From: Candidatus Kapaibacterium sp.
GTDB lineage: Bacteria > Bacteroidota > Ignavibacteria > Kapaibacteriales > UBA2268
Assembly (NCBI GenBank): GCA_026418625.1
Contig: JAOABA010000049.1
Span: 62,001-126,000 of the forward strand
Length of the DNA: 64,000 nt
Direction of reading: 5' to 3'
Every line of letters begins with the position of its first letter. Position 1 is the first letter of the stretch. The notes below the pieces were generated by a model that did no database searches, had not been told where the DNA came from, and was given only the letters and a program-made list of their open reading frames with translations. Shown here in pieces: positions 1 to 64,000 of this stretch. A program made the translations under genes and the position numbers.

Positions 1-41
1 AATTATTTTACCAGAAAATTGGTAACAAAAGGAGGTATATT

Positions 42-488
42 ATGAACGACATTAATTATCAACAAGGCTCTTACACAAAAGGGTTTGTTATTGGAGCCAT
101 CATCGGTGGTGCAATTGGTGCTATTACTGCTTTGTTATTAGCTCCTAAAAGTGGGCGAGAACTCCGACAGGATTTAGCTCAAAAGTCAAACGAATTATAT
201 GGCTTAGCAAGTGATTATATCACTAAGATTGAAGAAAACGTTGGTTCATCAATCTCTGCTACAGTCAATGAAGGTAAACTTAGAGCTGAAAACATTATTG
301 CTTCAGCAAAAAGACAAGCAGGTGAAATCCTTTCTAACGCAGAAAAAGTTCTAAGTGATGCAAAGTCTAAAGCTGCTAATATTAAAGAAGACATTCAAGA
401 AAAAATTGATAACATTAAGGATGCTGCAAAAGCTGGTGCTGAAGCATTCAAAGCAGAGCTGAATTCTCCAGAAGAACAGCAATCTTAA
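42..488 (+). CDS. YtxH domain-containing protein
   Basis: A 148-residue protein of the YtxH type. A glycine-rich hydrophobic segment at about residues 14-34 (membrane anchor or glycine-zipper) runs into the family signature LLAPKSGRELR. The rest is a long charged, Ala/Lys-rich helix likely to form a coiled coil. The start is well supported by AAAGGAGGT a few bases before the ATG. A DUF948-like gene follows after 18 bases, a pairing known from other bacteria, so the two are probably co-transcribed. The biochemical role of YtxH proteins is not established; general-stress or envelope function is usually assumed. Confidence 0.85.
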   Translation: MNDINYQQGSYTKGFVIGAIIGGAIGAITALLLAPKSGRELRQDLAQKSNELYGLASDYITKIEENVGSSISATVNEGKLRAENIIASAKRQAGEILSNAEKVLSDAKSKAANIKEDIQEKIDNIKDAAKAGAEAFKAELNSPEEQQS

Positions 489-506
489 TTTTATTGGAGT
501 TAAAAT

Positions 507-938
507 ATGGAGCTGGATTTAGTTATTAAAATTGCTGTTATTGTTACTCTTTTGATATTTATCGTTCTTTCAATTTATTTGATTGTTACTCTGGGTGGAA
601 CGCTTAAGTTGCTCAAAGAATCAAAGTCAACAATTGACAACTTAGCCAATGATTTGTCAAGCTCTTTAAAGTCAATAACAGCTGATATTTCTGAGCTTAA
701 AGTTCAAATGATTCAATCTCTAAATAATCTCGATAATGTTTCTAAAGAAGTTGTTGATACTACTCAGAGGATTGAACAGGAAGCTAAAACAGTTTTCAAT
801 ATGTTCACTCCACTTAATTACTTGATTAAGAATTTTTATGATAAAGTTGCTCCACCGGTTAATTTCACAGCTTCACTAATTTCAGCTTCTTCAAAAGCTG
901 TAGCAACTTTTGTAAATTTGCTTGGGAAGAAAAAGTAA
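507..938 (+). CDS. DUF948-like single-pass membrane protein
   Basis: A 143-residue protein with one strong membrane segment at about residues 7-29, then a Ser/Leu-rich heptad-like region at about 35-95 that looks like a coiled coil, and a short C-terminal region ending in Lys. This architecture matches DUF948 (YoxC-like) proteins, which often sit beside YtxH proteins as here. The spacing of 18 bases and the terminator just downstream suggest a two-gene operon. The function is unknown. The family assignment rests on architecture and neighbour rather than a diagnostic motif. Confidence 0.7.
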   Translation: MELDLVIKIAVIVTLLIFIVLSIYLIVTLGGTLKLLKESKSTIDNLANDLSSSLKSITADISELKVQMIQSLNNLDNVSKEVVDTTQRIEQEAKTVFNMFTPLNYLIKNFYDKVAPPVNFTASLISASSKAVATFVNLLGKKK

Positions 939-962
939 TTTAAACCTTTTAAGGTAATTAAT

Positions 963-998
963 AAAGCCCTATGTATCTGACTCATAGGGCTTTTTTAT
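963..998 (+). terminator. Intrinsic terminator after the YtxH/DUF948 pair
   Basis: An 11-bp perfect stem (AAAGCCCTATG paired with CATAGGGCTTT, arms 963-973 and 983-993) has a 9-base loop and runs into six or more T residues. It closes the two-gene plus-strand operon. Confidence 0.9.
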
Positions 999-1104
999 AT
1001 TCAATTAAATATGTACTTATAAAATTATTTTTTTAAGAATATTAATTTTTCAAAAAATAGATTAGAAAAAAATCTTATCTGTTTTTGTTCTGATAAATCT
1101 TCTT

Positions 1105-1626
1105 TTATATTGATTGTAATTTTAATTCCTTTATCTTAATAGCAGCTAAATTATAACTACCGAAAAGAACACCGCAATATACTAAATCGCCCAACACAGT
1201 ATTCCTGAAAAATGGAATTGCGTCAATATAGCACTGAGTTAAGCCTTGAAGTGTATGAGGAAAGTAAAAAAGAAAATGTGCAAAATTTGTAACAATAAAA
1301 AATAAAACAGAACTCAATAGGGAAGAAGTAATGATTCTTACTACAGTTTGTTTCTTTCTTAAGTTAAATCCGATTAGGACTGTTAAAGCAAAACTTAAAT
1401 ATACTGCCCACATTGTTGGATGGAGTCCAATAAATAAATCACTGATAAACATAGCTATAATTGGAACAATAAAAGCATCACGCTTGTTTGGGAAGTATGC
1501 TGCACCAAATAATGCTATAGCAGCTATAGGGCTAAAATTAGGAATAAATCCTATTAACCTACTTATTACAGCAAGAATAATTAATGAAACAATAAATATA
1601 AATTTTATATTAAGTATGTTTTTCAT
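1105..1626 (-). CDS. DUF6580-type integral membrane protein
   Basis: A 173-residue polytopic protein with about five membrane segments. Conserved-looking elements include PNFSPIAAIALFGAAYF after the first helix, SDLFIGLHPTMWAVY in the middle, and a late segment with FAHFLFYFP and FFRNTVLGDLVY. I recognise this pattern from the DUF6580 putative transporter family, which resembles the membrane S-component of ECF vitamin transporters. The substrate is unknown. The ATG start has GAGGTT upstream. It appears to be a single-gene unit. Confidence 0.7.
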   Translation of the reverse strand: MKNILNIKFIFIVSLIILAVISRLIGFIPNFSPIAAIALFGAAYFPNKRDAFIVPIIAMFISDLFIGLHPTMWAVYLSFALTVLIGFNLRKKQTVVRIITSSLLSSVLFFIVTNFAHFLFYFPHTLQGLTQCYIDAIPFFRNTVLGDLVYCGVLFGSYNLAAIKIKELKLQSI

Positions 1627-1743
1627 TATAACCTCAATTCATCGATTTTAAAAATACAAATTTATTTGAAATGATTTAATTATCCTAATTGATTTTAAAA
1701 TTTTATAACGGGAGGGAAAGGAAATAAAAAAAGAAAATGTTAG

Positions 1744-1777
1744 TTTACATAATATATGTTATATTACATATTGTAAA
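1744..1777. repeat. Nested AT-rich inverted repeat
   Basis: Outer arms TTTACA (1744-1749) and TGTAAA (1772-1777) enclose inner arms ATATGT (1754-1759) and ACATAT (1766-1771) around a 6-base centre. An extra TAAT sits on the left side only. It lies just beyond the 3' end of the small minus-strand ORF and is followed on that strand by a T-rich run, so it may be a weak terminator. It could also be a protein-binding palindrome. Confidence 0.45.
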
Positions 1778-1791
1778 TATTAGTATCAGCA

Positions 1792-1971
1792 TTATAGCTG
1801 TTTTTCATCTTCGTTAGATCTAATTAATGTTTTTAAAGCCCTTATAAATTTTTCATCACCCATTTCAATATATTTTCTTATTTTACTTTTGATATCTTTA
1901 ATGTAGTATTCATTATAAACAACCTCGTCGTTCGTTTCTTTTTGATCAGTTTTAATAATTTCACTATTCAT
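1792..1971 (-). CDS. Small hypothetical protein (59 aa)
   Basis: An ATG-to-TAA frame of 59 codons. The product is highly charged: an acidic/polar N-terminus (MNSEIIKTDQKETNDE), a basic middle (DIKSKIRKYIEMGDEKF) and a C-terminus ending SNEDEKQL. It looks helical and soluble, with no signal peptide or membrane segment. No clear Shine-Dalgarno sequence precedes the ATG, but the composition looks like real coding sequence and it fills an otherwise empty region. I do not recognise the family. It could be a small regulatory or structural protein, or a chance frame. Confidence 0.45.
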   Translation of the reverse strand: MNSEIIKTDQKETNDEVVYNEYYIKDIKSKIRKYIEMGDEKFIRALKTLIRSNEDEKQL

Positions 1972-2214
1972 ATATGGTTTCAGGTTAATGATATAATTCG
2001 AATTCTATATCGACATTTTATGAAGAAACTAAATATTCAACTAAAAAATGAAAAAAAGAATAGATAAATGACTAAAGAATTATAAAAAATAGTTTCGAAC
2101 AAAGCTATTATAACCAATTGATTTTAATAAATATCAATTAATATATCTAAAATGAAGGTCAAATAAACGATGTAATTATTTGATATAAATATAATTATAA
2201 TATATTTCTTTATA

Positions 2215-3504
2215 TCATAGAGTTGACTCGATTATTTGATTTTTATTAATAATATATTTAGGTTTCCCTTTTAATTTAAATCCGTTAAATGGAGTATTTT
2301 TAGACTTTGATTTAAATTGATTTTTATCAACAATCCATTCTTCATCAATATCAACAATTGTCAAATTAGCCTGATTACCCTCTTTGATAATAATCGGTTC
2401 CAAATTTAAAATTTTTCGTGGATTTGTTGATAATTTGTTTATTATATCATTCAATGTCAAAATGTTTGTATGGTAAAGATAAGTGAATGTCAATCCAATA
2501 GTTGTTTCAAGCCCAACTATACCATAAGGTGCTTTTTCGAACTCGACTTCTTTTTCATGAAGTGCGTGTGGAGCGTGGTCACTTGCTATACAATCAATTG
2601 TTCCGTCTTTAAGTCCTGCCAATATTTCTTGGATATCCTCCTTTGTTCTTAAAGGTGGATTCATTTTATAATTTGTGTCATAACTTGATAGAAATTCTTC
2701 GTTAAGACAGAAATGATGTGGAGTTACTTCGCAGGTTACATTAAGTCCTCTCGATTTAGCTTCACGAATAAATTTTACTGAATTTTTAGTGCTAATATGT
2801 GAAATATGGTAAGGATTATTTCCGGTATATTCGTTTAATAAAATATCCCTTTTTACAATTATATCTTCAGCAACTGAAGGATAACCTTTTAATCCTAAAC
2901 TGGAAGACATCACTCCTTCATTAACTGAAAAATTTTCAGTTAAACTATGGTCTTCACAGTGTTGAGCTATGAGAAGCTTTTTTGTAGAAGCATAATTAAA
3001 TGCTCTTTTCATTACTTCTGAGCTTGTAACACATTTACCATCGTCAGTAAACATAACTACCCCAGCTTCATTTAACTCATAAAATGGGCTTAATTGCTTA
3101 CCTTGACTGCCCTGAGTAATAGCTGCAGATATTTTGACATCCACCGGTAAGTTTTCAGCTTTTTTCCGGATTAATTCAACAACTGAAACATTATCAATAA
3201 CTGGATTTGTATTTGGCATACAGCATACTCCAGTGAATCCACCATTAGCAGCCGCTGCACAACCTGATTGTATATCTTCTTTATATTCAAAACCGGGTTC
3301 CCTAAGATGAACGTGCATATCGAAAAACCCCGGTAATGCTACTAAATCCTTTCCCGGAATAACTCTTGTTTCTGGTTCTTCATTAGTTATCGAAGTAGCT
3401 ATCGAATGAATAAAGCCATCTTTGATCCATAAATCAAAAATACCGTCAAGGTTTTGTTCAGGGTTAACAACCCTAATTGATTTAAAAATAATATTCATAA
3501 TCAT
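2215..3504 (-). CDS. pyrC: Dihydroorotase
   Basis: A 429-residue amidohydrolase that cyclises carbamoyl-aspartate to dihydroorotate in pyrimidine synthesis. The metal-binding signature HVHLREPG is at residues 64-71. Further family elements are MPNTNP, HCEDH, HISHIST and the late metal-ligand motif IASDHAPH. Length and motifs fit the Bacillus-type (class I) enzyme. It is the last gene of a minus-strand run queD-folE-rnhB-pyrC, about 60 bases after rnhB. The start could be either ATG two codons apart (3504 or 3498). Confidence 0.95.
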   Translation of the reverse strand: MIMNIIFKSIRVVNPEQNLDGIFDLWIKDGFIHSIATSITNEEPETRVIPGKDLVALPGFFDMHVHLREPGFEYKEDIQSGCAAAANGGFTGVCCMPNTNPVIDNVSVVELIRKKAENLPVDVKISAAITQGSQGKQLSPFYELNEAGVVMFTDDGKCVTSSEVMKRAFNYASTKKLLIAQHCEDHSLTENFSVNEGVMSSSLGLKGYPSVAEDIIVKRDILLNEYTGNNPYHISHISTKNSVKFIREAKSRGLNVTCEVTPHHFCLNEEFLSSYDTNYKMNPPLRTKEDIQEILAGLKDGTIDCIASDHAPHALHEKEVEFEKAPYGIVGLETTIGLTFTYLYHTNILTLNDIINKLSTNPRKILNLEPIIIKEGNQANLTIVDIDEEWIVDKNQFKSKSKNTPFNGFKLKGKPKYIINKNQIIESTL

Positions 3505-3567
3505 TCACAAATTTTTATTAAGAAATTTCGAAATATAATTAAAAAAGTGTGAATTTTTTACTGAAAT

Positions 3568-4218
3568 TTATTTATTGAATAAAGTATTTTGTTTTGAGAT
3601 GAAATTTTTTAGAAATGAGATACGATGGTATTTACAAATTCCATACTTTTTAATAGCTTCGATATGCTTTTGAGTTCCATAACCTTTATTAGTTTTAAAA
3701 TCATATTGTGGAAATTCCTTGTCAGCCACTTCAATCATCCATTGATCTCTCTTAACTTTTGCAACTATTGAAGCAGCAGCAATAGACGGACTGATTGAAT
3801 CTCCTTTTATAATTGTTTTAAAAGTATATGAATTGTTAAAAAATGAGTTTCCGTCAATCAATAACTGGTGTGGTTTATTATTTAAATTCAAAATGGCATT
3901 TTCCATTGCCAACATTGTTGCTTTTAGAATATTTATTTTATCAATATCTTCATTATAAATAAAACTAAAGGAATAATCCAAAGCAATTTCACTAATTTTC
4001 TGATAAAGCTTTTCTCTTTCTTTTGGACTGAGTTTTTTTGAGTCAGTAACACCTCTTATAGGTAACTCGCCAATTTTAAAAACAACGGCTGCAGCAGTGA
4101 CTGGACCAGCAAGACACCCCCTCCCCACCTCATCAATACCGGCTACTAATAGACCTTTTTGCCAGTATTCTTTCTCAATATCAAAATTTAATAAGGCAGA
4201 TATGTGTGCTTTACTCAA
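3568..4218 (-). CDS. rnhB: Ribonuclease HII
   Basis: A 216-residue RNase HII, which nicks the RNA strand of RNA:DNA hybrids and removes misincorporated ribonucleotides. Visible active-site elements are GIDEVGRG (D29, E30), DSKKL at 59-63 and the catalytic Asp of LLIDGN (D122). The N-terminal frame begins at TTG (4218) and overlaps the end of folE by 8 bases, which implies translational coupling. No ATG lies between that TTG and the GIDEVGRG motif, so the TTG start is likely real. Confidence 0.95.
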   Translation of the reverse strand: MSKAHISALLNFDIEKEYWQKGLLVAGIDEVGRGCLAGPVTAAAVVFKIGELPIRGVTDSKKLSPKEREKLYQKISEIALDYSFSFIYNEDIDKINILKATMLAMENAILNLNNKPHQLLIDGNSFFNNSYTFKTIIKGDSISPSIAAASIVAKVKRDQWMIEVADKEFPQYDFKTNKGYGTQKHIEAIKKYGICKYHRISFLKNFISKQNTLFNK

Positions 4219-4951
4219 TTAATTTCAGGAATTCATTTCTTAAATTAAAATCTGAAAGCAGATAACCTCTCATTACAGAAGTTACCATTAAAGATTTTTC
4301 TTCGGAACCCTTGACTCCACGAGCTATCATACAATAATGACGTGCTTTTATCACAACACCAAGAGCCTTAGGATGAATAAGATTTTCGATGTAATCTGCG
4401 ATTTGTTCTCCTAATTCCTCTTGAATTTGTCCTCTGCGAGAATACCATTCGACTATCCTTGACAATTTTGATAACCCCATTACATAATCTCCAGGTATGT
4501 ATCCAATAGCACAATCTCCAGAAATCGGTTGCCAGTGATGAGAACAAACTGACATCACTGTAATTCCTTTACTAATGATTAGCTCATCTACTTTTTTGCG
4601 ATTGGGAAAAATAGTAATAACCGGTGGTTTTTGAAATCGTCCGGCAAAAAGCTCATTTACGAGCATTTTAGCTACTCTTTTATTGGTGTTAGTCGAGTTT
4701 GGGTCATTCCTTGAAATTCTAAGGATTTCCATCACTTCAATGAATTTTTCTTCGAGCCTCTCAACCATCCTTTGACGCTCTTCCTTGCTCAAATCCATCG
4801 AACTATTGGCATCATAAAGGATTTCACCGTATTTGTTTTTGGTTGGAAAATTGGTTACTAAATGTTCTGTTTCACTCTTGATAAGCGATTTTAGTTCATC
4901 TTCTGATTTTGTATTCAAATCATCGAGAAAGTTGGTTTTATTTTCTTCCAT
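4211..4951 (-). CDS. folE: GTP cyclohydrolase I
   Basis: A 246-residue GTP cyclohydrolase I that converts GTP to dihydroneopterin triphosphate, the shared precursor of folate and queuosine. The zinc ligands are visible as C136 and H138/H139 in SVCSHHWQP and C207 in ARHYCMIARGVKG. The motif reads CSHHWQPISG rather than the common CEHHLLPF, a sequence variant of the family. It lies 8 bases after queD, which uses its product (after dephosphorylation-type chemistry in the enzyme), and overlaps rnhB. AAAGGAT before the ATG supports the start. folP near the window end indicates folate synthesis is also present. Confidence 0.92.
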   Translation of the reverse strand: MEENKTNFLDDLNTKSEDELKSLIKSETEHLVTNFPTKNKYGEILYDANSSMDLSKEERQRMVERLEEKFIEVMEILRISRNDPNSTNTNKRVAKMLVNELFAGRFQKPPVITIFPNRKKVDELIISKGITVMSVCSHHWQPISGDCAIGYIPGDYVMGLSKLSRIVEWYSRRGQIQEELGEQIADYIENLIHPKALGVVIKARHYCMIARGVKGSEEKSLMVTSVMRGYLLSDFNLRNEFLKLIE

Positions 4952-4959
4952 ATTATCCT

Positions 4960-5388
4960 TTAAAACCTGTTTACTTCAACAGGTTCACCAAAATATTCAA
5001 CATAACTGTTTTCAGTTTCATAAAGTTTAATCTTGTATAGTTCTGCTTCTTTTATCTCTTCTTTCAATATTTTCCAAAATATTACAGCTAAATTTTCTAC
5101 GCTCGTAATCACACCTTTTAAAAAATCTACATCAAAATTCAAATGCTTGTGATCAACTTTATCAACAATAGTATCATTTAAAATTCTTTTCAATTTTTTG
5201 AGGTCAATAACATATCCTGTCTGAGGATTTGGTATTCCTCTTACTGTTACTTCAAGAATATAGTTATGTCCGTGTCCATAAAAATTATTGCATTTATCAT
5301 AAATTTCATCATTTTTCTGGTCATTGAAAGTTGGATTGAATAATCTGTGTGAAGCTGAAAAATGAACTCTTTTAGTTATATATAACAT
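4960..5388 (-). CDS. queD: 6-carboxytetrahydropterin synthase
   Basis: A 142-residue PTPS-family enzyme that makes 6-carboxy-5,6,7,8-tetrahydropterin from dihydroneopterin triphosphate for 7-deazaguanine (queuosine) synthesis. Zinc ligands are H14 (SASHRL), H39 and H41 (YGHGHNY), and the catalytic Cys is C33. The downstream DHKHLN and the TSVENLA segment fit the family, as does the YVEYFGE tail with its pterin-binding Glu. AGAGGG precedes the ATG. It is first in the run with folE, and tgt at 52056 supplies the later tRNA step. Confidence 0.92.
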   Translation of the reverse strand: MLYITKRVHFSASHRLFNPTFNDQKNDEIYDKCNNFYGHGHNYILEVTVRGIPNPQTGYVIDLKKLKRILNDTIVDKVDHKHLNFDVDFLKGVITSVENLAVIFWKILKEEIKEAELYKIKLYETENSYVEYFGEPVEVNRF

Positions 5389-5482
5389 TTGTCCCTCTAG
5401 TTTAAAATTTTTCGCAACTAAAAATTTATACTTAAATTACAAGTCTTAAAAGTTGTATAGACGTAAATTTAGGTATAAATTA

Positions 5483-6238
5483 ATGTATTTTAAATATCTT
5501 TTTTTTGCTTTTAGTTTTTTAATACTTACTTCTTGTTCATCTGTAAAAAAAATATCTGAGGAAACCACCCTTAGTAATAATTATCAATTCAAAAAAGAAA
5601 ATGTAAAACAGCTTGTTATTACTGGTAAAATTAATTCTACTCAAAAAAATGCAGCATCAGCCAGCTTCAAGATAGAAATTTTCGATAAAGATACATTGGC
5701 AATGTCCCTTTTTGGTCCTATGGGGATGCTATTAATGAGATTATATTCAACTGAAAAAGAATTTCTTCTTTATAATGCTTTTGCTGGTGAAGCTATGCAA
5801 GGCTCACCTGAATCAAATGCATTCTCAGAATTTTTACCTATTCCCGTAAAATTTCATGATTTGATATCTTTAATGAGAAATGAAACACCTTTTAATGAAA
5901 ATGATTATTCAGAGTATAATTTAAATCAGGATACAAAAGAAAAAATCTATAAATATGATTCTAATCAAGATTTTGTTGAGTTTGTAGTTTTTGACAATAG
6001 TAATAAGTTACTTAAGCAAGTGCAAAGAAAATCAAGAGAAGATAAAGAATCTGTCAATGTAATATTCAAGGATTACATTAAAATTGAAGAATTTTATTTC
6101 CCAAAAAAAATAATTTTTGATATAAAGAAGGAAAATATGCAAATTAGTTTTGATTGTGAAAATTATATTATGAATAAACCATTTGACAAATCTTTAAAGT
6201 TTGGACTACCTTCAGGTGTTAAAGTAAATAAGATTTAA
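5483..6238 (+). CDS. DUF4292 lipoprotein (LolB-like)
   Basis: A 251-residue lipoprotein with a signal segment ending LILTSCSS, giving a lipobox Cys at residue 18. The body has the beta-rich pattern of DUF4292 proteins, which resemble the LolA/LolB fold (segments VITGKINSTQ, LAMSLFGPMGMLL and the C-terminal SFDCENYIMN). I chose the ATG at 5483 because the signal peptide begins there; the frame can be extended to a TTG at 5453. It ends 8 bases before the LptD-like gene, so the two are probably an envelope-assembly operon. A role in lipid or lipoprotein handling is inferred. Confidence 0.8.
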   Translation: MYFKYLFFAFSFLILTSCSSVKKISEETTLSNNYQFKKENVKQLVITGKINSTQKNAASASFKIEIFDKDTLAMSLFGPMGMLLMRLYSTEKEFLLYNAFAGEAMQGSPESNAFSEFLPIPVKFHDLISLMRNETPFNENDYSEYNLNQDTKEKIYKYDSNQDFVEFVVFDNSNKLLKQVQRKSREDKESVNVIFKDYIKIEEFYFPKKIIFDIKKENMQISFDCENYIMNKPFDKSLKFGLPSGVKVNKI

Positions 6239-6246
6239 ATTTAGTT

Positions 6247-8856
6247 TTGAAAAAAGTTCATAAAAATATTACTCTGTGTTTATTAATTTTCAATTTAGCA
6301 ATCTTAACTAATATTTTCGCTCAAAACGAAGACAAAACCAAGATTGAAATAACTCAAAATCCGATTGCTGATACTACTTTAAAAGTCAAAAAAAATAAAT
6401 CGGGTCTTGACTCAATAGTTTATTTTTCTGCAAACGACACTATCGTTTTTGATATTAATTCAAAAGTATTAAGGTTGAGAGGAAATTCAAAATTAAGGTA
6501 TAAGACACAATTTTTGGAGTCAGAAATTATTGAGCTCTATTTTAATGAATCAACCTTGAGTGCAGAGCCAGCTATCGGAGAAAACAACAAACCTATTGGT
6601 TTTCCAAAATTTTCTGATAAATCAGAAAGCTTTATCGGGGAAAAGATTAAATACAATTTTAAGACAAATCAAGGAGTAATAACCCTTGCTGAAACTGAAA
6701 TTGGAGATGGTTACTATCAAGGGGCAAAAATCAAACGAGTTTCCGAAACTGAATTATTCGTGAAAGATGGTGCATACACTACTTGTGATGCTCCTCACCC
6801 CCATTTTTATTTTGGTTCTCCTGAAATGAAAGTTGTAATGCAGGATAGAATTTTCATTGATCCTATTATTTTCTATGTTCAGGATTTACCAATATTTGTT
6901 TTGCCAATTGGTCTTTTTTTCCCAAGCAAAACAGGAAGGCAATCTGGAATTATTATTCCCTCTTTTTTCTTGTCCACTTCAAGAGGAGTTCAACTTAATG
7001 ACATTGGTCTCTACCTTGCTTTAAGTGATTACTATGATACAAAATTTACTGTGGATTTTTTCTCAAAAGGCGGTTATACTTTAAAAAATTACACTCAATG
7101 GGTAAAGCGTGATGAATTCAGCGGAAATTTAAATTTACAATACGGAAAAACAAGATTTAACCCTGATGATGAGTATAGCCAAAATTGGAGAGTTGACCTG
7201 AGACATAACCATACACTGACACCTACTGAAAATATTTCAGCAAATTTAAGTTTTTCGACCCCTGATTTCAACAGAAATACGTCTTGGAATCTGGCAAACA
7301 GAGTTGTTCAAGATATCAGGTCAGATGCATACTACAATAACCAATTTGATAACGGTTCATCGCTATCTCTCTCCTATTCAAGATCCCAGAATATTATAAA
7401 TAATACCTATAGCGAAACACCATCTGTTTCTTTTTCGATTCCTCAATGGAATTTCCTGAAACCGTATGTTTCTTCAACTAATTGGATGAAGGACTTTTCT
7501 TTTACTTATAGTGGTTCTGCTATATATAACACTGTTAAAAGTATAGAAACTAAACCAGTTTTTGTCAATGATTCAATCGTTAGATACGACTCTACTTTTA
7601 AATATACATATTCTTCAAGAATCAGTCATAGCCCAAGAATCAGCCTTTCATTACCAAAATTATCTCATTTTTCAATAACACCTTCATTCAGTTTCAGCTT
7701 TAATAATTATTTCAGAAGACTCGATAGGCAATTTAATCCAGCCGATTCGAGCATAACTGATAATCTGGAAAGAGGTTTTTTTACTGAATATACCTATAAC
7801 CTTGGTTTAAATGTTTCAACAAGACTCTTTGGTATAATTCAACCAAACATACTCGGAATAAGAGCTTTAAGACATACTTTACAACCAACAATTGGTTGGA
7901 GTTATTCACCTGACCTTTCTTCAGAAAAATATGGTTTCTATGGATATTATAATGATTTGAGAACAAATAACAGAGTAAGATATTCAAGATATGAACCTGA
8001 TGGTGGCGGACTCGCATCAAACAGATTGTCTAATTCACTCACTTATTCTTTGTCAAATAGTTTTGGTGCTAAAATTATCCAAGGTGACACTCTTGATGAT
8101 TTAACACTTGAATTTCTCACTCTCAATCTAAACGGTTATTATAATTTCGCAGCTGATTCAATCAAGGCAAGTGATATTAATGTCAGTTTTTATACACCAA
8201 CATTTGCCAACATTAGTTTTAATGGGAGTGCTGCTTTCACTCTTTACGACGAAGAAAGGGATTTTGACCCAAAAAATAATCGCTTTTTAGATTCATATCA
8301 CAGAGTAAATAAATTTCTTTTTCAAACTAAAAATACTCCTGCAAGACTTACAAGTTTCAGCGTTAATCTATCTACATCATTTGTTTCGTCTGGGTCAGGT
8401 TCTTTTTCCTCTTCATCTGAACTTAGAAAAGATACAATAGGTTTAGGTGAACGATTTCAGCAAAGGATGACTGGAGAAGAAGAATTTTTCGATTTTTTTG
8501 GTGATAAATCTCCCGGTTATTCAAGCTTTAATTTTCCTTGGACTTTATCATTGTCTTTAAGATACCTATATTCAAGTTCACTTAAACATATAAAAAATGA
8601 AACTATAGATCTTACAGCAAACTTTTCATTTCGTTTAACTGAAACTTGGATGATAACCGGTGGAGCTCAATTTAACTTTGTTTCAAAGGAATTGATAGTT
8701 CCAAATTTCAATATCACAAAGGATTTACATTGCTGGCAGTTTAATTTTACTTGGTATCCGATTGGTATAAATAATGGATTTTATCTTATGTTTGGTATCA
8801 AAGCACCACAACTACAGGATTTGAAGATTGAAAAACGAAGTAGCCCATTCTTCTAA
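6247..8856 (+). CDS. LptD/OstA-like outer membrane protein
   Basis: An 869-residue protein with a signal peptide ending about NIFAQN. An OstA-type N-terminal domain (about residues 50-170) contains DTIVFDINSKVLRLRGNSKL, and the remainder is a large beta-barrel with many Tyr/Phe/Ser strands. It contains the conserved-type segment PIFVLPIGLFFPSKTGRQSGIIIPSF at about 218-243. It should assemble lipopolysaccharide or a related lipid at the outer membrane surface. The start is TTG with no nearby ATG and no clear Shine-Dalgarno. Its stop codon interlocks with that of the convergent oxidase gene. Sequence is diverged from proteobacterial LptD, so I give no gene symbol. Confidence 0.82.
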   Translation: MKKVHKNITLCLLIFNLAILTNIFAQNEDKTKIEITQNPIADTTLKVKKNKSGLDSIVYFSANDTIVFDINSKVLRLRGNSKLRYKTQFLESEIIELYFNESTLSAEPAIGENNKPIGFPKFSDKSESFIGEKIKYNFKTNQGVITLAETEIGDGYYQGAKIKRVSETELFVKDGAYTTCDAPHPHFYFGSPEMKVVMQDRIFIDPIIFYVQDLPIFVLPIGLFFPSKTGRQSGIIIPSFFLSTSRGVQLNDIGLYLALSDYYDTKFTVDFFSKGGYTLKNYTQWVKRDEFSGNLNLQYGKTRFNPDDEYSQNWRVDLRHNHTLTPTENISANLSFSTPDFNRNTSWNLANRVVQDIRSDAYYNNQFDNGSSLSLSYSRSQNIINNTYSETPSVSFSIPQWNFLKPYVSSTNWMKDFSFTYSGSAIYNTVKSIETKPVFVNDSIVRYDSTFKYTYSSRISHSPRISLSLPKLSHFSITPSFSFSFNNYFRRLDRQFNPADSSITDNLERGFFTEYTYNLGLNVSTRLFGIIQPNILGIRALRHTLQPTIGWSYSPDLSSEKYGFYGYYNDLRTNNRVRYSRYEPDGGGLASNRLSNSLTYSLSNSFGAKIIQGDTLDDLTLEFLTLNLNGYYNFAADSIKASDINVSFYTPTFANISFNGSAAFTLYDEERDFDPKNNRFLDSYHRVNKFLFQTKNTPARLTSFSVNLSTSFVSSGSGSFSSSSELRKDTIGLGERFQQRMTGEEEFFDFFGDKSPGYSSFNFPWTLSLSLRYLYSSSLKHIKNETIDLTANFSFRLTETWMITGGAQFNFVSKELIVPNFNITKDLHCWQFNFTWYPIGINNGFYLMFGIKAPQLQDLKIEKRSSPFF

Positions 8857-10328
8857 TCAAATAGATTTCCTTTTCCTAAAAGATTTTTCGGATCTAGTAT
8901 GTTTTTAATCTTCTTCATTGATGTTATTCCTTTATCTCCGATCATCATCTTGAGATAATTCTTCTTGATCTTACCAATGCCGTGTTCTGCTGAGACAGTT
9001 CCTCCAAGGTTAATAGCTTTTAACATAATCATTTCATAAAAGTCCAGAGCTTTTTTTGTTTCAGCTTCATTTTTAGGAAAAATATTTGCGTGAAGATGAC
9101 TATCTCCAATATGACCAAAAACAACATAATCAATTTGCAATTCTGTTAATTTTTCTTTTACATAGAAATAATATTCACGAAAATTATAAGATGGAACAGC
9201 GGTATCCGTTCCAATCTTTCTCATCCCATTTCTTGAGATTATTTCATTAACGGTTAGGGGTATTTGGTGTCTGAATTCCCTAAAATTATTATGTTCTTTC
9301 TCATTCGTAGCGACCCAAGTTGAATCAGCTAATAAAGAATATTTTGATATTATTTCAAACCATTTCTCAAGTATTTCATTCTCAAAATTTTCGGAATATT
9401 CCTGTTCAATCCAAATGGCTCCCTTACTCTCAGCTGGAATTTGTGGATATTTATTTCTAATAAGATCTAATGATTTCTCATCGAAAAATTCTATCAATCT
9501 TGCAGCTATATCTGAATTTGTATCAATATTAACTTTGTTTGTGATTAAGCTTTTTTCTCTGATTTTTTCAGTAAATTCAAGTAAATTATATTCATCATCA
9601 AAAAAAACAAGTAAACCTAGAACTTTTTCAGGGATGATAGCCACTGAAAGTTTAATTTCACTTATCACCCCAAGAGTCCCTTCAGAACCAATAAAAAGGT
9701 CAATTGCGTCCATATTATATTTTAAATAATATCCTCCGGAATGTTTTGTGTTTGGTGGAGTGATTTCATCAAACTCAATATTGTATTGACTCTTTTCATC
9801 TGTTATTAGAGATAGTTTATTGCCATCAGCAAAATTGTTTCCCCTATTTAGGTTAAATGTTTCACCATTTGACAATATTATCTCAAGAGCTTCTACATAA
9901 TTTCTTATTGAACCGTATTTAAATGATCTTGATCCCGATGAATTATTAACAACATTGCCGCCTAAAGAGCTATTTTTTTCTGTCGGATTTGGTGGTAGGA
10001 ATAGATTATAAAGACTAATAGCTTCCTCAAGCTGATTTAATGTAACTCCCGGTTCTACTCTGACAAATTTTTTTTCTGGATTAATTTCTAAAATGTTGTT
10101 TAATTTTTCAATTGATATAATTGTATCATCTTTTGGAACTCTACCACCAGTGAGTCCTGTTCCGGCAGCTGAAATAACGAAATTTTGATTTTGATTAAAA
10201 AGTTCTTTAATGACTGTCTTTAATTCATCTTTGTTTTCGGGTATGATTAGTTTATTGCTTTTTCCTTTAAGGTTTGAAGCATCAGTTAAATATGCTTCAA
10301 TTGTATCTATATCAGTCTTAACTATCAT
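8853..10328 (-). CDS. FAD-linked oxidase (GlcD/D-lactate dehydrogenase type)
   Basis: A 491-residue flavoprotein with an N-terminal FAD_binding_4 domain (about residues 18-235) and a C-terminal FAD-oxidase domain (about 240-490). Motifs include ISAAGTGLTGG, PNPTEKNSSLGGNVVNNSSG, GSEGTLGVI, the late metal/substrate motif HIGDSHLHANIFP and SAEHGIGKIKK. Such enzymes oxidise 2-hydroxy acids such as glycolate or D-lactate and pass electrons to quinone or cytochrome. No iron-sulfur partner (GlcE/GlcF) adjoins, so the substrate cannot be fixed. It lies 8 bases after the PASTA gene on the same strand. Confidence 0.88.
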   Translation of the reverse strand: MIVKTDIDTIEAYLTDASNLKGKSNKLIIPENKDELKTVIKELFNQNQNFVISAAGTGLTGGRVPKDDTIISIEKLNNILEINPEKKFVRVEPGVTLNQLEEAISLYNLFLPPNPTEKNSSLGGNVVNNSSGSRSFKYGSIRNYVEALEIILSNGETFNLNRGNNFADGNKLSLITDEKSQYNIEFDEITPPNTKHSGGYYLKYNMDAIDLFIGSEGTLGVISEIKLSVAIIPEKVLGLLVFFDDEYNLLEFTEKIREKSLITNKVNIDTNSDIAARLIEFFDEKSLDLIRNKYPQIPAESKGAIWIEQEYSENFENEILEKWFEIISKYSLLADSTWVATNEKEHNNFREFRHQIPLTVNEIISRNGMRKIGTDTAVPSYNFREYYFYVKEKLTELQIDYVVFGHIGDSHLHANIFPKNEAETKKALDFYEMIMLKAINLGGTVSAEHGIGKIKKNYLKMMIGDKGITSMKKIKNILDPKNLLGKGNLFD

Positions 10329-10336
10329 TTTTTTAA

Positions 10337-11083
10337 TTATTTTGAAATTATCAAATCAATTTTATCAGATTTTCTTAATGTGCTTCCCGGTTCAGGTTTT
10401 TGATTAATGACAGTGTTCTCAATGTATGTATGATGTTTTTCAAAAGATAAATTTCCAACAGAAAGACCAATTTCATTTATAACCTTAACAGCTTCATCGT
10501 AATTGGAGCCAATGAGATTAGGAACTTTTACAACATTTTCCGAACCTTTGCTAACAACTAAATTAATACTGCTTCCGTAAGAAACCTTATTTGGATACCC
10601 AATACTTTGGGAAATTACAGTATCAACCCCGTAAGTATCATTAAAGACATATTCAACATTTCCTATTGATAATCCTTTGTTTGTTAAATTCACTCTCGCT
10701 GACCTTAACGGTAATCCAACTAAATATGGAACTTCAACAGTTTCCTGTCCCTTGCTTACAGTTAGATAAACACTTCTCTCTTTTTTGACTTCCATATTAG
10801 CTCTGGGTATTTGGCTTATAACAACACCTTGTGGAACTTTATCACTATTTATTTCATTAATCTTCGATACGATCAGACCAACATTTTCTAATTCACTTAT
10901 AGCATCTTTGATATCCTTTCCAACAACATTCGGCACTTTTACTATATCTCTATTGTGAATTAAAGAGGGCAGAATAATTAGATCTACAATTATTACAACT
11001 ATAAATAAAGTAATTACAAAGCTGATTAAAACAAGTGCATAAGGAATTAATTTTTTTATTCTATCATCCACTATTTTCACCAT
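10337..11083 (-). CDS. PASTA domain membrane protein
   Basis: A 248-residue protein with a short cytoplasmic N-terminus, one membrane helix at about residues 14-36 and three extracytoplasmic PASTA domains (about 42-110, 112-180 and 182-248). Each has the typical VPNVVGKDIKDA/VPYLVGLPLRSA/VPNLIGSNYDEA opening and a VVISQ...PGS-like core. PASTA domains bind peptidoglycan fragments and usually hang from PknB-type kinases or penicillin-binding proteins. Here there is no kinase or transpeptidase domain. A cell-wall sensing or scaffolding role is inferred. Confidence 0.9.
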   Translation of the reverse strand: MVKIVDDRIKKLIPYALVLISFVITLFIVVIIVDLIILPSLIHNRDIVKVPNVVGKDIKDAISELENVGLIVSKINEINSDKVPQGVVISQIPRANMEVKKERSVYLTVSKGQETVEVPYLVGLPLRSARVNLTNKGLSIGNVEYVFNDTYGVDTVISQSIGYPNKVSYGSSINLVVSKGSENVVKVPNLIGSNYDEAVKVINEIGLSVGNLSFEKHHTYIENTVINQKPEPGSTLRKSDKIDLIISK

Positions 11084-11213
11084 TTCTTTTCAAAAGAATT
11101 CAAAAATAATGTTTAAATCTTAAATAATCTAAAAGAGTAATGTCTTAACAAAAAAATTCTACTATTTTATCAACGTCTAAAACTTTTTTTATTATTGGAA
11201 CATTTGAATTCTG

Positions 11214-12212
11214 ATGAATAATATAGATTTTAATTCTTTACTAAACTTAGTTCAAGATAAAAACAATTATCTTATTACCACTCACCTTAATCCAGATGGA
11301 GATGCTATTGGTAGCGTTCTTGCTTTATATCATTATTTGTCTGGAAAAGGCAAAAATGTTTATGTTGTCATTACTGATGATGTTCCCGATAATTTGAAAT
11401 TTCTCGATGGTGTTGATAAGATTCAATTATTTTCAGAAAACATTGATACACAATGGATTGATTCAGTCGAATTAATTTTCATACTCGATTTGAATGATAT
11501 CACCAGATTAAGAGGATTAGAAAATAAAATACTAAGTTCCAATGCAAAAAAAATTGTTATAGACCATCACTTAAATCCAAAGGAATTTGCTGATTATTAT
11601 CTCATTGATACTGAAGCTTCTTCAACTGGTGAGCTCATTTACAAGCTAATAAAAAATGATAAAAATTTTCAAATAAATAAAAATATAGCTGAAAACCTCT
11701 ATGCAGCTATTTTAACTGATACCGGTTCTTTTAGATTTCCAAGAACGGATGAAGAAGTCCATTTAATTATCGCAGACCTAATTAAAAATGGAGCTGACCC
11801 AGTAAAAATTTATGAGGAAATTTATAATAAAAATTCCTTTAATAAAATAAGACTCCTTGGCAGAGGTTATTCTAACTTAGAATTATTTTTTGATAATACA
11901 TTTTGTCTAATGACACTCAAAAAAGAAGATTTTCTTGAAACTAATACAAATAATTCCGATCTTGAAAATTTTGTTGAATCCTTGATGGCTATTGACGGAA
12001 TTAAAATAGGTGTTCTTATAGCTGAAATTCCAGACTCTAACGAAATAAAATTATCATTTAGATCTAAGGACAACTACTCAGTTCGGGATTTAGCTATGAA
12101 ATTCAATGGAGGCGGTCATCTAAATGCTTCTGGTGCAAGAGTAAAAAATGGTTCTCTCGCTTCAGTTAAAAGTAATTTGATTTATGAGACAAAAAAATTG
12201 TTTTTTAGATAA
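11214..12212 (+). CDS. nrnA: DHH phosphoesterase, NrnA-like
   Basis: A 332-residue DHH/DHHA1 protein. Motifs are HLNPDGDAIGS (residues 24-34), the DHH motif in VIDHHLNP at about 118, TGSFRFPRT, and the C-terminal RNA-binding GGGHLNASGA at about 300. The layout matches NrnA, which degrades nano-RNAs (2-5 nt) and dephosphorylates 3'-phosphoadenosine 5'-phosphate. It is a single gene facing recR with a gap of only 4 bases and no terminator between. Confidence 0.88.
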   Translation: MNNIDFNSLLNLVQDKNNYLITTHLNPDGDAIGSVLALYHYLSGKGKNVYVVITDDVPDNLKFLDGVDKIQLFSENIDTQWIDSVELIFILDLNDITRLRGLENKILSSNAKKIVIDHHLNPKEFADYYLIDTEASSTGELIYKLIKNDKNFQINKNIAENLYAAILTDTGSFRFPRTDEEVHLIIADLIKNGADPVKIYEEIYNKNSFNKIRLLGRGYSNLELFFDNTFCLMTLKKEDFLETNTNNSDLENFVESLMAIDGIKIGVLIAEIPDSNEIKLSFRSKDNYSVRDLAMKFNGGGHLNASGARVKNGSLASVKSNLIYETKKLFFR

Positions 12213-12216
12213 TAAA

Positions 12217-12813
12217 TTATTGAACTTCAACCCTTCCCTCTATGGCTCTTGTTATTGTTGCATCATCAACAAATTCAAGCTCAGAACCAACAGGCATACC
12301 ACGAGCTATTCTCGTAGTCTTTATTCCAAGTGGGTTTAATAATTTTGCTATGTATTGAGTTGTAACCTCTCCTTCAATACTTGGATTTAAGGCAATTATC
12401 ACTTCTTCAGTGGAATTGAGTCTTTCCATTAGTTCTTTAATTTTTACATCATTTTGAGTAATTCCTTCGAGTGGATTGATTACACCGTGAAGCACGTGAT
12501 ATAGCCCTTGGTATTCCCCCGTTTTTTCAATAGCAATAACATCATTAGGGGATTCAACAACACATATTGTTTTTCTATCTCTTCTTTCAGATGAGCAAAT
12601 CGGACAGGGGTCAATTTCAGTATAATTAAAGCATTGTGAACAGTATTTTATTTTTTCCTTTAATTCTATCAATCCTTTAGCAAATTTTGCTATAAAATCT
12701 TCAGGTTGCCTAACTAAATAATATGTTAATCTTTGAGCTGATTTTCTACCAATAGATGGTAAGGAAGATAATATCTCAATCATTCGTTCAATGCTTTCTG
12801 AGGTATATAGCAT
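12217..12813 (-). CDS. recR: Recombination protein RecR
   Basis: A 198-residue RecR, which loads RecA at gaps together with RecO/RecF. A helix-hairpin-helix lies at about residues 10-32 (LPSIGRKSAQRL), the zinc finger is C58-x2-C61 and C70-x2-C73, and the Toprim domain contains VVESPNDVIAIEKTGEY and ALNPSIEGEVTTQYIA. The C-terminus has the family's TRIARGMPVGSELEFVDDATI. Length is normal. It follows ybaB by 28 bases, a widely conserved pairing. Confidence 0.97.
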   Translation of the reverse strand: MLYTSESIERMIEILSSLPSIGRKSAQRLTYYLVRQPEDFIAKFAKGLIELKEKIKYCSQCFNYTEIDPCPICSSERRDRKTICVVESPNDVIAIEKTGEYQGLYHVLHGVINPLEGITQNDVKIKELMERLNSTEEVIIALNPSIEGEVTTQYIAKLLNPLGIKTTRIARGMPVGSELEFVDDATITRAIEGRVEVQ

Positions 12814-12841
12814 TTGTTCGTCCGAAAAATTAAAAATTAGA

Positions 12842-13168
12842 TCAAATATTTAGATTAAGACCCGGAATATTAGGTAGAAAACTTGTAAATCTGGACATTT
12901 CTTCTTTCATCATTCTTTGAGATTCAACAAAAGCTTTGTTTACTGCCCCTCTAACTAAATCTTCAATCATTTGTCGGTCTTTTGTTTCAATTAATTCATC
13001 GCTTATACTGATTTTCAGAATCTGCTGATTGCCATCAATAGTTACTGCAACCATTCCTCCTCCAGTTTCTGCTGTAACAGATTTCCTCGAGAGTTCGGAT
13101 TTTATTTTTTCCATTTCTTCTTGGATCTTTTGAAATTGACCTAATATATTTTTAAAATCAAAATCCAT
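12842..13168 (-). CDS. YbaB/EbfC nucleoid-associated protein
   Basis: A 108-residue YbaB/EbfC family DNA-binding protein. It opens with the N-terminal coiled helix NILGQFQKIQEEMEKIKSEL and continues with a beta-sheet core holding VTAETGGGMVAVTIDGNQQI and the EDLVRGAVNKA segment. I chose the ATG at 13168 because AAGGA lies 5 bases upstream (13174-13178); the frame extends to a TTG at 13195. The family coats or bends DNA, and the ybaB-recR order is conserved in many bacteria. dnaX, often the third member, is not next to it here. Confidence 0.92.
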   Translation of the reverse strand: MDFDFKNILGQFQKIQEEMEKIKSELSRKSVTAETGGGMVAVTIDGNQQILKISISDELIETKDRQMIEDLVRGAVNKAFVESQRMMKEEMSRFTSFLPNIPGLNLNI

Positions 13169-13173
13169 TTTTT

Positions 13174-13178
13174 TCCTT
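13174..13178 (-). promoter_or_regulatory. Ribosome binding site deciding the ybaB start
   Basis: AAGGA on the minus strand, 5 bases before the ATG at 13168. It lies inside the longer frame and therefore favours the shorter protein. Confidence 0.65.
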
Positions 13179-13311
13179 ACAATTATTGACCCCAAATTTC
13201 GATTATAAATTTTTATTTCTTTGATTTATATTTTAGATGAAACCAAAAAAACATATTTACGTTTTCAACTTGACGAAACTAATATTTTTTTAATTTTATT
13301 TTGAGGTTACT

Positions 13312-14013
13312 ATGGGTATTTTCAGTAGAATAGCTGATATTTTTAAAGCAAATGTAAATGATGCTCTTGACAAAGCAGAAGATCCCGAGAAAATGCTTAA
13401 ACAAATGGTTCTCGAAATGGAAGAATCAGTTAATAAAGCTACTCTCGCCGTTGCTAATGCCATTGCTAATGAAAAATCTTTAGAAAGAAAGCTCGAAAAA
13501 GCACGTAATGAAAAAAAAGATTGGGAACAAAAGGCTGTTCAAGCCCTTCAAGCTGGTCGGGAAGATTTAGCTAAGGCTGCTCTCGAAAAAAAGGCAATTG
13601 CTGAGCGAAACATTTTAGATTTAGAGCCAATTTATCAGCAAGCAAAAGCTACTTCTGATAAAATGAGAACTCAGTTAAACACACTTAAAGCAAAATTAGA
13701 CGAAGCTCGAAGCCGACAAAGCACCCTCATTGCTCGTTCTCAGGCTGCAAAGGCTCAAAAACAAATTGCTCAATCTTTCTCTGGTGTTGGTTCTGACGCT
13801 TTCAGCAAATTCGATAAATTCGAAGGTAAAATCGAAAAACTTGAATCCGAAGCAACTGCTTTTGAACAACTTGCTGGTGAAAACACAAAATTAGAAGATG
13901 AATTCAAAATGCTTTCTACTTCGAGCAATGTTGATGCTGATTTGCTTGAGCTCAAAGCTAAACTTGGTATGCTTCCTGAATCAAAAGAGGAAAATAAATC
14001 CTCAGAATCTTAA
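13312..14013 (+). CDS. pspA: PspA/IM30 family protein
   Basis: A 233-residue, almost entirely helical protein of the PspA/IM30 (Vipp1) family, an ESCRT-III-like membrane-remodelling protein that protects the inner membrane under stress. The start MGIFSRIADIFKANVNDALDKAEDPEKML is the family's typical amphipathic helix followed by the conserved hairpin, and long Ala/Lys/Glu coiled coil follows. GAGG lies before the ATG. The YbjN-like gene begins 59 bases later. No PspF/PspB/PspC-type regulators are in the window. Confidence 0.93.
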   Translation: MGIFSRIADIFKANVNDALDKAEDPEKMLKQMVLEMEESVNKATLAVANAIANEKSLERKLEKARNEKKDWEQKAVQALQAGREDLAKAALEKKAIAERNILDLEPIYQQAKATSDKMRTQLNTLKAKLDEARSRQSTLIARSQAAKAQKQIAQSFSGVGSDAFSKFDKFEGKIEKLESEATAFEQLAGENTKLEDEFKMLSTSSNVDADLLELKAKLGMLPESKEENKSSES

Positions 14014-14072
14014 TTTTAAATAAAACAATCTTTTATCTCTATTTTTTTATTTTTAACTTTTTTGGAGATTAT

Positions 14073-14561
14073 ATGAATAATGAAGGCACTAACCAAAATT
14101 CTGATACATTTTCTACTGAAACACCCGATGAATTGATACAACAAACCATAAAGAAAGTATCAAACTATCTTTCAGAAATTTATCCCAATCATATTTCTTT
14201 TGGCGATGGAACATTTACAATCTCACGTGGTTCATCTCAGATAATGATTATAGTTCGTCCATTTACTGATACTGAATCTTGTGTTGAATGTATTTCTAAT
14301 GTAGTTACTTCTGCTAATGTAACACCCGATTTAATGAGATTCCTGTTGAGAAAAAATTCTGAACTTCACTTTGGTGCTTTTGGTTTGTTATTTGATGATA
14401 CAATCACTTTTTCCCACTCTCTCCCCGGAGCCAATCTCGACCCCAATGAATTAAAAACCGCAGTTGATGCTGTTGCCATTATTTCTGACTACTATGATGA
14501 CATAATTGTCGAGCTTGCCGGCGGCAAAAGAGCTTCCGACATTATTGAAGATTTAGAATAA
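14073..14561 (+). CDS. YbjN/CesT-like chaperone-fold protein
   Basis: A 162-residue soluble acidic protein with the pattern of the YbjN/type III chaperone-like fold: a helix with LIQQTIKKVSNYLSEI, a sheet with SRGSSQIMIIVRPF, the segment MRFLLRKNSELHFGAFGLLFDDTI and a C-terminal helix VDAVAIISDYYDDII. TGGAGA lies before the ATG. It follows pspA on the same strand and precedes a terminator, so the two may share a transcript. Function is unknown; peptide binding is suggested only by the fold family. Confidence 0.7.
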   Translation: MNNEGTNQNSDTFSTETPDELIQQTIKKVSNYLSEIYPNHISFGDGTFTISRGSSQIMIIVRPFTDTESCVECISNVVTSANVTPDLMRFLLRKNSELHFGAFGLLFDDTITFSHSLPGANLDPNELKTAVDAVAIISDYYDDIIVELAGGKRASDIIEDLE

Positions 14562-14583
14562 GATTACTACTAAAATTTTAGAT

Positions 14584-14623
14584 AAAAAAAGCAGTTGTTC
14601 AATTCACAACTGCTTTTTTTTTT
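14584..14623. terminator. Terminator between the YbjN-like gene and the T9SS gene
   Basis: A 15-bp perfect stem with arms 14584-14598 and 14606-14620 and a 7-base loop. The core is GCAGTTGT/ACAACTGC, with A-runs on the left and T-runs on the right, so it can act on both converging transcripts. Confidence 0.9.
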
Positions 14624-14639
14624 CAGAAAAATTGAAATT

Positions 14640-15698
14640 TTATCTAATTATTGAGAATTTAGTAGCTAATTTATCTTTCCCAGAATTGATAATACAGAAA
14701 TAATTACCAGATAAAAACTGACTGATATCAATTTTGATTTCTTCATTTAATAAATTTTCTCGACTGTCATATTTTTCTTGAAGTAAGACATTTCCTTTAA
14801 TATCAACAACCGTCAAAATTAAATTGGGATTATTTTCGAGTGATGATAAAATTATGTTTAGTTCAGTTTGATTTTTGTTTATCATAACTTTATCTATTGA
14901 AAAATTACCGAGACTTAAGTTTTCAATAACACCTGAAGTTCCTGTGCTAACAATTGGTATAATCATAGGATCAATGTCAATTGGAACTCCCTCTAATTGA
15001 ATTAATTGACCTAAGTTTGCTGAAACCCATCCATTTTGTGTATACATCAATATACAACATCTTTCTTGATTAGATCCATCTCCGTGCTTGTTCGAAAATA
15101 TTACATAGCCATTATTATTTACTCTGACACTTCTTGTTAAAACCATTAAAACAAAAGGACCTGAATAACTAACCGGCATTGCAAAGTCAATATATGAAAA
15201 CTTAGGTGCTGAAGAATTTGTATCAATATCTTCTAAGAAAAATATTTGACTACCAATAGGTGCTCCTTCGGGCAAACCATTTGTTTGGTTTGAATTATAA
15301 ATCGAAACAACTAAACTATCTTGTGGAGTTCCAACAAGCTTGAATGGAACTGCAATGAGGATTCCTTCAATTTTACCCGATGAAGACACTGGAAATTTTT
15401 CACCAAGAAAATAGTAAATTGGGTTAGTTCCAGTTAAAGGATAATTATTGCCCTGAACGTTGACTGCATAAGTCATAAATTCTGTTGCTCTGAGAAAATG
15501 ATCGTTCAAAGTATCATTAGAAGAAAGCATTAAATCTGTTTTTGATATGCTCTCCATAGGTTTTACATAAATTTTCGATAAATCGAGGACTGAATTTCCC
15601 GCGAAAAATTTAAAAGTTCCATTTTTAATAATGTCTTGTGAATTAGATGAACTAATACTAATCAAAATTGATATGACAAATAGTAAATATCTTTTCAT
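14640..15698 (-). CDS. Secreted protein with type IX secretion sorting domain
   Basis: A 352-residue exported protein with a signal peptide (MKRYLLFVISILISISSSNSQD). The mid-region is beta-rich and I do not recognise it; it contains a paired CC in QERCCILMYT. The last 80 or so residues look like a T9SS type A C-terminal domain: LTVVDIKGNVLLQEKY, then IDISQFLSGNYFCIINSGK and the terminal TKFSIIR. Such domains direct export across the outer membrane and surface attachment in the Bacteroidota/Ignavibacteria group. The ATG at 15698 is preferred because AAAGG lies 4 bases upstream; the frame extends to a TTG at 15710. Confidence 0.82.
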   Translation of the reverse strand: MKRYLLFVISILISISSSNSQDIIKNGTFKFFAGNSVLDLSKIYVKPMESISKTDLMLSSNDTLNDHFLRATEFMTYAVNVQGNNYPLTGTNPIYYFLGEKFPVSSSGKIEGILIAVPFKLVGTPQDSLVVSIYNSNQTNGLPEGAPIGSQIFFLEDIDTNSSAPKFSYIDFAMPVSYSGPFVLMVLTRSVRVNNNGYVIFSNKHGDGSNQERCCILMYTQNGWVSANLGQLIQLEGVPIDIDPMIIPIVSTGTSGVIENLSLGNFSIDKVMINKNQTELNIILSSLENNPNLILTVVDIKGNVLLQEKYDSRENLLNEEIKIDISQFLSGNYFCIINSGKDKLATKFSIIR

Positions 15699-15702
15699 AA
15701 AA

Positions 15703-15707
15703 CCTTT
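15703..15707 (-). promoter_or_regulatory. Ribosome binding site deciding the 15698 start
   Basis: AAAGG on the minus strand 4 bases before the ATG at 15698. It falls between the possible TTG (15710) and the ATG and supports the ATG. Confidence 0.6.
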
Positions 15708-15765
15708 CAAAAATTAATTAAAATTTAACTTAATCTAAATTAATAATTTAATGCTAAAGAAAAAA

Positions 15766-18000
15766 TTAATTTCTTGGACGGGACGATCTTCTTGAGCTTC
15801 GTTCATTCCTTTCATTTCTATCTCTATGTCTGTGATGACTTTTATCGCTACTATTAGCAGGTTCCTCGTAACCTTCTGGTTTTGGAAGAAGTGCTTTACG
15901 ACTCAATCTAAATTTTCCATCAGGTGTAATTTCAAGAAGTTTGACTTCTATTTTGTCGCCTACTTTTAGGATTTCAGAAATATTTGATGTTCTTTCGTGA
16001 GCTATTTGAGATATATGCAGCAAACCTTGTTTTTTGGGTAAAATTTCAACAAAAGCCCCCATTCCTTCGCGAATTTCTTTAACTTCTCCTATATAGATTT
16101 CTCCTTCTTCTGGATTTCTAATTTGTGAGGTTATCATAGCTTTTGCCAACTCTGCGGGTTCTTTTGATGTTGCAGCTATTGTAACTTTTCCGTCATCATC
16201 AATATTAATTTCTACACCAGTTTCTCTGATAATACCTCTAATATTTTCTCCACCGGGTCCAATAATAGCTCCAATTTTGTCTTGAGGAACGCTAAATACC
16301 GTAAATCTCGGAGCATAAGGTGATAATTCTTCCCGTGGCTCATCTAAAGTTTCATTCATTATTGAAAGGATGTGTAATCTTCCTCTTCTGGCTTGTTCCA
16401 AAGCCTTTCTCATTATTTCTACAGACAGCCCTTGAATTTTTATATCCATTTGGCAAGCTGTAATGCCATCTTCTGTCCCAGCAACCTTGAAATCCATATC
16501 CCCAAGAAAATCTTCATCGCCGAGGATATCACTCAAAACAGCATATTTTTCGCCTTCTTTAATTAAACCCATTGCAATCCCGGCAACTGGCTTTTTCATT
16601 GGAACACCAGCATCAAATAATGACAGACTTCCCGCACAAACGGTAGCCATTGAAGAAGAACCATTTGATTCTAAAATATCAGAAACAACTCTAATAGTAT
16701 ATGGAAATTCATCAAATGATGGAAGCATAGCTTTCAATGCTCTCTCAGCTAAATTTCCATGTCCTATCTCGCGCCTACCAACACCCCCTATTCTTCCTAC
16801 CTCGCCGGTGCTGAATGGTGGGAAGTTATAATGAAGTATAAACCTAACTGTATATGTAGGTAATAAACCATCTATCATCTGTTCGTCTGATTTAGTCCCA
16901 AGTGTGGTTGTAGATAAGCTTTGTGTCTCGCCTCTGGTAAATAAAGCTGAGCCGTGAGCTCTTGGCAACAACCCTACTTCACAGCTAATTTTTCTAATAT
17001 CCTCGAGTCCTCGTCCATCCAATCTTTTTCCTTCATCCAAAATCATTTGCCTCATAGCATTTTTTTCTAATTTATTTAATATTTCGGCTACTGAACGCTT
17101 TGTTTTTTCTTCATCATAATCTTCTTCACTCGAAAATTTTTCTTTTACGAATTCAATTGATTTTTCAAGCAATTCATTTCTTAAGTTATGTCTTTCTGTC
17201 TTGGTTGTTACTGTGTGAACATATTTATCGAGGTCTTCACTTATGAAATCTTTAATTGAGTTAACTAATTCTTCAGGTGGGTCTGTTGGATTGAATTCTC
17301 GTTTTTTAACATCAAATTGTTCTATTAATTTTCTTTGTAAATCATTTAATTCTCTGATTTTTGAATGAGCAAACTCAAGAGCCTCAATAAATTCATCTTC
17401 AGATATTTCCTTACTTTCACCCTCAACCATAACAATTGAATCATCAGTTCCGGCAACTGTAATATCTATATCAGATTGTTCCAGCTGTTTAACTGATGGA
17501 TTGGCTAACCATTTTCCATTTATTCTTCCAACTTTAACCTCTGAAATAGGTCCTGTAAATGGAATGTCAGAAATCATCAAAGCAGCAGAGGCACCAACGG
17601 CACCCAAAGTTTCGGGATCAACGTCAACTTCAGCAGAATAGACAGTTGCAATTATTTGGGTTTCATAGTGCCAACCTTTCGGTATCATTGGTCTAATAGG
17701 TCTATCAATTAATCTTGATGTTAAAATTTCCCTATCGCTTGGTTTTCCCTCCCGTTTTAAAAAGCCTCCCGGAAATTTTCCAGCAGCTGACATTTTCTCT
17801 CTATATTCTACCTGTAAAGGTAAAAAATCAACATCTTCCAATTCCTTCTCACTTGCTACCACGGTAACTAATATCATTGTATCTCCGCACTTGACCATAA
17901 CGCTTCCATTTGCAAATTTTGCAAATCTCCCGCTCTCAAGTGAATATTCTTTTCCTTCGAACTCAATACTTGATCTTTTTATTTTATTTTCTGTGTCCAT
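15766..18000 (-). CDS. pnp: Polyribonucleotide nucleotidyltransferase (PNPase)
   Basis: A 744-residue PNPase, the phosphorolytic 3'-5' exoribonuclease. Domain order is RNase PH-like domain 1 (about 10-145), helical linker, RNase PH-like domain 2 (about 325-550, with DGRGLEDIR, TRGETQSLSTTTLG and the catalytic region LGDEDFLGDMDFKVAGT), KH (about 555-615, with IGAIIGPGGENIRGI) and S1 (about 622-695). The tail is rich in Arg, His and Ser (SHHRHRDRNERNERSSRR), a likely RNA-binding extension. It is downstream of rpsO with a hairpin terminator between them. Confidence 0.97.
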   Translation of the reverse strand: MDTENKIKRSSIEFEGKEYSLESGRFAKFANGSVMVKCGDTMILVTVVASEKELEDVDFLPLQVEYREKMSAAGKFPGGFLKREGKPSDREILTSRLIDRPIRPMIPKGWHYETQIIATVYSAEVDVDPETLGAVGASAALMISDIPFTGPISEVKVGRINGKWLANPSVKQLEQSDIDITVAGTDDSIVMVEGESKEISEDEFIEALEFAHSKIRELNDLQRKLIEQFDVKKREFNPTDPPEELVNSIKDFISEDLDKYVHTVTTKTERHNLRNELLEKSIEFVKEKFSSEEDYDEEKTKRSVAEILNKLEKNAMRQMILDEGKRLDGRGLEDIRKISCEVGLLPRAHGSALFTRGETQSLSTTTLGTKSDEQMIDGLLPTYTVRFILHYNFPPFSTGEVGRIGGVGRREIGHGNLAERALKAMLPSFDEFPYTIRVVSDILESNGSSSMATVCAGSLSLFDAGVPMKKPVAGIAMGLIKEGEKYAVLSDILGDEDFLGDMDFKVAGTEDGITACQMDIKIQGLSVEIMRKALEQARRGRLHILSIMNETLDEPREELSPYAPRFTVFSVPQDKIGAIIGPGGENIRGIIRETGVEINIDDDGKVTIAATSKEPAELAKAMITSQIRNPEEGEIYIGEVKEIREGMGAFVEILPKKQGLLHISQIAHERTSNISEILKVGDKIEVKLLEITPDGKFRLSRKALLPKPEGYEEPANSSDKSHHRHRDRNERNERSSRRSSRPRN

Positions 18001-18050
18001 AATTTTTTTTATGTTTAAAATTTTTTATACATTTTACATTATTAAAACTA

Positions 18051-18075
18051 AAAAAGCGGTAAATTATTACCGCCT
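18051..18075 (-). terminator. Hairpin terminator/attenuator between rpsO and pnp
   Basis: On the minus strand, GCGGTAA and TTACCGC (plus arms 18056-18062 and 18067-18073) form a 7-bp stem with a 4-base loop, followed directly by five to six U residues. It lies after rpsO and before pnp, so part of the transcription probably stops here and part reads into pnp. Confidence 0.75.
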
Positions 18076-18101
18076 GTTAAAACTTAATAGATACTCTGAT
18101 T

Positions 18102-18368
18102 TTACTTCCTTAATGATAATGATGATATAATACTGCGATACCTATTTATGTCTTTTCTCGATAAATAGTCAAGCAATTTTCTTCTTTTACTTACTAAATT
18201 TATTAATCCTCTTCTACTGTGGTGATCTTTTTTGTGATAATCAAGATGGTGAGTTAGATCATTAATCCTTGCCGTTAAAATAGCTATCTGGACCTCACAT
18301 TTTCCAGTATCATTCTGATTTTCACCAAATTTTGAAATTAAATCAGCTTTATGTTCTTTATTAATCAT
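18102..18368 (-). CDS. rpsO: 30S ribosomal protein S15
   Basis: An 88-residue S15, which binds 16S rRNA early in small-subunit assembly. The family core is plain: [40 protein letters not shown] and [15 protein letters not shown]. The length is normal and GGAG lies before the ATG. It sits between ribF and pnp, the widely conserved order. A hairpin with a U-tract follows. Confidence 0.98.
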
Positions 18369-18497
18369 TAAATCTCCAAAAATTTGCTTTAACTAAATTA
18401 AATATTTTAAAGAATACAAATATAATACTAAATCCTTAAAAATAAAAATATTTTGATATATTTATCAGTTTTTTTTATCAAAAAATTATTAAAAATC

Positions 18498-19439
18498 TCA
18501 CTTCATTTCCGAAATTAACTTTTTACAAATTCTTTCATCTTCTTTCATCGCTATTAAAAGTTCATCAACATTATTAAATTTTTTCTCTTCTCTCAGGTAT
18601 TTAATAAATTCAATTTGGAGTCTCATACCATACAAATCCTGATTTAAATCAAAGAAATATACTTCGAGAACCAATCCCAAATCATCGTGAAAGGTTGGTC
18701 TAAAACCAATATTAGCCATTCCGTAAACCTTATTTCCGTTTATTATGCTTGAAACAAAATAAACTCCTACTGGTGGAATCAATTTGAATTCATTTTCAAT
18801 TTTTATATTTGCTGTTGGATATCCAATTTTTCTTCCACGACCAACCCCGTGAACAACCTCACCAATTACAAAATAATAATGCCCAAGCATATCGTTAGCT
18901 TCATCTAATTTCTTTTCATTTATTGCTTTGCGAATTTTTGTGCTTGAAACTATGACTCCACTCTTCTCAAAACCATCTAATCTTTCCACTTCAAAGTTAT
19001 AAATCTGACCTAAATTTTTTAATAGTTCTTCGTTTCCACCCCTGTTTTTTCCAAAAAGGTGATCATATCCCATTAATATTTTACTGACTCCAATTTGATT
19101 TACCATTACTTTCTCGACAAACTCTTTTCCATCCATATTAGCGATATCTTTATTGAATTCAAGAACGAAACAATTACTAATACCTAAGCTCTCGAACAAT
19201 ATCAATCTCTCCTCAATAGTAGTCAATAATTTAATTGGTCCTCGGTCTGGTCTATTTAAAACTACTTGAGGATGTGGTTCCATAGTTATTACAAAATCTC
19301 TGAGGTGGTTTTGTTCTGAGATTTTTTTTAGCCTATCTATGATAGCTCGATGTCCCAGATGAATTCCGTCAAAAGTCCCGAGAGTTAGGACTGTCCTTTT
19401 ATCATAACTAATTTCTTCTAATCGCCTATATATATTCAT
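18498..19439 (-). CDS. ribF: Bifunctional riboflavin kinase/FAD synthetase
   Basis: A 313-residue RibF that phosphorylates riboflavin to FMN and adenylylates FMN to FAD. The N-terminal FAD synthetase domain (about 15-180) has the nucleotidyl-transferase motif LGTFDGIHLGHRAII and the ISSTKIR-type motif (VSSTKIRKAI). The C-terminal flavokinase domain (about 185-310) has GRGRKIGYPTANI. It follows truB by 27 bases. ribBA elsewhere in the window makes precursors of the same cofactors. Confidence 0.96.
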   Translation of the reverse strand: MNIYRRLEEISYDKRTVLTLGTFDGIHLGHRAIIDRLKKISEQNHLRDFVITMEPHPQVVLNRPDRGPIKLLTTIEERLILFESLGISNCFVLEFNKDIANMDGKEFVEKVMVNQIGVSKILMGYDHLFGKNRGGNEELLKNLGQIYNFEVERLDGFEKSGVIVSSTKIRKAINEKKLDEANDMLGHYYFVIGEVVHGVGRGRKIGYPTANIKIENEFKLIPPVGVYFVSSIINGNKVYGMANIGFRPTFHDDLGLVLEVYFFDLNQDLYGMRLQIEFIKYLREEKKFNNVDELLIAMKEDERICKKLISEMK

Positions 19440-19466
19440 TTTTCTTAATATTTCACTATTCTGAAA

Positions 19467-20219
19467 CTAAATTTTAATTAAATTCTGAAATTCATTAATA
19501 GTAAAGCCTTGCTTAATATCAAATTCTCCAATTCCTGTTCTAATTAAGTCATATAAATAAGCTCCAGTCCCTAATTTCTGTCCAATATCATCAACCAAAG
19601 TTCTAATATATGTGCCTGAGCTACAATTTATATCAATAATTCCAATACCATTCAAATAATTTAATAATTCAAGCTGATAAATTTCTACCTCATTTTTTTT
19701 TATTTCCCTGATTTCATTTATTATATCCTCGTTTAAATCTTGTTTGCCTCTAATAATTTTATAAAGTTTTTTTCCTTTAAAACTTTTTGCTGAATATATT
19801 GGAGGCTTTTGAATGATTTTACCTTTAAATCCTTCAAGAATGTTTTTTATCTTATCAAAATCAAGATCATCTATATTTTTTAAATCTTCTTCTTCCATTT
19901 CCCTATCGTATGTGGCAGTTCTTGCACCAAATTTAACTGTTGCTAAATATCTTTTATTTAAATCAGAAAACATTGAAGCTTTTTTTGTTGCCCTACCAAA
20001 CATTATTATCATTAAACCGGTAGCTAAAGGGTCTAATGTTCCTGAATGCCCAATCTTTCTAATCCCTGTTAAGTTTCTTAATTTTGCAACTAAATCAAAC
20101 GATGTCCACCCTTTTTCCTTGATTAATAGCGATATTCCACCTTCCTCGTTTAAAGACTTAAGCCATTCATTAATATCATTAATATTATCTTTGGTTAAAA
20201 TCACAATAAATTCAATCAA
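19467..20219 (-). CDS. truB: tRNA pseudouridine(55) synthase TruB
   Basis: TruB makes pseudouridine 55 in the tRNA T-loop. The motif KIGHSGTLDPLATGLMII holds the catalytic Asp, and GWTSFDLVAKLR, KPPIYSAKSFKGKKLYKI and the SSGTYIRTLVDDIG segment are also family hallmarks. About 30 residues precede the typical start region. The longest frame begins at TTG (20219) and a GTG at 20204 is also possible, so the N-terminus is uncertain. It lies 100 bases after rbfA. Confidence 0.95.
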   Translation of the reverse strand: MIEFIVILTKDNINDINEWLKSLNEEGGISLLIKEKGWTSFDLVAKLRNLTGIRKIGHSGTLDPLATGLMIIMFGRATKKASMFSDLNKRYLATVKFGARTATYDREMEEEDLKNIDDLDFDKIKNILEGFKGKIIQKPPIYSAKSFKGKKLYKIIRGKQDLNEDIINEIREIKKNEVEIYQLELLNYLNGIGIIDINCSSGTYIRTLVDDIGQKLGTGAYLYDLIRTGIGEFDIKQGFTINEFQNLIKI

Positions 20220-20319
20220 ATAAATCTCTAATTTTCAGAATGAAATTTTTACATATAAAAAGGTAGGAATCATATATTAAGCATAATCTTATTTAAAGCA
20301 ATTTATTTTTGTTTGGGTG

Positions 20320-20670
20320 CTATTCAGAATCATTTGATTTTATTTTTTTTAATAAGTTGTCTATATGTTCAATTGTATCTAATGTATCATCGTAAAAAAA
20401 TTTCAGATCTGGGACGAACCTGAGTCTCAATGTATTAGCCAAATGCCTTCGAATTTCTGATTTATTTAACTCTAAAATATCAATAAATTGACTTTTTCCA
20501 ATTTTTCCACCCATTAAACTAAAGTATACTCTTGCAACCCTTAAATCCTTTGATATATGCACTGTGGTAATAGTTAATAAACCTGCATTGTGTTCATTAG
20601 CAAGATCAGATATAGGCTTTACTATAGCTTTTCTAATTTCGTTACTAACTTTTTCTGCTCTAATCGACAT
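20320..20670 (-). CDS. rbfA: Ribosome-binding factor A
   Basis: A 116-residue RbfA, a KH-like 30S maturation and cold-shock factor that acts on the 16S 5' helix. Recognisable parts are MSIRAEKVSNEIRKAI at the start, LLTITTVHISKDLRVARVYFS in the middle and the late RLRFVPDLKFFYDDTLD. The size is typical and it sits between infB and truB as in most bacteria. Confidence 0.96.
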   Translation of the reverse strand: MSIRAEKVSNEIRKAIVKPISDLANEHNAGLLTITTVHISKDLRVARVYFSLMGGKIGKSQFIDILELNKSEIRRHLANTLRLRFVPDLKFFYDDTLDTIEHIDNLLKKIKSNDSE

Positions 20671-20709
20671 TTGACCAATTTCTTGAAAAACAATGATAAT
20701 AATTTATTT

Positions 20710-23589
20710 TTAATAAATTTTTCGCTTCATTTCAATAACTTTATAGCCTTCAATAATGTCGCCTACTTCAATGCCATTAAAACCATCAAGAGAAATTCCA
20801 CACTCAAACCCTGTATCAACTTCCTTAACGTCGTCTTTACCTCGTTTTAGTGAAGATATGTGTCCATTGAATATTGGAAATCCATCTCTTAAAACTCTAA
20901 CTTTATCATTTCTTGATATTTTTCCGTTCAAAACATAACATCCAGCAATATTGCCAACCTTACTTATCTTATACACTTTTCTTATTTCGACAGTCGCTGT
21001 AATATCCTCTTTTATTTCAGGTGTTAAGAGTCCCTCAAGTGCTAATTTAATCTCATTTATACAATCATAAATGATATTATATATTCTTATATCTACAGAC
21101 TCAGTTTCCGCTAGTTTTTTAGCTTTTGATGTAATTCCAACTTGAAATCCGATGATAACAGCACCTGAAGCATAAGCCAACATTACGTCTGATTCATTAA
21201 TATCCCCTACACCTTTATGAATGATTTGAATCTTTACTTCATCTCTTGATAATTTTATTAATGAGTCTGCCAAAGCCTCGATAGTCCCAGCAACATCGCA
21301 TTTTAAAATTAATAATAATTCCCTTACCCCACCAATCTGAATTTGCTTTGATATATCATCTAAGGTAACATGCCTTATCTGTTTAAATTCCTGTTCTCGT
21401 CTCATTTGTCTTCGTTGGGATGCTATCATTCTTGCTTGTTGTTCACTATCAACAACTGTTAATATATCCCCAGCTTCCGGCAAGCCATCAAAACCAATCA
21501 CCATAACAGGCATTGACGGTGTTGCTTCTGTAACTTTATTTCCTCTTTCATCAAACATATTCCTTACTCTACCAGAATTATGTCCTGCAACAAAATTATC
21601 ATGAATTTTTAATGTTCCTTTTTGAACAATGACAGTTGCAACTGGACCCAATCCTTTACTTAAATTAGCCTCAATTACAGTTGCTACAGCTTTTCTGTCG
21701 TATCTTGCTTTCAAATCTAATAATTCGGCTTCCAAAAGGATTTTTTCGAGTAATAAGTCAATATTATCACCTCTTTTCGATGAAATTTCGACTGATTGAT
21801 ATTTTCCGCCCCATTCTTCTACCAAAATATTATGATCTGATAATTGTTGTTTTATTCTTGTAGGATTTGCATCTGGTTTATCTATTTTATTAATAGCTAC
21901 AATTATAGGGACATTTGCAGCTTGAGCATGGCTTATAGCTTCAACAGTTTGAGGCATAACGCTATCATCAGCCGCCACAACAAGAACAACAATATCTGTT
22001 ACTAACGCACCACGGGCTCTCATTGCCGTAAATGCCTCATGACCCGGTGTGTCAAGAAATGTAATAAACTTACCATTTGGTAACTCTACTTGATAAGCTC
22101 CTATATGTTGAGTTATTCCCCCAGCTTCACCTGCTACTACATTGGTATTTCTTATATAGTCCAATAATGAAGTCTTACCGTGATCTACGTGCCCCATTAT
22201 TGTTACTATTGGTGGTCTTGGTTTTTTTGTTTCCTCTGGATCGTCTTCATCAGTTACAACTTGTAGTTCTTTCTCATCTAAAAATGAAACTTCTATTCCA
22301 TAATCATCGGCTATTAAAGTGATTGTATCTTTATCGAGTCTTTGATTTATTGTTACAAATAAGCCCAAATCGAAGCATTTTTTTATTATTTCATTTGGAG
22401 AAACCTTCATTAGATTTGCTAAGTCCCCGGTTGTAACAAATTCAGAAAGTTGAAGCTTTTTTGACTCTCTTTCTAATTCTTCAATTCTTTTTAGTTCTTT
22501 CTCTTCTCTTTCAGCTTTTTTCTTTTGTTTAATCTTTGTTCTTTTTGCTGTTAGACCAGCTTCCGAAATGCCAGTGAGTGTTTCCTTTATAGCTCTGTCT
22601 ATTTCATCTTTGCTTATTGTTTCTCTTAAGCTTTTTTTCTTTTTCCTTCTTTTATCTACAATGACTTTGTCCTTAACAGCATCCCTGTCTCGACCTTTAA
22701 TTTTATATTTTTTCTTTATACTATCATATTCGAGTTCAGTTTTTCTCTCTTCAATTAATTCCAAATCTTCATCTTCAACTGGTTTTTTAGCTTTTACCGG
22801 CTTTTTAATTTCATCGAGGTCTATTTTACCTATAATCGTTAAGCCTTTAGATGCTTTCTTAATTAAGGTTTCGCCATCATCATATTCAACCTCAACAATT
22901 TTTTTCTTCTTTTTCTTTTTCCTTTTCTCGCCCTTTTCAGCTATTTTCTGAACTTCTTCTTGAACCGGAATTTCTTCTGCAACTTTTTCTTCGATACTTA
23001 TGCTGGGTTCTTTTTCTTCGGTTGGAGGTAATTCAGGAGCTTTTTCAATTTCAATACCAATGACTTCTTCTTTTGTTTCCTCCAAAGGTTTTTGAATTTC
23101 CTTTTTAACTTTTGTGTCTTTTTTATGTGTTTCAGGTTTTTCTTTTTTCTCTGATGGAATTTTTCTTTCTTCAGGCTCTTTTTTTAATTCCTTCGCAGTA
23201 ACTTTTTCTGCTTCTTCATATTTTTCTGCTTCTTTCTGAGGCGGTAAATCGAAAATTATTTCCAAATCTTTTTGAGGAACAACCTTTTCTTTCTCAACCA
23301 TTATATCAATTGTAAGATCCTGAATTATCTTTTCCTCAACTTTGTCCTTTGCTTCTACTGGTTTCTTTGGTGATTTATATTTTTCAAGTTTTTGTCTTTG
23401 AGTATCAGCAGCTTTTTTCTCCTTTTTAAACTTTTCCATTACCAGATCAACCATTTCCTCAGTCAATACTGCCGTAGGCTTATTCTCAATTTCAAAACCT
23501 TTACTTTTGAGGAAATCTACTATACTGTCTCTTCCGATATTTATTTCGGAAGCTAATTTGAAAAGTTTCGTTTTATCTGTTACAGCCAT
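20710..23589 (-). CDS. infB: Translation initiation factor IF-2
   Basis: A 959-residue IF-2 GTPase that positions initiator tRNA. It begins with a short IF2_N domain (about 4-50), followed by a long Lys/Glu-rich low-complexity linker (about 60-370) and a second IF2_N (about 385-435). The G domain starts near 460, with IMGHVDHGKTSLLD, the DTPGHEAF switch and NKIDKPDAN. Domains II-IV end in GDIIEGYKVIEMKRKIY. The linker's repetitive Glu/Lys codons explain the antisense open frames in this part. It follows nusA by 45 bases. Confidence 0.97.
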   Translation of the reverse strand: MAVTDKTKLFKLASEINIGRDSIVDFLKSKGFEIENKPTAVLTEEMVDLVMEKFKKEKKAADTQRQKLEKYKSPKKPVEAKDKVEEKIIQDLTIDIMVEKEKVVPQKDLEIIFDLPPQKEAEKYEEAEKVTAKELKKEPEERKIPSEKKEKPETHKKDTKVKKEIQKPLEETKEEVIGIEIEKAPELPPTEEKEPSISIEEKVAEEIPVQEEVQKIAEKGEKRKKKKKKKIVEVEYDDGETLIKKASKGLTIIGKIDLDEIKKPVKAKKPVEDEDLELIEERKTELEYDSIKKKYKIKGRDRDAVKDKVIVDKRRKKKKSLRETISKDEIDRAIKETLTGISEAGLTAKRTKIKQKKKAEREEKELKRIEELERESKKLQLSEFVTTGDLANLMKVSPNEIIKKCFDLGLFVTINQRLDKDTITLIADDYGIEVSFLDEKELQVVTDEDDPEETKKPRPPIVTIMGHVDHGKTSLLDYIRNTNVVAGEAGGITQHIGAYQVELPNGKFITFLDTPGHEAFTAMRARGALVTDIVVLVVAADDSVMPQTVEAISHAQAANVPIIVAINKIDKPDANPTRIKQQLSDHNILVEEWGGKYQSVEISSKRGDNIDLLLEKILLEAELLDLKARYDRKAVATVIEANLSKGLGPVATVIVQKGTLKIHDNFVAGHNSGRVRNMFDERGNKVTEATPSMPVMVIGFDGLPEAGDILTVVDSEQQARMIASQRRQMRREQEFKQIRHVTLDDISKQIQIGGVRELLLILKCDVAGTIEALADSLIKLSRDEVKIQIIHKGVGDINESDVMLAYASGAVIIGFQVGITSKAKKLAETESVDIRIYNIIYDCINEIKLALEGLLTPEIKEDITATVEIRKVYKISKVGNIAGCYVLNGKISRNDKVRVLRDGFPIFNGHISSLKRGKDDVKEVDTGFECGISLDGFNGIEVGDIIEGYKVIEMKRKIY

Positions 23590-23634
23590 AAATGTAAAAT
23601 TTTATTCTTTTTTTTCAATTAAACAAAAATCTTT

Positions 23635-25032
23635 TTATTCAAAATCCACGATAATTTCATCATTTTTATCATCACTAACTGTATCTTTTTCAGTGCTATT
23701 TTCTTTGTTTTCTTCTTTTTCGTAATTCCTTATTCGCTCAAGTATTTCCTCCGACTCTGCTTCGTCAAATTCTGCTAAAATAATACCTCTCATTTCGATG
23801 AGAAAGTCTTTTGTCATTCCCTTAACATTCAATAATTCACCAATATCATATTCTAAAAACTCTCTTGCAGTTTCTATTCCTAATGATTTTAGTTCTTGAT
23901 ATAATGCAGTTCCCAATTCTTCCTTGAATTCGCTTAATTCTATATCTTCGCCACCCTCTTTAATTAGAGTGATTGAATAACCAGTTAGTTTTGATGCTAA
24001 TCTGACATTTTGCCCATTTTTGCCAATAGCTAAAGGAACCTGATCTTCTGAAACAACCACCGTAGCAGTCCTCGTCTCTTCTGATATAGTAATTTCTTTG
24101 ATCTTTGCTGGTAATAATGCTTTTGCTATGAATGTCTTTGGATTATCAGAATATTCAATTAAGTCAATATTTTCGTTGTTTAACTCTCTCACAATTGAAT
24201 GTATTCTTATCCCCTTCATTCCAACGCAAGCTCCAACAGGATCCACCCTGTCATCAGTTGACATAACTGCCACTTTAGATCTTTCTCCGGGATCTCTTGC
24301 AATAGCTTTAATCTTTATAATTCCGTCATAAATCTCAGGTATTTCAACTTCGAATAATTTAGCTAAAAATTCATCCGATGCTCTTGATAATATTAATTCA
24401 GGAACTCCACCACTACCAGTTCGCCTGACCTCTTTTAGTAATGCTTTAATTGTTTGATTCTTTTTCCCCTTGAACGTTTCATTAGGAATTTGCTCTTCCC
24501 TTGGCAATCTTAGTTCAACTTTATTATGCAAAACTAAAATGTCATTTCGGCGAATTTGATATATCTCTCCTACTAATATTTCTCCTACTCTATCAATATA
24601 TTCATTATATATATTTTCTTTTTCAATGTCTCGAATTCTTTGATTTAATCCCTGTGAAGCAAGTGTTATTAGCCTTCTTCCAAAATTTTCACCAATATTA
24701 TCTAACGTAATTTCTTCTATAAACTCATCACCAATTTCATATTCTTCATCGCTTTTTTCTCTGGCTTCTTTTAAACTAATTTCTGTTTCTCTATCTTCAA
24801 CTGTTTCAACCACTTTCTTCGTCAAATAAATTTCGATGTCTCCCTTGTCCATATTAACAATAATATCTGAATTAGCATTAGCTCCATATTTCTTTTTTAT
24901 AAGCTGCGACAATGTCTCTTCAAGAATACCTTGAAGCAAATCACGGTCAATATTTCTTTCCTTTGCCATTTCGGTGAAAGCTTCAATGATCATTTTTTTG
25001 TCACCACGTGCCTTTTCTTTAGCTTTTGCCAT
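23635..25032 (-). CDS. nusA: Transcription termination/antitermination factor NusA
   Basis: A 465-residue NusA. It has the N-terminal RNA polymerase-binding domain (1-120), an S1 domain (about 130-200), and KH1/KH2 with DPVGACVGMKGIRIHSIVRE and VPLAIGKNGQNVRLASKLTGY. A C-terminal helix-hairpin-helix-like segment (LLNVKGMTKDFLIEMRG) is followed by an acidic Glu/Asp/Asn tail. It heads the minus-strand translation block. rimP, normally just upstream, is not present before it. Confidence 0.96.
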   Translation of the reverse strand: MAKAKEKARGDKKMIIEAFTEMAKERNIDRDLLQGILEETLSQLIKKKYGANANSDIIVNMDKGDIEIYLTKKVVETVEDRETEISLKEAREKSDEEYEIGDEFIEEITLDNIGENFGRRLITLASQGLNQRIRDIEKENIYNEYIDRVGEILVGEIYQIRRNDILVLHNKVELRLPREEQIPNETFKGKKNQTIKALLKEVRRTGSGGVPELILSRASDEFLAKLFEVEIPEIYDGIIKIKAIARDPGERSKVAVMSTDDRVDPVGACVGMKGIRIHSIVRELNNENIDLIEYSDNPKTFIAKALLPAKIKEITISEETRTATVVVSEDQVPLAIGKNGQNVRLASKLTGYSITLIKEGGEDIELSEFKEELGTALYQELKSLGIETAREFLEYDIGELLNVKGMTKDFLIEMRGIILAEFDEAESEEILERIRNYEKEENKENSTEKDTVSDDKNDEIIVDFE

Positions 25033-25350
25033 TAATTTTCACCCTTTATTTAATAAATTAATTTGTATAAAAAAATCATTAAAAATAGCAATGGGCTCCA
25101 ACCATCTGTCAAAGCCCATCCCAAAAATTATCCATCACATAACTTACAAAAATACAAAAAAATTACGCTTTTTTCAAATAAATTTATTTAATCAAATCAA
25201 TATTATTCTCAATTTTAACCCTTAATTAACTAATTAATTCTTAGATTAGTGAATTTCTTATTTTGATTTATTTAGTTTTGAATTTTTATTGTTGTAACTT
25301 TCTCAAATTATTTTCGTTTTGTTAAATTGTAATAGACTTTATGGACTTTA
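25033..25350. promoter_or_regulatory. Divergent leader region between nusA and the phosphatase gene
   Basis: A 318-base AT-rich intergenic stretch that must hold both outward promoters. The one clear structure is a hairpin at 25091-25119 (ATGGGCT with AGCCCAT, 15-base loop) in the nusA leader. On the minus strand it is not followed by an immediate U-tract. There is no coding frame here, and no rimP. Confidence 0.55.
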
Positions 25351-27522
25351 ATGATTGAAATTTTTAAAAATATATTCAAAAACAATAAAATTAACACTGA
25401 AGTTGATGGAATAGTTCCTGTGCGAAAATATCAATTAACAACTATATATATCCTCCTAATCATTGCTTTAATACTAAAATTAACAAGTGATTCGCTTTTT
25501 TATATCATAGATCAATTTGACTTAAATATTGCAATTATTTTTAGAGTATTTTTATCGCTTTCAATTATTTTTTTTATTGGTTATCTTTTCTTTATTCACT
25601 TTACAAAAACTTTAGACTTAAAAGAATCAAATGACAATCAAAAATTTATTTTTGATACCTTGAAAGTGGTTTTAGCAACATCAATAATACCTCTGGCAAA
25701 TATATTTTTACCTAAAGCCCCTGAGGAAGATTTTAGTCCAATACCAAATTTAATAGTATTGTTTTATATTGAAATATTCTCGCTCTTTATTATTGTTACA
25801 GCTTTTTTTACGCTTTCTTATCTTTTCAAATGGTTAATCCTTAGAAGGCATCGCAAAACAAAATTTCAAAACACTTTAATTTTGACTTCATTGTTTTTCA
25901 TTTTTATAACTGAAATTTTAAAAACAATTTTTATATCAAAAAACGATACCACTTATACTATCCTAAATATTATTATTGGGATACTCTTTGTCTTTGCATT
26001 CTTGTTGACATTCATTACTTCTAAGAAAAACAATTGGATTGCTGTTTTACCGAAAAGAGATAAATGGAAAATACTTGGAATTTCAATATTTGGTATCATT
26101 ATTTCAATCATTACGATTGATTTAGTCAATAATGAAAATAATTTTTTCATTAATGGAATTATTATAGTTTATGGTGCCAATATTTCTATTCTTATCTCTT
26201 TAACGATGGTTATAGCTTATTTTTTGAGAATTTCATTTGCTACCATCTTAACATTTCCAACCTCAAAAATTGTCGAACAAAGGACCTACGAACTCAATTC
26301 ACTTACATATTTAAATAAATTAGTTGCAAATTTTACTGAATTCAATAAACTAATTGATACAATCACACTATTGGCTATGAAAGCCTGTAACGCTTCTGGT
26401 TCTTGGATAGAAATCTATGAGTCTGATGGAAATGTTTCAGTTGCTTCTTCAAAAATGATTAAACCAGAAATTATCAAAAGTCTTCATATCAAGCCCGGTA
26501 TTGTTGAATTTTTCAAATCAATAAATGAAACAACTATAATAGAGTCCATCCCCGATAAATCAATTGAATACCCTGAATTAAATTTAATTGATTTTGCAAA
26601 GTCAATTATTATCACCCCTTTATTCAAAGGAAATCATAGAATCGGTTCTCTTATCGTTTTCAAATTAAATGAATACGATTTTGAACAAGAAGAGCTTCTC
26701 TTGATGAAAGCATTCGGAGATAATGTTACAATAGCTTTGGAAAATTCCAGATTACTCGAAGAATCCCTTTTAAAAGAAAGATATAGACAAGAATTATTAA
26801 TCGCTCGTGAAATAGAACAAAAATTAATACCAAATACATTACCAACAATACCAAATTATTCAATAGCCGGTTATATGAATCCTGCTGAAGAAGTTGGCGG
26901 CGATTATTATGATGTTATCCGCTTAGCAAATGGAAATTATTGTATCCTTTTGGGTGATGTTTCTGGTAAAGGTATGAGTGCAGCTTTTTATATGGCTTTA
27001 CTTAAAGGCGTCGTTTTAGGAACTGCAAAAGAAAGTAACTCGGCAAAAGAAATTATTTGCAAGTTGAATGGAATTTTATACGAGAATATGGAAAAAACAA
27101 TGTTCATAACTCTTTATGCTATTTCAATTGATAATTTCAGCGGTGATATTACTTTGTGTCGAGCTGGTCATATGCCTGCTCTCCTAAAAACTAATAATAG
27201 CATAAAAATGTTAACACCTAAAGGTTTAGGAATAGGATTGGTTGATAGCTCAATTTTCGATAGTCTAATTGAAGAAAAAAAAATAAAATTAGAAAAAAAT
27301 GATGTATGTCTTCTTTTCAGCGATGGTATAAATGAGCTTCAAAATGATAGTAAAGAAGAGTTTGGTTTTGATCGCTTAATTCAATCAATATCAAAGTTTG
27401 ATGGTAATGACTCTCAAGAGCTTTTGGGTCATATAAATTCCGAATTAAGAATATTTGCAGGAAATGAAGCTCAGAAAGATGATATGACTATTTTTTCAAT
27501 AATTTTTCAAGGTAATTCTTAA
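25351..27522 (+). CDS. Membrane SpoIIE-type serine phosphatase (RsbU-like) with GAF domain
   Basis: A 723-residue sensor phosphatase. About eight hydrophobic membrane segments cover residues 27-300, followed by a GAF-like domain (about 315-460) ending in the EQEELLLMKAFGDNVTIALENSRL helix. A PP2C/SpoIIE phosphatase domain (about 490-720) holds the metal-binding motifs GGDYYDV, LGDVSGKGMSAAF, RAGHMPALL and the late DDMTIFS. It should dephosphorylate a STAS antagonist such as the one 81 bases downstream, in response to a membrane or ligand signal. The input signal is unknown. Confidence 0.9.
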   Translation: MIEIFKNIFKNNKINTEVDGIVPVRKYQLTTIYILLIIALILKLTSDSLFYIIDQFDLNIAIIFRVFLSLSIIFFIGYLFFIHFTKTLDLKESNDNQKFIFDTLKVVLATSIIPLANIFLPKAPEEDFSPIPNLIVLFYIEIFSLFIIVTAFFTLSYLFKWLILRRHRKTKFQNTLILTSLFFIFITEILKTIFISKNDTTYTILNIIIGILFVFAFLLTFITSKKNNWIAVLPKRDKWKILGISIFGIIISIITIDLVNNENNFFINGIIIVYGANISILISLTMVIAYFLRISFATILTFPTSKIVEQRTYELNSLTYLNKLVANFTEFNKLIDTITLLAMKACNASGSWIEIYESDGNVSVASSKMIKPEIIKSLHIKPGIVEFFKSINETTIIESIPDKSIEYPELNLIDFAKSIIITPLFKGNHRIGSLIVFKLNEYDFEQEELLLMKAFGDNVTIALENSRLLEESLLKERYRQELLIAREIEQKLIPNTLPTIPNYSIAGYMNPAEEVGGDYYDVIRLANGNYCILLGDVSGKGMSAAFYMALLKGVVLGTAKESNSAKEIICKLNGILYENMEKTMFITLYAISIDNFSGDITLCRAGHMPALLKTNNSIKMLTPKGLGIGLVDSSIFDSLIEEKKIKLEKNDVCLLFSDGINELQNDSKEEFGFDRLIQSISKFDGNDSQELLGHINSELRIFAGNEAQKDDMTIFSIIFQGNS

Positions 27523-27603
27523 TTTTATATTTATTATGATTTTTACTTTTTATTACATTATTTTTGTTTTTACTAATTAAAACAATTTATATAAGAGGAT
27601 ACT

Positions 27604-27966
27604 ATGTCTGCCAAAAACAAATTTAATGTGTCTCAAAATGAAATTGATGGGATAAATATTCTTAGTCTTAGTGGATTTCTTGACGCACACACTGCACCAA
27701 TTCTCGAAGACAAAATAAGTAACATTATTAAAAATGGGAATAATAAAATTCTTATAAATTTTTCTGATTTGGACTACATTTCAAGTGCTGGTTTAGGCGT
27801 TTTTATGGCTTTCATCGAAGAGCTTAGGCAATCTGGGGGTGATATTAAAATGGCTGCTATGAAACCCAAAGTATTTACAATATTCGATTTGCTCGGTTTC
27901 CCTTTACTTTTTGATATTGAAAAAACTGAACAAGAAGCTTTATTAAAATTTAAGTCCTCTAAATAA
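27604..27966 (+). CDS. STAS anti-sigma factor antagonist (RsbV-like)
   Basis: A 120-residue STAS protein of the SpoIIAA/RsbV class. The family core is INFSDLDYISSAGLGVFMAF, in which S60/S61 sits at the phosphoacceptor site, and the C-terminal IFDLLGF helix follows. In the unphosphorylated state it would bind the kinase encoded 3 bases downstream. AGAGG lies before the ATG. With the phosphatase upstream and the kinase downstream it makes a complete partner switch. Confidence 0.92.
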   Translation: MSAKNKFNVSQNEIDGINILSLSGFLDAHTAPILEDKISNIIKNGNNKILINFSDLDYISSAGLGVFMAFIEELRQSGGDIKMAAMKPKVFTIFDLLGFPLLFDIEKTEQEALLKFKSSK

Positions 27967-27969
27967 TTA

Positions 27970-28422
27970 ATGATTTCAGAAATGATTAACAAAAAATTAA
28001 ATAAAAATTCTGAAGCAGTTTTTTCAGCAGACTTTAAAAATCTCGAAAAAATTAGAGATTTTGTTAAACAATTTGCTTTAAAAAATGGTTTTAATGAGGA
28101 AGTATCCGATAAAATAGCTCTTGCTGTGGATGAAGCATGCACCAATCTGATTAGATATTCATTCAATTTTGATAATAATCAAAAAATTAAAATAAGTGTT
28201 CAAACCGATGATAGATTTTTTATTGTTAATATATTTGACGAAGGTAAGCCATTTAACCCTCTTGATGTTCCAAAACCTGATATGAATGAGTATATATTGA
28301 ATTTCAAAAAAGGTGGACTTGGAATTTATCTTATTCGTTCAGTTATGGATGAAATTGGTTATCTTCCCTCTAACGAGAACAATCCTCAAAATACTCTTAC
28401 CCTAAAAAAACTTTTAGCTTAG
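27970..28422 (+). CDS. HATPase anti-sigma/serine kinase (RsbW-like)
   Basis: A 150-residue GHKL ATP-binding protein of the RsbW/SpoIIAB class. The N-box is VDEACTNLIRYSF (about 53-65), G1 is FDEGKPFNP and G2 is KKGGLGIYLIRSVMDEI. It should phosphorylate and bind the STAS protein encoded just upstream. In classical systems it also sequesters a sigma factor, but no sigma factor gene is adjacent, so the output target is unknown. Confidence 0.9.
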   Translation: MISEMINKKLNKNSEAVFSADFKNLEKIRDFVKQFALKNGFNEEVSDKIALAVDEACTNLIRYSFNFDNNQKIKISVQTDDRFFIVNIFDEGKPFNPLDVPKPDMNEYILNFKKGGLGIYLIRSVMDEIGYLPSNENNPQNTLTLKKLLA

Positions 28423-28476
28423 ATTATTAATTATTTATTAATTTTGTTTTTTTAAAATAACTTTATTTAAATTTAA

Positions 28477-29505
28477 GTGAAAGCTATAATTTTATTATCA
28501 GGTATTGTTCTTGGTCTTGTTTTGGGTTTATTTCCGAGTATTCTCAAACCAAAACCATTAATTTGGAAAATAATAACGATTATATTAGTAACTCTCACTA
28601 TTATGTTATCATTTCTACCCCCTATTGGGGCTGATGTTGAAACAGCTTCATTCATTCTTGAAGCTAAACCTAATCATCAGCTTAACTTAAAAGGCAAAAT
28701 AACAAGTTTGACTAATAATCAAGATGGAAAGTCTATAATTATTACTGATAATTTTGGTAAAACTGCAGAAATATCCTTAATAAAAGGAACTAACGACGTA
28801 AATTTTAAATTAGGTGATTTTGTCGTAATGGCAGTCTCAAAAGGAAAATCTCCAGATAATTTTAATTTTTTAAGAACCGTTTCTATAAACCCATTGCTAT
28901 CCTTGCCCTATGTTCCAAAACTTGAAGAACAAATTAGAATACTCAATTTTCACGTTCCAATGGCTTGGATTTCAGTATTGGCTTATTTATTGGCTATGAT
29001 TTATTCAATCAGATATCTAAAATCAAAAGATTTTAATAATGATGTCTTAGCTGCTTCAGCTGCAGCAATAGGAACACTATTCGCCATCTTAGCTACAACC
29101 ACCGGAATGATTTGGGCAAAATTTAACTGGGGCTCTTTTTGGAATTGGGATCCGAGGGAAACTTCAATATTTATTTTATTACTTATTTATGGTGCTTATT
29201 TTGCCCTTAGATCTGCTATAGACAATCCTGAGCTAAAAGCTCGTTTAAGTTCTGTTTATTCGATCATTGCTTTCATAACAGTCCCTTTTTTGGTTTTTAT
29301 TCTTCCCAGGCTCGTTGATAGTCTCCATCCCGGTTCAGCAAATGATGATACTGCTGGACCAATTTTAAGCACCAAGGAAGGCACATTAAACATTTTTCAA
29401 CAAATTACTTTTAGCTTGGGTTTTGCCTCATTTACAGCAATTTTTTTCTGGATGTTTAATATCTGGTCGAGAATTGTTTTAATTTTTCATAAGAAATCAA
29501 TTTGA
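28477..29505 (+). CDS. ccmC: CcmC/CcsA-family heme protein with extra N-terminal domain
   Basis: A 342-residue protein. Residues about 150-340 are a CcmC/CcsA-type heme-handling domain with the tryptophan-rich motif NWGSFWNWDPRET (W218-T229) and candidate heme-ligand histidines H159 (NFHVPMAW) and H284 (SLHPG). Residues 1-50 form two membrane helices, and about 55-140 form a beta-rich domain that ordinary CcmC (about 220-250 residues) lacks. The start is GTG. ccmD, ccmE and ccmF follow in order, supporting the cytochrome c maturation assignment. The extra domain's role is unknown. Confidence 0.85.
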   Translation: MKAIILLSGIVLGLVLGLFPSILKPKPLIWKIITIILVTLTIMLSFLPPIGADVETASFILEAKPNHQLNLKGKITSLTNNQDGKSIIITDNFGKTAEISLIKGTNDVNFKLGDFVVMAVSKGKSPDNFNFLRTVSINPLLSLPYVPKLEEQIRILNFHVPMAWISVLAYLLAMIYSIRYLKSKDFNNDVLAASAAAIGTLFAILATTTGMIWAKFNWGSFWNWDPRETSIFILLLIYGAYFALRSAIDNPELKARLSSVYSIIAFITVPFLVFILPRLVDSLHPGSANDDTAGPILSTKEGTLNIFQQITFSLGFASFTAIFFWMFNIWSRIVLIFHKKSI

Positions 29506-29562
29506 AAATTCTGTTTTGTAAATATTTTTTAATTTTAAATCGTCAAAACATAGTGGAAATAT

Positions 29563-29718
29563 ATGCAAGAGTTTTTAGAAAATAATTCGCTTTATGTTGT
29601 TCTTGGAATTGTCCTAATGATTTGGACAGGTATTATCGTTTTCTTTATTACTGTTGATAAAAGGCTTAAAAAACTTGAAATCAAAATTAACTCTGAAAAT
29701 ACTGAAAAATTTAATTGA
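29563..29718 (+). CDS. ccmD: CcmD-like small membrane protein (51 aa)
   Basis: A 51-residue frame with one membrane helix (SLYVVLGIVLMIWTGIIVFF) followed by a charged tail (TVDKRLKKLEIKINSE). Size, topology and position between ccmC and ccmE fit CcmD, which in other bacteria helps release holo-CcmE from the CcmABC complex. GTGGAAAT lies before the ATG. The assignment depends mainly on context because CcmD sequences are poorly conserved. Confidence 0.78.
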   Translation: MQEFLENNSLYVVLGIVLMIWTGIIVFFITVDKRLKKLEIKINSENTEKFN

Positions 29719-29727
29719 GAGTTCTAT

Positions 29728-30123
29728 ATGAAATTAAGATACATTATCGGAATTATACTTGCAGTAATTTTTATTATTATTGCAGTTTTTTCTTCCAGTT
29801 TTAGTTCGATTGAATACTCTAACTTCACTCCAGCCAAGCTTAATGGCAAGAAAGTTCAAGTTAAAGGAACTTGGGTGAAAGATATGCCCTCAAACTATGA
29901 CCCTTCTACTAACACTTTTTCCTTTTATATGAAAGATTATGAAGAAAAAATCTCAAAAGTTGTCTATAAGGGTGGAAAACCTAACAATTTCGAGATTGCT
30001 ACTCATCTTGTTATAAAAGGTAAATTTACTGGGGATGAATTCTCCGCCTCTGAAATCCTTACTAAATGTCCCTCTAAATATGAAGGGAACATTGATGATT
30101 TAAAAAAGCAACAAAATCTCTGA
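29728..30123 (+). CDS. ccmE: CcmE heme chaperone, cysteine (CxxxY) type
   Basis: A 131-residue CcmE with one membrane anchor (about 5-25) and an OB-fold periplasmic domain including KVQVKGTWVKDM, the strand region FSFYMKDYEEKI and VVYKGGKPNNFE. CcmE normally carries heme on a histidine in an HxxxY motif. Here the motif is C114-PSK-Y118 (ILTKCPSKYEG), the Cys variant known from some other lineages. It starts 9 bases after ccmD and is followed by ccmF. It should carry heme to CcmF. Confidence 0.9.
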   Translation: MKLRYIIGIILAVIFIIIAVFSSSFSSIEYSNFTPAKLNGKKVQVKGTWVKDMPSNYDPSTNTFSFYMKDYEEKISKVVYKGGKPNNFEIATHLVIKGKFTGDEFSASEILTKCPSKYEGNIDDLKKQQNL

Positions 30124-30153
30124 TTTTTTTCACTCTGAATAAGGATAATTATT

Positions 30154-33788
<3,635 letters not shown>

Positions 33789-33879
33789 TTATAAAAATCT
33801 TTTTTAATTTTTCAATTTAATACAAAATTTCAGATTTTTTTAAATATTTTTAATTTTTTATTCTCTGGAATTTTTTGAT

Positions 33880-34779
33880 ATGAAATTAAAATCAATTGGT
33901 ATAATTGGAATTGGAAAGCTTGGTGAATCTTTATTTGATATGCTTTCTCATTTGAGAAAACTTTCTTTTGTTCTTATTAGAAATAAAAAAAGAATTCAAG
34001 AAATAAAAGAAAAATATTTTAGATCATCTAATGAAACTACCCGAATTATTCAAAATATTAACGAAATACTTGATTCTTTTGACTGTATATTCATTACTGT
34101 AAATGATGGATCTATCAAAAGTGTCGTAGAAGATCTAATTAAAACCAAATTGGATTTTAGAAATAAATTCATTATTCATTGTTCTGGTATTCAGGATCCT
34201 AACATATTGTCACCTTTAGCCGATAGGGGTGCTATAACCGTAGCTGCTCATCCTTATCAAACCTTTTTCCAACCTTCAAAAAAGAATTTTCAGGGTATTT
34301 ATTGGGGAATTGAGAGCTCTTTTGATATTCAAATAATTGAACCATTTTTAAATTTATTAAAATCTTTTAAGAGTAATTATCATTTTCTTGAGTTTTCATC
34401 CAAGGATAAAAAGACTTTATATCATTTGTCTGCTGTTTTAGCTTCTAATTTTACCTCTTTAATATTATTTAAAGCTAATGAAATATTAAATAAATCAGGG
34501 ATAGATAACATTGATATTTTAAAGCCTATTATTATCACAACCATCAAGAATTTTTTTGAAAGTGAAGATTCAAAGTTTCCTCTAACAGGTCCTGCAATAA
34601 GAGGTGATATCACAACTATAAAAGAACATTTAAAAGCTATTGAGTCTAACAAACAATTTTTCGATTTTTATGTAAATATTACAAAACATATTGCACTAAC
34701 AGCCCACCAGCATAAAATAATCAAGAAAAAAGATTTTAACCAAATTCTAACCCTTTTTAATGAAGAATCTGTTAAATAA
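33880..34779 (+). CDS. Rossmann-like/DUF2520 NAD(P)-binding protein
   Basis: A 299-residue two-domain protein. An N-terminal Rossmann domain has IGIIGIGKLGESLF and the second-strand region FDCIFITVNDGSI. The C-terminal domain corresponds to DUF2520, with a conserved helix region holding HLSAVLASNFTSL and LTGPAIRGDITTIKEHLKAI. The pair resembles prephenate dehydrogenase and pyrroline-5-carboxylate reductase relatives. The substrate is unknown. It appears to be transcribed alone or together with the following lipoprotein. Confidence 0.8.
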   Translation: MKLKSIGIIGIGKLGESLFDMLSHLRKLSFVLIRNKKRIQEIKEKYFRSSNETTRIIQNINEILDSFDCIFITVNDGSIKSVVEDLIKTKLDFRNKFIIHCSGIQDPNILSPLADRGAITVAAHPYQTFFQPSKKNFQGIYWGIESSFDIQIIEPFLNLLKSFKSNYHFLEFSSKDKKTLYHLSAVLASNFTSLILFKANEILNKSGIDNIDILKPIIITTIKNFFESEDSKFPLTGPAIRGDITTIKEHLKAIESNKQFFDFYVNITKHIALTAHQHKIIKKKDFNQILTLFNEESVK

Positions 34780-34882
34780 TAGAAATTAATATCATCAAAA
34801 AAAATATTTTGTCTATAATGAAAAAATTTTCATTATATTAATTTTTGTTCTTTTTGCAATATGAATTTATTTTCCACTTTTT

Positions 34883-34887
34883 AGGAG
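34883..34887 (+). promoter_or_regulatory. Ribosome binding site deciding the 34893 start
   Basis: AGGAG lies 5 bases before the ATG at 34893. The frame can be opened earlier at 34845, but this site and the signal peptide support 34893. Confidence 0.65.
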
Positions 34888-34892
34888 TAATA

Positions 34893-35537
34893 ATGTATTT
34901 TTTTAAACTGATCTTAATAGCTGCTATTACTACTTTTTTTCTGCTTTCTTGCGGTGAAAAAGTAGATGAGTTAAAAAAAGCTGCCGAAATGGTTCAAAAA
35001 GCACCAGAAATGGCGAAAAATATGGAGCAATCTGCTAACGAAGCTCAAGCTATTCGTGAGCAAAGAGTTAAACGTGGCGATACATTAGCTATGCATTACG
35101 AAAAACTTCAAACCTATCTTCCAGCTTCTATTCCCGGTTACGAAGCCGAAGAACCCTCCGGCGAGACAATGAATTATATGGGTTTTAGTTACTCCACTGC
35201 CTCTCGTAGGTATGTCCAAAAAGGTGGTGATATTTCTAAAGAAATTGAAGTCCAAATAATTGATTATGTTGCTGTTGAGTCTCTTTATCTTGCTGCTACT
35301 TACTGGCTAAGCGGTTTCTCAAGGGAAAATGCCGAAAGTTATGACAAAACTTTTGACCCGGGTATCAAAAATGTTTTTGCACTCGATCATTTTGAGAAAA
35401 AAGATAAAAGAGGTGAAGTTACCTATGGTGTTGGCTACAGATTTTTAATTAAAATTACTGGCAATCATATTGACAATACTGACATTTTAAAAAATGTTGC
35501 TAAAAGTATGAAACTCGAAGAATTAGCAAAAATGTAA
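34893..35537 (+). CDS. Lipoprotein of unknown function
   Basis: A 214-residue lipoprotein with a signal segment and lipobox FLLSC, the Cys being about residue 19. A helical stretch rich in Lys, Glu and Ala (VDELKKAAEMVQKAPEMAKN) is followed by a domain with YLPASIPGYEAEEPSG, the aromatic EVQIIDYVAVESLYLAATYW and a C-terminal IDNTDILKNVAKSM. I do not recognise a family. The DUF4870 gene begins 26 bases downstream, so they are likely co-transcribed. Confidence 0.75.
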   Translation: MYFFKLILIAAITTFFLLSCGEKVDELKKAAEMVQKAPEMAKNMEQSANEAQAIREQRVKRGDTLAMHYEKLQTYLPASIPGYEAEEPSGETMNYMGFSYSTASRRYVQKGGDISKEIEVQIIDYVAVESLYLAATYWLSGFSRENAESYDKTFDPGIKNVFALDHFEKKDKRGEVTYGVGYRFLIKITGNHIDNTDILKNVAKSMKLEELAKM

Positions 35538-35563
35538 TTTTTTTCACTATTCAAGGATTAATT

Positions 35564-35908
35564 ATGAATGAAACATTTAATACACAGGAACAAGTTTTTT
35601 CTCCAGAAGATATTGAAAAGAACAAAGTTATTTCTTTTCTGGCTTATCTGATTTTCTTTATACCTTTAATTGCTGCACCTGATTCAAAATTCGCTAGATT
35701 TCACGCTAATCAAGGTCTTATTCTTTTAATTTTTTCACTAGCCATTTATATCATTGGTTCGGTTACAACAGTGATTTTTATTGGATTTATTATTCTTTTC
35801 ATAGGTTGGATACCTATATTAGTATTTGCAATAATGGGTATTATTAACGCTCTTAATGGTCAAGCTAAACCCTTGCCTCTTATAGGTAAATTCACAATTC
35901 TAAAATAA
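35564..35908 (+). CDS. DUF4870-like small membrane protein
   Basis: A 114-residue protein with three hydrophobic segments. The pattern of a polar N-terminus, the helix KVISFLAYLIFFIPLI, then KFARFHANQGLILLIFSLAIY and the late helix ILVFAIMGIINALNGQAKPLPLIG is typical of the DUF4870 (YhaH-like) family. The HANQG motif is a strong marker. Function is unknown. A terminator closes the unit. Confidence 0.85.
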   Translation: MNETFNTQEQVFSPEDIEKNKVISFLAYLIFFIPLIAAPDSKFARFHANQGLILLIFSLAIYIIGSVTTVIFIGFIILFIGWIPILVFAIMGIINALNGQAKPLPLIGKFTILK

Positions 35909-35930
35909 ATTAAAAATCATTATAATTTTC

Positions 35931-35958
35931 GGAGGCTGAATTTTTTCAGCCTCCTTTT
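35931..35958 (+). terminator. Intrinsic terminator after the DUF4870 gene
   Basis: A 10-bp stem GGAGGCTGAA/TTCAGCCTCC with a 4-base loop (arms 35931-35940 and 35945-35954) is followed by TTTT. The minus-strand side has no long U-tract, so it mainly serves the plus-strand unit. Confidence 0.85.
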
Positions 35959-36029
35959 CTGAAAATAGTGCTATTTATAAAATCCTGAATATCTATCAGT
36001 AATAACTAAGAATATACAATTTAAATCAC

Positions 36030-38783
36030 CTAATAAATTTTTTCATCATTTATTTCATTTTCAATCACAGGCTTTTGAAAGTCATTGTTTAAAATCATTG
36101 TTCTTATTATTTCTTCTTTATTCTCTGGTCTATTGAAGTCAATATTCAAATTTTCATAAGTATTTACAATGCCTAATATTTTTTCCCTATTTTTGTACCC
36201 CTTCTTGTCATAATCATTTTCAGGGCAAAGCAATGTTCCTTTTTCATTTTCTGGTTTTTCTTTTTCTACTATAATTGGATATTTTTCAGCATATTTATCG
36301 TGTCTAATGCCTGTAACTTGCCATGAAACTTTTAAGTTTTTTCTCCCTCCTGCTATCTTGAATTTATTGTTTTCTATTTCCTGAGAAATATAAACTTGTG
36401 CATAGCCACCAATACAAGTAAGCTGGTATCTGAAGTCTTTATTCAAAGCTTGGAACCACGCTGGAAGTTCAACTGTTGCTTCGCCATTTTCATCGAGAAC
36501 AACAACACCATCGTAAATATTCTTCATATCGGGCGATTCAACAAAAGAATGAGATAAGTATTTATTTTCGGGATCTAAAGGGTGGTCAATTATAAAAGCT
36601 CCTGCCTGTTTTGATAATGTTCCATTAATTCGAACATTACCACTAAAATAAGCTGCTTGATTATTAGTTCCTCCTTTCACAACTTCTAATGCTGGTTCGT
36701 CCGTATCTGCATTTGATTGAATTACAGCTCCTTTTCTGCCACGTTTATTATCGACAATAAGAACGGGAGAATCATTATTTGTGTTATTTGCAATTGTGAA
36801 TTGAGCGGAATATCCTCTACCATCATTTCGAGCGTATATTGCTGGTCCGGCTCCTTTGGCAGAAGCAAAGACTGTCGGTTCGCCATTTGCTTGATTCATT
36901 TGTTCAAAAGATGCTGTTCGTCCTGTTCCCTCGTGTTTTCCATATATTGCAGTTCCTTTATTGTTATGGTATCCATAAACAGCAGTCATAGAATTATCAT
37001 TGCTTACTACAATAAATTCACCTGCATTGCCTCTACCGGTCGTTCCTCCATATATTGTTGATCTATTATTAGGTTGGTTGTTTGGCGCAACAAATTGACC
37101 TACAAAACCTTGTCCAGTCGTAGTAGCAAAAAAGCAGGATTCAGTATTTTGGGTATTATCGGTATAAAACACTCCAGAAAAGGCTTTAGTAGAATTTGTG
37201 TAACCGGATATAGCTGTTCCAGTGCCAACAGTTATACCACCCAAAGCTGTTTGATTATTAGCTGTATTAAGAACAGCAAACTGCCCTGCACGTCCTAACC
37301 CCCAAGTATTACCAACAACACTAACTGCTCCATTATTCGAATTACTAATATAAAACTGAGCTGTGGGACCTTTTCCTTGTTGTTCTACAATGAGGGCTGA
37401 GCTATCATTTAATGTATTCATACATCTTACACTTAATCCTGCTCCTGAATTATATCCTCTTACACCAATTACAGGATATGTACTATTTGGATTCATTGAA
37501 AAAGCATTTAAAGCATTTACTAATCCAACAGCTCTTACAAGCATACAAGGCCTAGTATTAGCATTAGAATCTGTTTGTTCAAACTTAGCAGCACCACTAT
37601 TTGCTATTGCTTTTGAATATAATCCATAATCATCGCTACCAGAATTAACAATAGCAACAGCAGGAACAGTATTATTGGGATTATCGTGATAAACTGTTAA
37701 TGAATTTGAAAGTGATTTATTTCTTATAACTACAGCTGGATAATCAGCGTTTTTTTCATTAAAATTATGGAAAACTGCAGCATTTCCTACACCATTATTT
37801 TTTACATAAATTGTAGAATGCTCATTATTTGGATGTTCTGTTATAAATCTTCCTGCATTTCCCATACGAGAGAGTGTCCTTGCATAAATTGCAGTTGGAT
37901 ACTCTTCAGCAATTTCTGAATATCTATCTACACCAAAAACACTGTCAAGACAGAAAAAACCAACTGCTTTGTTTCCATAATATTCTTTAACATCCATTGG
38001 GCTATCATTGTTATTTTTTTTTGAAAGAAAAGGAACAAAAACAAAAGCACCTTGAGAACCAAAGACAGTCTCTACTAAGTTGATGTGATCTATATCAATA
38101 TCTTTCTTAATCTCGTGGATATCTTTTACTTCTAACACTGGTTTATAATTATTTGTATCAACAGTATCTTTTGAATCTAATGCAAGTGGTATATTATTGC
38201 CTTTATCAATTTTAGGTTTTTTGGGAACAACTAATCTCTGAAAAACGGCAGATGACCCTCTACCTTTTTGATGAATTTGTAATGCCGGTCCAGAAGTGTC
38301 AGTTGAACCGACAAACGGAAGTTTAAGTAATCCACCAGCAGGAACCCATTGTGCTTTACCTGCTACAATAGTTAGGACACTACCTTCGCTTCCAGAACTT
38401 GCATCTACTGATTTAGCCATTAAAGAATATGGAGTCGAAGTTAATTCCAATCGAGGTTTGAACTCTTCTCCACTGCCAATAGTCATAGAAAACCAATATT
38501 TTTTGCTAAAATCAATATTTGCTAATGATTGCTTTTTACCTAAATAGAGGTTAGCGAACCCATTATTAAATGTAGCATCAATTGTTTCTTTCCATATACT
38601 TTCTTGCGAGTCCTCTTTATCATATATTGAAAAAGTTACCTGATAATTTCCATTTAGGGGAACATTATCGAAATCTTTAACAAAACATTGATAAGAAATT
38701 ATTTCAGGAACTTTTGACATAACTAAACTAAAAGAGAAAAATATCAACAACGCAGAAACAACGGTAAAAATTAGCTTTTTCAT
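36030..38783 (-). CDS. Large exported repeat protein with conserved C-terminal domain
   Basis: A 917-residue protein with a signal peptide (about 1-23). An N-terminal domain (about 25-125) has the pattern of tail-fibre-like exported proteins (ISYQCFVKDFDN, SIYDKE, RLELTSTPYSLMAKSVD). From about 295 to 715 run about 15 degenerate repeats of about 25 residues, G-x-G-x-A-x2-F followed by polar Asn/Thr and an A-[IV]-x-[IV] strand (for example GRGNAGEFIVVSN and GVGNAAVFHNFN). A C-terminal domain (about 720-850) has FIIDHPLDPENKYLSHSFVE, VELPAWFQALN, FRYQLTCIGG and KVSWQVTGIRHD. AAAGGAG lies 7 bases before the ATG. There is no T9SS sorting domain. It looks like a surface fibre, but function is unknown. 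Confidence 0.8.
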   Translation of the reverse strand: MKKLIFTVVSALLIFFSFSLVMSKVPEIISYQCFVKDFDNVPLNGNYQVTFSIYDKEDSQESIWKETIDATFNNGFANLYLGKKQSLANIDFSKKYWFSMTIGSGEEFKPRLELTSTPYSLMAKSVDASSGSEGSVLTIVAGKAQWVPAGGLLKLPFVGSTDTSGPALQIHQKGRGSSAVFQRLVVPKKPKIDKGNNIPLALDSKDTVDTNNYKPVLEVKDIHEIKKDIDIDHINLVETVFGSQGAFVFVPFLSKKNNNDSPMDVKEYYGNKAVGFFCLDSVFGVDRYSEIAEEYPTAIYARTLSRMGNAGRFITEHPNNEHSTIYVKNNGVGNAAVFHNFNEKNADYPAVVIRNKSLSNSLTVYHDNPNNTVPAVAIVNSGSDDYGLYSKAIANSGAAKFEQTDSNANTRPCMLVRAVGLVNALNAFSMNPNSTYPVIGVRGYNSGAGLSVRCMNTLNDSSALIVEQQGKGPTAQFYISNSNNGAVSVVGNTWGLGRAGQFAVLNTANNQTALGGITVGTGTAISGYTNSTKAFSGVFYTDNTQNTESCFFATTTGQGFVGQFVAPNNQPNNRSTIYGGTTGRGNAGEFIVVSNDNSMTAVYGYHNNKGTAIYGKHEGTGRTASFEQMNQANGEPTVFASAKGAGPAIYARNDGRGYSAQFTIANNTNNDSPVLIVDNKRGRKGAVIQSNADTDEPALEVVKGGTNNQAAYFSGNVRINGTLSKQAGAFIIDHPLDPENKYLSHSFVESPDMKNIYDGVVVLDENGEATVELPAWFQALNKDFRYQLTCIGGYAQVYISQEIENNKFKIAGGRKNLKVSWQVTGIRHDKYAEKYPIIVEKEKPENEKGTLLCPENDYDKKGYKNREKILGIVNTYENLNIDFNRPENKEEIIRTMILNNDFQKPVIENEINDEKIY

Positions 38784-39146
38784 AGAAAAACTCCTTTCTT
38801 AAGTGGTTGATAAATAATTTTCTCGGTCGATCTTTCTTCAACCTATTTATCTTATTTTATTTGTTTATTTTTATCTATATTATCGAAATTTAATATCAAC
38901 ACATAATTTTTATTAAATCTATCAATAATATACTGAAGTTTCTCTATTAAGAAAAAACGATTAGCTTTTAATGAACACTCCTAAATTTCACAAAACCGAA
39001 AATATCATCCAATACTTTATTCTAATCTAAAATTTTCAAATAATATTTCAAAATTTTTTTTAAAAACAATATCATTATTTAATTTTTAAGAAATTCTTCT
39101 TTTTTACTTATTTTTGAGTTTATGTTTAAATTACACTTAGAAATCA
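38784..39146. promoter_or_regulatory. Divergent promoter region, repeat protein/acyl-CoA dehydrogenase
   Basis: A 363-base AT-rich intergenic stretch holding the outward promoters of two divergent genes. The minus-side AAAGGAG at 38791-38797 is a near-ideal ribosome site. I found no coding frame, clear operator or hairpin terminator in it. Confidence 0.55.
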
Positions 39147-40298
39147 ATGCTTGATTATTATAATATCACTGAGGAATTTTCTGAAGAGGAAAAACTTGTA
39201 GCAGCAACAACAAAATCTTTTACTGATAATGAAGTTCTCCCAATAATTGAGAAATACTATTCTGATGGAAAGTTTCCAATGGATTTAATCAAAACATTGG
39301 GTGAATTAGGGCTGCTTGCGGTTACATTGCCCACAAAATATGGTGGTTCCGAATTAAATTATGTTTCCTATGGTATAGCTATGCAAGAGCTTGAGCGTGG
39401 GGACTCAGGAATCCGTTCCTTTGCTTCAGTTCAAAATTCTTTAGTTATTTATCCAATATTCACCTATGGCACTGATGAACAAAAAAACAAATTCTTACCA
39501 AAACTTGCTTCAGGTGAATTTGTTGGTTGTTTTGGATTAACAGAACCTGATTTTGGCTCTAATCCCGGTGGTATGCTCACTACTGCAACAAAAACTCCCA
39601 AAGGTTATATTCTTAATGGGGCAAAGATGTGGATAACCAATGGCTCAATAGCTGATATTGCTGTTGTTTGGGCAAAATTGGACGGTAAAGTCAATGGATT
39701 TATAGTCGAAAAAGGAACTCCCGGTTTCACTACAATTGAAATGAAGGGTAAACACTCTTTGAAAGCCTCAGTAACCTCCGAATTAATTTTTAATGACTGC
39801 CTTGTTCCTCTGAATAATCGTCTGGAAATTGAAGGTCTTCGAGGACCATTGAGTTGCCTTAATCAAGCACGATATGGCATTTCTTGGGGTGCAATAGGTT
39901 CAGCCATAGCTTCTTACGAAACAGCACTAAATTATGCCAAAACAAGAATCCAATTTGGAAAACCTATTGCATCATTCCAAATTATTCAGGAAAAATTAGT
40001 TTGGATGCTCAACGAGATTACAAAAGCTCAGTTAGTTTCATACCACTTAGGCAGGTTAAAAGATAAAAAGTTGGACAGACCTCAGCAAACATCACTTGCA
40101 AAAAGGAATAATGTGGATATCGCTTTGCAATGTGCTCGTCTTGCTCGAGAGATTCTCGGTGCCAATGGAATTCTCAACGAATATCCAGTTATGCGGCATA
40201 TGGCTAATCTCGAATCAGTCAAAACCTACGAAGGCACTCACGATATCCACACTCTAATACTTGGGGCTGATATTACAGGAATTGAGGCTTTTTCTTAG
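39147..40298 (+). CDS. gcdH: Acyl-CoA dehydrogenase, glutaryl-CoA dehydrogenase type
   Basis: A 383-residue flavoenzyme of the acyl-CoA dehydrogenase family. GCFGLTEPDFGSNPGGM and YILNGAKMWITNGSIAD are the FAD-binding parts, and catalytic E362 lies in TYEGTHDIHTLILG, the glutaryl-CoA dehydrogenase form of the base. FASVQNSLVIYPI and QARYGISWGAIGSA also match that subgroup. It is expected to oxidise glutaryl-CoA (or a related acyl-CoA) and pass electrons to an electron-transfer flavoprotein. It stands alone, with no lysine degradation genes nearby, so substrate specificity is inferred. Confidence 0.82.
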   Translation: MLDYYNITEEFSEEEKLVAATTKSFTDNEVLPIIEKYYSDGKFPMDLIKTLGELGLLAVTLPTKYGGSELNYVSYGIAMQELERGDSGIRSFASVQNSLVIYPIFTYGTDEQKNKFLPKLASGEFVGCFGLTEPDFGSNPGGMLTTATKTPKGYILNGAKMWITNGSIADIAVVWAKLDGKVNGFIVEKGTPGFTTIEMKGKHSLKASVTSELIFNDCLVPLNNRLEIEGLRGPLSCLNQARYGISWGAIGSAIASYETALNYAKTRIQFGKPIASFQIIQEKLVWMLNEITKAQLVSYHLGRLKDKKLDRPQQTSLAKRNNVDIALQCARLAREILGANGILNEYPVMRHMANLESVKTYEGTHDIHTLILGADITGIEAFS

Positions 40299-40307
40299 AA
40301 AAAAAAA

Positions 40308-42704
40308 CTAACTCCTTATATCAATCCTCAGCTTACCTTTTCTTTGCATTATTACTATTGTAAAGACACTTGGAACATTAGCACCATTTATACTTGCTGG
40401 CATAAACACCAAGCTTTTTATTAATTTCTCAACTTCATTTTCAAAGCTATCAGGATTTATATTTTTATTCTCTGTTTCTTCAACAACTCCCTCTGAAGAT
40501 ATTTTAACTATTATTTTTGTGGTAAAATCATTTTTCTGGTGTTCAGCAATAAGTTTTTCTACATCCTTCTTGAAAGTTTCAGTATCGAAATTAGGTTTTT
40601 TACTAACATTATCAATCGAAAAATATTCCTCATCATCCATTATTTCAAATGCTATCTGAGTTTCATATCCATTTCCTCGACTAAGTATAGAACCATCAAT
40701 ACTCATTGGTGCTGCAACTTTAAAATGCATTGCCCCACTACTCATAAGTCCTCCACCAACAGCAAAATCAGAAACTCCCTCCGGCATTGGCAAAGGTTGT
40801 TTAACAACTTCATATTTACCGTCAGCTCTTTTAACATAATCCTCAGCAACAAATGAAGTGTAGTTTGTCAGAAGATTATAATTCAAACCTAATTCAATTA
40901 TTTCCTTTTCTCTTTCTTTGCTTGCTCTAACGTTTTCATAATCACCAAGCATTTGAATTTTATTTCTCGCCCATATATAAGCCAAGGCATTTCCTTCAAC
41001 AACTTCTGAAAACTGTTCAACAGGAATAGTAACCATAAGCTCCGTGCTTCCGCTTTTACCTTTAACCCTAATTTCCCCTTTCAATTCATCTTTCCACTTG
41101 CCATAGATTATTATTGGTCTTTCTGCCATAACATCAGGAATTGAAATTGGTTCAACATCGTAAGTTTTGAAGCCATTGAACTCAATTTTTATGTCTGTCA
41201 TAACTGGCGATTTCACATAGTTAAAAAATTTCTCAGTTACTTGATTGGAGTTTTGCGGACTTGTCAAAACAAATGGTTCACTCATTCCCGCTCTTGCCAT
41301 ACCTTCAATCAAAAACCTATTAACGCTACTGCCAATCCCGAAAGCAAAAAGATTTGCATTGCTCAAATTTTTTCTTATTAATTCAAATGTCTCGATCTCT
41401 ACATCAATATAACCATCAGTAATAACCAAAAATGATCTTGAATAGCCCTCTGATTTAGGGTAGCTTAAAGCTTTTTTCATTGCTGGAAGTAATTCTGTCC
41501 CGCCATAACCATATTCTTTATTGATAAAACTAATTCCTTTTTCAATATTTTCCTTAGTTGCATTTAATGAAACATCCGATAAAAAGCTTGAGGATCCTGA
41601 AAAAAGTAGAATGTTAAACTTATCCTTCTCATTTAGATTATTTAGCAAATCTCTCATTAATCTTTTGCTTATGTCAAGCGGAAAACCATACATTGAGCCA
41701 GAAACATCAACAATAAAAATATATTCTCTTAGTGTAAGATCTCTTTGCTCAACTCTCCTCGGTGGTTGCAACATTAAAAGAAAATGATTTTCTCTGATTT
41801 TGCTATCTTTATCGTTTGATAATTTACTGACAAGTAATCCTGTTTTGATTTTATCACCAGACAATCTATAACTAAGAATAAAATCTTTATTTCCTTTGTC
41901 TTGCTCTGAATCTTCAATTTTTATTTTTGCTCGGCTATTATCTTCATTCATAAATTCATATTTAATAATATGTGATTCAGAGCTAATCTCTTCTATCTTC
42001 ATTCCAGCGTCAATTTGTAAGCTAATATCAAACTTATACTTTGGTTTATCACCTGAATGTTGATATGGAGAATTCACATATTTGTCATTCTCTTTAGCGT
42101 CTTCTAATTTTTTATTTGAATATCTTGGACCTACGACAGTCGGATAAACAAATTGATATAAGCCTGATTCGGGTATGAGCAATTCAGTATATTTTAATTC
42201 AATTTCGATTAAGTCACCCGGCAAAATGTTAGCAACATTCATTTGGAAAACATTAGGTCTTTCCTGCTCAAGCAAAGAAGCACTTCTCCCCTCTTTTTTT
42301 GCATCTTCATAAGTTTGACGAGCCTTTTCCCGCTCCTGAACCACAGCTTTTAAAATTCGATCTCCTATTTTCATTTCCATCGAATACACTGCAGCCCTTG
42401 TTGAAGCTGGAAACACGTAAATAGCTTCAATTGTCTTTTTTCCATTATTCTTATAAGTTTGCTTAACTGTAACATCTGCAATAACCCCACTTATTCTCAC
42501 ATCAGCAGTTGTAGATAAGAGAGGAAAATTTTCCAGATCACCGTCTGTTTCAATCATAAAATAAGGTGATAATGTCTTATCATTACCTAAGACTGATGTT
42601 TCATTTTGCATAGTTATGCTCGGATAGTAGCTCATCATCAAAAAAACTCCTATGATAATTAAAATATGTTTCTTATTTCTTGCCGCAAGAGCAATTTTTT
42701 TCAT
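40308..42704 (-). CDS. VIT and von Willebrand factor A domain protein with TonB-C-like tail
   Basis: A 798-residue envelope protein. It has an N-terminal membrane/signal segment (about 12-30) and a VIT domain (about 60-190, with ISGVIADVTVKQTYKN and AIYVFPASTRAAV). A VWA domain (about 327-500) carries an intact MIDAS motif D333-V-S335-G-S337. The last about 80 residues (from about 715) resemble TonB_C: ISSEGVVEETENKN and LVFMPASINGANVP. The layout resembles inter-alpha-trypsin inhibitor heavy chain-like bacterial proteins. Function is unknown. It faces the acyl-CoA dehydrogenase gene with a 9-base gap. Confidence 0.85.
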   Translation of the reverse strand: MKKIALAARNKKHILIIIGVFLMMSYYPSITMQNETSVLGNDKTLSPYFMIETDGDLENFPLLSTTADVRISGVIADVTVKQTYKNNGKKTIEAIYVFPASTRAAVYSMEMKIGDRILKAVVQEREKARQTYEDAKKEGRSASLLEQERPNVFQMNVANILPGDLIEIELKYTELLIPESGLYQFVYPTVVGPRYSNKKLEDAKENDKYVNSPYQHSGDKPKYKFDISLQIDAGMKIEEISSESHIIKYEFMNEDNSRAKIKIEDSEQDKGNKDFILSYRLSGDKIKTGLLVSKLSNDKDSKIRENHFLLMLQPPRRVEQRDLTLREYIFIVDVSGSMYGFPLDISKRLMRDLLNNLNEKDKFNILLFSGSSSFLSDVSLNATKENIEKGISFINKEYGYGGTELLPAMKKALSYPKSEGYSRSFLVITDGYIDVEIETFELIRKNLSNANLFAFGIGSSVNRFLIEGMARAGMSEPFVLTSPQNSNQVTEKFFNYVKSPVMTDIKIEFNGFKTYDVEPISIPDVMAERPIIIYGKWKDELKGEIRVKGKSGSTELMVTIPVEQFSEVVEGNALAYIWARNKIQMLGDYENVRASKEREKEIIELGLNYNLLTNYTSFVAEDYVKRADGKYEVVKQPLPMPEGVSDFAVGGGLMSSGAMHFKVAAPMSIDGSILSRGNGYETQIAFEIMDDEEYFSIDNVSKKPNFDTETFKKDVEKLIAEHQKNDFTTKIIVKISSEGVVEETENKNINPDSFENEVEKLIKSLVFMPASINGANVPSVFTIVIMQRKGKLRIDIRS

Positions 42705-42780
42705 TTTTCACCTCTTTATATAAACTGATTAAAAACATATATCCTTAAATTTGTATTATGTTTCAAAAATAATATTAATT

Positions 42781-43215
42781 ATGAAGTTTGTAAGAATATT
42801 GATTTTAATATTAATCGCACTTTCATTGAAGAGTTCATTATTTGCTCTCGATTCTCTCGAAAAAATAAGTTTTGATGTAGCTCAGAAACAATTAGATGCT
42901 TATAACAGCAAAAATCTTGAGGAATTTATTTCGGCTTACACAAATGATGTAGAGGTCTATCAGTTTCCTGACAGCTTGATTTACAAAGGAATTGACAAAA
43001 TGAAAAAAGTTTATAAGGAATTCTTCGATCGTTCCCCGAAAGTTATATGCAGATTAATCAATAGAATAGTCAATGGTAAATATGTCATTGATTTTGAATC
43101 TATATCAAATCATCACTCAGCAATAGATTTTGAGGCAGTTGCTATGTATGAAGTAGAAAATGGATTAATCAAGAAAGTTTGGTTTCTCCCGAGAAAGTCA
43201 TTCTATTACAAGTGA
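42781..43215 (+). CDS. Exported SnoaL/NTF2-like protein
   Basis: A 144-residue protein with a signal peptide (about 1-21, ending SSLFALDS). The mature part has the NTF2/SnoaL-like cone fold pattern: a helix with AQKQLDAYNSKNLEEFISAY, the strand TNDVEVYQFPDSLIYKGIDKM and the late AVAMYEVENGLIKKVWFL. The ATG at 42781 is chosen because the signal peptide begins there; the frame extends to a TTG at 42751. The ligand or reaction is unknown, as usual for this superfamily. Confidence 0.75.
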   Translation: MKFVRILILILIALSLKSSLFALDSLEKISFDVAQKQLDAYNSKNLEEFISAYTNDVEVYQFPDSLIYKGIDKMKKVYKEFFDRSPKVICRLINRIVNGKYVIDFESISNHHSAIDFEAVAMYEVENGLIKKVWFLPRKSFYYK

Positions 43216-43309
43216 TTCTTATATAATTAAATTTAATTTACCAATTTTTTTATTTTAGTCTAATTAATTATGTTTGTAAGTTTTAAAAATATTATAGGTT
43301 CATTTAAAT

Positions 43310-43810
43310 ATGATAGAATGGTATATTATTAAAGTTCTACACATATTATCAGCAATATTCTGGATGGGTGGATCAATTTTCATTTCGGCTTTTTTATTAC
43401 CCGCTGTGAAAAAATCTGGACCATCCTCCAAAGAGTTAATACACAATCTTTTTAATATATATAAATTACCTTTAGTATTAAATATTGCCTCTTCATTAAC
43501 AGTTATCCTTGGATTAATTCAATATTGGAAAACAACAGCTGGATATCAGCAAATTAGTTTCCACTTCCCCGGTGGAATTGGACTTTTTCACGGCATTATT
43601 TTCGGATTGATAGCTTTTATATGGGGTCACGCTTTTCAATCTCCCAACTCAAAAAAATTATCCCGATTGATGGCTCAAGTTCAAGATAAACCATCAACTG
43701 AACAATTTTTACAAATTCAAAAAATTCAAAAAAAGGTTATCTTTGGTGGTTGGTTAACTCTTATATTATTGTTTCTCTCACTCCTTGGGATGGTTTCTGT
43801 TCATTTCTGA
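43310..43810 (+). CDS. Four-helix membrane protein, DUF2269/CopD-like
   Basis: A 166-residue protein with about four membrane helices. An early HILSAIFWMGGSIFISAFLLP helix places a His and a Trp-Met-Gly-Gly motif in the membrane, and SFHFPGGIGLFHGIIFG holds further His. The layout resembles DUF2269/CopD-type small membrane proteins. No heme or metal function can be shown from sequence. It stands 110 bases before trkA. Confidence 0.55.
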   Translation: MIEWYIIKVLHILSAIFWMGGSIFISAFLLPAVKKSGPSSKELIHNLFNIYKLPLVLNIASSLTVILGLIQYWKTTAGYQQISFHFPGGIGLFHGIIFGLIAFIWGHAFQSPNSKKLSRLMAQVQDKPSTEQFLQIQKIQKKVIFGGWLTLILLFLSLLGMVSVHF

Positions 43811-43919
43811 TTAATAATAAATCCTCAATTTATAAATTATTTTTAACAATAAATTGAAATTATTCATTTAATTAATATTTTTGCTTGTTGAGTGATTTGT
43901 TAATTTCATAAAGATTGAA

Positions 43920-45260
43920 ATGAATGTATTAGTTCTTGGTGCTGGAGAGATTGGTTATTTGCTTAGTAGTAAACTCATTCAGAGAAACTATAATATCACA
44001 ATTCTTGAACTAGACGAACAAAAAGTAAAAAGAGCAAGTGATACCCTTGATGCTAATGTAATTTTTGGAAACGCTACAAACTTTAGTTTACTAAAAAAAC
44101 TAAAAATTCATTCATTTGATATAATTGCCGCAGTAACAAACAACGATGAAATTAACATTTTGGCATCTCTTATTGCAAAAAAATCTGGTGTTAAAACAGC
44201 AATTACCAGAGTCAGAAATCCTGAATACATAGCAAAAGACTTTATTCTTAATAATTTAGAGTATTCTCCTGACTTGATTATTCATCCTGAAAAAGAAACA
44301 GCTAAAGTCATCAGTCGTTTAGTTAAAACATCATTTGCAACAGATTTCTTTGATTTAGAAGATGGCAGAATTAAGATTGTTGGTTTGAGACTCGACCAGT
44401 ATTTTGAGCATTACAATGTCAAACTAATTCATTTGGCTCCTCTTTTGCAAAACCTGCCAATGAGAATCCTTGCAATTAACCGCTCCTTGAAAACCATAAT
44501 TCCAAAAGGAGATGATTATTTAAAAAAAGGAGATCAGATATTTGTAATTTTTGAAAGCAAATATACATCTCCAGTATTAGATTTTTTTGGTAAAAAGGAT
44601 ATCAAGGTAAATAATGCAATGATCATTGGTGGGGGACTTGTTGGAGAATATACAGCTTTAGAACTTGAGGATAAAATCAATGTTAAAATCATAGAAAATG
44701 AACCTTCTAAATTGAAACTTCTCGCTGAAAATTTAAAGAAAAGTCTTATAATTCAAGGAGATGGCACAGATCAAGAACTACTTTTAGAAGAAAACATTAA
44801 CGAAATGGATGAATTTATTGCAGTTTCGGGCGATGATGAAACTAATATCATTACTTCAATGTTGGCTCGACAGTTAAAAGTTCCGAGAACTATTACTCTT
44901 CTTAAAAAAATGGAGTATTTAAGAATCACTCATTCTATTGGTTTGGATACTGTTGTTAGTAAACAAATTATTACTGTCAATGCCATTAGACAATTCATCC
45001 ATAGAAGAACCTATGCTACATTTGCCGAGATTCCCGGAATAGATGGTATTGTTTCCGAAATGATTGCTAAAAAGAATACAAAATTGGTGAAAAATCAACT
45101 TAAAGACATTAATTTGCCTGAAAATGTAATATTTGGTGCGGTGGTTAAATCGGATAACAGTATTGAAATATCAACAGGAACTACAAGAATTGAACCCGGT
45201 GATAAAGTAATCGTTTTTTATAAGCCTGAAGTTCAAAGAGAGATTGAAAAGATGTTTTAA
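43920..45260 (+). CDS. trkA: Trk potassium uptake protein TrkA
   Basis: A 446-residue regulatory subunit with two Rossmann nucleotide-binding domains (VLGAGEIGYLLSSKL near residue 5 and MIIGGGLVGEYTALEL near residue 236). Each is followed by a C-terminal RCK subdomain. It binds NAD(H)/ATP and gates the TrkH channel encoded 18 bases downstream. The tandem duplication and length are typical of TrkA in Gram-negative bacteria. Confidence 0.95.
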   Translation: MNVLVLGAGEIGYLLSSKLIQRNYNITILELDEQKVKRASDTLDANVIFGNATNFSLLKKLKIHSFDIIAAVTNNDEINILASLIAKKSGVKTAITRVRNPEYIAKDFILNNLEYSPDLIIHPEKETAKVISRLVKTSFATDFFDLEDGRIKIVGLRLDQYFEHYNVKLIHLAPLLQNLPMRILAINRSLKTIIPKGDDYLKKGDQIFVIFESKYTSPVLDFFGKKDIKVNNAMIIGGGLVGEYTALELEDKINVKIIENEPSKLKLLAENLKKSLIIQGDGTDQELLLEENINEMDEFIAVSGDDETNIITSMLARQLKVPRTITLLKKMEYLRITHSIGLDTVVSKQIITVNAIRQFIHRRTYATFAEIPGIDGIVSEMIAKKNTKLVKNQLKDINLPENVIFGAVVKSDNSIEISTGTTRIEPGDKVIVFYKPEVQREIEKMF

Positions 45261-45278
45261 TTTACTACCTAAGATCAT

Positions 45279-46724
45279 TTGCGATACAAAACAATAATAA
45301 AACTTCTTTCAGTAACGACATTATTCATAGGAATAATGATGCTTGTCCCTCTTCCCTTTTCTTTCTACTATAGGGACAATCAGCATTGGGCGTTCATTTT
45401 AAGTTCCCTTATAACAATATTTGCCGGATCAATTTCTTTACTTTTAACAAAGAATTACAAAGAAGATATCAGGGCTAAAGAAGGCTTTGCAATTGTTACT
45501 TTTTCTTGGATCCTTTTTGCAGCTCTTGGTAGCTTGCCTTTTGTTATATCCGAAGCAATTCCATCTTACACTGACGCTTTCTTCGAAACAATGTCTGGTT
45601 TTACTACAACCGGTGCTTCTATATTGACAGACATAGAAATATTACCTAAAAGTATCTTATTCTGGCGAAGCTTTACTCATTGGCTTGGTGGTATGGGTAT
45701 CATCGTTCTGACTATTGCCATTCTACCTTTTCTTGGAGTTGGCGGTATGCAATTATTCAAAGCTGAAGTGCCGGGATTGGTTGTTGACAAACTAACTCCA
45801 AGAATAACTGAAACAGCAAAAATACTTTGGGGTGTTTATCTACTTTTTACCATAATAGAGACTATCCTCTTAATGTTAGCGGGTATGAGTCTTTTTGACG
45901 CTCTTTGCCATACTTTCGGAACAATGGCAACTGGTGGTTTCTCAACAAAAAATAGCAGTATTGCCTATTATAACAGCCCATATATTGATTTTATTATCTC
46001 TGCATTTATGATAATTGCCGGTATTAATTTTTCACTCCACTATCGAATTTTAAAAGGAAACGTTAAAGAAATTATCGGAAATTCTGAACTAAAATTCTTC
46101 CTATCTGTTATTTTAATTGCTACATTGATAATAGCTCTTGAACTATTACTCGATAAAGAATATTCAATATTCAACAGCTTTAGATATAGTCTTTTTCAAG
46201 TAACATCAATCATAACAACAACGGGTTATGCAACTGCTGATTTCGAAAAGTGGTCAATTTTCTCTCATGTAATCCTTTTGATATTAATGTTTATTGGTGG
46301 TTCTGCAGGCTCTACTGCAGGTGGTTTGAAGGTTATTCGAGTTGTGTTGCTTCTTAAATTTGCTTACAACGAATTGAAAAGATTATTACACCCCAATGCA
46401 ATTTCATTGGTTAAGTATTCTGATCAAATTATTGATGAAAAAATATTGCTTAATGTTAGTGGTTTCTTTGTTATTTATATAGTAATTACTCTCATTAGCA
46501 CCTTAGTATTAGCTGCTTCAGGCTCTGATTTTCTTACTTCAATTAGTGCAGTAGCCGCTACTATTAACAACATTGGTCCGGGTCTTGGTCTTGTAGGTCC
46601 AACTGATAACTACTCCCACTTTCCTGATTTCATCAAATGGCTCTTATCCTTCCTTATGATGATAGGAAGATTAGAAGTTTATACTGTTATTATCCTATTG
46701 TCTCCTATTTATTGGAAAAAATAA
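45279..46724 (+). CDS. trkH: Trk potassium uptake channel TrkH
   Basis: A 481-residue K+ channel/transporter of the SKT family. Four pore-loop (selectivity) segments are visible: MSGFTTTGASIL, TMATGGFSTKN, ITTTGYATADF and TINNIGPGLGLVGPTDNYS. FWRSFTHWLGGMGIIVLTI and FIGGSAGSTAGGLKVIRV are family hallmarks. The start appears to be TTG, 18 bases after trkA. It works with TrkA for potassium uptake. Confidence 0.95.
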   Translation: MRYKTIIKLLSVTTLFIGIMMLVPLPFSFYYRDNQHWAFILSSLITIFAGSISLLLTKNYKEDIRAKEGFAIVTFSWILFAALGSLPFVISEAIPSYTDAFFETMSGFTTTGASILTDIEILPKSILFWRSFTHWLGGMGIIVLTIAILPFLGVGGMQLFKAEVPGLVVDKLTPRITETAKILWGVYLLFTIIETILLMLAGMSLFDALCHTFGTMATGGFSTKNSSIAYYNSPYIDFIISAFMIIAGINFSLHYRILKGNVKEIIGNSELKFFLSVILIATLIIALELLLDKEYSIFNSFRYSLFQVTSIITTTGYATADFEKWSIFSHVILLILMFIGGSAGSTAGGLKVIRVVLLLKFAYNELKRLLHPNAISLVKYSDQIIDEKILLNVSGFFVIYIVITLISTLVLAASGSDFLTSISAVAATINNIGPGLGLVGPTDNYSHFPDFIKWLLSFLMMIGRLEVYTVIILLSPIYWKK

Positions 46725-46742
46725 TTCTATCAAAAAATTTTT

Positions 46743-47111
46743 CTACTTCTTAAAAATAAAATATACTGCCAAAATCAAAAATACAAAACCAATAAAATGA
46801 TTTAACCTGAACGACTCAGTTTTGAACAAAAGTAATGAAAAAACTGTGAAGACTGTCAGTGTTATCGCCTCTTGCAACACTTTCAATTCAACAAGAGTAA
46901 AACTCCCACCATTTCCAACGTAGCCAAATTTATTTGCAGGAACTTGGAAGCAATATTCAAAAAAAGCAATTGCCCAACTGATGAATATGATTCCAAATAA
47001 ATTTAAATTATTGAGCCAAGGAATATCTTTGAATTTCAAGTGACCATACCATGCAAAAGTCATAAACACATTTGACAGTGTTAGCATTAATATTGTTCCT
47101 AAACTATTCAT
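46743..47111 (-). CDS. DUF486 small membrane protein (DMT-like)
   Basis: A 122-residue protein with four membrane helices typical of DUF486 proteins, related to small drug/metabolite transporters. Marker segments are [29 protein letters not shown] and [12 protein letters not shown]. It overlaps the acr3 gene by 8 bases and is last in the unit, suggesting translational coupling with the arsenite exporter. Function is unknown. Confidence 0.85.
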
Positions 47112-48186
47112 ATCTATAAGCTTTATTATTTACCACTAATATTTGAAAAAATTTTCTTTGAAAAAATAATGCCACATTTACAAGGCTGATTAAGACAGGA
47201 ACCTCTACAAGTGGACCAATAACTGCTGCAAAAGCTTCTCCTGAATTAATTCCAAAAACTGCAATTGCAACCGCTATAGCTAATTCGAAATTATTACTGG
47301 CTGCCGTAAAGGACAAAGTAGCTGTCTTGGGATAGTCAGCTCCGATTTTTCTGCCCATATAAAACGAGATTAGAAACATAATCACAAAATATAATAAGAG
47401 AGGAATTGCTATTCTTAAAACATCAAAAGGTATTTGTATTATTAATTCACCTTTCAGGGAGAACATCACTAAGATTGTAAAGAGTAATGCTATAAGAGTT
47501 AATGGACTGATTTTCGGAATAAATTTAGAATAATACCACTCTTTTCCTTTGAGCTTTAGAAATATTACTCTTGTCAAAATGCCTGCTATAAATGGTATTC
47601 CAAGATAAATAAAAACACTTTCTGCTATTTGACCAATTGTAATATCAACCTCAATACCTTTTAGTCCAAACCAACCGGGCAAGATTGTAATAAAAACATA
47701 AGCATAAACTGAAAAGAACAAAACCTGAAATATTGAATTAAAAGCCACTAAACCAGCTGCATACTCTGTATCTCCTTTAGCAAGTTCATTCCAGACTATT
47801 ACCATTGCGATGCATCTTGCTAATCCAATCAAAATCAAGCCATACATATAAGATGGCTGATCGCTTAAAAAAATTATTGCAAGAAAAAACATCAAGATTG
47901 GTCCAATTATCCAATTTTGGACAAGTGATAAGCTTAGAATTTTAAAGTTCTTAAAGACATCTCCAAGTTCTTCATATCTGACTTTAGCCAAGGGAGGATA
48001 CATCATTATTATTAATCCAATTGCTATTGGTATATTTGTTGTGCCAATAGAGAAAATGTTCCAGAAATCAGATATTCCGGGAAAGAAATAACCCCATAAT
48101 ACCCCAACAAGCATTGCAAGGAAAATCCATAAGGTTAAATATCTATCAAGAAAACTCAATTTTTGCGATACCTTTTCCTTCATCAT
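47104..48186 (-). CDS. acr3: Arsenite efflux transporter Acr3 type
   Basis: A 360-residue polytopic membrane protein of the ACR3 family (bile/arsenite/riboflavin transporter fold) with about ten helices. The conserved cysteine is C125 in [19 protein letters not shown], and [18 protein letters not shown] is the second family hallmark. It should export arsenite using the proton-motive force. It overlaps the thioredoxin-like lipoprotein gene by 4 bases and the DUF486 gene by 8. No arsR regulator or arsC arsenate reductase is adjacent. Confidence 0.93.
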
Positions 48187-48686
48187 CCTTGACTTTTTTC
48201 AATTATTTTCAAAATATTGTCTAACCAATCATAATCTGGGTGTGCTATACTACCTAAAACCTTATCAGCTTCCAAAATAAAAACACAAGGTGTTGAAGGT
48301 ATCTTAAAATTCTTATAATAACCAGATGGCTCTGTTAAGTCATAATCAAGCCCATAGAGTCTAATATTGTTTTTAGGTACTTGTAATTCTTGTAATATCC
48401 TGATAACTTTGGGTATGTTATCTTTGCAGTCATCACAAAATGTTGTTCCAAAGATAACAAATTTGTGGTTGTCATTTACCAGATTTTTTAGTTTATTAAT
48501 TTTATTTTTATCTAGAATATAGTTATCATTTTCTTTCCAGCCTGTTTTTTCTTTCCATTCTTCCCAAGTTGAGTAACCCAATACCTTTGGTGGCTCATAA
48601 CTTTGCATATTTTTCAATGAGCATGAAAATAAAGCTAAAGTAAATATTGTTGCTAAAATTATTAATCTATATTCATTTCTTATCAT
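48183..48686 (-). CDS. Thioredoxin-like lipoprotein (CDDC)
   Basis: A 167-residue lipoprotein with a signal segment and lipobox TLALFSC (C22). The thioredoxin-fold domain (about 70-165) has an active-site pair C84-DD-C87 ([14 protein letters not shown]) and a cis-proline region STPCVFIL with a further Cys. It should be a thiol-disulfide protein on the outer face of a membrane. It overlaps acr3 by 4 bases, so a role in arsenic or thiol handling in the envelope is suggested but not shown. Confidence 0.8.
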
Positions 48687-48817
48687 ATTTTTCAGAATAA
48701 AAATTATTATGAATTTTGCAAAATACTTATAACTAATTTTGATAAGAACTATTATAATTCTTTATTAATTTTGGTTTTTTTCATAGTAGTTATTATAAAT
48801 CCAGATGTAAAAAAAAT

Positions 48818-49381
48818 ATGCCAATTAATTGTAAAAATTTTCAAATCCTTACCAAGAGACTCAGATTAAGGTGCTTTAAATATGATGATGTTGATACTCT
48901 CTACAAATGGTGGAGCAACCCTGAAATAATGAAATTTATACCGGAGGGTGTGTATTCCTATGAAACGATAGCTGAAATTATTCCTCGAATTGTAAAAAAT
49001 TATGAAACAGTCAACAAAGACAACTTTTTTGCTTTTAGTCTCGTTATTGAACAAAAAGAAAATGGAAATCCTATTGGTTGGTGTGGTATTATAAGAATGT
49101 TCCCATTTCCCGAAAATATTGAAATCTTTGTAGGTTTGGATAAAAACTTTTGGGGTCATTCTTATGCTGAAGAAGCTACTCGAGCATTGCTTGATTTTGT
49201 ATTTGAATTTTTTGGTTTCAATATGATAACTGCTTTAGTTCATCCTGATAACCAACCATCAATAAGAATTTTAGAAAAAATTGGCTTTGAATTTGTTAAA
49301 CCTTTGGAAAAATGTCCAGAACCATATCAAAATCATAATGGATATTTGCTTTATTCAATAAATCTTGAACACCGTAAATGA
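48818..49381 (+). CDS. GNAT family N-acetyltransferase (RimJ/RimL type)
   Basis: A 187-residue acetyltransferase. The pattern TKRLRLRCFKYDDVDTLYKWWSNPEIMKFI at the start, VGLDKNFWGHSYAEEATRALLDF in the middle (the acetyl-CoA loop region) and HPDNQPSIRILEKIGFEFV near the end is typical of RimJ/RimL-like enzymes. The substrate is unknown. Its stop overlaps the start of the radical SAM gene (ATGA), so the two are translationally coupled. Confidence 0.88.
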   Translation: MPINCKNFQILTKRLRLRCFKYDDVDTLYKWWSNPEIMKFIPEGVYSYETIAEIIPRIVKNYETVNKDNFFAFSLVIEQKENGNPIGWCGIIRMFPFPENIEIFVGLDKNFWGHSYAEEATRALLDFVFEFFGFNMITALVHPDNQPSIRILEKIGFEFVKPLEKCPEPYQNHNGYLLYSINLEHRK

Positions 49382-50460
49382 ATAGCTTAAGCAATATAAA
49401 ATTTCAAAGTTTCAAGGAAGCAGAATTTTATCAACCTCTTGATTTTGATGATTCCAAATCAGTTAAATGTTTTCTTTGCTCTCATTATTGCACTATAAAA
49501 AATAATAATTTTGGAATTTGCAAAGTCAGGTTTAATTCCGAAGGCAAATTATATACAATTACTTGGGGACAGGCAGAGGGTTTGGCAATTGACCCTATTG
49601 AAAAAAAACCACTATATCATTTTAAGCCTTCTACAAGAGTATTATCTTTCGGAACTCCGGGCTGCAACTTTTTTTGTTTGAATTGTCAAAATAATACCCT
49701 TTCTCAGTTAATTAAGAAAAGTGATATTCTTAGCTTCAAAAATAAAAACATTGAGCCTTCTGAAATTCTTCAACTTGCTGTTAATTATAAAGCAGATGGA
49801 ATTGCCTATACTTATTCAGAGCCAACAATCTTTTTCGAATATGCAAGAGATATCATTCTTTTGTCAAAAAGTAAGGAAGAAACAAAAAATCTTTTTCATA
49901 TTTTTGTTTCAAATGGTTATTTTTCCAAAGAGATTCTCGAAACAATCGTTGGAGAGAATCTCATTGATGCTATAAATATTGATTTAAAATTTTTTGATGA
50001 TAAAAATTACAAAAAAATCACAGGTGGCACTTTAAAACCGGTTCTCGACTCCATCGAATTTTTATACAAACACAAAATTCATCTTGAAATTACAAATTTG
50101 GTTATTCCTGATTTAAACGATAATGATGAAGATTTTCAAAAATTAACTAACTTTGTTTTAAATTTATCAAAAGATATTCCATTACACTTTAGCAGGTTCT
50201 ATCCTCACTATAAAATGCTAACAAAACATCCAACAATTATTGATAGATTGTTACGAGCTAAAGAAATTGCAATTAATAATGGTTTAAATTATATCTATAT
50301 TGGAAATACTGATTTACCTGATGTTGAAAATACTTACTGCCCAAAATGCCATAACCTGTTGATTGAAAGAAAAAGATACAGAATATTTCTTAATTTCGAA
50401 TTGAAAAAAAATGATAACTTTTGTCCAGTTTGTGGATATAAGCTAAATATTATTTCGTAA
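49378..50460 (+). CDS. amrS: AmmeMemoRadiSam-type radical SAM enzyme
   Basis: A 360-residue radical SAM protein. The iron-sulfur motif is C96-x3-C100-x2-C103 (TPGCNFFCLNCQN), preceded by an N-terminal Cys-rich segment (C31, C34, C38, C48). Near the C-terminus a zinc-ribbon-like pair of CxxC motifs occurs (YCPKCHN and FCPVCGY). This fits the AmmeMemoRadiSam system radical SAM enzyme (AmrS, PflA-like). The usual partners (AMMECR1 and Memo) are not in the window. Function of the system is not settled. Confidence 0.88.
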   Translation: MNSLSNIKFQSFKEAEFYQPLDFDDSKSVKCFLCSHYCTIKNNNFGICKVRFNSEGKLYTITWGQAEGLAIDPIEKKPLYHFKPSTRVLSFGTPGCNFFCLNCQNNTLSQLIKKSDILSFKNKNIEPSEILQLAVNYKADGIAYTYSEPTIFFEYARDIILLSKSKEETKNLFHIFVSNGYFSKEILETIVGENLIDAINIDLKFFDDKNYKKITGGTLKPVLDSIEFLYKHKIHLEITNLVIPDLNDNDEDFQKLTNFVLNLSKDIPLHFSRFYPHYKMLTKHPTIIDRLLRAKEIAINNGLNYIYIGNTDLPDVENTYCPKCHNLLIERKRYRIFLNFELKKNDNFCPVCGYKLNIIS

Positions 50461-50523
50461 TAATTATAATTTATTGTATTTAAAGAACTTTTATTTTTTA
50501 TTTGAAAAAATACTTTAATTGAA

Positions 50524-52050
50524 ATGAGAATAATACTAACACCAAATCAGATGCGACAAATTGACTCAAGAGCAATTAATGAGTTTTCAGTTCCCGGCTC
50601 AATTTTAATGGAAAATGCCGCATTAAATTCTTCAAAAATTATAACTAATATTTTAGCAAAATTAGGCTTTGAAAATCCCAAGATTTTGGTTTTTTGTGGT
50701 AGTGGTAACAATGGTGGTGATGGTTTTGCTATTGCTAGACAATTGATGAGCTTTGGCTCAGTAAAAATCTGTTGGATTGGCGATGAATCCAAAATGAGCG
50801 AAGAAACAAAACAGAATTTTAACATTTGCAAAAAGCTTGGTATTTCAATTCAACACTTGGATAGTATAGAAAATTTTGATAAAATGGATTTAGACTCAGA
50901 TTGTGTTATTGACGCATTAATTGGTGTCGGAGGTTCAGAAAACATCAAGGGCTTGGCTCTTGAAATATTAAAAATTATGAAAAATTACAACGGTTTAAAG
51001 ATTGCTATTGATGTCCCAACTGGACTAAATTCTGAAAATGGCTTTGCATCTGAATACACTTTCAAGGCAGATTATACAATCACAATGTTTGCTCCAAAAA
51101 CTGGAATGTTTTTGAACAAGGGATTTGACTCTTGCGGAAAAATCAAAATTGCTAATCTTGGTGTTCCTCTGAGTATAGCTGAAGGCTACACAGATAATTA
51201 TATTTTAGACTATGAGAGTGCGAGAAATTTATTACCCCAAAGAAAAAAAATCAGCTCTAAATTCGATTATGGAAAAGTTGTTGTTTTAGCCGGGTCAAAA
51301 CAATATCCCGGTGCAGCTGCTTTAACAGCTAATGCAGCTATAAAAAGCGGAGCTGGTCTGATTTATTTATTATCAACATCATTTCACTCCCATTTACTCC
51401 CTGAAGTTATACCAGTTGAACTTGAATCTCAGAATGATGGCACTATTTCCAAGAAATCACAGACTAAAATTGAAGAATATATCGAAAAAGCTGATTCAGT
51501 TATTATAGGACCCGGTTTATCAAATAATAAAGAGACAATCTCTTTAGTCGGAGATTTAATAAATCATTTTTCTGGCAATAAAAAAATTGTTCTTGATGCT
51601 GATGGATTAAGAGCAGTCACCCCTAAATTAAAACTTACTGAAAATGTTATTATAACACCTCATAAAGGTGAATTTAAGAGAGTAATAAATAACTTTGATA
51701 ATGAGTTTACGAATGAAAATTACTATGAATTAATAAAAGAATGGTCAAAAAAGCTGAATTGCATCATTCATCTTAAATGGGTTCCAAGCATAACAACAAA
51801 TGGAAAAAATTTCTATTGGAACATTTACGGTAATCCTGGAATGGCTTCTGGTGGAAGTGGTGATGTTCTTAGTGGTATCATTGGAGGACTTTTAGCACAG
51901 GGGTTAGATACTTTGGAGGGTGCAGCATTGGGTTCTTTTATTCATTCCAAAACCGGTGATTTTGCCCAAAAGCTCATTGGAACAAATGCTTTATCAGCGA
52001 GTGATTTATTAGCTTATTTACCCTATATCTTTAAAAGACTAGAAAGATAA
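50524..52050 (+). CDS. nnr: Bifunctional NAD(P)HX epimerase/dehydratase
   Basis: A 508-residue fusion. The N-terminal YjeF_N epimerase domain (about 1-215) has CGSGNNGGDGFAIARQL and IAIDVPTGLNSENG. The C-terminal ADP-dependent (S)-NAD(P)H-hydrate dehydratase domain (about 235-505) has KVVVLAGSKQYPGAAALTANAA, DADGLRAV and GNPGMASGGSGDVLSGIIGG, the kinase-like ADP site. It repairs hydrated NADH and NADPH. The fused form is usual. It precedes tgt by 5 bases. Confidence 0.95.
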   Translation: MRIILTPNQMRQIDSRAINEFSVPGSILMENAALNSSKIITNILAKLGFENPKILVFCGSGNNGGDGFAIARQLMSFGSVKICWIGDESKMSEETKQNFNICKKLGISIQHLDSIENFDKMDLDSDCVIDALIGVGGSENIKGLALEILKIMKNYNGLKIAIDVPTGLNSENGFASEYTFKADYTITMFAPKTGMFLNKGFDSCGKIKIANLGVPLSIAEGYTDNYILDYESARNLLPQRKKISSKFDYGKVVVLAGSKQYPGAAALTANAAIKSGAGLIYLLSTSFHSHLLPEVIPVELESQNDGTISKKSQTKIEEYIEKADSVIIGPGLSNNKETISLVGDLINHFSGNKKIVLDADGLRAVTPKLKLTENVIITPHKGEFKRVINNFDNEFTNENYYELIKEWSKKLNCIIHLKWVPSITTNGKNFYWNIYGNPGMASGGSGDVLSGIIGGLLAQGLDTLEGAALGSFIHSKTGDFAQKLIGTNALSASDLLAYLPYIFKRLER

Positions 52051-52055
52051 TTATA

Positions 52056-53189
52056 TTGGCAGACTTCTTTAAAATATTAGCAACCCAACAAGATTGCAAA
52101 GCTAGAGCAGGTGTAATCAAACTTGATAATCTCCAGATAAATACTCCCTTTTTTATGCCTGTTGGGACTCAAGGCGCTGTTAAAGCTATCGATCACAAAA
52201 CAATTAAGAGAATTGGTTTTGAAGTCATTCTATCAAATGCTTATCATCTATATTTAAGACCGGGATTAGAAGTTTTAACTGAATTTGGTGGCTTACATAA
52301 TTTTATGAACTGGGATGGTGGAATATTAACAGATAGTGGTGGATATCAGATTTATTCACTTAAAGAGCTTCGAAAACTTACAGATGACGGCGTTCATTTC
52401 AGTTCTCATATTGATGGTTCCAAGCATTTTCTAACGCCAGAGAAAGTTATTGACATTCAGCGTATTATCGGCTCTGATTTTATGATGATACTTGATGAAT
52501 GTCTGGATTATCCATCGGATTTTCAAGCAGCAAAAAGAGCAGCTGATTTATCGTTTAATTGGGCTGAAAGATCAATCAACTATTTTCGAGCAACACAAAA
52601 TGATTACAAAAAACAATTTATTTTCGCAATTTGTCAAGGCGGCATGTTCCCTGAGTTGAGAACGGAATATATTTCTAAAATAATCAATCTTGACTTTGAT
52701 TCTTTTGCCATAGGAGGATTGTCTGTTGGTGAACCTGCTGAAATGATGTATGAGATTGTTGACATCTCTACTAATTTCTTACCTTATAACAAACTCAGAT
52801 ATCTTATGGGGGTTGGAACACCGGAAAATATACTCGAAGCAATAGATTTAGGTATTGATATGTTCGATTGCGTCCTTCCTACGAGAAATGCTCGAAATGG
52901 TCAACTTTTTACAACAAACGGAAAGATAAATATAAGAAACGCAAAATATAAATTTTCAAAGGAACCAATTGATGAAGCATTAGATTCTGAAATAAGTCAA
53001 TATTACACTTTAGGATATCTAAGACATTTATTTTTATCAAAAGAAATATTAGCTTTGCAAATAGCTACCCATCAAAATTTAGCATTTTATCACTGGCTGT
53101 TGAAAACCGCTCGTGAAAAAATACTTGATGGAAGCTATCGTCAATGGAAAAACTATATTTTAAATAAATTAAATAATTTTATTGAGTAA
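52056..53189 (+). CDS. tgt: Queuine/preQ1 tRNA-ribosyltransferase lacking the zinc cysteines
   Basis: A 377-residue Tgt, which exchanges guanine 34 for a 7-deazaguanine in tRNA. The general acid/base D93 is in LTDSGGYQIYSL, and the nucleophile D271 is in GIDMFDCVLPTRNARNG. The region that normally holds the CxCx2C zinc site (about 305-325) reads DEALDSEISQYYTLGYLRHLF with no Cys, and the following His is shifted to ATHQNL. This form is, as far as I recall, common in Bacteroidota. The start is TTG, 5 bases after the NAD(P)HX gene. yajC follows. Confidence 0.93.
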   Translation: MADFFKILATQQDCKARAGVIKLDNLQINTPFFMPVGTQGAVKAIDHKTIKRIGFEVILSNAYHLYLRPGLEVLTEFGGLHNFMNWDGGILTDSGGYQIYSLKELRKLTDDGVHFSSHIDGSKHFLTPEKVIDIQRIIGSDFMMILDECLDYPSDFQAAKRAADLSFNWAERSINYFRATQNDYKKQFIFAICQGGMFPELRTEYISKIINLDFDSFAIGGLSVGEPAEMMYEIVDISTNFLPYNKLRYLMGVGTPENILEAIDLGIDMFDCVLPTRNARNGQLFTTNGKINIRNAKYKFSKEPIDEALDSEISQYYTLGYLRHLFLSKEILALQIATHQNLAFYHWLLKTAREKILDGSYRQWKNYILNKLNNFIE

Positions 53190-53203
53190 TAATAAGGAAA
53201 AGT

Positions 53204-53530
53204 ATGAGTTTTTTTAATTTACAACTTTTTGGAACTTTTTTTGCACAAGCCGCTCCTGAAGCTGCTCCGGGAAATTCAATGATTTTCACTTTGATAATGT
53301 TTGGAGCTATCATTCTGATTATGTATTTCTTAATGATTAGACCACAGCAAAAAAGACAAAAAGAACATCAAAAAATGCTTGATAGCTTGAGAAAAGGCGA
53401 CAAAGTCATCACCGCCTCAGGTATGCATGGAACCATTACTGATATTGATGGTAATATTTTTACAATTCAAATAGCTGATAACGTAAAAGTTCAGTTTGAA
53501 AAAAATGCTATAGCAGCCAAGAAACAATAA
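53204..53530 (+). CDS. yajC: Preprotein translocase subunit YajC
   Basis: A 108-residue YajC with one membrane helix (about 30-48, IFTLIMFGAIILIMYFLMIRPQQ) and a small soluble domain with DKVITASGMHGTITDIDGN and QIADNVKVQFEKNAI. It associates with SecDF-YidC. The gene lies just after tgt, a conserved neighbour pair. secD and secF do not follow here; ribBA does. Confidence 0.96.
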   Translation: MSFFNLQLFGTFFAQAAPEAAPGNSMIFTLIMFGAIILIMYFLMIRPQQKRQKEHQKMLDSLRKGDKVITASGMHGTITDIDGNIFTIQIADNVKVQFEKNAIAAKKQ

Positions 53531-53549
53531 ATAATAATCTTTGATTCTT

Positions 53550-54749
53550 ATGAATAAAATTGAAGAAGCTCTTGAAGATCTTGCCGCTGGTAAGATGGTA
53601 ATTGTTATGGATGATGAAGACCGTGAAAACGAAGGTGACCTGATTGCATCATCTGAACTTTGCACCCACGAAACAATTAATTTTATGTCAACCTACGGTA
53701 AAGGACTGGTTTGTATTGCCATAACTGAAGAAAGAGCTAAAGAATTAAATTTGGATGTTATGGTTAATGACAATTCCGGTCTTCACAACACTAAATTTAC
53801 CGTTTCAGTTGATTACCTTTATGGAACTACTACTGGAATATCCTCATTCGACCGTGCCAAAACAGTCAGAGCTATAGTAGATAAAGATACTAAGCCATCT
53901 GATTTAGGAAGACCCGGTCATATTTTCCCTTTAATAGCTGCCAAAGAAGGTGTCCTTCGTAGAGCCGGTCACACTGAAGCTGCGGTTGATTTAAATCGCC
54001 TTGCAGGATTAAAACCATCCGGAGTTCTCTGCGAAATAATTAAAGATGATGGGTCAATGGCTCGTAGAGATGATTTGATTGAGTTCGCAAAAAAATTTAA
54101 CTTGAAAATCATCACAGTTAAAGACTTAATTGCCTATCGTTTACGTTCAGAAATTTTAGTTAAAGAAGTAGCTTCTGCAAATATCCCAACAAAATATGGC
54201 GATTTTCACATAAAAGTATTCCAAAACATAATTGATTTAGAAGAACACGTCGCATTGATAAAAGGAAAGTGGGAAAAGGACGAAATCATTCCAGTCAGAG
54301 TCCATTCAGAGTGTTTGACTGGCGATGTTTTCGGTTCATTAAGATGTGATTGTGGTTCTCAACTTCATTCTGCTCTTAGAATGATTGAAAAGGAAGGTCG
54401 TGGTGTGTTACTATATATGAGACAAGAAGGACGTGGAATTGGATTGGTTAATAAAGTAAGAGCATATTCCCTTCAAGAACAAGGTTTAGACACAGTCGAA
54501 GCTAATATTGAGCTTGGTTTCAAGCCCGATCCCCGTGATTATGGTATTGGAGCTCAAATATTATCTGTACTTGGTGTTCGAAAAATGAAACTTATAACAA
54601 ACAATCCTAAAAAACGCGTAGGGCTCGAAAGTTATGGTTTAGAAGTTTCATCTCTTGTTCCAATTGAAATTGAACCAAATGACATTAATAAAAATTATTT
54701 AAAAACCAAAAAAAACAAGCTTGGTCATCTTCTGAACAATTTAGAATAA
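53550..54749 (+). CDS. ribBA: Bifunctional 3,4-DHBP synthase/GTP cyclohydrolase II
   Basis: A 399-residue RibBA that supplies both precursors of riboflavin. The N-terminal DHBP synthase (about 1-200) has [18 protein letters not shown] and [24 protein letters not shown]. The C-terminal GTP cyclohydrolase II (about 205-399) has [23 protein letters not shown] with the three zinc cysteines and [15 protein letters not shown]. The ATG at 53550 is preferred over a TTG three codons upstream (53541). Confidence 0.96.
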
Positions 54750-54787
54750 AAAATAAAATATTCTTAAAAAATATTCGTAATTTCGCT

Positions 54788-54830
54788 TGTTGAATTGTTA
54801 AATTCCAATTAACAATTCAACATTTTTTTT
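54788..54830 (+). terminator. Strong intrinsic terminator after ribBA
   Basis: A 14-bp perfect stem (TGTTGAATTGTTAA with TTAACAATTCAACA, arms 54788-54801 and 54809-54822) and a 7-base loop are followed by eight T residues. It separates ribBA from greA. Confidence 0.9.
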
Positions 54831-54847
54831 CAATACAGAGGTTAAAA

Positions 54848-55321
54848 ATGAGTGATACAGTCTATTTAACTATTGATAGAGCAAGAGAAATAGAAGAAGA
54901 AATAAGAGATTTAAAGTTTAGAGCAAGAAAAGAAATTGCTCAAAAAATAGCCGATGCACGCTCTCATGGTGATTTATCTGAAAATGCTGAATATGAAGCT
55001 GCAAAACACGAACAGGAACTTCTTGAATTGAAAATTTCAAGATTGGAAGGTATGCTCGCAAAAGCTCAAATTATCAAACCAGAAGAATTACCTTCTGATA
55101 AAATTTACATATTATCAAAAGTTAAAGTTAAAAATGTAAAGACCAACAAACTTTTTGAATATACCCTTGTCAGTCCAGAAGAAGCGGATTTTGAAAAGAA
55201 AAAAATTTCAGTAACCTCTCCAATTGGAAAAGCTCTTTTAGGAAAAACTAAGGGAGATATAGTAGAAATTGTTGTTCCGGCTGGCAGAACAACTTTCGAA
55301 ATTATTGATATCTCAAAATAA
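54848..55321 (+). CDS. greA: Transcription elongation factor GreA
   Basis: A 157-residue GreA, which rescues backtracked RNA polymerase. The N-terminal coiled coil (about 10-75) has the tip motif DARSHGDLSENAEYEAAKHEQ with the conserved acidic residues. The C-terminal FKBP-like domain ends with SPIGKALLGKTKGDIVEIVVPAG. AGAGG lies before the ATG. It converges on feoB with only 3 bases between the stop codons. Confidence 0.97.
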   Translation: MSDTVYLTIDRAREIEEEIRDLKFRARKEIAQKIADARSHGDLSENAEYEAAKHEQELLELKISRLEGMLAKAQIIKPEELPSDKIYILSKVKVKNVKTNKLFEYTLVSPEEADFEKKKISVTSPIGKALLGKTKGDIVEIVVPAGRTTFEIIDISK

Positions 55322-55324
55322 CTC

Positions 55325-57841
55325 TTATAATCCGGTTATTAAACTTCCAACCTGATAAAATATGAAGGATAAGATCCACGCTAATGTTGTTGTATAAACA
55401 GCAATAAATATTGCCCATTTCCAACCACCAGATTCCCGTTTAATTGCTGATATTACTCCTACGCAGGGGAAGTAAATCAAGATAAATATCAAATAAGAAA
55501 ATGCTACAAGTGGGTTAAATACTAATTGACCTTTTTTATCACCAGAAGTATAAGTTTGCTGCCTTAATTTATTAATTAGTTGTTGTTCATCATCTTCGCC
55601 AGCTTGATATAATACACCTAAAGTCCCTACAACAACCTCTTTAGCTGATAACCCAGACAATAAACCAATACTCATTTTCCAGTCAAATCCTAAAGGCTCC
55701 ATAACAGGTAAAATAAACAGACCAATTCTACCAATAAAAGATTGTTCCTGCCTTTCTGCTTCTTTTTCCAATTCAAGATTTTTAATGACCTGATTCATCT
55801 CTGCAGAAATCTGATTTTGCTTGGCTTTATCATTTTTAGCTTCGTCTATTAATAATTGATAATTTGCTTTTGTTGTTGATATAAGGTCATCATAATCTCT
55901 TGAATAATTTGCTTCTCTTGGAAAATATCCAAGAAACCATATAATTACTGACGCAATTAAAATTACTCCACCTACCTTTTTCAAATATTGTTTTGCTCTA
56001 TACCACATATGTTTTAATATACTTTTAAAAGTAGGAAGCCTGTAAGGTGGCAGTTCCATTACAAAAGGTATATCCTCTTTTTTAAAAAGTGTTTTTCTAA
56101 AAAGCAATGCTGACAATAGTGCCAGTGTAACTCCAAGTAAATAAAGAGAAAACAGAATTATTGATTGATATGAATCAAAAAAAGCACTAATAAACAAAAT
56201 AAAAACCGTCAATCTTGCAGAACAAGACATAAAAGGGTTTATGAGCATTGTTATTAGTCTGTCTTTTTTACTTTCAATTATTCTGGATGACATAATTGCA
56301 GGAACGTTGCAGCCAAATCCCATTAATAAAGGTATAAATGATTTCCCGTGTAATCCAATTTTGTGCATTGCCTTGTCCATTATGAAGACTGCCCTTGCCA
56401 TATAACCGGTGTCTTCCATTATGGAAATAAAAAAGTAAAGTAAAACAATATTTGGAAGAAAAGCCAAAACACTACCAGAACCCCCTAATATACCCTGTAT
56501 AAGAAAATCTTTAAAAATACCATCTGATAAATATGTTGAAATAAGCATACCCAAGTAATTCACTCCAGCCTCGATCCATTTCATTGGATACTCTCCAATT
56601 GTAAATGTCATAAAAAAAGTGAACCACATAAAAAAAAGAAATATGGGTATTCCCCAAAATCTATGAGTGATGATTTTGTCAATTAACTCGGTCTTAGTAA
56701 CTTTTACTTGTTTGTTCTGCTTATATGACTCTTTCAATGCACCTGCAATAAAACCGTAACGAGCATCAGTGATTAGACTTTCCGTATCAGTTTTATGGTC
56801 AGACTCTAATTTCTTGATGATTTTATCTAATTTTAATTTAATTTCATCATAGTTTTTTAATTTTTTTATTAGTTCAAGAATATCACTGTCTTTTTCTAAA
56901 AGCTTTATTGCCAAAAATCTTGATGAATAATTAGTAGTTATTTCAACATCTCCAGACTTATATATTAGATCTTGTAGTTCTTTTATATAATTTTCTAAAT
57001 CTAAGCCATAATTTATGTGAATATGTCGAACGGTTTCATCTTTGTCCTCATAAACCTCGATAATTTTATTTAAAAGTTCCGATATTCCTGTTCCTTTAGA
57101 AGCAACTGTTGGGACAAATGGTATTCCTAAAAGTTCCCCGAATTTCTTATAATCAAACTTATCCCCTTTTTCTAACAGTTCATCATAAATATTCAAAGCC
57201 ACTATGACTTTGATATCCATATCAATTAATTGTGTAGTTAAATATAAATTCCTCTCGAGATTTGAAGCATCAATTATGTTTACAACAATATCGGGTGTAT
57301 TTTTTGTAATAAAATCTCTAACAAATAATTCCTCTGGACTATAAGCTGTAATGGAGTAGGTCCCGGGTAGATCAACAAGCTCAATTACATAATCATTAAT
57401 TTTAACTTTACCAAATTTAGCATCAATTGTTACTCCACCATAATTTCCAACTCTTTCTCTTAAACCAGATGCGTAATTAAAAATAGTTGTTTTGCCTGAA
57501 TTAGGATTGCCAACCAAGGCAACTGTGATTTCTTTTTCCTTGTTCTTACCATTAGTTTTTATTGTTTTACTATCAATAACCCCTTCATAAGTTATTTTAT
57601 CAACTGAATGATCATCATTAGCTTCAATTACATCTATTAATTCAGCTTCAGAATTTCTTAATGATATATCATAACCCATAATTCTGTATTCAATTGGATC
57701 GTTCAGCGGTGCCTTTTTAATTGGTTGAATTTCTTTACCCGGAACGAAACCCATTTCCATTATTCTCTTCCTGAATGCTCCACGCCCCCTAACTCTTGAT
57801 ATTACTGCTTTTTGCCCTATTCTAAGTTCACTTAACTTCAT
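55325..57841 (-). CDS. feoB: Ferrous iron transporter FeoB with fused FeoA domain
   Basis: An 838-residue protein. Residues 1-75 are a FeoA/SH3-like domain (VKLSELRIGQ-type start, RIMEMGFVPGKEI). A G-protein domain follows with GNPNSGKTT (111-119), YGGVTIDA, DLPGTYSITAYSPEE and NIYDE (NxxD). The C-terminal membrane domain has the FeoB gate motifs (LLMGFGCNVPAIMSSRII, FIPLL, MSCSARLTVFILF and LSGLSAKEVVVGTLG). A charged coiled loop occupies about 650-700. It should import Fe2+. The start is ATG at 57841. Confidence 0.95.
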   Translation of the reverse strand: MKLSELRIGQKAVISRVRGRGAFRKRIMEMGFVPGKEIQPIKKAPLNDPIEYRIMGYDISLRNSEAELIDVIEANDDHSVDKITYEGVIDSKTIKTNGKNKEKEITVALVGNPNSGKTTIFNYASGLRERVGNYGGVTIDAKFGKVKINDYVIELVDLPGTYSITAYSPEELFVRDFITKNTPDIVVNIIDASNLERNLYLTTQLIDMDIKVIVALNIYDELLEKGDKFDYKKFGELLGIPFVPTVASKGTGISELLNKIIEVYEDKDETVRHIHINYGLDLENYIKELQDLIYKSGDVEITTNYSSRFLAIKLLEKDSDILELIKKLKNYDEIKLKLDKIIKKLESDHKTDTESLITDARYGFIAGALKESYKQNKQVKVTKTELIDKIITHRFWGIPIFLFFMWFTFFMTFTIGEYPMKWIEAGVNYLGMLISTYLSDGIFKDFLIQGILGGSGSVLAFLPNIVLLYFFISIMEDTGYMARAVFIMDKAMHKIGLHGKSFIPLLMGFGCNVPAIMSSRIIESKKDRLITMLINPFMSCSARLTVFILFISAFFDSYQSIILFSLYLLGVTLALLSALLFRKTLFKKEDIPFVMELPPYRLPTFKSILKHMWYRAKQYLKKVGGVILIASVIIWFLGYFPREANYSRDYDDLISTTKANYQLLIDEAKNDKAKQNQISAEMNQVIKNLELEKEAERQEQSFIGRIGLFILPVMEPLGFDWKMSIGLLSGLSAKEVVVGTLGVLYQAGEDDEQQLINKLRQQTYTSGDKKGQLVFNPLVAFSYLIFILIYFPCVGVISAIKRESGGWKWAIFIAVYTTTLAWILSFIFYQVGSLITGL

Positions 57842-57993
57842 AAAATCTATTTATCAAATTATATTATTCAATTTAACTATTTTAAAATTTAGTTATGTAT
57901 AACAAATACAATATTAAAAATTTTATTTAAAGTTAACAAAACCTTTAAAAAAATGTAATTTGTTTGTTGCAAAGATTAATTAATTTTAGAGGA

Positions 57994-58560
57994 TTATAAA
58001 CCCAGCTCTTCAGCTTTTTCTCTCATACCCAAAATTGTTTTTTCTATCAATTCATCCAGTGGAACACCTAACATTTCAGCACCTTTGACTATTATTTCGC
58101 GATTAGCACCTGCGGCAAATGATTTTTCTTTCCATTTCTTTTTAACTGATTTTAGCTCAAGGTCTTTTATGCTTTTTGAAGGGCGAACCAAAGCACAAGC
58201 TGTTATTAAGCCTGTTAATTCATCAACAGCATAAAGTGTTTTTTCGAGCGTTGATTCGGGTTTAACATCAGTGCAAAAACCCCAAGCATGAGACAGAACT
58301 GCTCTGATATATTCCTCATCCCATCCTTCGTTTCGTAAAATTTCTTCCGTTACCTGACAATGCTTTTCAGGGTAAAGTTCATAATCCAGATCGTGAACTA
58401 AGCCTATTATAGCCCATTTTTCTTCGTCTTCTCCATTTAAACGAGCAAAATATCTCATCACAGCTTCAACAGCTTTTCCGTGGTTAATTAAAGATTGTGT
58501 TTTGTTATATTTTAGGAATAGATTAAGTGCTTCTTCGTAAGTTGGTTTGTGTGTATTCAT
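57994..58560 (-). CDS. HD domain hydrolase
   Basis: A 188-residue HD-superfamily metal-dependent phosphohydrolase. The metal ligands are H27 (INHGKA) and H56-D57 (GLVHDLDYELYPEKH), and TLEKTLYAVDELTGLITACALVRPSK further on is typical of a HDIG-type family. The frame extends to 58629, inside the uvrD gene, but ATG at 58560 gives a normal protein and leaves 16 bases after the helicase stop. The substrate (nucleotide or nucleic acid) is unknown. Confidence 0.85.
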   Translation of the reverse strand: MNTHKPTYEEALNLFLKYNKTQSLINHGKAVEAVMRYFARLNGEDEEKWAIIGLVHDLDYELYPEKHCQVTEEILRNEGWDEEYIRAVLSHAWGFCTDVKPESTLEKTLYAVDELTGLITACALVRPSKSIKDLELKSVKKKWKEKSFAAGANREIIVKGAEMLGVPLDELIEKTILGMREKAEELGL

Positions 58561-58576
58561 ATCAAAACAAATATTA

Positions 58577-60964
58577 TCATTTAACAATTTCCAATTTAGC
58601 ATATTGTAACATAAGTTTTTTTCTTCCAACAGATTGAAAATTAACCATCGCTTGCCTATTTGTATCTGACCCTGTTATTGATTCAATACGACCAATCCCG
58701 AAATGCGAGTGATTTACTATTGTTCCAACTTTAATTAGTTTTTTAGGTGTAATCTGAGAATATTCATTATCTCTTGTTGCTAAATCATCAAAGACAGGGT
58801 CTTCTTTTTTAGATACTGTCTTGGTATTGTAAGTAGTCTCTTTTCTTGTGAACGAAGGAAGTCTTTGTTCTTTTAAATTAATGTTTGAATGGTCCCAACT
58901 AATATATCTATGATCGATTTCGGTAAGAAATTTTGACGGATTTTGCTCAACTATATCTCCAAATCTTAGTCGCTTTTTAGCATAACTTAGGTATAATTTT
59001 TCCATAGCCCTCGTTATACCTACATAAAACAATCTTCTCTCTTCTTCTTCCTCATCTGGATGAAATTCAGATTTCGAAATCGGAAACAAACCTTGTTCAA
59101 GTCCTATGATAAAAACAACAGGAAATTCCAATCCTTTTGCAGAGTGTAGTGTCATTAATTTAATCTGATCCTTTGATGTATCCTTATTATCAATATCCGA
59201 AGATAGCGTTATTTGTTGGAGATATTCCTCTAAAAAATGATTAGGATTATTTTGGAAATAATTAAAAATATCTGAAAGCAATTGTTGAACATTATTCCAT
59301 CTATCGAGCGCTTCTTCGGTGTTTATTTCTTTATACATCTGAAGAATGGTTGTTTCATCAATATAATTTTTTATTAGTTCAATAATTTTTAAACCAGAAT
59401 CAATATCTTTAATCATATCTTTTTTATCATTGAATTCTTTGGTTTCACTGAGGTCTTGAGAATCTATAAAGTCGTTTTCGTTCGTTTTTATCTTTGATGT
59501 TAACTCTCTATAGCTCGACAAATACCTATTAAGAAAATCTACAAATTTCTTAACTAAAATCTTGTATCGTTCGTGCACTAGTTCACATTCATCAACCAGT
59601 TTGAAAGCTTCGAATAAATTAATTTTTCTTTGATCTGCAAATTCTCTCAGGTGATTTATAGTAGCCGGACCAATCCCACGAGGTGGCTCATTAACCATTC
59701 TTGTTAATGATTCACTATCACTTGGATTTATCAAAAACCTTAAGTAAGCAAGAACATCTTTTATTTCTTTCCTTTTATAAAAAGATGTGCTTCCTATAAC
59801 AATATATGGCAAATTACTTCTTAAACAGGCATTTTCTAAAGCTAAAGACTGGGCATTTGTTCTGTATAATACTGCAAAATCACCTAATTTGTATTTTTTA
59901 CTCTCAACATAGTTTTTGATAATTTCAATTATCTTGTAAGCTTCAATCCTATCATCATCATATTCCATTACCTCAATTAGATCTCCAGGGTCTCTTTCAG
60001 TCCATAAATTTTTTTCAATTTGATTTTTATTGAATTTAATAACAGAATCGGCAGCTTTCAAAATATTCCCGGTGGAGCGATAATTTTGCTCCAGTCTTAT
60101 AATTTCTGCATCCTTAAAATCTCTTTCGAATTCAAGGATATTTCTAATATCAGCACCTCTCCATTTATATATACTTTGGGCATCATCTCCAACAACAGCA
60201 ATGTTTCCACTTTTTCCAGCCAATTTTTTTATAACTAAGTATTGAGCTCGATTTGTGTCTTGATATTCATCAACAAGAATATATTTGAATCTATTCTGAT
60301 ATTTTTCTAAAATTTCATTTGACAATTCTAACAGTTTATTCATATTAATCAACAAATCATCAAAATCCATAGCATTATTATTTTTTAGTTCATTTTCATA
60401 ATGCTCGAAAACTAAACCAGCCTGTTTATCAATAAGTGTTTCGGCGTTGTTACGATATTGAATCCAATTAATAACCTGATTTTTTGCCCAAGAAATTTTT
60501 GATTTTATTACTGAAGGTTGATAAGCTTGGATGCTCAGCCCTAATTTATTCATAATATTTTTAATTATTCGAGTCGAATCTTCTTCATCGTATATTGTAA
60601 AAGAGCTTGTGTATCCCAAATGTTCAGCTTCAACTCTTAGAATTCTCGCAAATATGGAGTGAAATGTCCCAGCCCAAATTTTAGAGGCTATTTCATAATT
60701 TAAAATAGCAGCAATTCGATTTTTCATTTCTTCTGCTGCTTTGTTTGTGAAAGTTAAAGCTAAAATATTATGCGGACTAACTCCTTTTTCCACAAGATAA
60801 GCTATTTTGTGAGTTAATACTCTGGTCTTTCCACTACCGGCACCAGCAACAATAAGCAAAGGTCCTTCAGTTTTCATTACTGCTTTAATCTGTTCGCTAT
60901 TTAATTGCTGTAATATTTTTGAGTTACTATCTTTTGTATCCGTTTTAATCAGTTTAAACGCCAT
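58577..60964 (-). CDS. pcrA: UvrD/PcrA family DNA helicase
   Basis: A 795-residue superfamily 1A 3'-5' helicase. Motifs are visible in order: Q motif LNSEQIKAV, Walker A GAGSGKTRVL (41-50), Ia LTFTNKAAEEMKNRI, II VDEYQDTN, III GDDAQSIYKWRGA, IV LEQNYRSTGNIL, V MTLHSAKGLEFPVVFI and VI EERRLFYVGITRAMEKLYLS. The C-terminal tail has the Tudor-like GTIVNHSHFGIGRI. The role is repair and replication-fork processing. It precedes the HD gene on the same strand. Confidence 0.95.
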   Translation of the reverse strand: MAFKLIKTDTKDSNSKILQQLNSEQIKAVMKTEGPLLIVAGAGSGKTRVLTHKIAYLVEKGVSPHNILALTFTNKAAEEMKNRIAAILNYEIASKIWAGTFHSIFARILRVEAEHLGYTSSFTIYDEEDSTRIIKNIMNKLGLSIQAYQPSVIKSKISWAKNQVINWIQYRNNAETLIDKQAGLVFEHYENELKNNNAMDFDDLLINMNKLLELSNEILEKYQNRFKYILVDEYQDTNRAQYLVIKKLAGKSGNIAVVGDDAQSIYKWRGADIRNILEFERDFKDAEIIRLEQNYRSTGNILKAADSVIKFNKNQIEKNLWTERDPGDLIEVMEYDDDRIEAYKIIEIIKNYVESKKYKLGDFAVLYRTNAQSLALENACLRSNLPYIVIGSTSFYKRKEIKDVLAYLRFLINPSDSESLTRMVNEPPRGIGPATINHLREFADQRKINLFEAFKLVDECELVHERYKILVKKFVDFLNRYLSSYRELTSKIKTNENDFIDSQDLSETKEFNDKKDMIKDIDSGLKIIELIKNYIDETTILQMYKEINTEEALDRWNNVQQLLSDIFNYFQNNPNHFLEEYLQQITLSSDIDNKDTSKDQIKLMTLHSAKGLEFPVVFIIGLEQGLFPISKSEFHPDEEEEERRLFYVGITRAMEKLYLSYAKKRLRFGDIVEQNPSKFLTEIDHRYISWDHSNINLKEQRLPSFTRKETTYNTKTVSKKEDPVFDDLATRDNEYSQITPKKLIKVGTIVNHSHFGIGRIESITGSDTNRQAMVNFQSVGRKKLMLQYAKLEIVK

Positions 60965-61137
60965 TGTTGCAACTTATTCAAAAAAATAAATAATTAATAT
61001 TACAAAAACATAAAATTAAGAATTAATTTGTTTAATTAATATAATGACAATAATTGTTTACAACTTTGTTTGAAATTAATTTTTAATGAAATAAATTTTT
61101 GATTAATTCTTTTTAATACTTTTTTGTTTGATTTTAT

Positions 61138-61142
61138 TAGGA
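61138..61142 (+). promoter_or_regulatory. Ribosome binding site deciding the menA start
   Basis: TAGGA, 6 bases before the ATG at 61149. The frame can be opened at 61128, but this site favours 61149. Confidence 0.6.
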
Positions 61143-61148
61143 AAAAAT

Positions 61149-62084
61149 ATGAGCGAACAGAAACAAATTAACAAAAGTGAAACAAATAAGTTAAATATAT
61201 GGATTCAAGCATTTAGGCCATTTGCCTATTCAGCTTCAGTTACACCAGTAATTCTGGCAGCAATGTTAGCTTTATCATACAAACCAAATGAAACTGCTTG
61301 GTTTCTTTTTCCTGTGATTTTAATTTGTGCGGTCTTATTTCACACTGGTGCTAATCTGGTCTCTGAATACTTTGATTATAAAAATCAAGTAGATAAAGTT
61401 GATACATTTGGTTCAAGTCGCGTCCTTGTCGAGGGACTTCTACAACCAAAACAGGTTTTAAATGCAGGAATTATTGCATTTGCTATTGGGTTTATTCTTG
61501 GTTTGGTTTTAGTCTATTTTCGTGGAACAGATATTCTAATATTAGGATTGATTGGGTTGATTGGAGGGTATTTTTATACAGCAAAACCTTTTCAATTCAA
61601 ATATATTGCTTTAGGTGATTTACTTATTTTCTTACTATTTGGACCACTTCTGGTTTTGGGTGCCTATTTAGGTTTAACTGGTGATATGAACTATTATGTT
61701 CTTTATGTTTCAATACCTGTAGGATTTTTAGTCGTTGCAATACTCCACGCAAATAATACAAGGGACATAAAGTTTGATAAAAGAGCAAAAATTAAAACAT
61801 TGGCTATGCTTGTTGGTTTAAAGGGAGCAAAATTTGAATATTATTTTTTAATTTTTGGAGCTTTTCTGAGTGTTATTCTATTAATAATTTTTAAAGTGCT
61901 TTCGCCTTGGAGTCTCTTAGTATTTCTGAGCTTACCCCCAGCTCTTAAAAATGTCAAAATTATTTCAAAAGCTGACTCTGAAGATCCCTCAACAATAGCT
62001 ATGCTGGATGTCCAGACTGCTCAACACCATATGATCTTTGGTTTATTGCTCTCTATTGGTATATTAATTTCATACTTTATATGA
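61149..62084 (+). CDS. menA: 1,4-dihydroxy-2-naphthoate polyprenyltransferase
   Basis: A 311-residue UbiA-superfamily prenyltransferase that attaches the side chain in menaquinone synthesis. The first Asp-rich motif lies in ANLVSEYFDYKNQVDKVDT, the second in LHANNTRDIKFDKRAKIKTL, and there are about eight membrane helices. ATG at 61149 is chosen over 61128. The CPBP gene overlaps its stop (ATGA). No other men gene is in the window. Confidence 0.9.
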   Translation: MSEQKQINKSETNKLNIWIQAFRPFAYSASVTPVILAAMLALSYKPNETAWFLFPVILICAVLFHTGANLVSEYFDYKNQVDKVDTFGSSRVLVEGLLQPKQVLNAGIIAFAIGFILGLVLVYFRGTDILILGLIGLIGGYFYTAKPFQFKYIALGDLLIFLLFGPLLVLGAYLGLTGDMNYYVLYVSIPVGFLVVAILHANNTRDIKFDKRAKIKTLAMLVGLKGAKFEYYFLIFGAFLSVILLIIFKVLSPWSLLVFLSLPPALKNVKIISKADSEDPSTIAMLDVQTAQHHMIFGLLLSIGILISYFI

Positions 62085-62701
62085 TTAAAGTAATTATAGG
62101 TTGCTTAATAGCAACAGTATTCTGGTTTTTAATGTTTTTTCCTGCAACAGCCCAAAACTTAAACTTTTGGGCTGTGATGATTATTGCGACCTCAACCTTG
62201 ACTTTATATAGTCTTTATTTTCAAAGAAAAAATTTAAAAGAACTTTTCCAGTTTAAAATTAAATTTATTTTTTATGGAATCTTTTCGGCGTTTATCCTCT
62301 ATTTAATTTTTTACTTTGGTAATTTTATATCACAATTATTATTTGATTTTGCAAACCATCAGATATCAAATATTTATAAAACTAAAGATCAGGCTGATAA
62401 TTTATTTATTGGATTAGCTTTATTCCTTTTGATAGGACCTGCTGAAGAAATTTTCTGGCGAGGTTTTGTTCAAAATTCTCTCGAACAAAAATACGGCGCA
62501 TTTCCTGCTTATATCATAGCTACTCTTATATATGGATTTGTTCATATATGGGCTTTCAACTTGATTTTACTTCTAGCAGCTTTGATTTGTGGGTTCTTCT
62601 GGGGCTTCATTTATATGAAGACAAAATCTCTTTTACCAGTGATTATTTCCCACTCTTTGTGGGATTTATTCATCTTCATTATCATTCCAATAAATAATTA
62701 A
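62081..62701 (+). CDS. CPBP family intramembrane protease
   Basis: A 206-residue membrane protein of the CAAX protease/bacteriocin-processing (CPBP) family. The glutamate pair motif EExxxR is in GPAEEIFWRGFVQNSL, the second motif FVH is in YGFVHIWAFN, and the late HSLWDLF matches the third. About six membrane helices are present. It overlaps menA by 4 bases, so it is likely co-translated. The substrate is unknown. Confidence 0.88.
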   Translation: MIKVIIGCLIATVFWFLMFFPATAQNLNFWAVMIIATSTLTLYSLYFQRKNLKELFQFKIKFIFYGIFSAFILYLIFYFGNFISQLLFDFANHQISNIYKTKDQADNLFIGLALFLLIGPAEEIFWRGFVQNSLEQKYGAFPAYIIATLIYGFVHIWAFNLILLLAALICGFFWGFIYMKTKSLLPVIISHSLWDLFIFIIIPINN

Positions 62702-62781
62702 TATTTGAATGTAATTATTTATGCTTGTTAATCAAATCTTTATTATATTGCTCTTTGAAATTTAATTTAAATTGCGGCTAA

Positions 62782-63405
62782 ATGTATTTACAAGGACTAT
62801 TTCCTCTAAACTTGGTTTTATTTCCAAACTCGGTCATAAAACTTCATATTTTTGAAGAACGATATAAGTTATTAATAAATCAATGTGTTGAGAGTGATAA
62901 CTTTTTTGGCATCAATTTAATTGTATCTTCTAAAATATTTGAAATCGGGACATCTGCGAAAGTAATAGAAATTACCAAAGTTTACGAAGATAAAAGAATG
63001 GATATTTTAGTAAAAGGCTTTTCGAGGTATTTATTAAGGAATTATTCCCAAACAAGTTATGGTTATCTTACTGGTGAATATGAAGAATTCATTGATAGGA
63101 AAGAATTTGTTGTTCCGACTCTAATAGACCAATGCTTTGATCTGTTCTCAAAGATTATCGAAAAGTCTGGTCTTAGCCATTTTGAATTTTCAGACTTAAC
63201 CAGTTACAATCAAAACTTGTCTTATGTGTTTGCACAAAAAATTGGACTTAATACAATTCAAAAATATAAATTATTATCATTAGACTCTGAAAATGACAGA
63301 TTAATGTTTATTATTGAACATTTAAACAAAATACTACCCATTCTTGAACCTGATGATTTAACAAAAAAATTAATCAAAAATGATGGATATGTCAAATACT
63401 TTTGA
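62782..63405 (+). CDS. Stand-alone Lon N-terminal (substrate-binding) domain protein
   Basis: A 207-residue protein with the LON substrate-binding (LAN) domain pattern: LFPLNLVLFPNSVIKLHIFEERYKLLI at the start, GTSAKVIEITKVYEDKRMDILVKGFSRYLL in the middle, and a helical C-terminal half ending LMFIIEHLNKILPILE. It has no ATPase or protease domain, so it is one of the short LonN-like proteins of unknown function. Its end overlaps the start of folP by about 26 bases. Confidence 0.85.
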   Translation: MYLQGLFPLNLVLFPNSVIKLHIFEERYKLLINQCVESDNFFGINLIVSSKIFEIGTSAKVIEITKVYEDKRMDILVKGFSRYLLRNYSQTSYGYLTGEYEEFIDRKEFVVPTLIDQCFDLFSKIIEKSGLSHFEFSDLTSYNQNLSYVFAQKIGLNTIQKYKLLSLDSENDRLMFIIEHLNKILPILEPDDLTKKLIKNDGYVKYF

Positions 63406-64000
63406 ACAACCAAAATTTCCAAAAATTATGGGGATTTTGAATGTAACACCTGACTCTTTTTCTGATGGTGGTTTGTATTATTCCATCCAATCTGCAACTG
63501 AATATGCCTTAAAAATGTTAGAGATGGGGGCTGATATTATTGACATTGGCGGAGAAAGCACAAGACCTTTTTCTGAACCAGTTTCCGCAGAAACTGAAAT
63601 TAAGAGAGTGATACCCGTTATTGAAAACATTTTGAAACATTATCCTGATGCTTGTCTTTCGATTGATACAACTAAATATGATGTTGCTTTCGCTGCTGTC
63701 GAAACTGGAGTAAAAATTATTAATGATGTATCAGGTTTGAAAAATGATATGAGATTAGCTGCTTTAGCTGGTTATTATAATATTCCTATAATAATTATGC
63801 ATATGAAAGGTAATCCTCAAAATATGCAAATGGACCCCACTTATACCAATTTACTAACAGAAATATTTGACACCTTAGAAAAACAGATTAATCTTGCCCG
63901 TTCTTTAGGAGCAAATAAAATTTACGCTGATGTTGGAATTGGTTTTGGAAAAACTTATGAGCATAATATTGAGCTTCTAAAGAATCATAGATATTTTCTT
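63380..64000 (+). CDS. folP: Dihydropteroate synthase, 5' part (open at window end)
   Basis: Residues 1-207 of an incomplete frame that runs off the window. The DHPS signatures are KIMGILNVTPDSFSDGG, ADIIDIGGESTRPFSEPVS, CLSIDTTKYDV, INDVSGLK and PIIIMHMKGNPQNM, then ADVGIGFGKTYEHNIELL. It joins 6-hydroxymethyl-dihydropterin pyrophosphate with p-aminobenzoate in folate synthesis. Three in-frame ATGs (63380, 63383 and 63389) are possible starts; all overlap the end of the upstream gene. Confidence 0.95.
   Translation, partial: MMDMSNTFEQPKFPKIMGILNVTPDSFSDGGLYYSIQSATEYALKMLEMGADIIDIGGESTRPFSEPVSAETEIKRVIPVIENILKHYPDACLSIDTTKYDVAFAAVETGVKIINDVSGLKNDMRLAALAGYYNIPIIIMHMKGNPQNMQMDPTYTNLLTEIFDTLEKQINLARSLGANKIYADVGIGFGKTYEHNIELLKNHRYFL

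Follow-up and report, generated by a model that had tools for sequence, protein, structure and literature searches.

The tRNA guanosine(34) transglycosylase (Tgt) of Escherichia coli is reportedly a zinc metalloprotein, a finding credited to Chong in 1995, and in the Zymomonas mobilis enzyme the residues D156, C158, Q203 and G230 recognise the base. Published accounts count the zinc domain as one of the two hallmarks of TGT (PMC6165067), call the zinc residues of Tgt conserved (PMC4425180) and state that TGT enzymes "require zinc for activity" (PMC9508795). For Z. mobilis Tgt, catalytic roles have been assigned to Asp102 and Asp280 (PMC4425180, PMC6165067), and F92 together with W326, Y330 and H333 of the other chain has been described as an aromatic hot spot in the dimer interface (PMC5395182).

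Glutamyl-tRNA synthetase, which is another enzyme with another fold, offers a parallel: its zinc motif is missing in many bacteria and, as tested by domain swaps, the E. coli enzyme functions with a zinc-free domain, fold and function being kept and hydrogen bonds and stacking replacing the zinc (PMC4381286). Ribosomal protein S4, a core translation protein, also occurs across bacteria in zinc (C+) and zinc-free (C-) forms, as does Tgt here, but both forms of S4 can coexist and gene transfer has been argued for them (PMC3087516), whereas the genome studied here has a single Tgt. A literature search covering titles and abstract openings, with subscription journals mostly outside its scope, returned no report of a Tgt without zinc ligands, and neither metal analysis nor activity data for such a Tgt were found in the literature.

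The tgt gene and its zinc-ligand positions

The gene described here lies in a window of 64,000 nucleotides (the whole stretch of DNA that was analysed) from Candidatus Kapaibacterium sp., and is listed with its neighbours in Table 1. Its product scores 450.5 bits over residues 11-373 with the NCBIfam equivalog TIGR00430, for a cut-off of 306.75, and 467.9 bits with the Pfam TGT domain. The profiles of archaeosine TgtA/ArcS remain below their cut-offs (TIGR00432, 119.8 vs 350 bits; NF040592, 30 vs 440). Score, catalytic residues and fold all assign the protein to the Tgt family, the zinc hallmark being the one that fails, and it is the sole TGT-family match in its own genome (G000; 3.3 Mb, 96% complete). 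Tgt of E. coli K-12 (L035; PDB 10fa and 10fb by sequence) resembles it in family, tgt-yajC order and catalytic residues, but has the four ligands and a queA gene directly upstream, where the window has a YjeF/Carb_kinase fusion and the queA of the genome is found on another contig.

Table 1. Features of the tgt region and their positions in the window.
Feature	Position	Strand	Remarks
YjeF_N + Carb_kinase fusion	50524..52050	+	directly 5' of tgt; context only
tgt, tRNA guanosine(34) transglycosylase, 377 aa	52056..53189	+	TTG start per ORF caller
Catalytic D93	52332..52334	+	Z. mobilis D102; alignment
Catalytic nucleophile D271	52866..52868	+	Z. mobilis D280; alignment
Zinc-ligand place L309-D-S311-E-I-S314	52980..52997	+	CxCx2C in zinc-type Tgt; 309/311/314 = Z. 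mobilis C318, C320, C323 and E. coli C302, C304, C307 (counted in alignment)
Y317, Y321, H324	53004..53027	+	Z. mobilis W326, Y330, H333, dimer-interface hot spot
H339	53070..53072	+	"shifted" His of the original prediction; not conserved, 3/41 order members
Q340, fourth zinc-ligand place	53073..53075	+	Z. mobilis H349; alignment
yajC	53204..53530	+	directly 3' of tgt; gene order tgt-yajC as in E. coli

No Rfam match was found in the 64-kb window at the gathering threshold, promoter-like sites occurred at chance level only, and the repeats inside tgt were trivial. A terminator-like hairpin of 14 pairs followed by T8 is located on the + strand at 54788-54822, between ribBA and greA, and the tgt-yajC-ribBA stretch may end there. 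Further along, the minus strand at 55325-57841 encodes a FeoA + FeoB fusion as a single protein of 838 aa.

Alignment with Zymomonas, E. coli and Bacteroidota Tgt confirms the original prediction that the zinc cysteines are absent before GYLRHLF, and extends the loss to all four ligands. Both the Z. mobilis and the E. coli proteins align without gaps through the zinc region, and their CHCAVC...H and CDCYTC...H positions correspond to L309-S311-S314...Q340 in the window Tgt, of which C272 is the last Cys. Judging from these alignments, the CxCx2C + His set is missing as a whole. Z. mobilis Tgt (1pud, 1efz), with 42-43% identity, is otherwise similar to the window protein in full-length fold, catalytic Asp pair, base-recognition residues and dimer hot spot, and differs by Cys-Cys-Cys-His in place of Leu-Ser-Ser-Gln.

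Chance or a sequencing error is excluded, since the copy from the one same-genus genome searched (L024) has the identical four residues at these places and since none of the 42 sequences of the order (window counted, one cut N-terminally) has the three ligand Cys. Among 41 order members, 36 have Leu, Ile or Val at position 309 and 37 have Ser at position 314; at position 340, Gln occurs 27 times and His 14 times, while position 311 is Ser, Asn, Cys or Ala. The His that had been proposed to be shifted by one position does exist, as H339, but it is not a moved ligand because only 3/41 members have a His there; the canonical fourth-ligand His is still present in 14/42.

The reading favoured here, with a probability of about 0.83, is that the window gene encodes a working Tgt in which protein contacts, and not a zinc ion, hold the C-terminal subdomain together.

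Distribution and history of the zinc-ligand set

The comparison was based on 255 aligned Tgt sequences, which comprise that of the window, 41 from its order, 87 from other families of the class, 24 from other families of the phylum and, for the remainder, 80 genome_contigs loci, 3 viral-contig loci and 19 named plasmid or E. coli records. Left out were L001 and L026 (the window gene itself), L030 (a 78-base match), L034 (which ends before the site) and L166 and L167 (QueA); the N-terminally cut L029 was kept in the alignment and excluded from conserved-column and spacing counts and from trees. These rows represent a sample and not a census: the genome_contigs rows are the best 80 of 591 candidates and, of 125 other rows, 45 were best-scoring matches and 80 were picked by family. 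Zinc-type sequences of the class are likely over-represented, since the family model probably rewards the cysteines.

Outside the order of the window, 69/87 sampled class sequences have CCC+His, in a sample biased towards them, and the class rows without the three Cys fall in families f18 (6/6), f20 (8/8), f22 (3/3) and f15 (1/4). In the f15 case, one member (L221) has Phe-Ser-Asn with the His kept while L129, L222 and L223 have CCC+His; this case appears recent, and its two forms would lend themselves well to being compared directly for zinc. In other families of the phylum, the three Cys occur in 3/24 sequences, f23 keeping CCC+His in 3/3, and among the best 80 of 591 genome_contigs loci, nearly all titled as Bacteroidota groups, they occur in 2 and are absent from 78. 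The original prediction had pointed to the same loss in Bacteroidota, which is borne out for Bacteroidia by these 78 loci but does not extend to the whole phylum, given the zinc-type rows of the class and of f23. Bacteroidia Tgt (Parabacteroides, L036; Bacteroides, L260) resemble that of the window in lacking the zinc Cys with the same spacing; they differ in often having Asp at the third place and His at the fourth, and their genomes lie apart from the order in the RpoB tree (see below). The zinc set is present in all three viral-contig loci compared, out of four (L031-L033). Plasmid records of Enterobacteriaceae (e.g. NZ_CP004000.1, NZ_KT935446.1) list divergent tgt genes (~29-33% identity) along with the 16S rRNA methyltransferase genes rmtD, rmtE and rmtG.

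In the 255 rows, the zinc set follows an all-or-none pattern: CCC+His was found in 89 and CCC without His in 0, exactly two Cys in 0, one Cys in 37 and no Cys in 129, and the ligand His is absent solely in rows from which ligand Cys are missing. Such a pattern would be expected of a site that is kept complete or else released from constraint; it is a description and not a test, since the rows are related and a sign test of Cys versus His loss over independent pairs rested on 2 pairs only, with no power. Spacing is nearly invariant in the rows without CCC, with six residues for 309-314 in 162/165 and 27 residues for 314-340 in 163/165, and the replacement residues vary by group (LSS/Q, GSD/H, FNC/Q, TSS/H, SCT/N). 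In Bacteroidia-type rows, position 314 is often Asp, and the fourth place is then His in 67/67, although these 67 rows may reflect one inherited event.

In other phyla, 12 of 16 named records have the full set and the remaining 4 all belong to Hyphomicrobiales, namely two Sinorhizobium, one Shinella and one Methylobacterium (L040, L248, L249, L252), with Ser-Cys-Thr/Ala and Asn/Ser at the ligand places. Hyphomicrobiales apparently represent a separate zinc-less case inside Alphaproteobacteria. Within this class, Sphingomonas (L250), Paracoccus (L251) and Magnetococcus (L258) keep the zinc set. The Tgt of S. meliloti Ak57 (L040), with Ser-Cys-Thr and Asn, resembles that of the window in its kept catalytic residues and broken zinc set; it differs in being alphaproteobacterial and in its replacement residues, retains one Cys and apparently goes back to a separate loss. 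For S. meliloti 1021, one study reports that an insertion mutant of tgt (SMc01206) no longer had an effect on HeLa cells in low-serum medium, that preQ1 rescued queC and queF mutants but not the tgt mutant, and that the tgt mutant had a profound nitrogen-fixation defect in symbiosis, whereas the symbiotic phenotype of a queA mutant was slight or absent; the complementation described is of queF only (PMC3568095). These phenotypes may provide in vivo support, the strongest from outside, for function without the zinc set, through a link between strains that is inferred: tgt of 1021 is on the main chromosome and that of Ak57 on a 3.7-Mb record labelled pSymB, where it follows queA, and the queA-tgt order fits.

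The history of the site was followed on "quick" trees, those of Tgt being built without the zinc columns and that of RpoB from 29 of the genomes plus E. coli, leaving out G325 (RpoB in split frames) and Hyphomicrobiales. On the RpoB tree, of which some deep branches are weak (16, 31, 32, 41), the state changes 5 times; the order of the window joins f18 (support 95), apart from f20/f22, the f15 member and the Chlorobiaceae-like and Bacteroidia-like groups. With Hyphomicrobiales added, this makes about six changes. They are read as losses, a reading inferred from the unlikelihood of repeated regain of four ligands, as the number of changes does not by itself separate losses from gains.

The alternative that survives best, and that nevertheless appears unlikely, is that a single old zinc-less form was kept, lost or transferred between lineages, as proposed for S4 (PMC3087516), with no need for several losses. 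By the Tgt gene tree alone, a single clade of the zinc-less Bacteroidota-type sequences is not rejected (57 zinc-less rows of the phylum in the 102-row set; dlnL 50.5, p-AU 0.10), but the best Tgt trees need 6 changes with both the 186-row and the 102-row sets, and the RpoB tree rejects the 18 zinc-less genomes as one clade (dlnL 260, p-AU 5.6e-53). Against a single form also stand the replacement residues, which differ between groups, and the position of L221 among zinc-type members of its own family in the Tgt tree (support 92) as well as that of its genome in the RpoB tree (98). The Tgt without zinc ligands seen in the window is shared by its whole sampled order, as one of several parallel cases, and very probably works. 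The original prediction had further taken the loss as support for the taxonomic placement; the phylum itself agrees with the relatives found, but the zinc state is a poor marker of it, since class and f23 rows are of zinc type, several changes occur on the organism tree and Hyphomicrobiales belong to another phylum.

Queuosine pathway, catalytic residues and predicted fold

QueC, QueA and QueG are present in the genome of the window, with QueC and QueG confirmed at the protein level; a search of this genome for QueH, in which 2/14 controls matched, gave no match, QueG being present in its stead. A second QueA-like protein of ~436 aa, with an insert between two QueA-profile parts, is encoded in this genome (L301; G000:C10:79255-80526, minus strand), and both this type and canonical QueA were found in 30/30 genomes searched (own included). 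The four C-terminal Cys of QueC, which presumably bind zinc, are kept in this genome and in 3 relatives (4/4 sequences, in a count that leaves out L297 and L299).

This conservation bears on a second alternative, in which the ligands were lost by adaptation to scarce zinc, as part of a general zinc sparing in the genome. Such sparing would recall the Zur-controlled queD2 copies described for low zinc (PMC9508795), but QueC keeps its cysteines, a second, zinc-type Tgt is absent from the genome, and the state is common to the whole sampled order and to other large groups. As a cause, zinc sparing is not favoured and is slightly less likely than a single old form.

As initially proposed, both catalytic aspartates are intact: D93 and D271 align with Asp102 and Asp280 of Z. 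mobilis, and Asp is found at both positions in 254/254 counted rows, N-terminally cut L029 being left out. The base-recognition residues align with D147, C149, Q194 and G221 of the window protein, and these four and the two aspartates are kept in 41/41 order members. The counterparts of the Z. mobilis dimer hot spot are F83, Y317, Y321 and H324, with Y321 and H324 kept in 41/41 order members, F83 in 40/41 and an aromatic residue at position 317 in 35/41. In the zinc-type Tgt of f55 (L182-L187), the hot-spot His, H333 in Z. mobilis, is replaced by Asn in 4/6 sequences and by Met in 1/6.

The AlphaFold model of the window Tgt has a mean pLDDT of 91.3, with the blocks at 281-370 reaching 95-98 and a weak spot in the blocks at 91-110, at and behind D93 (65 and 73). 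The best PDB matches are 7apl (Z 50.9, 368 aligned, 1.8 A) and 1pud of Z. mobilis (Z 50.8, 366 aligned, 1.8 A), and the TM score with 1efz, also of Z. mobilis, is 0.93; the protein is accordingly predicted to have the TIM-barrel with the C-terminal helical subdomain. The modelling that had been proposed as a check predicts the former zinc subdomain with high confidence, and in the zinc-type control (L041) the same four helices of the C-terminal part recur with an offset of ten residues (pLDDT 94-98). As AlphaFold places no metal, the model shows only that the sequence fits the TGT fold.

A third alternative, that a metal is still bound at or near the old site by Asp306, His324, His339, His346 or water, appears improbable, and more so than the two above. 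D306, H324 and E330 are indeed conserved nearby, the His of the fourth place is kept in 121/165 sequences without CCC, and the window protein has a His adjoining that place. A comparison of the order columns with the zinc-type rows, however, found no newly conserved Cys, His, Asp or Glu that could serve as replacement ligands and would have spoken against the original prediction; D306, H324 and E330 are equally conserved in zinc-type rows (fractions 0.94, 0.94 and 1.00), H324 is the dimer hot-spot His, H339 is confined to 3/41 order members and position 340 is Gln in 27/41. W347 was considered as a compensating residue, as it occurs in 125/165 zinc-less rows and 39/41 order members, but it is also found in 21/89 zinc-type rows and no claim is made for it.

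Selection, as estimated from the window tgt and its same-genus counterpart L024 (85% identity), is purifying, with a dN/dS of 0.075 for the 377 codons and of 0.10 for 60 codons around the zinc region. The weakest alternative, that the gene is decaying or serves another function and lost its zinc site since Tgt activity is no longer selected, could call upon the loss of all four ligands from an enzyme said to require zinc (PMC9508795), but is very improbable given this dN/dS, the intact catalytic and base-recognition positions checked, the presence of queC, queA and queG and the detection of Tgt above cut-off in 27/30 genomes (own included). With the catalytic Asp and the dimer cluster intact, the low dN/dS and the three pathway genes in the genome, the window tgt is very probably alive, and the state, found throughout the order (three ligand Cys in 0/42), is a lineage feature and very probably not the mark of a dead gene, as originally suggested.

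Proposed mechanism and implications

In the favoured reading of a working Tgt held by protein contacts, the window enzyme would act in the queuosine pathway by putting preQ1 in the place of guanine 34, with no metal bound at the former zinc site. The place of the tetrahedron would be filled by other side chains that depend on the group: in the order, Leu/Ile/Val at 309, Ser/Asn/Cys/Ala at 311, Ser at 314 and Gln/His at 340, and in Bacteroidia, Asp314 with His340. These residues may lock the loop against the long helix and thereby keep the dimer-interface helix and the tRNA-binding surface in place, so that zinc in Tgt would act as an exchangeable structural staple and not as a requirement.

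It is somewhat probable, although less so than the reading of the window gene itself, that Tgt can, as a rule of its evolution, dispense with zinc, with about six lineages having each swapped the tetrahedron for a protein-only core of their own while keeping queuosine synthesis. If so, the rule would include Bacteroidia of the human gut and would overturn the statement that TGT needs zinc. If whole lineages run without zinc, the metal would be a replaceable staple, and nature would have supplied the designs for a Tgt free of zinc. Bacteria would then also differ in whether their queuosine synthesis depends on zinc, a point raised in work on metal homeostasis, and the dimer interface that adjoins the site, against which Tgt inhibitors are directed, may be more stable in one kind of Tgt than in the other.
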